Below are positions 1 through 43,030 of a stretch of 43,030 nt of DNA, piece by piece. Source of the DNA: Planctomycetota bacterium (GTDB taxonomy: Bacteria; Planctomycetota; UBA11346); the NCBI GenBank assembly GCA_007695355.1, contig REDX01000088.1, forward strand, positions 1 through 43,030, written 5' to 3'. The position numbers were made by a program, and so were the translations under genes. The notes beneath the pieces were generated by a model, which did no database searches, was not told the DNA's origin, and worked only from the letters and a program-made list of their open reading frames with translations. Position 1 is the first letter of the stretch. Each line of letters opens with the position of its first letter.

Positions 1-6
1 GGATCG

Positions 7-717
7 ATGCGCGGCCGCGATGGCAATGTTCACCGCGGGAATATTGAATTTGGCTTGCTACCGATGATTAGTCATCTTGGGGCCATGATTAGCACCGTCG
101 GCGGCATGCTTTTGGCACGCCGCCTGCAGGGCAAGCTTTGCGGCGATGCATTACCGGTGGGCCTGTGTAGCCTCGGCGATGGCGCCATGGGCACCGGCGC
201 CGCCCACGAAGGGCTGAATGTACTTGCCGTCGAGCGCCTGCCGGTGGTGATTATGCTGGCCAATAATCAACTCGCCTATTCAACCCTGAATGATCGCAGT
301 TTCGCTTGCCGCGATTTCTGCGATCGCGCCCTTGGCTATGGCATCCAGGCTCACACCTGCAATGGCGAGGATCCGCAATCCTGCCGCGCCGCCGCCGAGG
401 CAGCCTTCGCTGCCGCCCGCGCCGGCCAGGGGCCGCAGATGGTGATTGCCACCATGCTGCGCCTCACCGGCCACGGCGAGCATGATGACGCCACTTACAC
501 CCCTCCCGAGCTCATGGCCAAGGCCAAGGACTGCCTCGAAGTGGCGGTGCACGAGGCGGAAGCGGCCGGTGTTGATGTCGCCGCCATGCGTGCCGAAATC
601 GATGCACTCATCGACGAGGCAGTAAGCACCTGTCTCGCCGAACCCGAGCCCAACCCCGATGTCGAGGATTGGTGCGCCTATTCCGAACGCTGGTTGGATC
701 AGGGGTTGGTTCCATGA
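7..717 (+). CDS. Thiamine-diphosphate-dependent 2-oxoacid (pyruvate-type) dehydrogenase E1 component, alpha subunit; N-terminus cut off by window edge
   Basis: RGRDGNVHRGN...LPMISHLGAMIS and GDGAMGTGAAHEGLN...ANNQLAYST are typical E1-alpha TPP-binding segments; the ORF is already inside the domain at the window start. Confidence 0.9.
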   Translation: MRGRDGNVHRGNIEFGLLPMISHLGAMISTVGGMLLARRLQGKLCGDALPVGLCSLGDGAMGTGAAHEGLNVLAVERLPVVIMLANNQLAYSTLNDRSFACRDFCDRALGYGIQAHTCNGEDPQSCRAAAEAAFAAARAGQGPQMVIATMLRLTGHGEHDDATYTPPELMAKAKDCLEVAVHEAEAAGVDVAAMRAEIDALIDEAVSTCLAEPEPNPDVEDWCAYSERWLDQGLVP

Positions 718-1709
718 CAACGCAAACCGAAGAACAAACCATTTCCTACGTCGCCGCCATCCGTCAGGCCCTCGGTGATATGATGGCTGAAGACGAGTCT
801 GTCTTTATCTATGGCGAAGACGTTGGTGGCACCTTTGGCGGGGCCTTTAAGGCTACCAAGGGCCTGGCCGAGCGCTTTCCCGGCCGGGTTCTCAATAGCC
901 CCATCGCTGAGGATGCGATAACCGGGGTGGCGATCGGTGCAGCCCTTGAGGGGGCGCGGCCAGTAATCGAATTCCAGTTCGCGGATTTCGCTTCCATCGC
1001 CTTTAATCAATTGGTCAACCACGCCGGGGCCTTCTATTGGCGCAATGGCCGGCCCTGCCCGATTACCGCCCGCTTCCCGGTTGGCGGCACCCCCGGCGGT
1101 GGCCCCTATCACTCGCAAATGCCCGAAGCCTGGCTGACCAATCATCCCGGCCTGGTGGTGGTCGCCCCCTCCACCGTCGCCGATGCCTATGGCATGCTTA
1201 AAGACAGTATCCGCTGCAATGACCCGGTGATTTTCTGCGAGCACAAATACCTCTATAACCATCTCAAAGAGCCCTTTGATCCGGCCCTGCCGGTGGCCCC
1301 CCTGGGCGCCGCGGTGGTGCGTCGGCCGGGGCGCGATGTCACCCTGGTCAGTTATTCGGCCATGGTCCACGACTGTCTGGCCGCCGCCGAAGGTTTAATG
1401 GACGAGGCGGGGATTTCAGTGGAAGTCATCGACCTGCGCTGCCTGCGCCCCCTCGATATGGATACTATTCTCGCCTCGGTGTCGCGCACCAGTCGCCTGG
1501 TGGTGGCCACCGAGGCCTGGCCCTATGGCTCGGTGGCCGCCGAGGTGGTGAGCGCCGTCGCCCAGCTAGGCTTCCACTTGTTAGATGCGCCGCCGAAGCG
1601 CATCTGCGCCATCGACACCCCCATCCCCTATCATCCCCGCCTGTGGGCTGCCCACCGACCCGATGCCCGTCGCATTATGGCCGCCGTGGAAGAGACTGTG
1701 AGGTTTTAA
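714..1709 (+). CDS. 2-oxoacid dehydrogenase E1 component, beta subunit
   Basis: Starts at ATG 714 with an ATGA overlap with E1-alpha; GEDVGGTFGGAFKATKGL, PIAEDAITGVAIGAALEG, EFQFADF motifs. Confidence 0.92.
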   Translation: MTTQTEEQTISYVAAIRQALGDMMAEDESVFIYGEDVGGTFGGAFKATKGLAERFPGRVLNSPIAEDAITGVAIGAALEGARPVIEFQFADFASIAFNQLVNHAGAFYWRNGRPCPITARFPVGGTPGGGPYHSQMPEAWLTNHPGLVVVAPSTVADAYGMLKDSIRCNDPVIFCEHKYLYNHLKEPFDPALPVAPLGAAVVRRPGRDVTLVSYSAMVHDCLAAAEGLMDEAGISVEVIDLRCLRPLDMDTILASVSRTSRLVVATEAWPYGSVAAEVVSAVAQLGFHLLDAPPKRICAIDTPIPYHPRLWAAHRPDARRIMAAVEETVRF

Positions 1710-1711
1710 TT

Positions 1712-2896
1712 ATGCCCAGCCTGCCCATCCGCATGCCCCAACTTGGCGAGTCCGCCGCCGAAGCCACCGTCCGCGAGTGGCTGATCGACATTGGCGAAAC
1801 CGTAAATGTCGATCAGGATTTACTGGAGGTGGAAACCGAGAAGAGCGTCCTCACCGTCACCGCGCCAGCCACCGGCACCCTGGTTTCCCAGGAGATTGCT
1901 TCCGGCACCAGTTGTGCCGTCGGCGGTGTTCTTGGCCACCTGGAGGTGGATGCCGAAAGCGCCATGCGCGCGGCCCCCACTGAAGGGCGAAGCAAGGATA
2001 GTGCTGCTCCCCCGCCCAAGTACGTTAGCGAGCACGCCCCCCGCGGCGTCAATAGCGGTGAGCATCTACCGGTGCCGGCCAAGGCTGCCGGCATGGGCTA
2101 TTTCTCCCCCCGTTTGCGCGCCCGTATGTCCGAATATGGCCTACGTAGCGATGACCTTAATGCCATCCGCGGCAGCGGCCGCGCCGGCCGGGTTTCGGTC
2201 AATGATCTTGAGCGCTTCCTCGAACAGGTGGAATCCAGCAATACCAGCCCGGCCAGCCCGATGCGCATAGCGGTGGCCGATAGCATGCGCCGCTCCTGGA
2301 ACCGCCCCCTGGCGACTATCGCCATGGAATGCAGCATGGATGCCCTGATGGAGCATCGCCGTACCATCCCTGGCCGCCCTTCGGCCACGGTCTACGGCAT
2401 CCGCGCCCTGGCCAAGGCTTTGAGCGAAGACGATCAGCCAGCCTGTCGCCTGGTTGGCGATCGCTTGGTACACCCCGATTCCATCAATATCGCCATCGCC
2501 ATTGAGGTGGATAGCGGGGTGGTGAATCCGGTACTTGAGCGGCCAGCCGAGTGCAGCTTCGCCGAATTGGTAGAGCACTACGACGCCGCCTTTGCCGCCG
2601 GCCAAGAGCGGCGGGCGATCAATGCCCAGGCCAGCGCCGTGGCCACCGTGTCCAACTATGGAACCTTTAATATCATTTGGGCAACCCCGGTGCCACTGCC
2701 CGATCAATCCCTGATTCTGGGCATGGGCGCGGTGCGCAATGTGCCGGACTGGGATCCCCGGGAAAAGGCCTGGGGACGCCGCCGCGCCGCCGAACTCACC
2801 CTCACCTTTGACCACCGTATCGCCGATGGCGGCCACGCCGGTCGCCTGCTCAAGCGCATTATCGATCTCTTGGAGCACCCCGGCAAACTGGAGTGA
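1712..2896 (+). CDS. Dihydrolipoamide acyltransferase (E2) with N-terminal lipoyl domain
   Basis: Lipoyl motif EVETEKSVLTV, peripheral subunit-binding region (SPRLRARMSEYGLRSDDLNAIRGSGRAGRVSVNDL) and catalytic DHRIADG near the C-terminus. Confidence 0.92.
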   Translation: MPSLPIRMPQLGESAAEATVREWLIDIGETVNVDQDLLEVETEKSVLTVTAPATGTLVSQEIASGTSCAVGGVLGHLEVDAESAMRAAPTEGRSKDSAAPPPKYVSEHAPRGVNSGEHLPVPAKAAGMGYFSPRLRARMSEYGLRSDDLNAIRGSGRAGRVSVNDLERFLEQVESSNTSPASPMRIAVADSMRRSWNRPLATIAMECSMDALMEHRRTIPGRPSATVYGIRALAKALSEDDQPACRLVGDRLVHPDSINIAIAIEVDSGVVNPVLERPAECSFAELVEHYDAAFAAGQERRAINAQASAVATVSNYGTFNIIWATPVPLPDQSLILGMGAVRNVPDWDPREKAWGRRRAAELTLTFDHRIADGGHAGRLLKRIIDLLEHPGKLE

Positions 2897-2900
2897 AGAC

Positions 2901-3767
2901 ATGACCATTCTCTGCTACGGCGAAGCCCTCTGGGATTGCCTGCCGGCCGGCCTTTTTATGGGCGGGGCCCCGCTGAATGTGGCCTACCATCTGGGGCAAT
3001 TAGGACAGCCAGCCTGCCTGGTGTCAGCCATTGGCCAAGATCAACTGGGGGAAGAATTGCGCCGGCGCGCTGATCGCCTGGGCATTGACCACAGCCTCCT
3101 GGCAAGTCTCGATGGCCCAGCAACCGGCACCGTGCAGGTGGAATTAGAGCATGGCAAACCCAGCTACACGATCACTCAAGGCGTGGCCTGGGATCAAATT
3201 ACGGTGGATGCAGCCGTCCTCTCCGCCGCCGCCGGGGCCCAGGCCCTGGTCTTCGGCAGTTTGGCCCAGCGCTCGCCCTTCAATCGCCTGGGCTTAAGCC
3301 AACTGCGCAAGGCTTTAGATCCATCGGCCTTAGTGGTCTTCGATATTAATTTACGCCAGCCCTACGATGATCTCGACCTAGTACGGGAATTGGCGGTGGG
3401 CGTCGACTGCTTGAAACTCAATGACGAAGAGGCCGCCCGACTCCTTAATCTGCCCGTGGATGAATGCCCCCCCGAGGCCGCCGCCCGGCAATTGGCCGAG
3501 CAGCTGCAGATGCCGATGGTGGCCCTCACCGCCGGCGCCCAGGGCGCCGGGCTGTGGAAAGATGGTCAATGGCATTGGGCCGAGGCGCAGCCGATAACCG
3601 TAGTCGATACGGTGGGTGCCGGGGACAGCTTTATGGCCGCCCTCCTCGACGGCCTGCTGCGGCAAAAAACGCCGGCGGCGGCCCTGGAAGCAGCCTCCCG
3701 CCTTGCCGAATTCGTCGCCGCCTCCCACGGCCCTACTCCAGACCACCGCCAGCGCGGCAAGTCCTAA
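2901..3767 (+). CDS. PfkB-family carbohydrate kinase (fructokinase-like)
   Basis: GGAPLNVAYHLGQLG N-terminal and DTVGAGDSFMAALLDGLL C-terminal PfkB signatures. Confidence 0.9.
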   Translation: MTILCYGEALWDCLPAGLFMGGAPLNVAYHLGQLGQPACLVSAIGQDQLGEELRRRADRLGIDHSLLASLDGPATGTVQVELEHGKPSYTITQGVAWDQITVDAAVLSAAAGAQALVFGSLAQRSPFNRLGLSQLRKALDPSALVVFDINLRQPYDDLDLVRELAVGVDCLKLNDEEAARLLNLPVDECPPEAAARQLAEQLQMPMVALTAGAQGAGLWKDGQWHWAEAQPITVVDTVGAGDSFMAALLDGLLRQKTPAAALEAASRLAEFVAASHGPTPDHRQRGKS

Positions 3768-3773
3768 ATCGCC

Positions 3774-5432
3774 ATGAGCCCCCCCAATCGCTGGTGGGCC
3801 CGGCTGCTCTTACGTCAACTCATCAGCGGCGGCCTGCGACATCTGATTATCTGCCCGGGCAACCGTGATGTGCCTTTTATGGCTGCCGCCATCGATTGCT
3901 CTGACCTGCAAGTTCACAGCCACCTCGACGAGCGCTCCGCCGCCTTTCGCGCCCTTGGCCTGGCCAAGGCTACGGGACAGCCGGCGGCGGTGGTTACCAC
4001 CAGCGGCAGCGCGGTCGCCAATTGCCTGCCGGCCCTCTGCGAAGCCCACGCCAGCGGCATTCCCCTGATTCTTATAAGTGCCGATCGGCCGCCCCATCTG
4101 CAGGACTGCGGGGCCCCGCAAACCATGGCCCAGGCTCATATCTTCAAACCCTTCTGCGCCGCCAGCTGCGACCTTGGGCTGCCCGCCATTGACCGCGCCC
4201 CGGCAATGCTGGTCACCCTGGCCCAGGCCCTGCACCAGGCCCTTGAACGGCCTGGTCCCCTGCACCTCAATCAGCCCTTCGACGAACCGCTCATGGAATC
4301 CCAGGATCCCCCTGGCCCTGCGCCATCACCCCAGCCGCCGCCGACCAGGGAGCCGATGGAGAATCACCCCCTCCTCGACCGGGCGCGACAGGCCCTGGCC
4401 GGGGCGCGCCGGGGACTGGTGGTCTGCGGGCCCCATGCCGGGGTGGACCCCCAATTATTAGCGCCCCTCATTGCCGCCGGCTGGCCCATTCTCAGCGATG
4501 CCTGCAGCGGCCTGCGCCCCCATGCTCTGCCCGGCCAGATGAGCAGCGCCGATTTCCTCCTGGCCGGCCCCGCCAAATCCTGGGAGGCCGATCTCATTCT
4601 GCGCCTGGGCCCAGCGCCCCTGGCTCGGCCCTGCTGGGAGTGGCTACAGCGATCCCCGGCCACCATCCTGCGCTGGGATCGCCTGCCGGTGACGGCGGAT
4701 TTCTGCCACCGGGAGTTCATCAATCTCGCCATGCTCCCCAGCCCGCAGCTGGCCAGCCTCTTGACCGCCGCCGCCCCCGTCGATGGGGATTGGCGAGAGC
4801 GCTGGCTCAAACATGACGACCAGGCCCAGCGCCTGCTGGCTGATTGGCGGGAAAGCACCGAATGGGGTGAATGCCTGGCAGCCTGCCTGGCCTGTCAGCT
4901 GCCCGGCCCCTGGGCCCACCTCGCCCTCGCCAATTCGCTGAGCGTGCGCCATGGCAATTCTTTTGTCCTTCCCGGCAGCGGCTGGCAGGGGGTGTGGGCC
5001 AGCCGCGGGGTAAACGGCATCGATGGCACCATTGGCACCGCCATTGGCCTGAGTGAGGCCCTGGGGCCCCTGCGCCTCCTCATCGGCGACTTGGCCCTGC
5101 TCCACGATGCGCCGGCCCTCGCCGCCCTCCGCCAATCGGCCGCCTGCCTGCAAATCGTCGTCCTCGACAATGGCGGTGGCCGTATCTTCGACACCTTGCC
5201 CAGCGCCCGCATCCCCGGCATTGGCCCCCTCCTGCGCAGTCCGCAGCAGCTCGACTTTGCTGGTCTCGCCCGGGCCTTCGGCCTGCCAGCCACCGTCATC
5301 ACTCATCGGGAACTGCTGCGCCAGGAGCTGGAAAAGCCCATACACGGCTCAGAAATGTTGGTTCTCGACTTCGCCGGAGCCGATCCCAGTGGCGAATTGG
5401 CGGCCCTCAGGTCCCGCATCGCCGGCGGCTAG
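3774..5432 (+). CDS. menD: 2-succinyl-5-enolpyruvyl-6-hydroxy-3-cyclohexene-1-carboxylate synthase
   Basis: CPGNRDVPF (variant of CPGSR), SADRPPHLQDCGAPQT, TPP-binding IGDLALLHDAPAL ... LDNGGGRIFDTLP. Confidence 0.85.
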   Translation: MSPPNRWWARLLLRQLISGGLRHLIICPGNRDVPFMAAAIDCSDLQVHSHLDERSAAFRALGLAKATGQPAAVVTTSGSAVANCLPALCEAHASGIPLILISADRPPHLQDCGAPQTMAQAHIFKPFCAASCDLGLPAIDRAPAMLVTLAQALHQALERPGPLHLNQPFDEPLMESQDPPGPAPSPQPPPTREPMENHPLLDRARQALAGARRGLVVCGPHAGVDPQLLAPLIAAGWPILSDACSGLRPHALPGQMSSADFLLAGPAKSWEADLILRLGPAPLARPCWEWLQRSPATILRWDRLPVTADFCHREFINLAMLPSPQLASLLTAAAPVDGDWRERWLKHDDQAQRLLADWRESTEWGECLAACLACQLPGPWAHLALANSLSVRHGNSFVLPGSGWQGVWASRGVNGIDGTIGTAIGLSEALGPLRLLIGDLALLHDAPALAALRQSAACLQIVVLDNGGGRIFDTLPSARIPGIGPLLRSPQQLDFAGLARAFGLPATVITHRELLRQELEKPIHGSEMLVLDFAGADPSGELAALRSRIAGG

Positions 5433-5499
5433 TCTGGTCCTCCCCCATAACTGGCATGGTTGGTGCTTTACCGTTCCCGGGAGAACCCAGGGACCAGCA

Positions 5500-6867
5500 A
5501 TGTACCGAATCACCACGTATCTATCCATACTTGCAACAATCGGCGGCATGAGCCTGGCCCTGGGCTGCTCCCGCAGTGCGTCCACCGATGCGCCGAACCA
5601 GCAGGAAACCGCAGCCAAGCCGCAGGCCCTGCATTCGGTGATTACGACCATTAGCCGCACCGAGGACGGTCAAACCCTCGTCGAAATCCCCCTTGGCCGC
5701 GATCATGGCTTAACCCCTGGTACCCTGATCCGCGTTATGGATCCGCAGACCGAAGGTTTTATGAAGGGCATGCTGCAAGTCCTCACCGTAGCTGAGGCAG
5801 AACTCTCCCTGGCCCGGCAAATCGGCCTGCTTGACCGCAATAATCCCATCGCCATTGGTGATCCGGTGCTAGTGATAAGCGATGTCCGCGAATTGGCCAT
5901 CAGCGGCCAGGTTCGCAACGTCATGGAAGGGGAAAGCCAGCAAGCCCAAGCACAAGACACCATCGAACGCCAACAATTCACCGAACTACGCCGCAATTTC
6001 ACCAATGAATTGCAAACTTTAAGCGAGCGCCATCAAAGCCAATTACAAGAAATGGAACAGCGCCACCAGCAAGAGATCAGCGATCTCCAAGCCGCCTTTC
6101 AGCGCCGCCTCGAGCGCCGGGAGGCCGAGCACCTTACCGAACTCTCAGCGGTGCGCGAAGCCCTTGCCGATGAGGCGGTCAGCGAACTGCGCCGGGACCG
6201 GGAAGCGCGTGGCGAAGAAATCAAACGGCTCACAACTGAGAAATCGCGCCTCCTGCAACAGACCGAAGGTTTGGCCAGCCAACTGGCCTTGGCTGCTGAG
6301 GACATCCGCAGCCTCCGCCGCGAGCAAGAGCGCCTGCGCAGCGCCCATGAGCGGGAAATCCGCGCCGAATTAGAAACCCGCGAAATTCTCGAACAGCGCA
6401 TCCGTGAATTGGAGGTGCGCCTAGGCCTGCCCGGCAGCCGCGCGCCAGCAGTTTTAGTCGGCGATGTGGGCCGCGAAGAAACCGTCCTCGCCCGCCTCGA
6501 TCGCATCTCCCGCGAGCGCAGCGAACTACTGCGCGAAGTTGAAGTGTTACGCCGCCAGGCAAGCAATCACGAAAAGGCCGAGGACGGAGAAGGCGGCGAT
6601 GGAACCTCTATTCGCGCCCAACTCAGTCACCTGCAAAGTGAATTGGGACGCACTCAGGCCCGCCTAGAAGCCCTGCGCGAACGCCAGGAAGGAATGGAAC
6701 TGGCGCGTCTGAGTGCGGAACGCAGCTTCTTTGATCTCGCCTCTCAGGTCCTCCGGCTACCTTCGGCCTCACCTTCAGTAAACCTGCTGCAAGAAGAGTT
6801 GCGCGAGCAATTACACGGCTTAACCGCTCCGCAGTTGAGCCCCGCGACCGAGGGAGCAAGACCATGA
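5500..6867 (+). CDS. Predicted lipoprotein: N-terminal beta-rich domain (HGLTPGTLIRVMDP...) then long coiled coil
   Basis: Signal/lipobox-like MSLALGC; long Glu/Arg/Gln heptad-like region; ATGA overlap with next gene. Confidence 0.75.
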   Translation: MYRITTYLSILATIGGMSLALGCSRSASTDAPNQQETAAKPQALHSVITTISRTEDGQTLVEIPLGRDHGLTPGTLIRVMDPQTEGFMKGMLQVLTVAEAELSLARQIGLLDRNNPIAIGDPVLVISDVRELAISGQVRNVMEGESQQAQAQDTIERQQFTELRRNFTNELQTLSERHQSQLQEMEQRHQQEISDLQAAFQRRLERREAEHLTELSAVREALADEAVSELRRDREARGEEIKRLTTEKSRLLQQTEGLASQLALAAEDIRSLRREQERLRSAHEREIRAELETREILEQRIRELEVRLGLPGSRAPAVLVGDVGREETVLARLDRISRERSELLREVEVLRRQASNHEKAEDGEGGDGTSIRAQLSHLQSELGRTQARLEALRERQEGMELARLSAERSFFDLASQVLRLPSASPSVNLLQEELREQLHGLTAPQLSPATEGARP

Positions 6868-7595
6868 GTCAGCGCTGGCTAATCCCCCTTGCCGGCATCG
6901 CTTTGAGCCTCAGCGCCTGCTCTGAGCACTGGCCGGCTCGCGACGTCAGCGGGGTCAAAGCGCATGAGGCCAATGAACGCAGTAAACAGGCCGAAGCTAT
7001 GGCCGCCGAGGCCCGGGAAAACGCCCGGCGCAGCCTGGAAGCAACGCAAATTATCGAACGCCAGCGAACCACCCTGAACGCCATGGAAGGCCGCCTGCGC
7101 GAGTTGGAACAACTCCTCACTCGCCATGGCCGCGGCGCTTATCGCGATGGCCCCTCTTTAGCGCTGACCAGCAGCGATGGCACGTTATTGGAAAATCTTC
7201 ATCAGTTAGAAAAAATGGCTAGCGAATTGCGCAAAGAACAAGATGCCTTGAGCAGCCAGAATCAAGATCTCCGCAGCCGTCTAATCGAGGTGAATACGGT
7301 CAACGAGCGCCTGCGCGATCAACTGGAGTTACTGCGCCAAGCCGACCAAGACCTAGCTGCCGCCCAGCAAGAACGTCAACTGGCCCTGCGCGAAGCGGAG
7401 GACCTCAAAGAGCGATTGAGCGCAGCGGAAATTCAACGACTGCGCAATGAACGGCGCTACTTTGATTTAATGCGTGAGGTCTTGACGATTAAAAGTGATG
7501 AGCCGCAACGTTTATTGGGCCTCCAATCGCGCCTACGCGGTGAAGCTACAACCCTGCGTCCGGAAGACTTGAACGGAGGCCCGCAATCGCCATGA
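6864..7595 (+). CDS. Predicted coiled-coil lipoprotein
   Basis: Lipobox LSLSAC; coiled coil; shares a C-terminal motif with the upstream gene; 4-nt overlaps on both sides. Confidence 0.75.
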   Translation: MSQRWLIPLAGIALSLSACSEHWPARDVSGVKAHEANERSKQAEAMAAEARENARRSLEATQIIERQRTTLNAMEGRLRELEQLLTRHGRGAYRDGPSLALTSSDGTLLENLHQLEKMASELRKEQDALSSQNQDLRSRLIEVNTVNERLRDQLELLRQADQDLAAAQQERQLALREAEDLKERLSAAEIQRLRNERRYFDLMREVLTIKSDEPQRLLGLQSRLRGEATTLRPEDLNGGPQSP

Positions 7596-8245
7596 AAGCC
7601 CCGTTGCATGCTTGTCTGTTCATTGTCGCCTGTCTTTTTGCTCAGTCCTGTAGCTGGCAGCGCTCTTCAGCTCACGAGGCGAGGGAATTCTCCCGTTACC
7701 ACGAGCCCGCCATTCATAGCGCCAGCCGCGTAGTTTTAATGCCCGTTTTTCTCGATAGTGGCATTGGAACCAGCGCCCGCAGTATGGACCACAGTCTCAT
7801 TCGCGCTCTCACTGAACTCAACCATTTTGAGATTCTGCAGGCAAGCATAGCCGACCGGGATCAGCTTTTCCCGGAAGATCCCCTGCGCTCGAATCGCCTC
7901 AGTCAAGACAGTCTGCGCCATACGCGCGACACCTTCGGTGCCGACGCGGTTATTTTGGCGCGTATTAATCATTGGCAAAGTTTTGATCCGGTGGCGCTTA
8001 GCATTACCATAGCCATGGTGGACTGCCGGAATGGCAGCGTCTTGTGGACCGCCAGCGGCATGTGGGACAGCGCCTTACGCAATACCCAAGACGATATCAA
8101 GGAATGGTTTCAGCATCGCCGCGGTAGTGGAAACGTACCCTTAGGCGGTTGGCGCAGCGTGCTCTCAAGCCCCAGTGTGTTTAGTCGCTATGTTAGCGAC
8201 CGATTGGCCGCAAGCGTTCTTTCCCCGCCGGATGGGCATCGCTAA
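7592..8245 (+). CDS. Predicted lipoprotein, LpoB/CsgG-like fold suspected
   Basis: Lipobox-like LFAQSC; RVVLMPVFLDSGIGTSARSMDHSLIRAL...FGADAVILARINHW resembles CsgG/LpoB/GNA1162-type nucleotide-free alpha/beta domains. Confidence 0.65.
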   Translation: MKAPLHACLFIVACLFAQSCSWQRSSAHEAREFSRYHEPAIHSASRVVLMPVFLDSGIGTSARSMDHSLIRALTELNHFEILQASIADRDQLFPEDPLRSNRLSQDSLRHTRDTFGADAVILARINHWQSFDPVALSITIAMVDCRNGSVLWTASGMWDSALRNTQDDIKEWFQHRRGSGNVPLGGWRSVLSSPSVFSRYVSDRLAASVLSPPDGHR

Positions 8246-8495
8246 CCTCATCAACCAAGAGATCTTCTTCGGCGGCGAGACTGGTGCGAATGGCCTCAAT
8301 CACAAGACCTTCGTCTTCCAAGGCCGAGCGCACGCGATCCAAGCCCAAAGCCTCTCCCATAATCACAATGCCGTGGCCGCCGCGCACCAATTTGACTCTG
8401 GAGGTTTTGGGCAAGGCCGCCAGGGCCAAGAGCATGGCGGTGCGTTGTTCGCGGCTGAGGGGGCGAGGGAAATCGACATCCATGCGCATAGCCAT
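8193..8495 (-). CDS. Small conserved-looking protein, ferredoxin-like fold suspected (no CxxC)
   Basis: MAMRMDVDFPRPLSREQR...VKLVRGGHGIVIMGEALGLDRVRSALEDEGLVIEAI; closely follows the COG0720 gene. Confidence 0.6.
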   Translation of the reverse strand: MAMRMDVDFPRPLSREQRTAMLLALAALPKTSRVKLVRGGHGIVIMGEALGLDRVRSALEDEGLVIEAIRTSLAAEEDLLVDEVSDAHPAGKERLRPIGR

Positions 8496-8505
8496 AAATA
8501 AAATC

Positions 8506-8913
8506 CTAATCCTTGCGCAGGCGGACGATATTATCTGCCGTCTCTGCCAAATAGACCTCGTAAAGCTCCATTCCACGACCCTTTAAGGCTGGCTCGAGGA
8601 CCTGCCAGATGCGCTGCGAGAGATTTTCCATGGTCGTCGGAACCACGCCCTCAAAGAGGGGAATGTCATTGAGGAACTGATGTTCACAGGGATCTGCAAC
8701 CAATTCATCAACCACTTCTTTGAGATCCATAACATTACAGAAGAAACCCCGATCGGCATCAAGCTGCCCACGCACCGTGATCTCCATGCGGTAATTGTGA
8801 CCATGGACATTTTCGCACATGCCAAAAGCACAGGCATTGTCCTGCACCGAAAGGGCCGGGTTGTGCAGGCGATGACTTGCAGAAAAGGTAAAGCCACGGG
8901 TGAGATAATGCAT
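8506..8913 (-). CDS. 6-carboxytetrahydropterin synthase / 6-pyruvoyl-tetrahydropterin synthase family (COG0720)
   Basis: FSASHRLH zinc-ligand segment and CENVHGHNY active-site segment; MDLKEVVDELV; PTTMENLS. Confidence 0.9.
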   Translation of the reverse strand: MHYLTRGFTFSASHRLHNPALSVQDNACAFGMCENVHGHNYRMEITVRGQLDADRGFFCNVMDLKEVVDELVADPCEHQFLNDIPLFEGVVPTTMENLSQRIWQVLEPALKGRGMELYEVYLAETADNIVRLRKD

Positions 8914-8987
8914 GGGAATCCTCAGTGAGTCTGCGGTGCAGTCCGCCGTTATGACGCCAGGGGTTTGAACCGGTTGAGCGCTAGAGC

Positions 8988-9788
8988 TTAGACCTCGACG
9001 TCTGCGGACAAGCCAGGAAAGGTACCCTGACAGAACTGCACCCCGCCATCAGTGCTCAGTTCTAACCAACGCCCCTCGGTCGCCTCCCAGTGGCCGCAGA
9101 GATGACAGTCAATGCCGCGTATACGATGATGCCACTGCTGGTGAATATGGCCGGCGATTAAGCTTTGTACGCCCCGTCCAGCAGCTTCCACTCGACGCGG
9201 ATCTAGCAGTCGCAGGGGGGGACCAATTTCAGCATTGCGCCTACCCTTGCGCTGGCTGCCAGCCCGCAACAGCCGCGCGATACGTTGATGCAAGGCAAAG
9301 GGCGCGCAGGCCTGCCAGGCACGAAACCACCAACTTTCCAATACCGAAGCAAAGAATCGATACCCCGGATCACGGACAAGGCGATCGCCGTGCACGATCC
9401 GCAAGCGTCGACCCTGGCACTCAATATCCAGGCGGCGGCGCAGCACCCTCCATGGAGCAGCTGCCTGGAGATGCGGACCCGCCACCAATTCGCGATTGCC
9501 AAGCACCAGGTGAAGATGCACCCCAGAGGCATGTAACCGATGCAATTGGACAAAAAGAGATTCATAGCTGCGGGTAAAGCTTTGATTGTCGAGCCAGTAA
9601 TCGAAGAGGTCTCCGAGAATGATCAGATGCTGTGGCGGCGCCAGCAACAAGCGATCCAAGAAGGCGGTGAAGGCGGAAACTTCTCCTACGCGCAAATGCA
9701 CATCCCCGCATACCACCGCCCACGGGCCCTGACTCAGCGCTCCGCTAGGGGTCAGCGGCAGCGGTAATGGGCTGGGTCGCAGCATCAT
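8988..9788 (-). CDS. Calcineurin-like metallophosphoesterase, UDP-2,3-diacylglucosamine pyrophosphatase (LpxH)-like
   Basis: CGDVHL, LGDLFDYW, LGNRELVAG, VHGDRLV, AGHIHQQWHH metallophosphoesterase motifs. Confidence 0.8.
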   Translation of the reverse strand: MMLRPSPLPLPLTPSGALSQGPWAVVCGDVHLRVGEVSAFTAFLDRLLLAPPQHLIILGDLFDYWLDNQSFTRSYESLFVQLHRLHASGVHLHLVLGNRELVAGPHLQAAAPWRVLRRRLDIECQGRRLRIVHGDRLVRDPGYRFFASVLESWWFRAWQACAPFALHQRIARLLRAGSQRKGRRNAEIGPPLRLLDPRRVEAAGRGVQSLIAGHIHQQWHHRIRGIDCHLCGHWEATEGRWLELSTDGGVQFCQGTFPGLSADVEV

Positions 9789-11476
9789 GGGCGAGGATGA
9801 TCCCCATCTTCTTCGTCCCCCTCTTCGCCGTCTCCATCTCCGTCCCCTGGCAGATCTTCATCCATGGCCGCCCGGCGCAGGTCTTCGCTTGCGTCAGCCG
9901 TTTCGGCTTCTTGAGCCTCGGCAAGCCGGCGCTTCTTGGCCAAGGCCCGCCGATTTGCCCGCAATTTACGCAGGGGCTTTTTGTAATCATCAAGTCGGCG
10001 GCGATCTGCATCAATCATGCGCACTATAAAAATCAGCAAACTGGTAAAGACGATGAGAAATCCCACCTGCAAGAAGAGGGTGCTGATTTCCGTGCGTGGA
10101 GGTTCTGAGGAGAAGGAACCTGCAACGATAAACTTGAAATACACCGAGTCTGAAAGGGCGCGATCGGTATTGCGTAAACTCCCGCGATTGAAGACGAAAT
10201 CCTGGGTTACCTGTTGTCGCTGCACTTTTAAGAAGCGGCCGGTTGCGGATATCTGATCGCGGGGCTGCGGAAGTTCGACATCCGGCCCCACCACTATAGC
10301 AAGGTCGTACACTGCCGGTTGCGATGAAACCAAAGTATGGTCTCGGCCGTCGACTTGAATTACCCGCTCTTCGGGAACCAATGCCCACAGCCACATACGG
10401 ATAACCCGCTGCACACCAAATGGCCGATCCCGGGCCACCTCCCAGTCTTCCCAGGCACGCAGAACCTGCCCGCGCACGGTAACCGGATGCCCGCGGAAAT
10501 TTTCGGGCCCATGGTGCAGTTTCTGTTCATAGCGATTGGCATCAAGGGGATCATTATAAACGCCAGGTGTGGTGCGATCGGCGACGATCAGGCCCAAAAG
10601 ATAGTAGTAAGCCCGGCGTTCCAAGCGCAGAGACATATCATCAACATCGTCAAACACTGTCGGATCGAGGCGGAAGGGGCCTGTTCCAGGACGCTCGCCA
10701 ACGCCAAGACGCAGCAGCGAGGCCATATCAATGCCCGATCCCCCTTCGATCACCGTGCCGGTCTGGGCAGCCATGGTTGGGAGCAAAACCGTGGCACCCT
10801 CATCGTTGAGCACTGGCGTTGCCACCGTCCCCAGATAACGGCCCACCACATTGATCTCGGCGCCATAGGGAAGTTCGGCTGCCTGGCCGCTGGCAAGGAC
10901 TTGGAAATGCACCTGGGGAGCCGCCTCCACCAGCAGGCGCTGCCACTGCTCGACAACCTCCCCATCATTATCGGTAATTGCAAAGGGTAGAATCTCTACC
11001 ACTTGACCACTCATCGCCACCCGCGAACCGGCACGAATGCTAAACCCGGGATCCATGGCAATGCGGCCAATGTCACTAGGCCCCACCCGCATCGGGATGG
11101 GCTGCCGCGCCGCATCCCGTGTCAATTGCCGCTGCGCCCAACCAACCAACACCGGCAAGGGTTGCCCGAAAATCCGATCGGGCCGCTCTAAATACTCAGC
11201 AATGGCCACTTCCACCGCGCTTATATCAGACTGAGAAACACGGTTCTCAAGGGCCGCTAATTTCGGGTAGGGCATTTCCCGCAAGCCAATGGGATCGCCA
11301 AATTCCACCTCATCCTGCTGGCTCCAGGAATCCGGCCAAAAGCCGAAGAGGACAACGGCAAAGGCAAAAGCAATCATCATGACGAGAATCGTCTCGCGGC
11401 GCCCCATAAAGGGTCGCGGCACCTGATTGCGCGTCACCAGGCGGTCATCGGATGGCTGATGGGGATTAATCGGCAT
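9785..11476 (-). CDS. Membrane-anchored protein of unknown function (563 aa), two TM segments, charged C-terminal tail
   Basis: TM-like ILVMMIAFAFAVVLFGFW and LFLQVGFLIVFTSLLIFIVRM; 4-nt overlap with downstream gene. Confidence 0.7.
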   Translation of the reverse strand: MPINPHQPSDDRLVTRNQVPRPFMGRRETILVMMIAFAFAVVLFGFWPDSWSQQDEVEFGDPIGLREMPYPKLAALENRVSQSDISAVEVAIAEYLERPDRIFGQPLPVLVGWAQRQLTRDAARQPIPMRVGPSDIGRIAMDPGFSIRAGSRVAMSGQVVEILPFAITDNDGEVVEQWQRLLVEAAPQVHFQVLASGQAAELPYGAEINVVGRYLGTVATPVLNDEGATVLLPTMAAQTGTVIEGGSGIDMASLLRLGVGERPGTGPFRLDPTVFDDVDDMSLRLERRAYYYLLGLIVADRTTPGVYNDPLDANRYEQKLHHGPENFRGHPVTVRGQVLRAWEDWEVARDRPFGVQRVIRMWLWALVPEERVIQVDGRDHTLVSSQPAVYDLAIVVGPDVELPQPRDQISATGRFLKVQRQQVTQDFVFNRGSLRNTDRALSDSVYFKFIVAGSFSSEPPRTEISTLFLQVGFLIVFTSLLIFIVRMIDADRRRLDDYKKPLRKLRANRRALAKKRRLAEAQEAETADASEDLRRAAMDEDLPGDGDGDGEEGDEEDGDHPRP

Positions 11477-11787
11477 GGTGGCACTTTCAACGACTGCAAG
11501 CAGGGACCCAAAGCAAGGCCCTTTGAGTGCTGGGATGATATGGAATTTACGCTAGTGCCAACGCGCAAGCAGGGGCCCGGGTTCAGTGCACCGAACACCC
11601 GTCTCAGGCCTATCGAGTTGACAGACGATACTTTGACCCAAGCCTCCAATAGGATGGCGGGAATAGGCCGGGAATGGCCGGGCAAGCTGTAGCCGCAGAA
11701 AAGCAGGCCTGGAGCTAAGCGGGGATGAGAAACCTGCCCACGCTCAGCGCAGAGGCGAGAGATCCGGGCGGGGCAAAGCGTGCTGGG

Positions 11788-11820
11788 AAAAAGAATGCCC
11801 GCTTCACGGGGCATGCTTTT
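11788..11820. terminator. Bidirectional terminator-like hairpin
   Basis: AAAAAGAATGCCCGCTTCACGGGGCATGCTTTT: 6-bp ATGCCC/GGGCAT stem extended by AAAAG/CTTTT; T-rich run on the minus strand. Confidence 0.5.
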
Positions 11821-11948
11821 CGCTCAAAACACAGCCTTTCGGAGAATATTTGCTCGCCGATACAGACCCAGGGACAAGCTTTACGCCGCCCTGCAGACAA
11901 GCCCAGGTCCGAGCTTGCGTGGCTGAGATACAGCGATCATAATCAAGC

Positions 11949-12680
11949 ATGGCTTTTAAAGACTGGACCCGTTTTTTCCGGCGCAGCGAAACCGACCTGC
12001 AACCCCTGGCTTCTGATCAGGATGCAGCGGGGGCAGAGACGCCGCGCAGCAGCGCTGGCGAACCTGATCGCGAGCAGCAACTTTCCCGCACGGCCCTGAT
12101 GAAAGAGCTTGAACAGGGCTTCCATCAGGTGGGACGGGTGGTGGAACGGTTTGACGAACACCTCGGCACCACCAATCGACTGATGGAATCGGTGGCAGCA
12201 GAGCAAGAACGCTTGCCTGCCCTGATCACCGAACTCACCGCTGCCGCTTCAGCCAGTCGCCACGCCCATGAAGCGGTGGCGCAAACCCTGAGCAGTCGCG
12301 ATGAGGCCAATCAAAAGCTGCTGGCCCACCTCGGCACCCTCAGCGATAGCTTTGAACTAGAGCGAGACCAGCATCGCGCCCAGTTGGCTTTGGTCCTGCG
12401 ACTCCAGAGGGGAAGCCGGCGTGTACTGATTCTCCTGCTCCTTTTCTCGTTTCTCCTTATCAGCATTTTACTCATGCTGGTCCTCATCCTTGCCCTGCGT
12501 CCAGATCTCATTGGCAGCGATCGCATCGCTAACCCCTGGCTGACCTCCTCCAATGCGGCACAGGTCGAAGTTCAGCCCCTGAATTCTAGCATTCGCGCCG
12601 CCGCAATGAGCCCCGAACCGGCGATTCAGGCAACCGCCAAGGAACTACTCGAACAGACAAGCCCGGAAGCAGCAGAATAA
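11949..12680 (+). CDS. Membrane protein of unknown function with coiled coil and one TM helix
   Basis: VLILLLLFSFLLISILLMLVLILAL TM segment after a helical region. Confidence 0.65.
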   Translation: MAFKDWTRFFRRSETDLQPLASDQDAAGAETPRSSAGEPDREQQLSRTALMKELEQGFHQVGRVVERFDEHLGTTNRLMESVAAEQERLPALITELTAAASASRHAHEAVAQTLSSRDEANQKLLAHLGTLSDSFELERDQHRAQLALVLRLQRGSRRVLILLLLFSFLLISILLMLVLILALRPDLIGSDRIANPWLTSSNAAQVEVQPLNSSIRAAAMSPEPAIQATAKELLEQTSPEAAE

Positions 12681-12681
12681 T

Positions 12682-13080
12682 ATGGCCAAAACCACCGCCA
12701 AGAATGTCCTTGGCAAGCCCCTCCAACCCTGTTGTTTTGACCCCCTCACCGGCTTTTATCGAGATGGCCACTGTAATACCGGAGCCGAAGACCGGGGGCT
12801 GCATCTGGTTTGCGTAGAGGTTACCGATGATTTCCTCGAATTCTCCGCCCGTGCCGGCAACGACCTCATTACCCCGCGTCCGGAATACGGCTTTCCCGGG
12901 CTACGCGAAGGTGACTGCTGGTGCCTCTGCGTTCTACGCTGGAAAGAAGCCCTAGAAGCTGGGGTAGCGCCGCAGGTGAAGCTTTCAGCCACCCACATCT
13001 CGTCCCTCGAATTCGTTAGCTTGGCCCAACTCCAAGCCATGGCCTTGGACGAGGATGACGAAGATCTGGCCGACAACTAA
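12682..13080 (+). CDS. DUF2237 family protein
   Basis: NVLGKPLQPCCFDPLTGFYRDGHCNTGAEDRGLHLVCVEVTDDFLEFSARAGNDLITPRPEYGFPGLREGDCWCLCVLRWKEA. Confidence 0.88.
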   Translation: MAKTTAKNVLGKPLQPCCFDPLTGFYRDGHCNTGAEDRGLHLVCVEVTDDFLEFSARAGNDLITPRPEYGFPGLREGDCWCLCVLRWKEALEAGVAPQVKLSATHISSLEFVSLAQLQAMALDEDDEDLADN

Positions 13081-13170
13081 TTTATTAATCTTATCGCCGT
13101 CCCGCCCCCTGTGAGCCCTACGCGCACTCGCAGCACGGGGCGTGGCCGCTATCCATCTTGAGCTTACCAC

Positions 13171-15162
13171 ATGCACCTGGTTGTTGTCGAATCGCCCAAT
13201 AAGGTCGCCAAAATACGAGCCATTCTCGGCCGCGATTACGAAGTGGCCGCGAGTTCTGGTCATGTTGCCGATCTTCCTGCCCGCGGCGATCTCGCGGTTG
13301 AATTTCGCGATGGACAGGTGATCCCACGATACGAACCGCTAGAACGATCCAGCCGCGCCATTAGCCATTTGCGCCAGTTGGCCAAACGGGCCGAAAGCAT
13401 TATTCTCGCTACCGATCCCGATCGCGAAGGGGAGGCGATTGCCTGGCATGTCCTGCGCCTGATGGAAACGCAGCGGCCGGTGCAACGGGTGGTTTTCAAT
13501 GCCGTCACCGAAACTGCCATACGCAAGGCCATGGCCCAACCGCGGCAGCTGGATCAGGGCCTGGTGGATGCGCAGCAGGCGCGGCGGGTCCTGGACCGGG
13601 TGGTTGGCTGGGTGGTTTCCCCCACCCTGCGCCGGGGTTGCAAAAATCCTCAAGCGAAAAGCGCCGGGCGAGTCCAATCAGCGGCCCTGCGGCTGGTCTG
13701 CGAGCGCGAGCGCGAAATCAACAGCCACGCTACCGCCGTCTTTTTCGCCATCGATGCCTTGGTTACCCTGCCGGAAAGCGGAAATGCCCAGGTATGGGTG
13801 CGGCTGAGTCGCTGGAAGGGCGAAGAGCTGGGACACCGACTCGATTCCTTGGAATTGGCCGAACGCACCCTTCGCTGGTGCCGCAATCAGCCCTGGAAGG
13901 TGGCCAATTACCAGCAACGTATCCAGCGCCGCCGCCCACCCCCACCCTTTACCACCGCCACCGTTCAGCAAGCCGCTTCGGTGCGTCTGCGGATGAATCC
14001 CAAGGCCACCATGGCCACCCTGCAAAAACTCTTTGAACAGGGCCACATTACCTATCACCGTACGGACTCCACCGCCCTGGACCCTGAGGCAGTGACCCAG
14101 GCGCGAGAGATTATCCGCGAGCGATTTGGCCCAGCTCTCTTACCGGCACAGCCGGTGCTTCACCAAACCAAAGGGGCAAATACTCAAGAAGCCCACGAGG
14201 CCATTCGCCCCACCCACCCCGAACAAGGCCCAGACCTGCGTAGCGCCGGTGACGGCGCCGCCCTCTACCGCCTCATCTGGGAGCGCTTTATCGCCTGCCA
14301 AATGGCCGATGGCAGCGATGAAGTTTCCACCATCGATATTGCCGTAGCCCCGGATGGCTGGACCGATGAGCAGGGCCAGGTTTCAGCGGTGGGCGTTTTT
14401 AGCGCCAAGGTCACGCGGGTGATTGAGGCTGGCTGGCGACAGTTGGGAGATGACAGCACCGACGAGCCGGCCAAGCGCCGACGCTCAACGGCCAAGGACG
14501 ATGACGACGACGAATCACCAAAGAATTCCCATATCCCCCCGGCCAAGGCCGGCGACCCGGCCCTGCCCGAAGATATGCGCTCGAGCGAACGCAAAACCAA
14601 GGCCCCAGCCCGCTATACCCAGGCGAGTCTCATCAAACGATTAGAAAAAGAGGGTATTGGGCGGCCCAGTACCTACGCCACCATTATGACCACCCTGCTA
14701 GACCGCAATTATGTGGTGGAAAAGCAGCGCAAACTCCAGGCCAGCGAACTAGGAATGACGGTTACCGATTACCTAGTTCATCACTTTGTCGGCGACTTTA
14801 TCGACCTCGCCTACACTGCCAGATTGGAAGCAGCCCTTGATGCCGTTGCCCGGGGCGAGCGGATTTGGCATCAGGTAGTAACCGTTGCCGCCGAACGGGT
14901 GCGCGATGCCGCCCGCCTGGCTGGACTCTGGTACGACCCTCTCGCTGGTGGGGCACCAGCCGCAGGGCTGCCAGACTGTCCAAACCCCTGCCCCCTCTGC
15001 GCTGCCAGCATGGTTGCCCGCAATGGCCCCTATGGCCCCTTCTACGCCTGCAGCGTCCGCAGCTGCCCCGGCATCTTGGATGCCCAGGGTAAGCCCAATC
15101 GCAAAACCCGTGAACTACTGAACAAGCGCAGCCGCAAAAAACCGCCGAAGGACAATTCTTAG
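13171..15162 (+). CDS. topA: DNA topoisomerase I (type IA)
   Basis: VVVESPNKVAKI, DPDREGEAIAWH, ITYHRTDSTALDPEA, GIGRPSTYATIM, one C-terminal zinc-finger (CPNPCPLC...CSVRSC). Confidence 0.95.
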   Translation: MHLVVVESPNKVAKIRAILGRDYEVAASSGHVADLPARGDLAVEFRDGQVIPRYEPLERSSRAISHLRQLAKRAESIILATDPDREGEAIAWHVLRLMETQRPVQRVVFNAVTETAIRKAMAQPRQLDQGLVDAQQARRVLDRVVGWVVSPTLRRGCKNPQAKSAGRVQSAALRLVCEREREINSHATAVFFAIDALVTLPESGNAQVWVRLSRWKGEELGHRLDSLELAERTLRWCRNQPWKVANYQQRIQRRRPPPPFTTATVQQAASVRLRMNPKATMATLQKLFEQGHITYHRTDSTALDPEAVTQAREIIRERFGPALLPAQPVLHQTKGANTQEAHEAIRPTHPEQGPDLRSAGDGAALYRLIWERFIACQMADGSDEVSTIDIAVAPDGWTDEQGQVSAVGVFSAKVTRVIEAGWRQLGDDSTDEPAKRRRSTAKDDDDDESPKNSHIPPAKAGDPALPEDMRSSERKTKAPARYTQASLIKRLEKEGIGRPSTYATIMTTLLDRNYVVEKQRKLQASELGMTVTDYLVHHFVGDFIDLAYTARLEAALDAVARGERIWHQVVTVAAERVRDAARLAGLWYDPLAGGAPAAGLPDCPNPCPLCAASMVARNGPYGPFYACSVRSCPGILDAQGKPNRKTRELLNKRSRKKPPKDNS

Positions 15163-15268
15163 GACAGCACTGGCAGCGAGCGGAGTGAAGCGCGCAAAGC
15201 AAATGCCGACAGACGAGCAGCGCTTAATGACGATCATCAGCTAAAGATCCTCGACCCTCATTCGCTGC

Positions 15269-17425
15269 TCAATCTTCGTCGTTCCCAAGTATGCGGATAA
15301 CCATAACCGTAAGATCGTCATTGACCACGCCGTCAGATTCTTCGGCAATATCGCCCAACACCGCCTGGATTTGCAGATGGGGATCTAGGTTCATATGGGC
15401 AAAGAAGCTGCAGCGAACCAACATTTCGCCAAGCTCTTCACCGTTTTCATCCATGGTTTCGGTAATGCCATCGGTGTAGATGGCGAGCACATCTCCGGGA
15501 ACCAAGGTGTAGTGCTCGCTGTGCATTTGCTTACGAAAGGTTTCCGAGCGGACAATACCAATTCCCATACCGTGCTTACCGATTTCGCGGATCGGTTCGG
15601 CTTGATGAGCATTCAAACAAATGGTTGGGTGATGGCCAGAGCAGACGCACTCAAGATCAACGGTTTCTCCAGAGGTGTCAATAATACCGGAAAATGCGGT
15701 GAAAAACTTGCCGCTAGGCAGGCATTCGCGCATATAGTCGTTGAGCTCACAAATAATATCTTCAAGGCTCAATTCTGCGGCCCGACGGAGAATGATTTTG
15801 AGCGAGTTGACAATGGAGGAGACAATCAGGGCAGCCTGTACGCCATGGCCCGAAACATCACCAACCATAAAAAAGAATCGCTCGTCACCCAACTTAACCA
15901 CCTGGTAAAAATCCCCGCCAATGCTGGTGTAGGGCCGGTATTCGATGGCCAGGTCGATATCTTTCAGCGCCGGAATGCCGCCGAGGAGGTGCCCCTGCAC
16001 CGCCCCAGCCTTTTGCATGTCCTCGGCCCATTCGTCGTCATCGACATTGCCCCCGGGGCTCTGCTCTTCGTCCTCATCGCCGGGAAGTTCATCAAAGCTA
16101 TAATCATCATCATCAAGCCCGCTCTCATCCCCCTCTCGAGGTTCAAGGGCCTTTCCCGGGCCCTGGTGAGCGCCAGTGGCGATTTTATCCGCCACCAAGG
16201 AGATGCTGCGCAAACTGGAAACCAAGGATTCAATCGCTTCTTGGGAGAGCTGACTGCTGGATACCACCGGCACGCTCGAGCCCACCCCGCCAGAGGCTTC
16301 CTGCTTGCGACGCAATTCGCCAGTATCGATATCATCGCGCATGCTGATCAGGCAATTATAGATTTCCTGATTGCTTGGCCCGCCACGACTCGCCGCCTCA
16401 ACGGCAAGAACATCGCGCAGGTCGTAAAGGGCCTGGAGAAGCGCTTCAGAGGATTCAGGGATGCGATGCTGGGGACTATGGGCGATGAGCTGCTGCTCGA
16501 GCGCTTGCTCGCTCAAGGCATGGGCGCTTTGAATGTCGCGCACCGCCTCCGCCACCAGAGCCTGGGCCCGGCCGCTATGGGGCAGGGCCAAGGCAGGCAA
16601 AGTACCAATGCCTGTCCCTGGCCCTGCCGCTGGTTGGACTGGCGCCATGCCTGGTTGCACCCCCTGCCCAGCAGCCGGCACAGCCCCCCCCGCACTGGGA
16701 ACCACCGGCATCGTTCCTCCCTGCGCTACGACGTAGGCCACATGCCCCGGCGGCACCGCGACGGGAGCGGTTCCCGGCTCTGCCATGGGCACCGGAGCCT
16801 TATGGGCATCGGCCATAATCCCCGCTTGGGTCTGGCGAATGCCGCTGCCATGACCGGTTTCCACCACTTCTTCCGGCGGCGGCTCGCGCAGGCCCAAATC
16901 CACCTCGAGGGCTTCCAATTTGGGCATGGTATGGGGCGAATTTTCAGGGTTCTGTGCAAGCTCTTGGGCTATCCGACGGAGAAAATGCCCGCTTCGTGCC
17001 GCCATCTCACTGCTTATAGATTCGCTAGCGCGACGCTCACAGGGATTAAACCAACGACCTTCTTCGGTGAATAGGGTAAAACGGGGATCCCTGCCCTGAT
17101 CCTCTTCAAGCCAAAGTAACCAACGCTGTGCATACAGTTGAATCGGTGAACGGGTGCGGCCACCGCGCCAATGCTCATGGCTGCGGAAATGTTCGCGTAT
17201 GGTGTCTTCAAGATCAAAGGGTGCTGAGACGAGCTCTCCATTGAAGGGGTCTATCCAGTACAAACCATCAAAGGTCATGAGGCGAAATAGCGGATGACCG
17301 CCAATCGCCACTTCAAGACGCTGCCAAGCCTCATCAACCACCTCTTCGGGCTGAATCTCCGTAAAGTCCGGCTCTACCGGGAGCTGATCATTATCTTTTT
17401 TGCGACCCCAAGAAAACAGTGCCAT
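15269..17425 (-). CDS. SpoIIE/PPM-type serine phosphatase with large N-terminal region
   Basis: YTSIGGDFYQVV, VGDVSGHGVQAALIVSSIV, CSGHHP, AIYTDGITETMDENGEE, NDDLTVMVIRI; start chosen at MALFSWGRKK. Confidence 0.88.
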   Translation of the reverse strand: MALFSWGRKKDNDQLPVEPDFTEIQPEEVVDEAWQRLEVAIGGHPLFRLMTFDGLYWIDPFNGELVSAPFDLEDTIREHFRSHEHWRGGRTRSPIQLYAQRWLLWLEEDQGRDPRFTLFTEEGRWFNPCERRASESISSEMAARSGHFLRRIAQELAQNPENSPHTMPKLEALEVDLGLREPPPEEVVETGHGSGIRQTQAGIMADAHKAPVPMAEPGTAPVAVPPGHVAYVVAQGGTMPVVPSAGGAVPAAGQGVQPGMAPVQPAAGPGTGIGTLPALALPHSGRAQALVAEAVRDIQSAHALSEQALEQQLIAHSPQHRIPESSEALLQALYDLRDVLAVEAASRGGPSNQEIYNCLISMRDDIDTGELRRKQEASGGVGSSVPVVSSSQLSQEAIESLVSSLRSISLVADKIATGAHQGPGKALEPREGDESGLDDDDYSFDELPGDEDEEQSPGGNVDDDEWAEDMQKAGAVQGHLLGGIPALKDIDLAIEYRPYTSIGGDFYQVVKLGDERFFFMVGDVSGHGVQAALIVSSIVNSLKIILRRAAELSLEDIICELNDYMRECLPSGKFFTAFSGIIDTSGETVDLECVCSGHHPTICLNAHQAEPIREIGKHGMGIGIVRSETFRKQMHSEHYTLVPGDVLAIYTDGITETMDENGEELGEMLVRCSFFAHMNLDPHLQIQAVLGDIAEESDGVVNDDLTVMVIRILGNDED

Positions 17426-17850
17426 TAGGAATCCTCCATAGCTTGCAGGCAACGAGCCAGATATGGGGCATCAAACTTATAGAGTAGGGCGCGCTGCTCA
17501 CCAAATCGAGCCGCAAGAACCTCTATGACCCGTCGATGAAAATCGATGCCCTGACGACGCTGCTCGGCGTCCGCGCTGGTCAGCCACGGTAGATGGCGCA
17601 TGGCATCGCTCAGGGCCTGAATGTCAGCCAGTATTCCATCCTGTTGACGATCATTGCCCTGGTTGACCTCAGGCGGTTGCGATTGCGCGCCGCCGCTAAT
17701 CCGCTCGGTAATAGAGCGTGCCTTGGCATAGCGAGTGCTAAGTACTCGCTGCTGACGCATTGCCGAACTCGCCTCGCGTATGGCTGTCGCAAGGTGACAA
17801 GCAAAAAGCGCCACGGCATTACTGGGGCTGACCGTTATCGCATCGTCCAT
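17425..17850 (-). CDS. Hypothetical protein, likely co-translated with the SpoIIE-type phosphatase
   Basis: Ends in a TAATG overlap with the phosphatase start. Confidence 0.55.
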   Translation of the reverse strand: MDDAITVSPSNAVALFACHLATAIREASSAMRQQRVLSTRYAKARSITERISGGAQSQPPEVNQGNDRQQDGILADIQALSDAMRHLPWLTSADAEQRRQGIDFHRRVIEVLAARFGEQRALLYKFDAPYLARCLQAMEDS

Positions 17851-17995
17851 CTCCGACTCCTCCCCTGGATTCTAGGTGTCGCCCCCAGCAACTCCACCCC
17901 TGGCCAGTCGCCGCCTACGGGCGGGTGAGACACAAGCCCTATCGTCAATTTCACCCATCTCCTTGCCTAAAGCTTCAAGAAGAGATTATGCGGAG

Positions 17996-19648
17996 ATGAC
18001 ACTCGACACCACGCTCCTGCTTCCAGGAATCCTCACCACCCTCGGCCAGTCTCTGGCGGTGATTATTCTTCTCATCGGCGGCGGCATCGTCAGCGGCCTT
18101 ATTCTGCGACGAGCCGCACGTCTAAGTGACAGCGAAACGATCCAGCTCCGACTGGCCGGCATTCAGCGTTCAATACGCCATACGCTACTGCTGATCGGCA
18201 TTATCTCAACGCTGGCCTTATTGGGCTGGAACGCCTATTTGGTCGCCGATGGGGTTGACCCCTGGCGACATTTTCTCAATCGCGTCATCCACATAGATCC
18301 TGATCTGCGCAATCAATTCCTACAAGGCTTGGGCCTTACCATCCTCTACATCATAGGCGCTAAACTGCTTAATCGCATAATCATACGCGCCGCGGGCTAC
18401 AGCAGTCAAGCGTTAAGCAAATGGGGCCGCTTAGAGGCCAATGACGAAGCGATAGCCCGTTTTTTCCGCGGTCTTCAGCGCGCCCTCACGAATACGGTTT
18501 GGCTGGCCGTCCTCATTCTCACTTGCATGAATTTACAGCTTCCTGATCTATTTCTCGCCGCACTTTGGCGCCTCGCAATCATCTATCTTATTATTAGCGT
18601 TGGCTTGTGTATTATCCGTATAACCGCAGTCATTGTCGACACTGCAGACGGACTTTCAGGGCGCTATCTCGAACAACATACCTGGTCGAATTATTATCGC
18701 CAATTGCGCCCACTCATCCCCCTACTTCGGCGCTGCCTTGAGTATATTTTATGGATTGGGGTCGCCACCTTGGTAATGGCACAATTACCTGCCCTTGACC
18801 CCTTTGTCGCTTATGGACCGATGATTATCCAGGCGATAGGCATCTTTTTCCTAGCCCGAGTCGGCATCGAACTTACTCATCTTTTTATCGACCAAGTAAT
18901 GCTGGGAGACCAGGATATCCCTGAGGCAGAACGTAAACGACGGATTACCATCGTCCCGCTAATAAAAACGATCAGTAAACAGGTTATCTACTTTGCCTCA
19001 TTCGTCCTTATTCTCTCCAGCGCTGGCTTTGATCCCATGCCCTTCCTCGCCGGTGCTGGCGTCCTCGGCGTGGTTATCGGCCTGGGTGCCCAGCCGCTGA
19101 TCAATGACGTGGTGTCGGGCTTCTTTATTCTCTTTGAAAACACCTTTCTGGTTGGCGACACCATCCGCAGCGGAGACACCTACGGCAGCGTAGTCGCCAT
19201 TGATTTCCGCACCACCCGGATCCGGGACTTCGATGGCAATCTCCACGTTCTACGCAATGGGGACCTGCGCCACGTCATCAATTATTCCAAGGATTTCACC
19301 CACGCCGTCTTAGAAATTGCCATCGGCCACGATGGGGATTTAGAACAGGCCTTGAACATCATTGCTAACTGCGGAGCAGGATTAGAAGCGGATGAACGCG
19401 TGCGCGGACCCTTGCTCGTGCGTGGAGTAACCCGCGTCGATTCCACTGGCGTCCACCTGCGCGCAGTCATGGAGGTGGTGCCCGGAGAACACTTCTCCAT
19501 CTCCGCTCAATTGCGGGCCCGGGCTATAACGGCCCTGCAACAAGCCGGTGTTCCGCTGGCTGTTCAACAGCGCGTTAGCTGGTCTTCAGCGCAAAAATCC
19601 TGTCAGTTAGCCGAGGATGCCAACGAGGCTCCACCCTCACCTGCCTAA
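17996..19648 (+). CDS. MscS-family mechanosensitive ion channel
   Basis: AGAGVLGVVIGLGAQPLINDVVSGFFILFENTFLVGDTIRSGDTYGSVVAIDFRTTRIRDFDGNLHVLRNGDL. Confidence 0.9.
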   Translation: MTLDTTLLLPGILTTLGQSLAVIILLIGGGIVSGLILRRAARLSDSETIQLRLAGIQRSIRHTLLLIGIISTLALLGWNAYLVADGVDPWRHFLNRVIHIDPDLRNQFLQGLGLTILYIIGAKLLNRIIIRAAGYSSQALSKWGRLEANDEAIARFFRGLQRALTNTVWLAVLILTCMNLQLPDLFLAALWRLAIIYLIISVGLCIIRITAVIVDTADGLSGRYLEQHTWSNYYRQLRPLIPLLRRCLEYILWIGVATLVMAQLPALDPFVAYGPMIIQAIGIFFLARVGIELTHLFIDQVMLGDQDIPEAERKRRITIVPLIKTISKQVIYFASFVLILSSAGFDPMPFLAGAGVLGVVIGLGAQPLINDVVSGFFILFENTFLVGDTIRSGDTYGSVVAIDFRTTRIRDFDGNLHVLRNGDLRHVINYSKDFTHAVLEIAIGHDGDLEQALNIIANCGAGLEADERVRGPLLVRGVTRVDSTGVHLRAVMEVVPGEHFSISAQLRARAITALQQAGVPLAVQQRVSWSSAQKSCQLAEDANEAPPSPA

Positions 19649-19686
19649 GCCCAAATCAAGAACTTAACTCAATCATTAGAAAGAGA

Positions 19687-20832
19687 TTACACAGCGTATA
19701 CATCGCGCAGATAGCGCTTGTCCTTCTTTAATTGCTTGACGAAAACAACCGCATCTTCGTGGCTCATACCGCCATGTTCTTGAACCACCTGATGCAGGGC
19801 TGCATCCACGTCTTTGGCCATGCGCAGGGCATCGCCACACACATAAAAAATGGCACCACCCTGTATCCAACGCCAGAGTTCAGCGCCCCGTTCAAGCATC
19901 CGATGCTGGACATATACTTTATGGCCCTGATCGCGGCTAAACGCCAAATCCACCCGATGAAGAATGCCTTCTTGCTGCAGCGACGCCATTTCTTCGTGAT
20001 ATAAGTAATCAGTGGCGGAATGTTGATCGCCAAAAAACAACCAATTGCGACCGGACCCACCAACAATACGTCGCTCTTCAAGGAAAGCACGGAAGGGAGC
20101 GATTCCCGTTCCCGGTCCCACCATGATAATGTCGGTGGCAGGATCTTCGGGAAGTCCGAAGTTTTTGCTGTGATGAACAAACACCTCAACTTTACTGCCG
20201 CTGCATGAGCGCCGCCCCAAATACGACGAAGCCACCCCCTCGCGCAGACGGCCATGGGATTCCCAGGTCACAACACCCACGGTGAGATGAACTTCGCCAG
20301 GATGGGCGCGAGGGCTTGAAGCGATAGAGTATAATCGTGGCAACAGGGGTTTTAGTCCATCGACGAGCTCTTGAGCGCTGAGTGCGCCAGGGCGACAAAC
20401 AGCGAGGATGTCGCAAAGATCTCGACCGTCGCAATAGGCGGTAAGAAGCTCTTTTTCGGTGGGATCAGCTAGCTTGCGTAACACCTCATCGTTAGTGTGC
20501 GCCGAAAGCGGCTGCAACAAATTTTTCGGCACCTTACTAATTTCTAAGCATTGCAGAGCCTCGCTCAACGGCAAGGTTCCCCCACCTTTGGGCAAATCTA
20601 CCGATTCGTCGGCCTTGGCACCCAGCCAGTCGATGACCCGCTGAACCAACTCCGGATTATTACGTGGGAGAATCCCCAAGCTGTCCCCAGGGACATATTG
20701 AGGCCCCTCTTCGCCAAGATAGATAATGACGTGGCGGGTATCCTTTTGTGATCCTGCACCATTGAGTTCGCGAATTTCACTAATGGTCGCTTGGTATGGG
20801 TGTTTAGCATTATAGATGGCGTCAACAGTCAT
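19687..20832 (-). CDS. FAD/NADP-binding flavoprotein reductase, sulfite reductase alpha-subunit-like without flavodoxin domain
   Basis: YVPGDSLGILPRN, RLYSIASSP, EVHLTVGVV, MVGPGTGIAPFRAFLEER, FFGDQHSATDYLY, YVCGDALRMAKDVDAAL. Confidence 0.88.
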   Translation of the reverse strand: MTVDAIYNAKHPYQATISEIRELNGAGSQKDTRHVIIYLGEEGPQYVPGDSLGILPRNNPELVQRVIDWLGAKADESVDLPKGGGTLPLSEALQCLEISKVPKNLLQPLSAHTNDEVLRKLADPTEKELLTAYCDGRDLCDILAVCRPGALSAQELVDGLKPLLPRLYSIASSPRAHPGEVHLTVGVVTWESHGRLREGVASSYLGRRSCSGSKVEVFVHHSKNFGLPEDPATDIIMVGPGTGIAPFRAFLEERRIVGGSGRNWLFFGDQHSATDYLYHEEMASLQQEGILHRVDLAFSRDQGHKVYVQHRMLERGAELWRWIQGGAIFYVCGDALRMAKDVDAALHQVVQEHGGMSHEDAVVFVKQLKKDKRYLRDVYAV

Positions 20833-20907
20833 AAACGATTCCTTCCCGCTGTGGTACACCCGGGATCTAGCTTAAGAAATACGAGGGTCTCATAGCGCAC
20901 CAATGTC

Positions 20908-21222
20908 CTAGCCAATGCCTTTGGCATCGGCGTCATAAACTTGAACTCGCGCCCATAGATCACGACACTCAGTGATAAAAGCATGATGTATGGGGTGATC
21001 CTGGTAGGCGTCATGCGCCGCGACATCGGCAAACATACAGATCAACGCTGCGTCATAGGTGTCATCAAGCACCGGGCGTGCCGGCGTCGCTGCCGGACCG
21101 CCGATCCAAACGGCACTCGCCGAATCAATGTCGCCAAGCATGCTTAGGGCCTTCTGAAACCGCGTGCGGTCTGCTTCCGAACAGTCAGCCTTCAACCAAA
21201 AGTAGACAGTATGAATGATCAT
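20908..21222 (-). CDS. Dabb-family (stress-responsive A/B barrel) protein
   Basis: MIIHTVYFWLKADCSEADRTRFQKAL...DAALICMFADVAAHDAYQDHPIHHAFI. Confidence 0.8.
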   Translation of the reverse strand: MIIHTVYFWLKADCSEADRTRFQKALSMLGDIDSASAVWIGGPAATPARPVLDDTYDAALICMFADVAAHDAYQDHPIHHAFITECRDLWARVQVYDADAKGIG

Positions 21223-21279
21223 CGGTCCATCCTCACAAGGCGGCGCCGGGCCTTGCCCCAATAGGAATGAAGAAAAAAG

Positions 21280-21352
<73 letters not shown>

Positions 21353-21463
21353 GGAAAGGAAGTCCGGTCACTTGCGAAGGAAAGGGTGTAACAAAGGACG
21401 GCAACGGCTCAAGACCGAAGCAGCGGCCAATCAAGCGGGGCGATGACTAACCCAGATGAGGCC

Positions 21464-22258
21464 CTAGCCGCGATGACGGCGACGATCTCGCCAACGACTG
21501 GGGCTGACACCATAATGCTGAGCAAAGCTGCGACTGAAAACTTCATGAGATCGGAAACCGGCCTCCTGGGCAATGGCTTTGAGGGGGAGGTCGCCAGCTT
21601 CTATAAGCCCTTCGGCGCGCCGTAAGCGGATGCTAGCCAGTGCCTGCAGCGGACTGCAACCGCGATGGGCATGAACCAAACGGCGAAAATGGGCCGGGGA
21701 ACAAAATGCTGCCTGAGCCACAGCATCGACCGAGGGCGAGAGGTAAAGATGCTGCCGATACCATTGCAGGGCGTCTTCTACCCGCTGGCGGTCCACCTCC
21801 CTTGGATTATCGAGAGGACGGTCGCCTAGATGCTCCCATAGAAGGCAGCATAGCTCTGCAGCAATTCGCATAAAATGGCTTTGCGATGAAGCACGAGGGC
21901 GCTGGAGATGCTCCTTGGCCAATGCACTCGAAGCACGAATGCTTTGCACCTGCTCAACAGTCAAAGGCATACTCACCGGGCCCTGGCTGCAGAGTCCACG
22001 CTCGATACCCTCCGGCACCCATGAAAAATGGAATACGACCACTTCCGCCACCTGGCCGTTCCCCATCCAGCCATGAATGATCTGGGGCGGAAATAACCAT
22101 AATCGCGCCCCCTGACCTGTATCTGCCGCCACGCCACCATCAAGGATTGGGTAGATATGGCCGCTGAGAGCCGCCTCGAATTCCCACCAAGCACGCCGAT
22201 CCGGACGAATCGATCGCTGAGCGTAGTTTCGCTGGCCTGTACCGAGGTAACGCAGCAT
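21464..22258 (-). CDS. AraC-family transcriptional regulator
   Basis: C-terminal double HTH: VAQAAFCSPAHFRRLVHAHRGCSPLQALASIRLRRAEGLIEAGDLPLKAIAQEAGFRSHEVFSRSFAQHYGVSPSRWR. Confidence 0.9.
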   Translation of the reverse strand: MLRYLGTGQRNYAQRSIRPDRRAWWEFEAALSGHIYPILDGGVAADTGQGARLWLFPPQIIHGWMGNGQVAEVVVFHFSWVPEGIERGLCSQGPVSMPLTVEQVQSIRASSALAKEHLQRPRASSQSHFMRIAAELCCLLWEHLGDRPLDNPREVDRQRVEDALQWYRQHLYLSPSVDAVAQAAFCSPAHFRRLVHAHRGCSPLQALASIRLRRAEGLIEAGDLPLKAIAQEAGFRSHEVFSRSFAQHYGVSPSRWRDRRRHRG

Positions 22259-22267
22259 AAAGGCATC

Positions 22268-22318
22268 CTAGGCCGTGAGCGAAAAGGTCAAATACTTGGG
22301 CGGCCCGATCATGGACAT
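22268..22318 (-). other. Putative 16-codon leader ORF in frame with the AraC gene, ended by a TAG codon
   Basis: AGGAGG at 22322-22327, ATG at 22318 and 22312; MSMIGPPKYLTFSLTA* then D-A-F-M(araC start). Confidence 0.4.
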
Positions 22319-22407
22319 TTACCTCCTCGTTACTAAAGTGCTTCCCATATACCCCGTCCCCTCCGAGGCACGTAAGCGCGGCTCGACTGCCGCAGAAGGA
22401 TTTTTTG

Positions 22408-23730
22408 ATGAGTAATTGCAAACGCTATGCCGTCATCGGCACCGGTGCACGTTCTGGTATGTTCACGAGTGCTTTATGTAAAGATTTCAGCGAACATGGG
22501 AAGCTCGTTGCGCTCTGCGATATAAACCATACCCGGATGGCATACAATGTGCAAATGCTTAAGGAAAAGCATGAATTGCAGCATGATATTCCCTGTTACG
22601 GAATTGAATCCTTTGATGAAATGATCCGCAAAGAGCGGGTTGATACGGTTATTGTAACGACCGTAGATCGCACGCATCACACCTGGATTATCCGTGCCAT
22701 GGAAGCCGGCTGTGATGCAATTAGCGAAAAGCCGATGACCACCGATGAGGTAAAATGCCGGCACATCCTGGATGCCATCGAGCGTACGGGACGTTCGCTG
22801 CGGGTCACCTTCAATTACCGCTACTCACCGCGCAACAGCAAAGTTAAAGAGCTGCTAATGCAAGGAGTGATCGGAGAGGTCAAGAGCGTGCACTTCGAGT
22901 GGCTACTTGATACTAAGCATGGAGCTGACTATTTTCGCCGCTGGCATCGCGACAAGAATAACTCAGGTGGACTCATGGTGCATAAAGCCACCCATCACTT
23001 TGACTTGGTCAATTGGTGGTTAGATAGTTCACCAGAGACCGTCTATGCCCAGGGCGGATTGGTTTTTTACGGGCGCGAGAACGCTGAAAAACGAGGCGTG
23101 ATGCAGTTTTATGATCGCGGCACTGGCAATCCCCTAGCGGCAAATGACCCCTTTGCCCTAGATCTCTCCAAAAACGATCATAAACGGCAACTCTACCTAG
23201 AGGCAGAGCACGAGGACGGCTACCGGCGCGACCAATCGGTATTCAGCGATGGTATATCCATCGAAGATGACATGGCAGTACTAGTGCGCTACCGTTCTGG
23301 CGCCACCATGACCTATCACCTCACGGCCTATAGCCCCTGGGAAGGCTGGCGCATTGCCTTTAATGGCACCAAGGGCCGCCTTGAGTACGATGTCCATGAA
23401 AATAGTTATATTTCGGGCAGTGATGAGGACAGCAATCGGCCCGATGTACGCGATAGCAAGGCTGTCGATCTCAAAGAGCCCGCCCGCATTCTTATTCGCC
23501 CCCATTGGGGCCAACCGGTGGAGGTGGAGGTGGAGTCCGGTGGTGGTGGCCATGGTGGCGGTGATGTTCGCCTACTGCGTGACATTTTCGTTGGCGACGA
23601 GGCCGACCCCCTAGCCCGTGCCGCCGACCATATTGCTGGCGCACGCTCTATTCTTACCGGCATTGCAGCCAATAAGAGCTTCGCCACCGGCATGCCAGTT
23701 CAGGTGGACGATTTGGTGCGCGTGCCTTGA
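22408..23730 (+). CDS. Gfo/Idh/MocA-family oxidoreductase
   Basis: YAVIGTGARSGMFTSALCKDF; VDTVIVTTVDRTHHTWIIRAMEAGCDAISEKPMTTDE; NYRYSPRNSKVKELL. Confidence 0.92.
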   Translation: MSNCKRYAVIGTGARSGMFTSALCKDFSEHGKLVALCDINHTRMAYNVQMLKEKHELQHDIPCYGIESFDEMIRKERVDTVIVTTVDRTHHTWIIRAMEAGCDAISEKPMTTDEVKCRHILDAIERTGRSLRVTFNYRYSPRNSKVKELLMQGVIGEVKSVHFEWLLDTKHGADYFRRWHRDKNNSGGLMVHKATHHFDLVNWWLDSSPETVYAQGGLVFYGRENAEKRGVMQFYDRGTGNPLAANDPFALDLSKNDHKRQLYLEAEHEDGYRRDQSVFSDGISIEDDMAVLVRYRSGATMTYHLTAYSPWEGWRIAFNGTKGRLEYDVHENSYISGSDEDSNRPDVRDSKAVDLKEPARILIRPHWGQPVEVEVESGGGGHGGGDVRLLRDIFVGDEADPLARAADHIAGARSILTGIAANKSFATGMPVQVDDLVRVP

Positions 23731-23813
23731 GATCACCCATACGCATGGGCCGGGTCGTCTCTTCAGCCCCTATTCCCTGAGCCCACAGATCCGCCGCAGC
23801 AATTGTTCGCCCA

Positions 23814-23854
23814 TGGTGGCGAGGAAGGGCACTTCGCCTCTCTCCTCGCCACCA
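23814..23854 (+). repeat. 12-bp perfect inverted repeat (hairpin) between the two oxidoreductase genes
   Basis: TGGTGGCGAGGA (23814-23825) / TCCTCGCCACCA (23843-23854), 17-nt loop. Confidence 0.75.
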
Positions 23855-23894
23855 CGGCGATGGATTTTCCCTGGGCCTAGGCCATAATAGAGCC

Positions 23895-25052
23895 ATGACG
23901 CACACCCCCATCGGCACTGCCCTTATTGGCTGCGGGAATTTCGCCCGCTGGCAGCATCTACCCAATTTGGCACGGTTGCCAGGCGCTCAATTACTTTGGC
24001 TATGCGATCACAATCACGATCTCGTAGCCATGCTAGGAGATCAGTATGACTGCCAAAGCACCACCGATGCCAAGGATGTTTTAACTGACCCTCGGGTTGA
24101 GGCTGTGGTCATTGCGGTACGCGATGACCAGCAAGCAGAGCTTTGCTTAGCCGCCCTAGCACAACGCAAGCACGTGTATGTCGAAAAGCCCGTGGGCAAC
24201 TCCCCACAACAGGCCCTGTCCATCGCGAAGTCGGCTACCCATAGCGGACGGCAAGTGGCCGTGGGATTCCAAAAACGCTGCGCCCCAGCGTATGTCAAAG
24301 CCAAACAGCTGCTCGATGCAGATGGTGGAGTTCGCAACCTTTCCTTGCGCATGGTCGATGATGCATGGCGCTGGGCTAGCGGCTACCCTAAAGGCGCGTT
24401 ACTGGCCTTAGACTGCTGTCACTTGTTTGACTTAGCTCGTTTTTTTTGTGACAGCGAAGTTGCTGAAATAACTGCCCGCCGTTCTCGTCCGGATGACGAT
24501 GCGATGCTGCTGCAAATGGAAAATGGGGCCATCGTTAGCATAACCCTCTCCGGGCATGGCACGATGGATATGCCCAAAGAGCGGCTGGATGCCGTCTCCA
24601 TGCGCGGCGGTGTATGCGTGGAAGATTTTTGCGAATTGCGTGCCTACGGTTATCCGGAAATTGAACCAATCCAACGCTTTGCAGGCGCCTCTCACCCTGA
24701 TTATCCGCTCCTACCCCGCTATTTGCTCGCTGAGCAGGGAGCATCTGGGCTCGCCAGTATCCGCCGCATCGCCTGGCAGTTACGACAAGACCAAGCCGCA
24801 GGAAAGCTGAATGAACGTTATGACGCTGCGGAAATCGAGTCCTTCATTACCCATACCATCCCAAATTTTCTCCGTGATCAGGGTTGGCTCTCGGCCATGG
24901 AAGGATTTCTTCAGGCCTGCGCGGGGGCATCGACAAACCTCAACATTGCTAGGGCCGAAGACGCCTGGGCAGCGCAAATCATCACCGAAGCCGCACTGCG
25001 CTCACAATGCGATCAGTCTACCATCATCATTGACCACAAACCCTCTCAATAA
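23895..25052 (+). CDS. Gfo/Idh/MocA-family oxidoreductase
   Basis: ALIGCGNFARWQHLPNLARL; VEAVVIAVRDDQQAELCLAALAQRKHVYVEKPVGNSPQQA. Confidence 0.92.
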   Translation: MTHTPIGTALIGCGNFARWQHLPNLARLPGAQLLWLCDHNHDLVAMLGDQYDCQSTTDAKDVLTDPRVEAVVIAVRDDQQAELCLAALAQRKHVYVEKPVGNSPQQALSIAKSATHSGRQVAVGFQKRCAPAYVKAKQLLDADGGVRNLSLRMVDDAWRWASGYPKGALLALDCCHLFDLARFFCDSEVAEITARRSRPDDDAMLLQMENGAIVSITLSGHGTMDMPKERLDAVSMRGGVCVEDFCELRAYGYPEIEPIQRFAGASHPDYPLLPRYLLAEQGASGLASIRRIAWQLRQDQAAGKLNERYDAAEIESFITHTIPNFLRDQGWLSAMEGFLQACAGASTNLNIARAEDAWAAQIITEAALRSQCDQSTIIIDHKPSQ

Positions 25053-25119
25053 GGCCCCATGGCTTAGGGCCGCGATCCCTATCCTTACCAGACAGCAATC
25101 ACCATGCATGCCATAGAAA

Positions 25120-26532
25120 CTAGGTGAGCTGGGGTTCACCCTCTGGCTGGCGGTGGCGCAAATACCACGCCCGTTGGCTGCGTCCGTTTACCTGTACCCG
25201 ATCTGCTATCGTACAGCCAGGTATCCACACCACTCCCTCATCATCGGCGACGACTACCATCCGCCGACGAGCACGGGAAGGAATGCCGCGATCGGCGAGA
25301 TAGCGCAATACGGTTTTCGAGCCTTCGCTGCCAAAGCTGCGCCAGCGTTCACCATCAAGAGGGAAACGCCAAACCAATGGCCCTCGAATCGACGACTCGT
25401 CAATGAATGCCTCGTGGGGGGCAGCGATCACGTCAACGGGATCTTCCAATAAACGACATTGAATCGTGGCCCCATCGCCAAGCGAGGTTTCTCCTGGCAA
25501 TTGGATGGGGTGACTCTCATTGGGATCACTAGGCAAGGGGACTTTGATCTCCCAACTCAAGCGTTGGGCATGCTTGAGAAACAGAGTGTTCCCAAGGTCA
25601 AAACGCCGCCCCTGTTCACCATGGGCGAGATCTTCCAGAGCGGCGATAATTCGCCGATCAATGGGAAGACGAAGATTCAGGCACAATTGCCGCCACAAAA
25701 GCGAGCGCACACTTAACGGCGCCGCAAGGATCGCTGGCAGCCTCAGACTCGATAAGCCTTCTGCCTCGCTGGTCAGAAGTCTCGCCACTTCAAGCACGGC
25801 CTCGGCGGCCTGCTCGCGCTGATCTTGAGCATAATCTAAAAGAGCTTGGGTAAACCCTGGGACCCCCTCTTCTAATGCAGGAAGAACATCATGACGCAGC
25901 CGATTGCGCCAAAACCGTACGTCAAGATTACTGCTATCCTCCACCCAGTCTAAACCTTGGGACGTGAGATGCTGGCAGCAGTCATCATGGTTGCAACTAA
26001 GTAAAGGGCGCACAATGCGTATGCCTTGGATTAATTGACGTTCTTCTGGCATGCCACCCAGGCCAATCGGACCAGCACCGCGCAGCATATGAGCGATAAC
26101 CGTTTCTGCCTGATCTCCGCGATGGTGCGCCGTGGCCACTACCTCGGCTCGGTGGTCGACTGCAACTTGGCCCAAGGTGCGATAACGCAGATCACGACCA
26201 GCCTCCTCGAGACCAATTCGTTGGACACTAGCAAGGCTTGCAACGTCGGCCCGATGGAAGGATTCAATTAGATCGGCCTGACAGTTATCTCGATACCAAG
26301 CGATGCGACGACGCAAAAACTCCGCTTCATCGCCCGACTCCTCGCGCAGGCAGTGATCAATATGACAGACAATCAAGGGCCAACGACGCAGGCGAACCAA
26401 GCCGTCGAGTAGAGCGCAGCTGTCTGCGCCACCACTCACCGCGACAACCACCGGCTGACCTTGGGGCGGGAAGAGCCGCAGGGCTTGAATACACAGTTGC
26501 TCAAGAAGGGTGCTGCGATTGGAAGGGGTCAA
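25120..26532 (-). CDS. tilS: tRNA(Ile)-lysidine synthase
   Basis: PP-loop VVVAVSGGADSCALLDGL; CHIDHCLREESGDEAEFLRR; TAHHRGDQAETVIAHMLRGAGPIGLGGM. Confidence 0.92.
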   Translation of the reverse strand: MTPSNRSTLLEQLCIQALRLFPPQGQPVVVAVSGGADSCALLDGLVRLRRWPLIVCHIDHCLREESGDEAEFLRRRIAWYRDNCQADLIESFHRADVASLASVQRIGLEEAGRDLRYRTLGQVAVDHRAEVVATAHHRGDQAETVIAHMLRGAGPIGLGGMPEERQLIQGIRIVRPLLSCNHDDCCQHLTSQGLDWVEDSSNLDVRFWRNRLRHDVLPALEEGVPGFTQALLDYAQDQREQAAEAVLEVARLLTSEAEGLSSLRLPAILAAPLSVRSLLWRQLCLNLRLPIDRRIIAALEDLAHGEQGRRFDLGNTLFLKHAQRLSWEIKVPLPSDPNESHPIQLPGETSLGDGATIQCRLLEDPVDVIAAPHEAFIDESSIRGPLVWRFPLDGERWRSFGSEGSKTVLRYLADRGIPSRARRRMVVVADDEGVVWIPGCTIADRVQVNGRSQRAWYLRHRQPEGEPQLT

Positions 26533-27332
26533 GATGCTTGTTCCACGGAGGAGTTTAGGGTATGTTGCTGAGCCCTTATTACGGCGGAGGTTAGTTGATC
26601 TACCAAATGCGGCAAGATGCTAGCAGCGCTGCCCTGAAGATGAACGGTTACCGAGTCACTTAGTGGCGTCCTTGCAATATTCACCTCGACGACCGGCAGA
26701 CCTGCCAAGGCCATTTCGGGAGGAATTGCTGCAATCGGCTGCACCACAGAACTTGAACCAACCACTAGGCAACCATCGGCGGCGAAATCTTCGAGCGCCT
26801 GTGTGAGCTCAGGATCTAATTTTTCGCCAAACCAGATACTCCCAGGACGGGTGCGGGCCCCGCAACGGGGACAATCCCGTAAACTCCAAGCATTGTCAGC
26901 ATCATCGCTAACCTCCCAACCACAACTGTCTAGACAACGAGTGGTAAAAAGGCTACCGTGCAATTGGATCACTGATTCGAGACCTGCCCGTTCAAGTAAG
27001 TCATCTTCGTTGGTGGTGGCGACGAGAACCTGCATGGCTTCAGGACTAAAGCGCTGCAAGAGGGCCAAGCTGCGCTGCCCGGGATGCGGTTCCACCGATG
27101 CGATTTCAAAACGGCGCTGTCGGTACCACTCCCAAACCTTGTCAGGCTCAGCAAGAAAGCCGTCAAGGCTTGCATAAATCTCCGGATCTACATCGCCCCA
27201 TAAGCCTTGGTGTCCACGGAAGGTTGGGACGCCAGCGTCGGCCGACATGCCCGCACCGGTAAGCACCAGCAGGCGACGACAGCCAGCCAAGGCCACGGCA
27301 GCGCGATTTAACTCCGCGGTAACCTGATTCAC
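26529..27332 (-). CDS. Sir2-family NAD-dependent protein deacylase
   Basis: LTGAGMSADAGVPTFRG; TTNEDDLLERAG; IQLHGSL; Cys pairs CLDSC and CPRC; GSIWFGE. Confidence 0.92.
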   Translation of the reverse strand: MNQVTAELNRAAVALAGCRRLLVLTGAGMSADAGVPTFRGHQGLWGDVDPEIYASLDGFLAEPDKVWEWYRQRRFEIASVEPHPGQRSLALLQRFSPEAMQVLVATTNEDDLLERAGLESVIQLHGSLFTTRCLDSCGWEVSDDADNAWSLRDCPRCGARTRPGSIWFGEKLDPELTQALEDFAADGCLVVGSSSVVQPIAAIPPEMALAGLPVVEVNIARTPLSDSVTVHLQGSAASILPHLVDQLTSAVIRAQQHTLNSSVEQAS

Positions 27333-28258
27333 GGCCTAGTCCCATTTCCGAATTCGCGGACGCGCTGGCAATCAATCGCAATCTGCTGACGCAATGCCTC
27401 AAGACTGGAGAAGCGCCGCTCAGCTCGCAGGTGAGCATGAAAATCTAAGCGCATGGCCTGATCATAAATATCTCCCCCGGAATAGTCCAGAAGATGGGCT
27501 TCAACGCTTAGCTGGCGCTGTTGGGCAATACTCGGCAGATAACCAATATTTACCGCTGCCCACCAGGATGTGCCATCCGCAAGCACCGCCTGGGCAGCAT
27601 AGACGCCGTTGGCCGGCAGCATATTGGCCACGTCGGCCACATTGGCCGTTGGGAAACCCAATTCACGCCCACGACCATCTCCACGCACGATACGGCCGGT
27701 AATGCGATAGGCGCGGCCCAAAAGATGGGCAGCGAGATCCACCTCTCCCTGTTCAAGGGCACGGCGAATACAGGAGGATGAAATAGGGATTAGCCCACGA
27801 CCGGGAACCTCTTCCTGCAGCATTGGCACCACTTGCACCGGTAGGCCGTGTTTCTCAGCCCAGGATTGTAGCTGGGCAACATCACCACGACGCTGATGTC
27901 CAAAGCGAAAATCCTCGCCTACCACCACCCCTCCCACCTGTAAATCCTTATGCAGAAAAGCTAAGAAATCATCAGCGCAAAGCGTGCGAACCGTCGCAAA
28001 AGCGATCCGTAAAACGCATATTTCTTTTCCTAACACCTCTGACCATTTCCCTAAAATGGCAGGGCGTTCCCCGGGACATACCAGAGGAGGGCGCGGTTCC
28101 CATCCTAGTACTTCAGCCATTCCACTGAGATGAAGCATCGAAGGTGGACCAAGTTCTGCTGCAGCTTGAAGAAGAGCCTGATGTCCCCGATGCAAGGCGT
28201 CGAACTTGCCCAAACAAAGAATTGTTCCCGCCGCAGATCCTGAAAGCACCCGCACCAT
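27329..28258 (-). CDS. ribF: Bifunctional riboflavin kinase/FAD synthetase
   Basis: LCLGKFDALHRGHQALL; VVGEDFRFGHQRRGD; ISSSCIRRALEQGEVDLAAHLLGRAYRITGRIVRGDGRGRELGFPTANV. Confidence 0.92.
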   Translation of the reverse strand: MVRVLSGSAAGTILCLGKFDALHRGHQALLQAAAELGPPSMLHLSGMAEVLGWEPRPPLVCPGERPAILGKWSEVLGKEICVLRIAFATVRTLCADDFLAFLHKDLQVGGVVVGEDFRFGHQRRGDVAQLQSWAEKHGLPVQVVPMLQEEVPGRGLIPISSSCIRRALEQGEVDLAAHLLGRAYRITGRIVRGDGRGRELGFPTANVADVANMLPANGVYAAQAVLADGTSWWAAVNIGYLPSIAQQRQLSVEAHLLDYSGGDIYDQAMRLDFHAHLRAERRFSSLEALRQQIAIDCQRVREFGNGTRP

Positions 28259-29397
28259 TACTGAGACTCCTCGGTGTACCAGCGTATACCACCGCGGATA
28301 TGTGACGGCGAGCGCCACCATGCATCATCCTCTATCGCCTGCCGCAAAGGCTCAAAGTCTCGATCCATGACCTGACGGGCAAGGCTTTCTCCCTGTTGCG
28401 GGTTAGAGGCCAATTCGCGAATTAATTGCGCCAACTTGCGCCGCAGGGCACCCTCTTGCCGATCATGGTTAATGCGCGTTATGCGCACCTGATCATACTC
28501 ACGGAAGAAAGAGCGAGGGTCTTCTCCGGCTGCTTCGCGCTCGGCAAAACTAGCAGAACGAGCCTCGGCCCAGTGATAGGTCTCACGCCAAGCATCAAGG
28601 GCCTGGAGGTAGTGGCGCATTGCCTCCCGATGCCGGCCGCGATTACGAGCAAGGTTGCCGTCATGCTCATAATTGAGGGGGAGAATACGACGCACAAAGG
28701 CGGGAACACGAAAGCCTCGTACTTCTTCATTAACTAAGATAAAACGATAAATAGTCGCACCGATGGCGTAGGGAGAAGCTCCAGGCTCTGGCGCCTGCAG
28801 ACCAGCTGGCGCTAAAAGCGGATTGAGTAAAGGCCCCCAATCAATGGCCTCAACTTCTGGCACAAACCGCGAACCACGGTGGATGAACATCCAAGCTAAA
28901 TAGCGCATGAGACGTTCTGCTCGAGGATTGCGAATGGAGCCCTCTACAGCCGCCTGCAAACCCGAGAGGAACCATGCGAATTTGGCTTCTCTACCGTCAA
29001 CCTCGCTGGCGATATTATAGGCCATGTCCCAGGCCATATACTCCCAAACGGTTTCGAATTGGGGCTGGGTTTTACTAATGAGCTGAAAAAGGGCTACGCT
29101 TTCATAGAAACGACCAGCATCCTTGGCGCTGGTAGCGCGCATCCATAAGAGATCAATGGCAAGGCCGCGGAAGCCCGCCAGCATGAGGGTGCCAGCGAGT
29201 TCGCCAACATCCATTTCCGCCAACACTGGCGGACTATCCTCGATTCCGGCCACCGCCATATGTGGCCGCTGCTGGTGAGCCAAACGGGCAACCACGCTGG
29301 CCAAGATCAGGAGAATTATGGCGAGAGTGATCGGCAGCAAAAGCGAACGTGGCTTGCGGTTAACGGGAACTATCGGCGCATGGGAGAGAGCGGTCAT
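28258..29397 (-). CDS. Membrane-anchored protein of unknown function, possibly helical-repeat
   Basis: N-terminal TM LLLPITLAIILLILASVVARLA; lies between RibF and ABC permease with a 1-nt overlap and 3-nt gap. Confidence 0.7.
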   Translation of the reverse strand: MTALSHAPIVPVNRKPRSLLLPITLAIILLILASVVARLAHQQRPHMAVAGIEDSPPVLAEMDVGELAGTLMLAGFRGLAIDLLWMRATSAKDAGRFYESVALFQLISKTQPQFETVWEYMAWDMAYNIASEVDGREAKFAWFLSGLQAAVEGSIRNPRAERLMRYLAWMFIHRGSRFVPEVEAIDWGPLLNPLLAPAGLQAPEPGASPYAIGATIYRFILVNEEVRGFRVPAFVRRILPLNYEHDGNLARNRGRHREAMRHYLQALDAWRETYHWAEARSASFAEREAAGEDPRSFFREYDQVRITRINHDRQEGALRRKLAQLIRELASNPQQGESLARQVMDRDFEPLRQAIEDDAWWRSPSHIRGGIRWYTEESQ

Positions 29398-29400
29398 TGG

Positions 29401-30714
29401 TCAAAGCTCCTTACGCCGAAGCGCAATCCAAGCGAGCGCAAGCAAGACCAGCGTCCATATGCCAAAGTAAAGCCAAGAACTGAGTATGGTGAAGGGCGAC
29501 ACGGCCTGGGCTGCGGCCAATTGAGCCGCCACCGGGAAACGGGAAAAGTCTGGAATCACCGGAACCAAAAGATCGATCAGCCGCCGAGCCAATAATCCCG
29601 TTTGCGGAGAGGCTGACACCTCAGCAATAAATCCCACCGCGTGGGCACCAAAGAATAGGGTGAGACAGCCAAGTAAGGAGGTGCCAATACCGGCCATGAG
29701 CACTAAAAGCAGAGCCGCGGCGGCAAGAATTCCGGTATGAGCCAGCTGTACGAATCCCGCGATGAACATCGAGGTGAGAAACGCTGGGCCAGGGTGGGCC
29801 AGGATAATCCCGTCTCGACGAGGTACCGTAATCACTGCCTCACCATCGAGGCGCAGCATTTGAATACGCAGATCACCACTCCCCTGCCGAAACTCAGAGG
29901 GAATGGCAAAGCGTATATAATCAACCTGAAGATCGGTGCGCTGTAAACCTCGGTGACGCAATAGCACGGGCTTGGCCGGGTCAGATTCCCCCAGTGGGGC
30001 CAGTAACTGAGCGCGTTCGACCCCCTCCTGATCGGTGTGCAGGAGAGCAATCTGGATGGGGGTTGTGGCATGGGGCGAGAACCCATCGCGGGAGCGCACC
30101 ATGGCTTTTACTAATAATTCCCCTGGTTGATCACCCAGCCCCCGAAAGTGAGCACGCAAGCCCGAACCAGGCCGTTGGTCAAGGGTAATCGCACTCAGGT
30201 CGGCTCGTGGTGTGTGCAAGCCTCCAAACCCATCAATCAGAGACCAATTATCAACCTGGCTTAAAGAAAGCGGACGAGGCACTGAGCCCAACTGCAAGGC
30301 AATGGCCAAAACACCGGCCAAGGAGAGCAGGAGCATGGCCACTGCCATCGCCACAACCGTCCCCAGCCATCGCCCTAGGCAGTAACCAAGGCGCGATAAG
30401 GGTTTTGAGAAAAGCATGAACGAACAGCGAGTTTCTAAATCGCGGCGCACACTTACTACCACCAGAAACACCGATGCCAGGGTGGTAATAAAGCCAATGG
30501 TGCCGGCGACCGCCGCAACACTGAGTTTGACCTGGGCCGCCTCATCGACAGCGGTAAGCCGGGGAATGAGCAGCAGTAGGCCCACCATACCAGCAATAAC
30601 CAGCCACCAGAATCGTTGCCGAGTGGCTTCCAAGACGGTTAGCCGAGCCATCGCCAAGGTGCCGGCAATAAAGGCCGCAATTGCCTGAGGTGGAGCAGCC
30701 GGGTCTCGGCTCAT
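29401..30714 (-). CDS. ABC transporter permease (ABC-2-like)
   Basis: Multiple TM segments; RRDLETRCSFMLFSKPLSRLGYCLGRWLGTVVAMA typical of ABC-2 permeases; 4-nt overlap with ATPase gene. Confidence 0.85.
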   Translation of the reverse strand: MSRDPAAPPQAIAAFIAGTLAMARLTVLEATRQRFWWLVIAGMVGLLLLIPRLTAVDEAAQVKLSVAAVAGTIGFITTLASVFLVVVSVRRDLETRCSFMLFSKPLSRLGYCLGRWLGTVVAMAVAMLLLSLAGVLAIALQLGSVPRPLSLSQVDNWSLIDGFGGLHTPRADLSAITLDQRPGSGLRAHFRGLGDQPGELLVKAMVRSRDGFSPHATTPIQIALLHTDQEGVERAQLLAPLGESDPAKPVLLRHRGLQRTDLQVDYIRFAIPSEFRQGSGDLRIQMLRLDGEAVITVPRRDGIILAHPGPAFLTSMFIAGFVQLAHTGILAAAALLLVLMAGIGTSLLGCLTLFFGAHAVGFIAEVSASPQTGLLARRLIDLLVPVIPDFSRFPVAAQLAAAQAVSPFTILSSWLYFGIWTLVLLALAWIALRRKEL

Positions 30715-31604
30715 GGCTTGGATTCCGCTGTCGAGGACACTGGCTGGGAAGCGGCCCCGCCATCGGCCCGGGCCACGATGTCACGAAAGTGCTGTTCGAG
30801 GCGCTCTCGCGGATGTTCAACCGCGGCAAGATGATCGCCAGCCACCGCACGCAGACGCTCGATTAAGTCGGGGCCTGGGTTATTAAGGGTAAGGACGGTT
30901 TGGTTACTGCGCACCAATAAATCATCGACGCGGCCCTGCTCTTGGAGCTTGCCATGGTAGAGAATCGCCAAGCGATCGCAGACGTCTTCTACGTCAGCGA
31001 GAAGATGACTACACAGCAGGACAGTTTTGCCGGCATCGCGCAGGGAAATAATGAGATCTTTAACTTCCGCGGTGCCAATGGGGTCAAGGCCTGAGGTTGG
31101 CTCGTCGAGGATGACTAAGTCCGGATCGTTAATCAAGGCCTGGGCCAAACCGAGACGACGGGCCATGCCCTTTGAGTATTCACCGAGCCGGCGATGGCGG
31201 GCATGGGCAAGGCCGACTTGCTCGATGAGGCGCTGCGATCGCTCTGCAATCACCCGCTGCGACAGGGAGAACAGTCTTCCATAAAAAGCCAGGGTCTCTT
31301 CGGCGTTCAAGAAGCGATAGAGGTACGTTTCTTCGGGAAGGTAGCCAAGACGGTGCTGGGCCTGGCGATCGCCGGGATCACAGCCAAAGACAAAGGCGCT
31401 GCCGCTGCTTGGCCGCAGCAGGCCCAAGAGCAGCTTAATCGTTGTCGTTTTCCCGCTGCCGTTGGGGCCAAGCAGGCCAAAGACCTCGCCCCGGCGAACC
31501 TCTAAATCTAGGGGTTCAAGGGCGCGCACCCGTGGCCTACCCCAAAAATCAGCATAGGTTTTACTCAGACCGATGGTGCGTAGAACCAGTTCGTCATGTT
31601 GCAT
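30711..31604 (-). CDS. ABC transporter ATP-binding protein
   Basis: LLGPNGSGKTTTIKLLLGLLRPSSG Walker A; EYSKGMARRLGLAQALINDPDLVILDEPTSGLDP. Confidence 0.95.
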   Translation of the reverse strand: MQHDELVLRTIGLSKTYADFWGRPRVRALEPLDLEVRRGEVFGLLGPNGSGKTTTIKLLLGLLRPSSGSAFVFGCDPGDRQAQHRLGYLPEETYLYRFLNAEETLAFYGRLFSLSQRVIAERSQRLIEQVGLAHARHRRLGEYSKGMARRLGLAQALINDPDLVILDEPTSGLDPIGTAEVKDLIISLRDAGKTVLLCSHLLADVEDVCDRLAILYHGKLQEQGRVDDLLVRSNQTVLTLNNPGPDLIERLRAVAGDHLAAVEHPRERLEQHFRDIVARADGGAASQPVSSTAESKP

Positions 31605-31809
31605 AAACGGCAGTGTCAGAAACTGTTCCCACTGGCAAGACCCGGTCGCCCTGATTGCAGATGAGGCTGTCACCTTCCTACGGCCCTTGCCATGGGCCTC
31701 TTCTGGTTCTGCAGCGGCCATTCTCGGCCCATGCATTGTGGTGCACACCGCCTCCCTTCCGGCAATAGCGCACCTTGCCCCGGTCTAGCCCCAAGTGTCA
31801 AATCAAACC

Positions 31810-32127
31810 ATGCCTAGCCAGATCTCTGCTGTTTTGCTTATCCCCCTTGCCATACTCGCCTTATTTGCAACGGGCTGCCAGCGATCGTCGGCGCCGGTTG
31901 CACAGTCGGCCGCGACCGGTGGCGATCAGCGCTGGGACGGCGATATCCGCCAGCTACCTTGGCGCGAGCCTTCCCTGGGCGACCACCATGTATCCCGCAG
32001 TGGCGCGACCACCTACCTGCCAGGGCGGCCGCCCAATCGCACCCATCACCGCCAGGAAACCCATATTGATCAGCGCACCCGCGCTGGCCGACGGGCCCTG
32101 CCGCATAATGACAGCATTAAGCACTAG
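31810..32127 (+). CDS. Small predicted lipoprotein
   Basis: MPSQISAVLLIPLAILALFATGC lipobox; short low-complexity mature region. Confidence 0.5.
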   Translation: MPSQISAVLLIPLAILALFATGCQRSSAPVAQSAATGGDQRWDGDIRQLPWREPSLGDHHVSRSGATTYLPGRPPNRTHHRQETHIDQRTRAGRRALPHNDSIKH

Positions 32128-32279
32128 CATCTCCAGTCCCGACAAGCGGAAATCTCACCAGCGCTAAACGCTTGGCGCCATTGAGCTTCAGTGATCGGGA
32201 TGCGTATGAGCGTCTGCTGCACGACTAAAGGGAACAGCTTAAGCGAAGGCCCCGATTTTTGATTTAAGCCACAATAGAA

Positions 32280-33062
32280 TCAATCTTTAGGCGATTGATG
32301 GTCTACCGCCGGCGATAGGGCCCAGCAGGCGATGCTGGCAGCCATGGCCGCATTTAGGGATTCCACACCAGGTGCCATCGGCAGCGTTACCTTGCTAGAA
32401 GCACATTCTAGCCACGCCGCGGGCAATCCATGTGCTTCGCTGCCAACCGCGAGAATCGGCAAAGAACCAAGCTTCACCTGGGCCGGCGCTGAACCACCGC
32501 GCGGCACCAAGGCCAACAACTGACCCTGGGCGGCCAGGATCTGGGGATCGTAGTTGAGAGGACAGCGACGAATACGTAGCGCCGGCAAGGCTCCGGCTGA
32601 AGCGGCAATGACCTTGGGGGCAAAGGGATCGACGCCACCAATAAGGAGGAGTTGCCGCCATGAAAAAGCCAGCGCACTGCGCATCAAGGTACCAAGGTTG
32701 CCAGGATCACTAACCCCCACCAGGGCCAAGGATGGCTCTTCTGCCAGGGCTTCATCGGGATCAATGCTGGGTGGCAGACTAAACAGCGCCCCGTATTCTG
32801 AAGGGGTGGCAGCTCTGCTGATTTTTCGCCAAACCGGCTCGCTTAGCCGGTAACTCTCTGCCTCCGGCCAATTATCAGGACGAGCATTAGCTAAACCCAA
32901 TAAGGTGCCGATAGGAGTCCAACCGTTCACAATGAAACCATCGATGGCCCGGCGCCCCTCGACAAGAAACATCCCCTGGCGCCGACGGCCATCAGTGCTT
33001 TGCAGATCCGCCAGGGTTTTCACCACAGGATTATTCGTTGATGATATGACTCGGTCTTGCAT
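32280..33062 (-). CDS. TrmH/SpoU-family RNA 2'-O-methyltransferase
   Basis: ISSTNNPVVKTLADLQSTDGRRRQGMFLVEGRRAI; LVGVSDPGNLGTLMRSALAF; VGSEAHGLPAAWLE; LPMAPGVESLNAAMAASI. Confidence 0.92.
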   Translation of the reverse strand: MQDRVISSTNNPVVKTLADLQSTDGRRRQGMFLVEGRRAIDGFIVNGWTPIGTLLGLANARPDNWPEAESYRLSEPVWRKISRAATPSEYGALFSLPPSIDPDEALAEEPSLALVGVSDPGNLGTLMRSALAFSWRQLLLIGGVDPFAPKVIAASAGALPALRIRRCPLNYDPQILAAQGQLLALVPRGGSAPAQVKLGSLPILAVGSEAHGLPAAWLECASSKVTLPMAPGVESLNAAMAASIACWALSPAVDHQSPKD

Positions 33063-33644
33063 GAGGGGCCCCTCAGGTATTTACATCTGCATCATTGAGC
33101 ATCTAAGCCGCCTTGCTGACGCAGCAAAAAACCCACGCAAATTGACAAGGACATGCCAAAAAGGTAGTAATCCACCGCCGGAGAGGCGACAGCAAAAGCG
33201 CGCACGCCACGAGAGGGGGAATTGTGCATGGCTGAAAGTCCTACCCTCAGGGTAATGAAGGACAAGCGCCCAAGCCGAGGAGATGCTGGCCAGAAGGCTC
33301 GCCAATACAGACCCAAAGGGATGTATTGCCTCAATTTATCGAGCAGCAGCGGCAATAAACTCCCGAAGCGGGCACCATCAACTCCAAGCGAGCCTGCTGC
33401 CCAGCCTGCTCTAACCGGGCCAGCTTTCGCAAGTGATTTGTCTGCAGCCACAAGCGAGAGCATTGACGCTTGCCAAGAGTGGCTAAGAATGCCCCACCGT
33501 CATCAAAGATGGCTCCGTTGACTCTATGCCTGACAGCCCACGGTGTTGGACCTTACTCAATCCCCACCCCCGGTCCTGGTAAACCCTGGCGTGCCCCATT
33601 GGCCGCCTCTAGTTAAGCGCGAGGCCACATCGCAAGGAGCGTGA

Positions 33645-34118
33645 ATGTCCGAAACCCGCATGTCCGATATCATCGTCAAGAAGGCGTTCACCCAGCTAGA
33701 TGCCGATGCCGATAAGCGCACGGTCATCACCGCCCTAGCCCAAAGCTTGGTGACCGCCAAGCAAATTGCGGCTCAGGATGTGGAGGACATCGTGGAAGGA
33801 GCCATGGCCAGAGAAGCCATTGGCTCTACCGGCATTGGTCATGGCATCGCCATCCCCCACTGCCGCACCGCCTTGGTTAAGCGCATCGTCTGTGCCTATG
33901 GACGGGCCACCGAGGGGGTAGACTTTGACAGCCTTGATGGCGAGCCCGTGCACTCAGTCTTCCTGCTGCTCACTCCACCGGAACTCAAAGAGCAGCACCT
34001 TCAATTGATGAAGAATTTCGCCAGTCAAATCCGCAAGGAGAATTTCTGCGAATTCCTCCATCAAAACACCAACACCCAAGGAGTGGTAGAGCTCTTGACG
34101 GAGTTCGAAAACCGTTGA
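33645..34118 (+). CDS. PTS EIIA (Ntr/fructose-type) domain protein
   Basis: REAIGSTGIGHGIAIPHCRTALVKRIVCAYGRATEGVDFDSLDGEPVHSVFLLLTPP. Confidence 0.9.
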   Translation: MSETRMSDIIVKKAFTQLDADADKRTVITALAQSLVTAKQIAAQDVEDIVEGAMAREAIGSTGIGHGIAIPHCRTALVKRIVCAYGRATEGVDFDSLDGEPVHSVFLLLTPPELKEQHLQLMKNFASQIRKENFCEFLHQNTNTQGVVELLTEFENR

Positions 34119-34588
34119 GCAAGCCCCACTCGGTCCTCATCGACCTGGGCCCGTATCTGAGCGCCCAGAGGGTCATCTTTCTCCAAGATGGAGTGACCAA
34201 GGACCAGGCCTTGCGGACCTTGGCCGTAACCACAGCCAATGACCCCAGCGTGACCGAAAAGGATGCTTTCATCCAGGCAATTTTTGAGCGCGAAGAAGTA
34301 AGTTCCACCGGCGTTGGCGGCGGCATTGCCGTCCCCCACGCTAAGCTCCCCTTTAACCTCGACTTTGTCATGACCATAGGCATCTGTCCCGGCGGAATCA
34401 ACTTCCAAGCCAAAGACAACGAGCCGGTCAACATTTTGGTAATGATTGCTGCCCCTGAGTCAGAACGCACCACCTACCTGCGCGTTTTGGCGACGGTGGC
34501 CGCCCTGCTCAAGGATCGCGAATTAGTTGAGCGCCTGCGTGCAGCCCGCAGTGGGACGGAAGCCATCGACTGTCTCAGCGTTGGCTAG
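34115..34588 (+). CDS. PTS EIIA (Ntr/fructose-type) domain protein, tandem paralogue
   Basis: REEVSSTGVGGGIAVPHAKLPFNLDFVMTIGICPGGINFQAKDNEPVNILVMIAAPE; TTG start overlapping the upstream TGA. Confidence 0.88.
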   Translation: MSKPHSVLIDLGPYLSAQRVIFLQDGVTKDQALRTLAVTTANDPSVTEKDAFIQAIFEREEVSSTGVGGGIAVPHAKLPFNLDFVMTIGICPGGINFQAKDNEPVNILVMIAAPESERTTYLRVLATVAALLKDRELVERLRAARSGTEAIDCLSVG

Positions 34589-34608
34589 CCACCCTGGTGG
34601 TACTTCTC

Positions 34609-34629
34609 AGCCCCTCTCTTAGGGGGGCT
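34609..34629 (+). terminator. GC-rich terminator-like hairpin after the EIIA pair
   Basis: AGCCCCT-CTCTT-AGGGGGGCT stem-loop 20 nt after the stop codon; only a weak T-rich tail. Confidence 0.5.
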
Positions 34630-34644
34630 CGCCTTGGTTCTATT

Positions 34645-34801
34645 TGGCCATCAAGGCGGCTCAAAGCTTTCCCCCGGGATCGCCGATCTCCTGATCGGCC
34701 AGCAAAAATGTCCTGAATTGGGCGCTTTTGTGCTAAAAGCATCCACCGCGAAGCGGCAATTCCTCACCCAAGGCGAGCTTTGAGCCGCCCTGATTTGGCC
34801 A
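34645..34801. other. Multi-helix inverted-repeat element: candidate structured RNA or small inverted-repeat element
   Basis: Arms 34645-34668 and 34776-34801 form about 23 bp including 14 perfect bp; internal hairpins at 34682-34699, 34724-34740, 34746-34756 and a GAATTG/CAATTC pair at 34715-34720/34757-34762. Confidence 0.65.
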
Positions 34802-34813
34802 TTTGGCGATCGG

Positions 34814-34841
34814 TTGCCTTGGCGCGAGTACGCCCTATAAA
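34814..34841 (+). promoter_or_regulatory. Possible sigma70-like promoter for tig
   Basis: TTGCCT (34814-34819), 16-bp spacer, TATAAA (34836-34841), upstream of the tig ATG. Confidence 0.4.
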
Positions 34842-34926
34842 CCTGCCCCCACGGTGCGGCTCCCACCGTTGATCGACGGCCCACCATCACATCTTCCCAT
34901 TAGCACTACTAGCGAAGGTTCTATTC

Positions 34927-36207
34927 ATGCAGACCACCGTCAGCGATGCAGGCCAACTGCGCAAGAAGCTCACCATCTCCATCCCCCAGAGCGAGATCGC
35001 CGAACGGCGCAATAAGCTCTTGGAGCGTTACGCCTCACAGGTGCAAATGAAGGGCTTCCGTCCTGGCAAAAAGCCCCCCCGCTCGCTCATTGAAAAACGG
35101 CTTGGCAGCAGCATCGACGACGAAGTCTTCCAAATCCTGGTTGAAGAAGGTGTCAGCCAAGGCATTAAGGATAACGCCCTCAAGCCAATCGGCCAAATTA
35201 GCACCGAGGAAAGTCAACGCGAAGGCGATATCACCCACACCGTTGCCTTTGATGTCCAGCCCGAAATAGTCCTTCCTGAACCAGCCTCAATCCCCGTAGC
35301 CGTCGTCAAAGCCGAAGTCAGCGATGCTGACCTCGACGAAGAGCTCGCCTCCATGGCCAAACGCATGGGCGAATTTAGCGACCTCGGCGGCGATGACACC
35401 ATCGCTAAGGATGACATTGTCACCCTTTCCGGCAGCGTTACCCACGCAGGCGAAAAGATTCGCGACCTCCAGGATCTACAGCACATGGTGGGCGCCTATC
35501 CACTCCTGGGCCTGGAGCCTGATGAGATCGTCGCCAAGGTAAGCACCCTGAAAGTCGGCGAAGTGCTAAGCTTTAGCAGCACTCTCCCCGACTCCTTCAC
35601 CCCCGAAGAACACGCCGGCAAGGCCGCTGAGGTTAGCCTCACCATCCAAAGCGCCCGCCGTCAAGTGCCCGCCGCGATTGACGAAGCCTTTGCCAAGCGT
35701 TTCGGCATAGACAACGTCGAGACCCTAAAAGATCGCATTAAATCGAGTATGACTAGCCGCAAAGAAGAAGAAATTCACAACCAACAGAGCGAAGAAGTCA
35801 TGAATTACTTAATCGCTCATTGCCAGTTCGAGCTCCCTGAAAAACTTCGCCAAGACATCGTCGACCAACAAATTGCCCAAGAAAAAGAGAAGTCGGAAAA
35901 CGTTGACGAAGCCAAAGTGATTGGCGATGTCGAGAAAGATCTTCGCCGCCACCTCATTACCGAAGCGATTGCCGAACAATTAAAGGTGTCAGCATCACAG
36001 CAGGACCTCAATCAGCAAATCACCATGGCAGCATACCAAAGTGGACGCAAGCCCGAAGAGATTGCCAAACAACTCCAAGAAAGCGGCCGCATTCAGCAGG
36101 TTGCCATGGAAATTCGTTCAGCCAAAGCTGTTGGTATGTTTGTCGAACAAGTGGTTGCCGCCAAGGGTGGTAAGCAGGAAGAGACCAGCGAGGACAGCCC
36201 GGCATGA
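34927..36207 (+). CDS. tig: Trigger factor (peptidyl-prolyl isomerase chaperone)
   Basis: Ribosome-binding segment RYASQVQMKGFRPGKKPPRSLIEKRLG and overall trigger-factor architecture. Confidence 0.9.
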   Translation: MQTTVSDAGQLRKKLTISIPQSEIAERRNKLLERYASQVQMKGFRPGKKPPRSLIEKRLGSSIDDEVFQILVEEGVSQGIKDNALKPIGQISTEESQREGDITHTVAFDVQPEIVLPEPASIPVAVVKAEVSDADLDEELASMAKRMGEFSDLGGDDTIAKDDIVTLSGSVTHAGEKIRDLQDLQHMVGAYPLLGLEPDEIVAKVSTLKVGEVLSFSSTLPDSFTPEEHAGKAAEVSLTIQSARRQVPAAIDEAFAKRFGIDNVETLKDRIKSSMTSRKEEEIHNQQSEEVMNYLIAHCQFELPEKLRQDIVDQQIAQEKEKSENVDEAKVIGDVEKDLRRHLITEAIAEQLKVSASQQDLNQQITMAAYQSGRKPEEIAKQLQESGRIQQVAMEIRSAKAVGMFVEQVVAAKGGKQEETSEDSPA

Positions 36208-37358
36208 GTACCCCACTGGTCGTAGATGGCAACTTAGATCCGCAGGCTATCGCGGCCAGCAGCGCCGGTCCCTGGTGCCTTGATGCTTTACAGCGCGGCC
36301 ACGGCGATGCTGCCGCCGTAGCCCTTCTCTGCGGACGCGATGGCTTCCAGGATGCCATCCCCCGCCTAGTCGGGCTCCTTGATGAAGATGACCTCCTGGC
36401 GCAGGCCAGCACCTGGGCCCTTGGTCAACTCTGCGCCATCGACCAACTCTTTGAGCTTGCCCTTAACGGTGGACTAGATCAGCGCGAAAATGCTTATCGC
36501 GGCTTATGCATCGCCGCCACCAAGCAGCCGCAAGCCATTATGGCAGACCGAGTGATTGATGGCGTGGAGGCAGAGATTGCCCGCGCCCAGGGCGGTCGCA
36601 GCGGCCTCGGCGAACACGCCTGCCGACTTCTAGCCGTCCTCGGGGACGAACGCTGCCCGCAGATGATTCAGCGAATCACCGAATGCGACCCCCTCACCGA
36701 TCGCTTTGAACTGCAGCGCCTGCGCAAAGCCTTTGAGGAATCTGGCCGCGACCAAGAGACCATTGATGCGCTAAGCGGCCCATGGGAACAAGTCTTCGCT
36801 GAATACCTGCACACCCCAGCAGCAGCGAGCAGCGATCCGACGGTCGATCCTGATGCCGCCGCCCTAGCTGAGGAAGCGCAGTTTATTAGCGAAGAGGAAG
36901 CCCATCTTGAGGCTAGTCTCGAGCAAGAAGAAGAAACGGCAGCGAGTGGCCTGGATGTCGAAGGTTACCTCGCCAGCCAGGACAGCGATGGAAACCCGCA
37001 GCTTCGCCTTCTGGCCCAAGTCGTGCCCATGCTAGAACAGATCTCCGAACAAGCCGTCGGCCGCCCTTTGGGCCAACTCAGCGCTCAGGAGTTTGCGCTC
37101 CTCATTTTACAAGTGCTCCCCCAGGCCCTGCCACCCCAATACATTCAGGCCCTGCTGAGTCCGCAAGCGATCAATATCCTCAGCTCCTTCCTGCGCTGGC
37201 ATGAGCAACAAGGCGGGGGATCAGAATTGCTCGCCGGGCTCAAATTGGTGCGTCATCAACTGCAGGAACAGGTTCGCGCCAGCGGCATGCTTGGCGGGCC
37301 CGATTTCAGCGATCCCGAAGATATGCACGACCGTGAAGACTCGCAATCCGATCCCTAA
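36204..37358 (+). CDS. HEAT-repeat-like protein of unknown function
   Basis: DAIPRLVGLLDEDDLLAQASTWALGQL and similar helical repeats; acidic linker; ATGA overlap with tig. Confidence 0.65.
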   Translation: MSTPLVVDGNLDPQAIAASSAGPWCLDALQRGHGDAAAVALLCGRDGFQDAIPRLVGLLDEDDLLAQASTWALGQLCAIDQLFELALNGGLDQRENAYRGLCIAATKQPQAIMADRVIDGVEAEIARAQGGRSGLGEHACRLLAVLGDERCPQMIQRITECDPLTDRFELQRLRKAFEESGRDQETIDALSGPWEQVFAEYLHTPAAASSDPTVDPDAAALAEEAQFISEEEAHLEASLEQEEETAASGLDVEGYLASQDSDGNPQLRLLAQVVPMLEQISEQAVGRPLGQLSAQEFALLILQVLPQALPPQYIQALLSPQAINILSSFLRWHEQQGGGSELLAGLKLVRHQLQEQVRASGMLGGPDFSDPEDMHDREDSQSDP

Positions 37359-37463
37359 TTTCATAGATGTCTCCCCCTCGTTAAAGTAAGTCTGGCTGGA
37401 GAGAACAGCCCTTGCTATCCACGCCTTATCGCTATAAAGCCGCCCTTCCCTAAGGAGTAACCC

Positions 37464-37721
37464 ATGGCCATTGGTCTGCGCCGCAAAGTTCGTCTCGATT
37501 CCCGTCGTGAGCGTCAAGGCATTAACCGTCAAAAAAACAGCAGTGATAAGCGCCCAGAGCGCATTCGCCGAGACGCTCGTCTCGCTGCCAAGCTGGCACA
37601 ACAGCTGCCGAATCTCGATAGCGTCGGCTTAAGCCCCGATGTGGCGAGTTGGGCATCCGTTCAGCTAGGCCGTCGCGCCAGCAAATTGACCGGCGAAGAC
37701 CTCAAGACCCTTATCGGCTAA
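37464..37721 (+). CDS. Small basic protein (85 aa) of unknown function
   Basis: AAGGAG Shine-Dalgarno just upstream; MAIGLRRKVRLDSRRERQGINRQKNSSDKRPERIRRDARLAAKLAQQL. Confidence 0.6.
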   Translation: MAIGLRRKVRLDSRRERQGINRQKNSSDKRPERIRRDARLAAKLAQQLPNLDSVGLSPDVASWASVQLGRRASKLTGEDLKTLIG

Positions 37722-37750
37722 TTCGCCAGCGATTCCCTTATCGTTTCCCG

Positions 37751-37779
37751 AGCCCCCGGTGCCCTAGGCCCCGGGGGCT
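37751..37779. terminator. GC-rich hairpin, possible terminator or processing site
   Basis: AGCCCCCGG (37751-37759) / CCGGGGGCT (37771-37779); no clear T-tract. Confidence 0.45.
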
Positions 37780-37845
37780 TACTTATGCATGGGCTTTGAG
37801 GGCCAGCCCACAGGCGCACCCCCCTTAACGCCAAAGGACCGCAGA

Positions 37846-38118
37846 ATGAACCCGGTTATAAATGCCTTTATGACCCAGATTACTCCGCCACTCTCAGTCG
37901 ACGAGGAGGCCAGGCTACGCTTTATGTGCCGCTATTTTGCCCGCTCAAATCTTTGGCCATCCCGCTGGTGCCGCATTGAGGCAACGGGGGAACTGATTAT
38001 CTATTTGGCCAATGAGGCCGAGCGCTTTGAACTGACCATGAGCGAAATGAGAACCCTCTATGAAGGCCTGCAACAAGGCCAGGCCGTAGATTGGGCGAAG
38101 CTCAAGCGTCTACGCTGA
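37846..38118 (+). CDS. Small protein (90 aa) of unknown function
   Basis: ATG 37846 preceded by an AAAGGA-like SD; MNPVINAFMTQITPPLSVDEEARLRFMCRYFARSNLWPSRWCRIE... Confidence 0.6.
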   Translation: MNPVINAFMTQITPPLSVDEEARLRFMCRYFARSNLWPSRWCRIEATGELIIYLANEAERFELTMSEMRTLYEGLQQGQAVDWAKLKRLR

Positions 38119-38261
38119 AAAGGGCTGATCAGCTGGGACCCTTGGCCCATGTCAAACCCCGCTAAACGATCCATCAGCTTTCTGGATTGCGCAGATCCTC
38201 TCCTGTCCAAAGTAGAGCTGTAGGTATCTGCCACCGCAACCAGCCCAGCAAGGTCGATAAC

Positions 38262-41200
38262 ATGCCCAGCGATAACCAATCCCTTGAGTTCCCCGATCTC
38301 AATCCTGAACCCAAGAAGCGGGTCATCACCGAGGAAACCCGGGTTGAGACCGCCTCTGAAGAGGCTATCAATAGTCAACTCGATTCGATGACTCGCCGCA
38401 CCACTATCGAAGAGTTGGCCCGACGTGGCAAAACCAAAAACATCAAAACCCTCTCAGAGCGCAACCTCAAACAATGGATCCAAGAAGCTCTTCGTCGGGT
38501 TATCTCGCAATCGACCACCATCGATGAGGATGAGGCCGAGCGTTTGCTTGCCAGCACTCGATCTGAACTCGGCACCATCATGGCCGAACGTCAAGCCGAA
38601 GCCAGCAACCGCGCAGCGGACGCACAAAAATTAGACCAAATGACCGCTCAGGTCCAATCTATGGGACGCCAGATCGCCGAATTAGAGCACCAACTTAATC
38701 TTAGCGAAGCCGAAAATTACCGCCTGCTTGAACAGGTCCAGGACCTCGACGCCGATCTTGCCAGCAAAGAGTACTCAAGCTCTAACGATGCTATAAATGC
38801 TCTACGCGAAGAGCTCAGCGTCATGAAAGACAAGCATGCAATCACCCAGCATGAACAAACCCAGTTGCGCAAAAATCTTGGGCGTCAACTGGTGGCATCG
38901 GCTGAAGTCGTCACCGCCCTCCTCGCAATTGATCAGCGATTCTATAATGGCCGTCATCAACCTGAATCAAATGAGCAGCAAGGCCAGGAAGGTGGCGATG
39001 TCTTTTTTGCCGACCAAAACGCCGCCGCAGAAGTTGCCACCCAATTACGCGATGATCTGGGAAGAATTCACAGCCGCTTAGAAGATTTAGTGCCTGCCAT
39101 CAGCCAAGGTGATGATGGTGCAATCCCTGCCGACATTCTTCGCCTTGATGAATTAATGTGGGTTAAAGAACACGAAGACACCGTGGAAGGCCTTGAGCAG
39201 AGACTCCGGGAATCCCTGGCAGCAAACACCCAAGGTGCCGATGCAACGCTACAGGAAGAAGTGGATCGCCTACGTGCAGAATTAGACGATGCGGAAATCA
39301 CCGCCGAAGCTTATGAGGCCCGAGTCGCTGAACTTAATGCCCAAGAGGCAGACTTGGCTGAGGAACTCGCCGGGCTCAAGGATCGCCTAAAATCCCAGCC
39401 CGTGGATTCTCATGCACTCACCGAAGCTCAAGCCAAAGCCAGTGGCCTGCGAGAAGAGCTCGATCGGCTGCGACGGGAATACGATCAAGGCAAGAAGGAT
39501 AATATCATTCTCCAGGGCACTCTCTCTAGCCTGCGGCGTCAACTGCAACGGGCCCAAGAGCAACTCAATGCCCGACAGGCCGAGCCGATAGCCGAATTTG
39601 AAGCTGAACTCAAAGATTTGCGGGATACCATCATTGCCGTGCGCGAAGATCGCGACCGAGCCAGCGAACAGGCCCTTGAACTTGGGGAACAACTCCTAAA
39701 CGCCCAGCAGGCGAATGCCCAATTACAGCAGAAACTTGACGAGCTCCAATCAGAACAAGGCCAACGATATGCCGAAATAGACGCCCTGCGTGAACAACTG
39801 CAGCAGGTATCCAGCAACAACGCAGAAGAAACCACTGCCAAGGCCCTTAACGAGGAAAATCTTCGTGCCATGCGTGAGGATCGTGACCAGGCCAAGCAAC
39901 ACGCCCAGGCATTAGAAGATCAACTCCGTGTCGCTCAGCAAAACTCAGCCCAATTATTAGATCAATTCAACCAGTTGCAGTCCGAACAGGGGCGACAACT
40001 CATCGAGATGGAAGATCTTCGCCAACAATTGCAGGCCAACCATGAAACTCATGAGGCCCAGCAAGCCCATGCCAACGATCTAGCAGCGCTGCGACAAACA
40101 CTTGCAGAGCGCGAAGCTAAACTCAACACAGCAGAGGCAATGCGGCAAAAGCTTGAACATTCCCTGGCCGAGCAAGCTCAAGAGTTGGCTGCAGCGAATA
40201 CAAAAGCCACCATCCTTAAAGATCAACTAGACAAACAAGACGATGAGATCCAATCGCTGAAGACCAAAATCGCTGAACTCGGCAAAGAACCCCCGTCAAC
40301 TGTGCTCACCGAATCTACACCAAGCGAAATTCCACCTCAGGCCGAAATCGCCGAGGCCTTGGCCAGGGCCCGTGCTGTGGTCACGGTCGCCGATGGGGCC
40401 CCCTTCGAATCAATGGCGGGAATCATTTCCCCGCGCAAGCCGGGAATGTGGTTTACCGCATGGCGCGACCCTAAGGGCCGTTTAAAAATCGCCCGTACAA
40501 CCGGCGATCGCTGGGTCACTGCTGGCCGCAATAAGGACCTGCCTGCACCTGAAAATCTTTTCGGCGAACCATCGATTATCGGCAACTCTGAAGGCGGCAC
40601 TGCCGTCTATCGCGATACTGATGGTAAAGCGCAAATGGTTCCATTCGACAAGGCTGGACGCATCTGCGCGGCAGCCACGACTCTCGGCCCAGCCCTTGGC
40701 ATCCCTGGCCTAAGCCGCGTCAGTGGAGACGCACCAACCTTTATCGTCAGAACAGACCAAGCTGGGCACGTCCATCTCCATCCCGGGACTGGACCCTCGG
40801 TCAATATGCATCGTCTCCTTGATATCCCGCCTGCCGCTGGACCTGCCTGCGCTTGGCATTGGGGCCTGGAAGGCAGCCGCCATATTAGTTACCGCGATAT
40901 CGAAGGCGCCATCCATGAACTCCTGGAGCTTAAAGGCATCTGGTACCATGCCCCGTTGAGCGAACAAACTGGCGCTCCCGCGGCGTCCAGTGACCCCCTC
41001 GGCTACGCTCCCTCAGACCACGAACATGTAATTTATCTCGGCAGCGATGGCCATGTGCATGAACTCTGTTTTGATGGGCGCGACTGGCATCATCACGATA
41101 TTCACGCCCTCACCGCCGGCACTCCAGCTGCGGCCGCCGCCCCCGGCGGAGGCTACATTCTCGGACGTCATCACATCGCCTTTAAAGGCGTTGACGGCCA

Positions 41201-41393
41201 TGCCCATATTCTTCGTCACAATCGAGATTGGCGGCATCATTCCCTTGATGAATTAGGCACCATCGATGGGCACCTCCATTTCAGTTCTTGCGGGGATGCT
41301 GGAGCAATCATCTACAGCACTCCCAATGGCGAACGTCGGTGCGCAACAATCACTCTCGACCTTAACGATATCACCTACAAGGAAATGCCGTAG
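38262..41393 (+). CDS. 1043-aa protein: long coiled coil plus C-terminal beta-propeller/lectin-like repeats
   Basis: Heptad-like Gln/Glu/Leu-rich central region; C-terminal repeats such as HEHVIYLGSDGHVHELCFDGRDWHHHDI and RHHIAFKGVDGHAHILRHNRDWRHHSL. Confidence 0.85.
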   Translation: MPSDNQSLEFPDLNPEPKKRVITEETRVETASEEAINSQLDSMTRRTTIEELARRGKTKNIKTLSERNLKQWIQEALRRVISQSTTIDEDEAERLLASTRSELGTIMAERQAEASNRAADAQKLDQMTAQVQSMGRQIAELEHQLNLSEAENYRLLEQVQDLDADLASKEYSSSNDAINALREELSVMKDKHAITQHEQTQLRKNLGRQLVASAEVVTALLAIDQRFYNGRHQPESNEQQGQEGGDVFFADQNAAAEVATQLRDDLGRIHSRLEDLVPAISQGDDGAIPADILRLDELMWVKEHEDTVEGLEQRLRESLAANTQGADATLQEEVDRLRAELDDAEITAEAYEARVAELNAQEADLAEELAGLKDRLKSQPVDSHALTEAQAKASGLREELDRLRREYDQGKKDNIILQGTLSSLRRQLQRAQEQLNARQAEPIAEFEAELKDLRDTIIAVREDRDRASEQALELGEQLLNAQQANAQLQQKLDELQSEQGQRYAEIDALREQLQQVSSNNAEETTAKALNEENLRAMREDRDQAKQHAQALEDQLRVAQQNSAQLLDQFNQLQSEQGRQLIEMEDLRQQLQANHETHEAQQAHANDLAALRQTLAEREAKLNTAEAMRQKLEHSLAEQAQELAAANTKATILKDQLDKQDDEIQSLKTKIAELGKEPPSTVLTESTPSEIPPQAEIAEALARARAVVTVADGAPFESMAGIISPRKPGMWFTAWRDPKGRLKIARTTGDRWVTAGRNKDLPAPENLFGEPSIIGNSEGGTAVYRDTDGKAQMVPFDKAGRICAAATTLGPALGIPGLSRVSGDAPTFIVRTDQAGHVHLHPGTGPSVNMHRLLDIPPAAGPACAWHWGLEGSRHISYRDIEGAIHELLELKGIWYHAPLSEQTGAPAASSDPLGYAPSDHEHVIYLGSDGHVHELCFDGRDWHHHDIHALTAGTPAAAAAPGGGYILGRHHIAFKGVDGHAHILRHNRDWRHHSLDELGTIDGHLHFSSCGDAGAIIYSTPNGERRCATITLDLNDITYKEMP

Positions 41394-41444
41394 GCCCAAC
41401 ACCGCCGGGCTTTGCCTTCAAAAAAATAAGGGCTCTTTGCTGTT

Positions 41445-43001
41445 TCAGCAGTCTGCCGTTTCCGCATTGCGGGCCAGCCCTTCCACATAGGGGCGCAAAC
41501 GTTCCGGAACTCCCCGCTTACTCGTCCGACGGCTGGCATCCAGAGCCAGCACCTGCAGCACCCGATCCTGGCTATGGCCGCTCGTGATGAGATAGTCTAT
41601 GAGAAGATCATACTGTCTGGTAAGTGCAAACTGATGCTCTTGACGTGTTGTCGCCCACAGCCAATCGCTAAAAGCAAGCAGGGCAGCACATGGACTCGAT
41701 TGGCCCTGCAAGAGAAGCTGAATACCTGCGGGGAAACGGCCGCTATTGATAAAGATTTCGTGATAGCGAGCAAATCGCTTATATCGCTGCATAACGGCAA
41801 AGGGGAAATCCACACTGGCCAGGAGGTCGTAAGGTGGATCGCCATTGTAAATCATGGAAAATGACTCGGTATGACGTCTCAGCGGCGTGCCGCGCAAAAG
41901 CTTTAGAATGCCTAGCTGGATCTCATCGGGGCCCAAGGCAAATAACCGATCATAGCTTTCGTGAAAAGATTCAGGAGTCTCGCCAGGAAGACCAATGATC
42001 AAGTCGGCGTGCACATGAACAAGACCACCGTCACGCAGGTAGCGTAAATTATTCTCAGTCTGTTGTTGGTCCATGCGCCGACTGATTAATTCACCGACCT
42101 TTGGCGTGAAACTTTGGATACCCACCTCAAATTGAATTGATCCGGCAGGAAATCGCTCAATCAGAGCCTTAATCGAATCCGGCAGACGGTCTGGAACCAT
42201 TTCGAAATGCAGAAAAAAAGATTCGTTACGCATCTCGCCTCCATCCATCTGACGGCTACTCAAAGGCGCAATTAAGTCTCCTTTTGCATCCCGTGGCCAC
42301 TGTTCATAGAAAAAATCAAGGATTGCAGCGCATGAACTCGGCTTCAGGTTAAAGGTGCGATCAACAAATTTAAAAGTCCGACAGCCACGTAATACCAGAT
42401 CAGCCATCGCCGCCAAAAACTTTTCCATGGGTACGCTGCGTACTTTTTCGTCGATCGAAGATAGGCAAAATTCACAGGTGAAGGGACAGCCACGACTCGC
42501 TTCGACGTAGATGATTCGCTGCCGCAAATCCTCATCGCTGTATTCCCCATAGGGCAAGGCCATGCTCGATAAATTGGGTTTCTGCTCAGCAATCCGGGGA
42601 GGCGGCTTGGCACCTGCCAAAACGGCAGCAGCCACCCTGGCAAAGGCCTCCTCCCCTTCACCAGAAATTATGGAGTCGGCATGTACCCCCAAACTACTAT
42701 GATCTATGCCGTGGCTCACTTCAGGGCCTCCACACACTACTGTAATTTCGGGATGTAGTGCTTTCAGCATTGCGACCACTCGCTCGGTTTCGCGCAAATT
42801 CCAAATATAAACACCAAAGCCGATCAGACGTGGTTTTTCAAATAGCAAGGTCTCGACAATGTGATCACAACGATCCTGAATGGTAAATTCACGGATCACT
42901 GACCTCTCGCGGAGGTTTCCGAGATTAGCCCGAAGACATCTCAAGCCCATGCTGGCATGACTCCAGCGAGCGTTTAGGGTGGCAAGTACAATGTCAGCCA
43001 C
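41445..43001 (-). CDS. B12-binding-domain radical SAM protein
   Basis: GTG start; RLIGFGVYIWNLRETERVVAMLKALHPEITVVCGGPEVS (B12-binding-like), YVEASRGCPFTCEFCLSS (CxxxCxxC), ADLIIGLPGET. Confidence 0.92.
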   Translation of the reverse strand: MADIVLATLNARWSHASMGLRCLRANLGNLRERSVIREFTIQDRCDHIVETLLFEKPRLIGFGVYIWNLRETERVVAMLKALHPEITVVCGGPEVSHGIDHSSLGVHADSIISGEGEEAFARVAAAVLAGAKPPPRIAEQKPNLSSMALPYGEYSDEDLRQRIIYVEASRGCPFTCEFCLSSIDEKVRSVPMEKFLAAMADLVLRGCRTFKFVDRTFNLKPSSCAAILDFFYEQWPRDAKGDLIAPLSSRQMDGGEMRNESFFLHFEMVPDRLPDSIKALIERFPAGSIQFEVGIQSFTPKVGELISRRMDQQQTENNLRYLRDGGLVHVHADLIIGLPGETPESFHESYDRLFALGPDEIQLGILKLLRGTPLRRHTESFSMIYNGDPPYDLLASVDFPFAVMQRYKRFARYHEIFINSGRFPAGIQLLLQGQSSPCAALLAFSDWLWATTRQEHQFALTRQYDLLIDYLITSGHSQDRVLQVLALDASRRTSKRGVPERLRPYVEGLARNAETADC

Positions 43002-43030
43002 AAGGACTCCTCTCTGCAGAGATACCGTAG

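Follow-up and report, generated by a model that had tools for sequence, protein, structure and literature searches.

The structured sequence between the EIIA and trigger factor (tig) genes in the window, a 43,030-nucleotide contig of a Planctomycetota bacterium, is not a regulatory RNA of trigger factor but a dispersed non-coding MITE. With a probability of about 0.9, it represents a single copy of a MITE of 141-142 bp, which was inserted in the EIIA-tig gap and moved in trans by an ISAs1-family transposase. It is a MITE by all defining features that could be tested, and it is new in sequence. What had been a candidate novel RNA is now a mobile repeat identified with its boundaries, its duplication length and its likely mobiliser. 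The main value of the analysis is a newly described MITE family in a planctomycete genus.

Boundaries, copies and target-site duplications

The distance from the EIIA stop codon to the window copy is ~64 bp, and that from the copy to the start of tig is 134 bp. The element has no convincing coding capacity. All pairings named in the first-pass annotation are present in the sequence where it had placed them. The following features were observed in the window.

34642-34651, no strand: left target-site duplication, 10 bp, ATTTGGCCAT, identical to 34793-34802
34652-34792, + strand: MITE, 141 bp, non-coding (profile match with E 3.1e-44; blastn matches in the host genome)
34652-34669, + strand: left TIR CAAGGCGGCTCAAAGCTT, family consensus CAGGGCGGCTCAAAGCTT (sequence and copy alignment)
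34682-34699, + strand: hairpin H1, GCCGATC-TCCT-GATCGGC, 95.3% Watson-Crick cells in 82 copies
34702-34733, + strand: hairpin H2, A-tract, stem and T-tract, terminator-like on both strands in the consensus and weaker in the window copy
34746-34756, + strand: hairpin H3, CCGC-GAA-GCGG, 86.5% Watson-Crick cells in 82 copies
34763-34777, + strand: hairpin H4, CTCACC-CAA-GGCGAG, 78% Watson-Crick cells, altered in the B subfamily
34775-34792, + strand: right TIR GAGCTTTGAGCCGCCCTG (sequence, copy alignment and profile match)
34793-34802, no strand: right target-site duplication, 10 bp, ATTTGGCCAT, identical to the left one
11764-11893, - strand: second MITE copy, decayed (profile match with E 6.2e-22)

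The genome to which the window belongs (the host genome) is a 3.46-Mb draft assembly of 308 contigs, with 86% completeness and 5.8% contamination. At least 46 blastn matches were found in it, the full-length and main-group ones at 77-100% identity; this copy number is a lower bound, because only 40 of the 97 blastn candidates were scored. Many genomic copies had been named beforehand as the outcome that would favour a mobile repeat, and the blastn result falls on that side. A pattern search for the TIRs yielded 82 TIR-like sites, and the reversed pattern, used as a control, yielded none. The copy counts cover the fetched loci of the host genome and of one same-genus genome, G017. These loci contain 113 distinct copies, 85 of them full length (44 in the host genome and 41 in G017), which fall into subfamilies.

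The family has an element length of 141-142 bp and TIRs of ~18 bp, of the CAGGGCGGCTCAAAGCTTG type. When copies are aligned together with their flanks, the similarity stops abruptly, at CAGGGCGG... on the left and at ...CCGCCCTG on the right. Of the TIR cells scored at 21 positions of the 82 copies, 83.6% are Watson-Crick. The duplication was analysed in the full-length copies with both flanks (n = 82) by comparing the k bases that adjoin the element on the left with the k bases that adjoin it on the right. The mean flank identity is 0.80 at k=10 and 0.27-0.32 at all other k in 6-13. The 10-bp flanks match at eight or more positions in 61 of the 82 copies and perfectly in 36 (shuffled flank pairs, 0.17%). 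Such a sharp 10-bp duplication is the footprint of a transposase that cuts the target with a 10-bp stagger.

These boundaries change the reading of two pairings. The letters of the outer TGGCCA/TGGCCA stem are present, but they belong to the direct repeat ATTTGGCCAT and lie outside the element. Since the TGGCCA part of the duplication is palindromic, the duplication had been taken for an outer stem, a warning that palindromic target-site duplications can mimic an extra stem. The GAATTG/CAATTC pair is present in the window copy but is peculiar, or nearly so, to it; elsewhere the left side is mostly GAATAG and the right side mostly GGATTC, GAATTC or AAATTC.

Several variants were observed among the copies. 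The decayed copy in the window is situated between a gene ending at 11476 and a gene starting at 11949, and no 10-bp duplication is evident around it on inspection by eye. Head-to-tail pairs of MITEs in the same orientation, with spacers of 10-12 bp, occur at loci L013, L007, L006, L150 and L147. The spacer has the length of the target-site duplication, which suggests tandem duplication by recombination or slippage. A deletion derivative of ~64 bp (L060:1529-1596, contig C92 of the host genome) retains little beyond both TIRs and is flanked by the 10-bp duplications ACTAGCCAAC. An element with the same type of TIR, an H1-like hairpin GCCGAGT/ACTCGGC and a different interior (L045:1180-1321, contig C148 of the host genome) possibly represents a sister MITE family.

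Likely mobilising element

An IS with matching termini was found in G017 (L108:1004-2894, contig C217). It is 1891 bp long, with ends CAGGGCGACGCAAAGCTCG and CAGGGCCACTCAAAGCTCT, and contains a broken ISAs1-family transposase gene with the PF13808 and DDE_Tnp_1 domains. The scores are 55.3 bits for PF13808 (cut-off 32.3) and 101.5 bits for NCBIfam NF033564 (cut-off 70). This copy, the sole complete one of the IS, is frameshifted and shows no visible target-site duplication. Its TIRs are ~89-100% identical to the MITE TIRs over 15-19 bp, and the similarity between the MITE and the IS is confined to these 15-19 bp at the ends. The ends of the IS are CAGGG. According to the ISfinder description, members of the ISAs1 family have CAGGG-type ends and produce duplications of 8-10 bp; the papers searched did not mention this duplication length.

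Ends of this IS also occur in the host genome. At ten contig ends, the TIR runs into non-MITE sequence that is the same IS end as in G017, and the six ends that are long enough encode the last 21-22 residues as in the G017 transposase. As assemblies break at long multicopy repeats, these contig ends are most simply explained by a multicopy IS whose body is unassembled. A search of the host genome for PF13808 gave no matches, with only the IS ends assembled in this draft MAG; the negative result is probably due to the unassembled IS body. The one protein matched by PF01609 in the host genome was set aside: it is an unrelated DDE protein, and its contig lacks the MITE TIRs.

The link with ISAs1 is well supported but circumstantial, as it is drawn from TIR identity and duplication length. 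Under the proposed mechanism, the transposase of a co-resident ISAs1-family IS with the same TIRs would recognise the MITE ends and insert them at a target site cleaved with a stagger of 10 bp.

Other modes of mobilisation are less probable. An intact ISAs1 transposase was seen in neither MAG, and contig C105 of the host genome encodes a DDE_Tnp_1 protein without PF13808, so another DDE transposase, for example of the IS4 or IS1 type with 9-10 bp duplications, might have moved the MITE. However, the contig C105 has no such TIR, whereas the ISAs1-type element is bounded by the TIRs on either side and several copies of its end are present, which makes a different DDE transposase decidedly improbable. 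Short intergenic palindromes in many copies also include the REP/BIME and ERIC repeats, from which this element differs in the sharp 10-bp duplication and the IS-matching TIRs. Since it is small, palindromic, intergenic and multicopy, it could be considered a palindrome of the REP/BIME kind, dispersed by a RAYT or an IS200/IS605-type (HUH, TnpA_REP) transposase. It is established that IS200/IS605-type transposition leaves no target-site duplication; the sharp 10-bp duplication observed here, together with long TIRs that match a DDE element, makes such an origin hardly credible.

Genomic distribution and folding

Only one same-genus genome, G017, was available for comparison of the tig locus. 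It retains the EIIA-EIIA-tig gene order, and its EIIA pair is 71.8% identical in DNA sequence to that of the window. The EIIA-tig gap of G017 (176 bp) does not contain the element; in the window, this gap is 338 bp. The two gaps are too diverged to align, and thus the comparison demonstrates the absence of the element rather than an empty site at the level of individual bases. Copies are present elsewhere in G017, one of them upstream of the two EIIA genes at a distance of ~260 bp. No orthologous positions were found among the 44 host and 41 G017 copies. In three pairs of loci a flanking gene is common to both, but the element is on different sides or far apart. Such differences in position between the species lend indirect support to transposition.

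The element was not found in 21 genomes of the family outside the genus, save for one 21-bp match at the chance level, nor in plasmids. A 27-base core pattern was observed among the GTDB species genomes only in Planctomycetota bacterium GEM2.Bin36, and a scan of viral contigs did not find it. Among the genomes searched, the element is restricted to one genus.

The gene context was derived with a home-made codon-score gene finder and is approximate. Among the 71 copies with both neighbours, 45% fall between divergent genes, 45% between genes of the same direction and 10% between convergent genes; the expectation from intergenic bases is 48%, 40% and 12%, respectively. The copies have no preferred orientation (18 ++ versus 14 --). 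This context fits random intergenic insertion with loss of the insertions that break genes. The copy adjacent to tig is probably neutral. A sigma-70 consensus scan, which neither proves nor excludes a promoter, did not pick up the tig promoter proposed at 34814-34841.

The predicted fold of 167 nt has an energy of -81.4 kcal/mol on the + strand and -86.1 on the - strand, with z ~ -7 on both; none of 200 shuffled sequences is as stable. A fold on both strands is expected of a palindrome, and hence it is not by itself a sign of RNA. RNAalifold produced a poor consensus on the alignment of mixed subfamilies, and explicit stems were counted instead. The four inner palindromes recur in the 82 copies at the frequencies listed above for H1, the H3 core and H4, and at 91.8% Watson-Crick cells for the H2 arms. 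H4 and the base of the stem formed by the right TIR overlap, so that the two pairings are alternatives.

A few compensatory changes were observed, for example in H1 (GCCGATC/GATCGGC to GCCGCTC/GAGCGGC, two copies), between subfamilies (CCCT/AGGG to CCCC/GGGG) and in the innermost pair of H2 (T-A to C-G, nine copies); the H2 arms have three double changes. Compensatory changes can also arise without selection, by template-switch correction of imperfect palindromes. For this reason, and because the stem shuffle control ignores relatedness of the copies, the stem figures are no proof of selected RNA. The asymmetry of G-U and A-C pairs in the stems was considered as a strand signal; these changes are few and shared by lineages, and no claim about the strand is made.

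Hairpin H2 (GCAAAAA-stem-TTTTTGC) resembles an intrinsic terminator whichever strand is read. Its energy averages -13.7 kcal/mol, and it is stable in the majority of copies; substitutions and one deletion weaken it in the window copy. Transcripts that run through the element would fold into H1-H4, and H2 of intact copies may serve as a two-way intrinsic terminator, which would be a passenger property.

A stand-alone structured RNA, or a cis-regulator of EIIA or tig, conserved for a cellular function, would be consistent with strong folding on both strands and with inner hairpins that are kept in most copies and show some compensatory changes. This reading is most unlikely in view of the dozens of dispersed copies with target-site duplications, the lack of a copy before tig in the sister genome, the lack of detected positional orthologues and the equally good fold on both strands. 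A search of Rfam gave no match at the gathering level and nothing meaningful at E <= 1. The first-pass annotation had listed a stand-alone RNA, an element of the EIIA 3' UTR and a MITE-like palindrome; the former two are not supported, given the lack of conservation upstream of tig and of Rfam matches. The palindrome reading is supported by the copy number, the TIRs, the target-site duplications, the matching IS and the fact that the sister genome lacks the element at its tig locus. One possibility compatible with the identity of the element as a MITE, and competing on function only, is that it is kept as a portable terminator or insulator acting through H2 on both strands. This is suggested by the tract-stem-tract architecture of H2, its mean energy, its paired arms and their double changes. 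However, there is no enrichment in gaps where terminators are wanted, and H2 of the window copy is weakened, so this role seems rather improbable. In a broader formulation, the MITE would carry a selected RNA or DNA module, with the inner hairpins, H2 above all, kept by selection, so that insertions arrive insulated and transcription of the neighbours is unharmed; this is unlikely, although conceivable. The dispersed MITE with its strongly folded core and two-way terminator-like hairpin provides a testable case, in which a transposon may limit its own read-through.

Related elements

No description of an ISAs1-derived MITE was found in the open-licence literature. The closest described parallel is MITEAba12 of Acinetobacter, also a short non-coding element in many copies whose likeness to an IS is limited to the TIRs (PMC6382973). 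MITEAba12 is ~113 bp long and non-coding, is present in dozens of copies with 9-bp duplications, and resembles co-resident ISs only in the TIRs; its authors reported that its secondary structure is weak and that no terminator is predicted in it (PMC6382973). The sequence and the IS are unrelated to those described here, where the duplication is 10 bp and the fold is strong.

The structured MITEs of the cyanobacterium Anabaena sp. 90 are 77-541 bp long, mostly intergenic and have predicted secondary structure, and they could not be linked to the inverted repeats of any IS of that genome (PMC3542288). The size and the predicted structure are similar to those of the planctomycete element, whereas a TIR partner is identified for the latter.

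The IS found in G017 and the E. coli H-repeat ydcC, an ISAs1-family relative, both have CAGGG termini (in E. coli, CAGGGAAAGATCA and CAGGGCAAGATTA). Unlike an ISAs1-family IS, the MITE has no transposase gene, and it resembles the G017 IS only in the TIRs. In the G017 copy (L108:1425-2801, contig C217), the ISAs1 transposase domain has a DruA-like domain, PF14236, fused to it on the upstream side in the same frame. The name DruA otherwise comes from the Druantia defence system.
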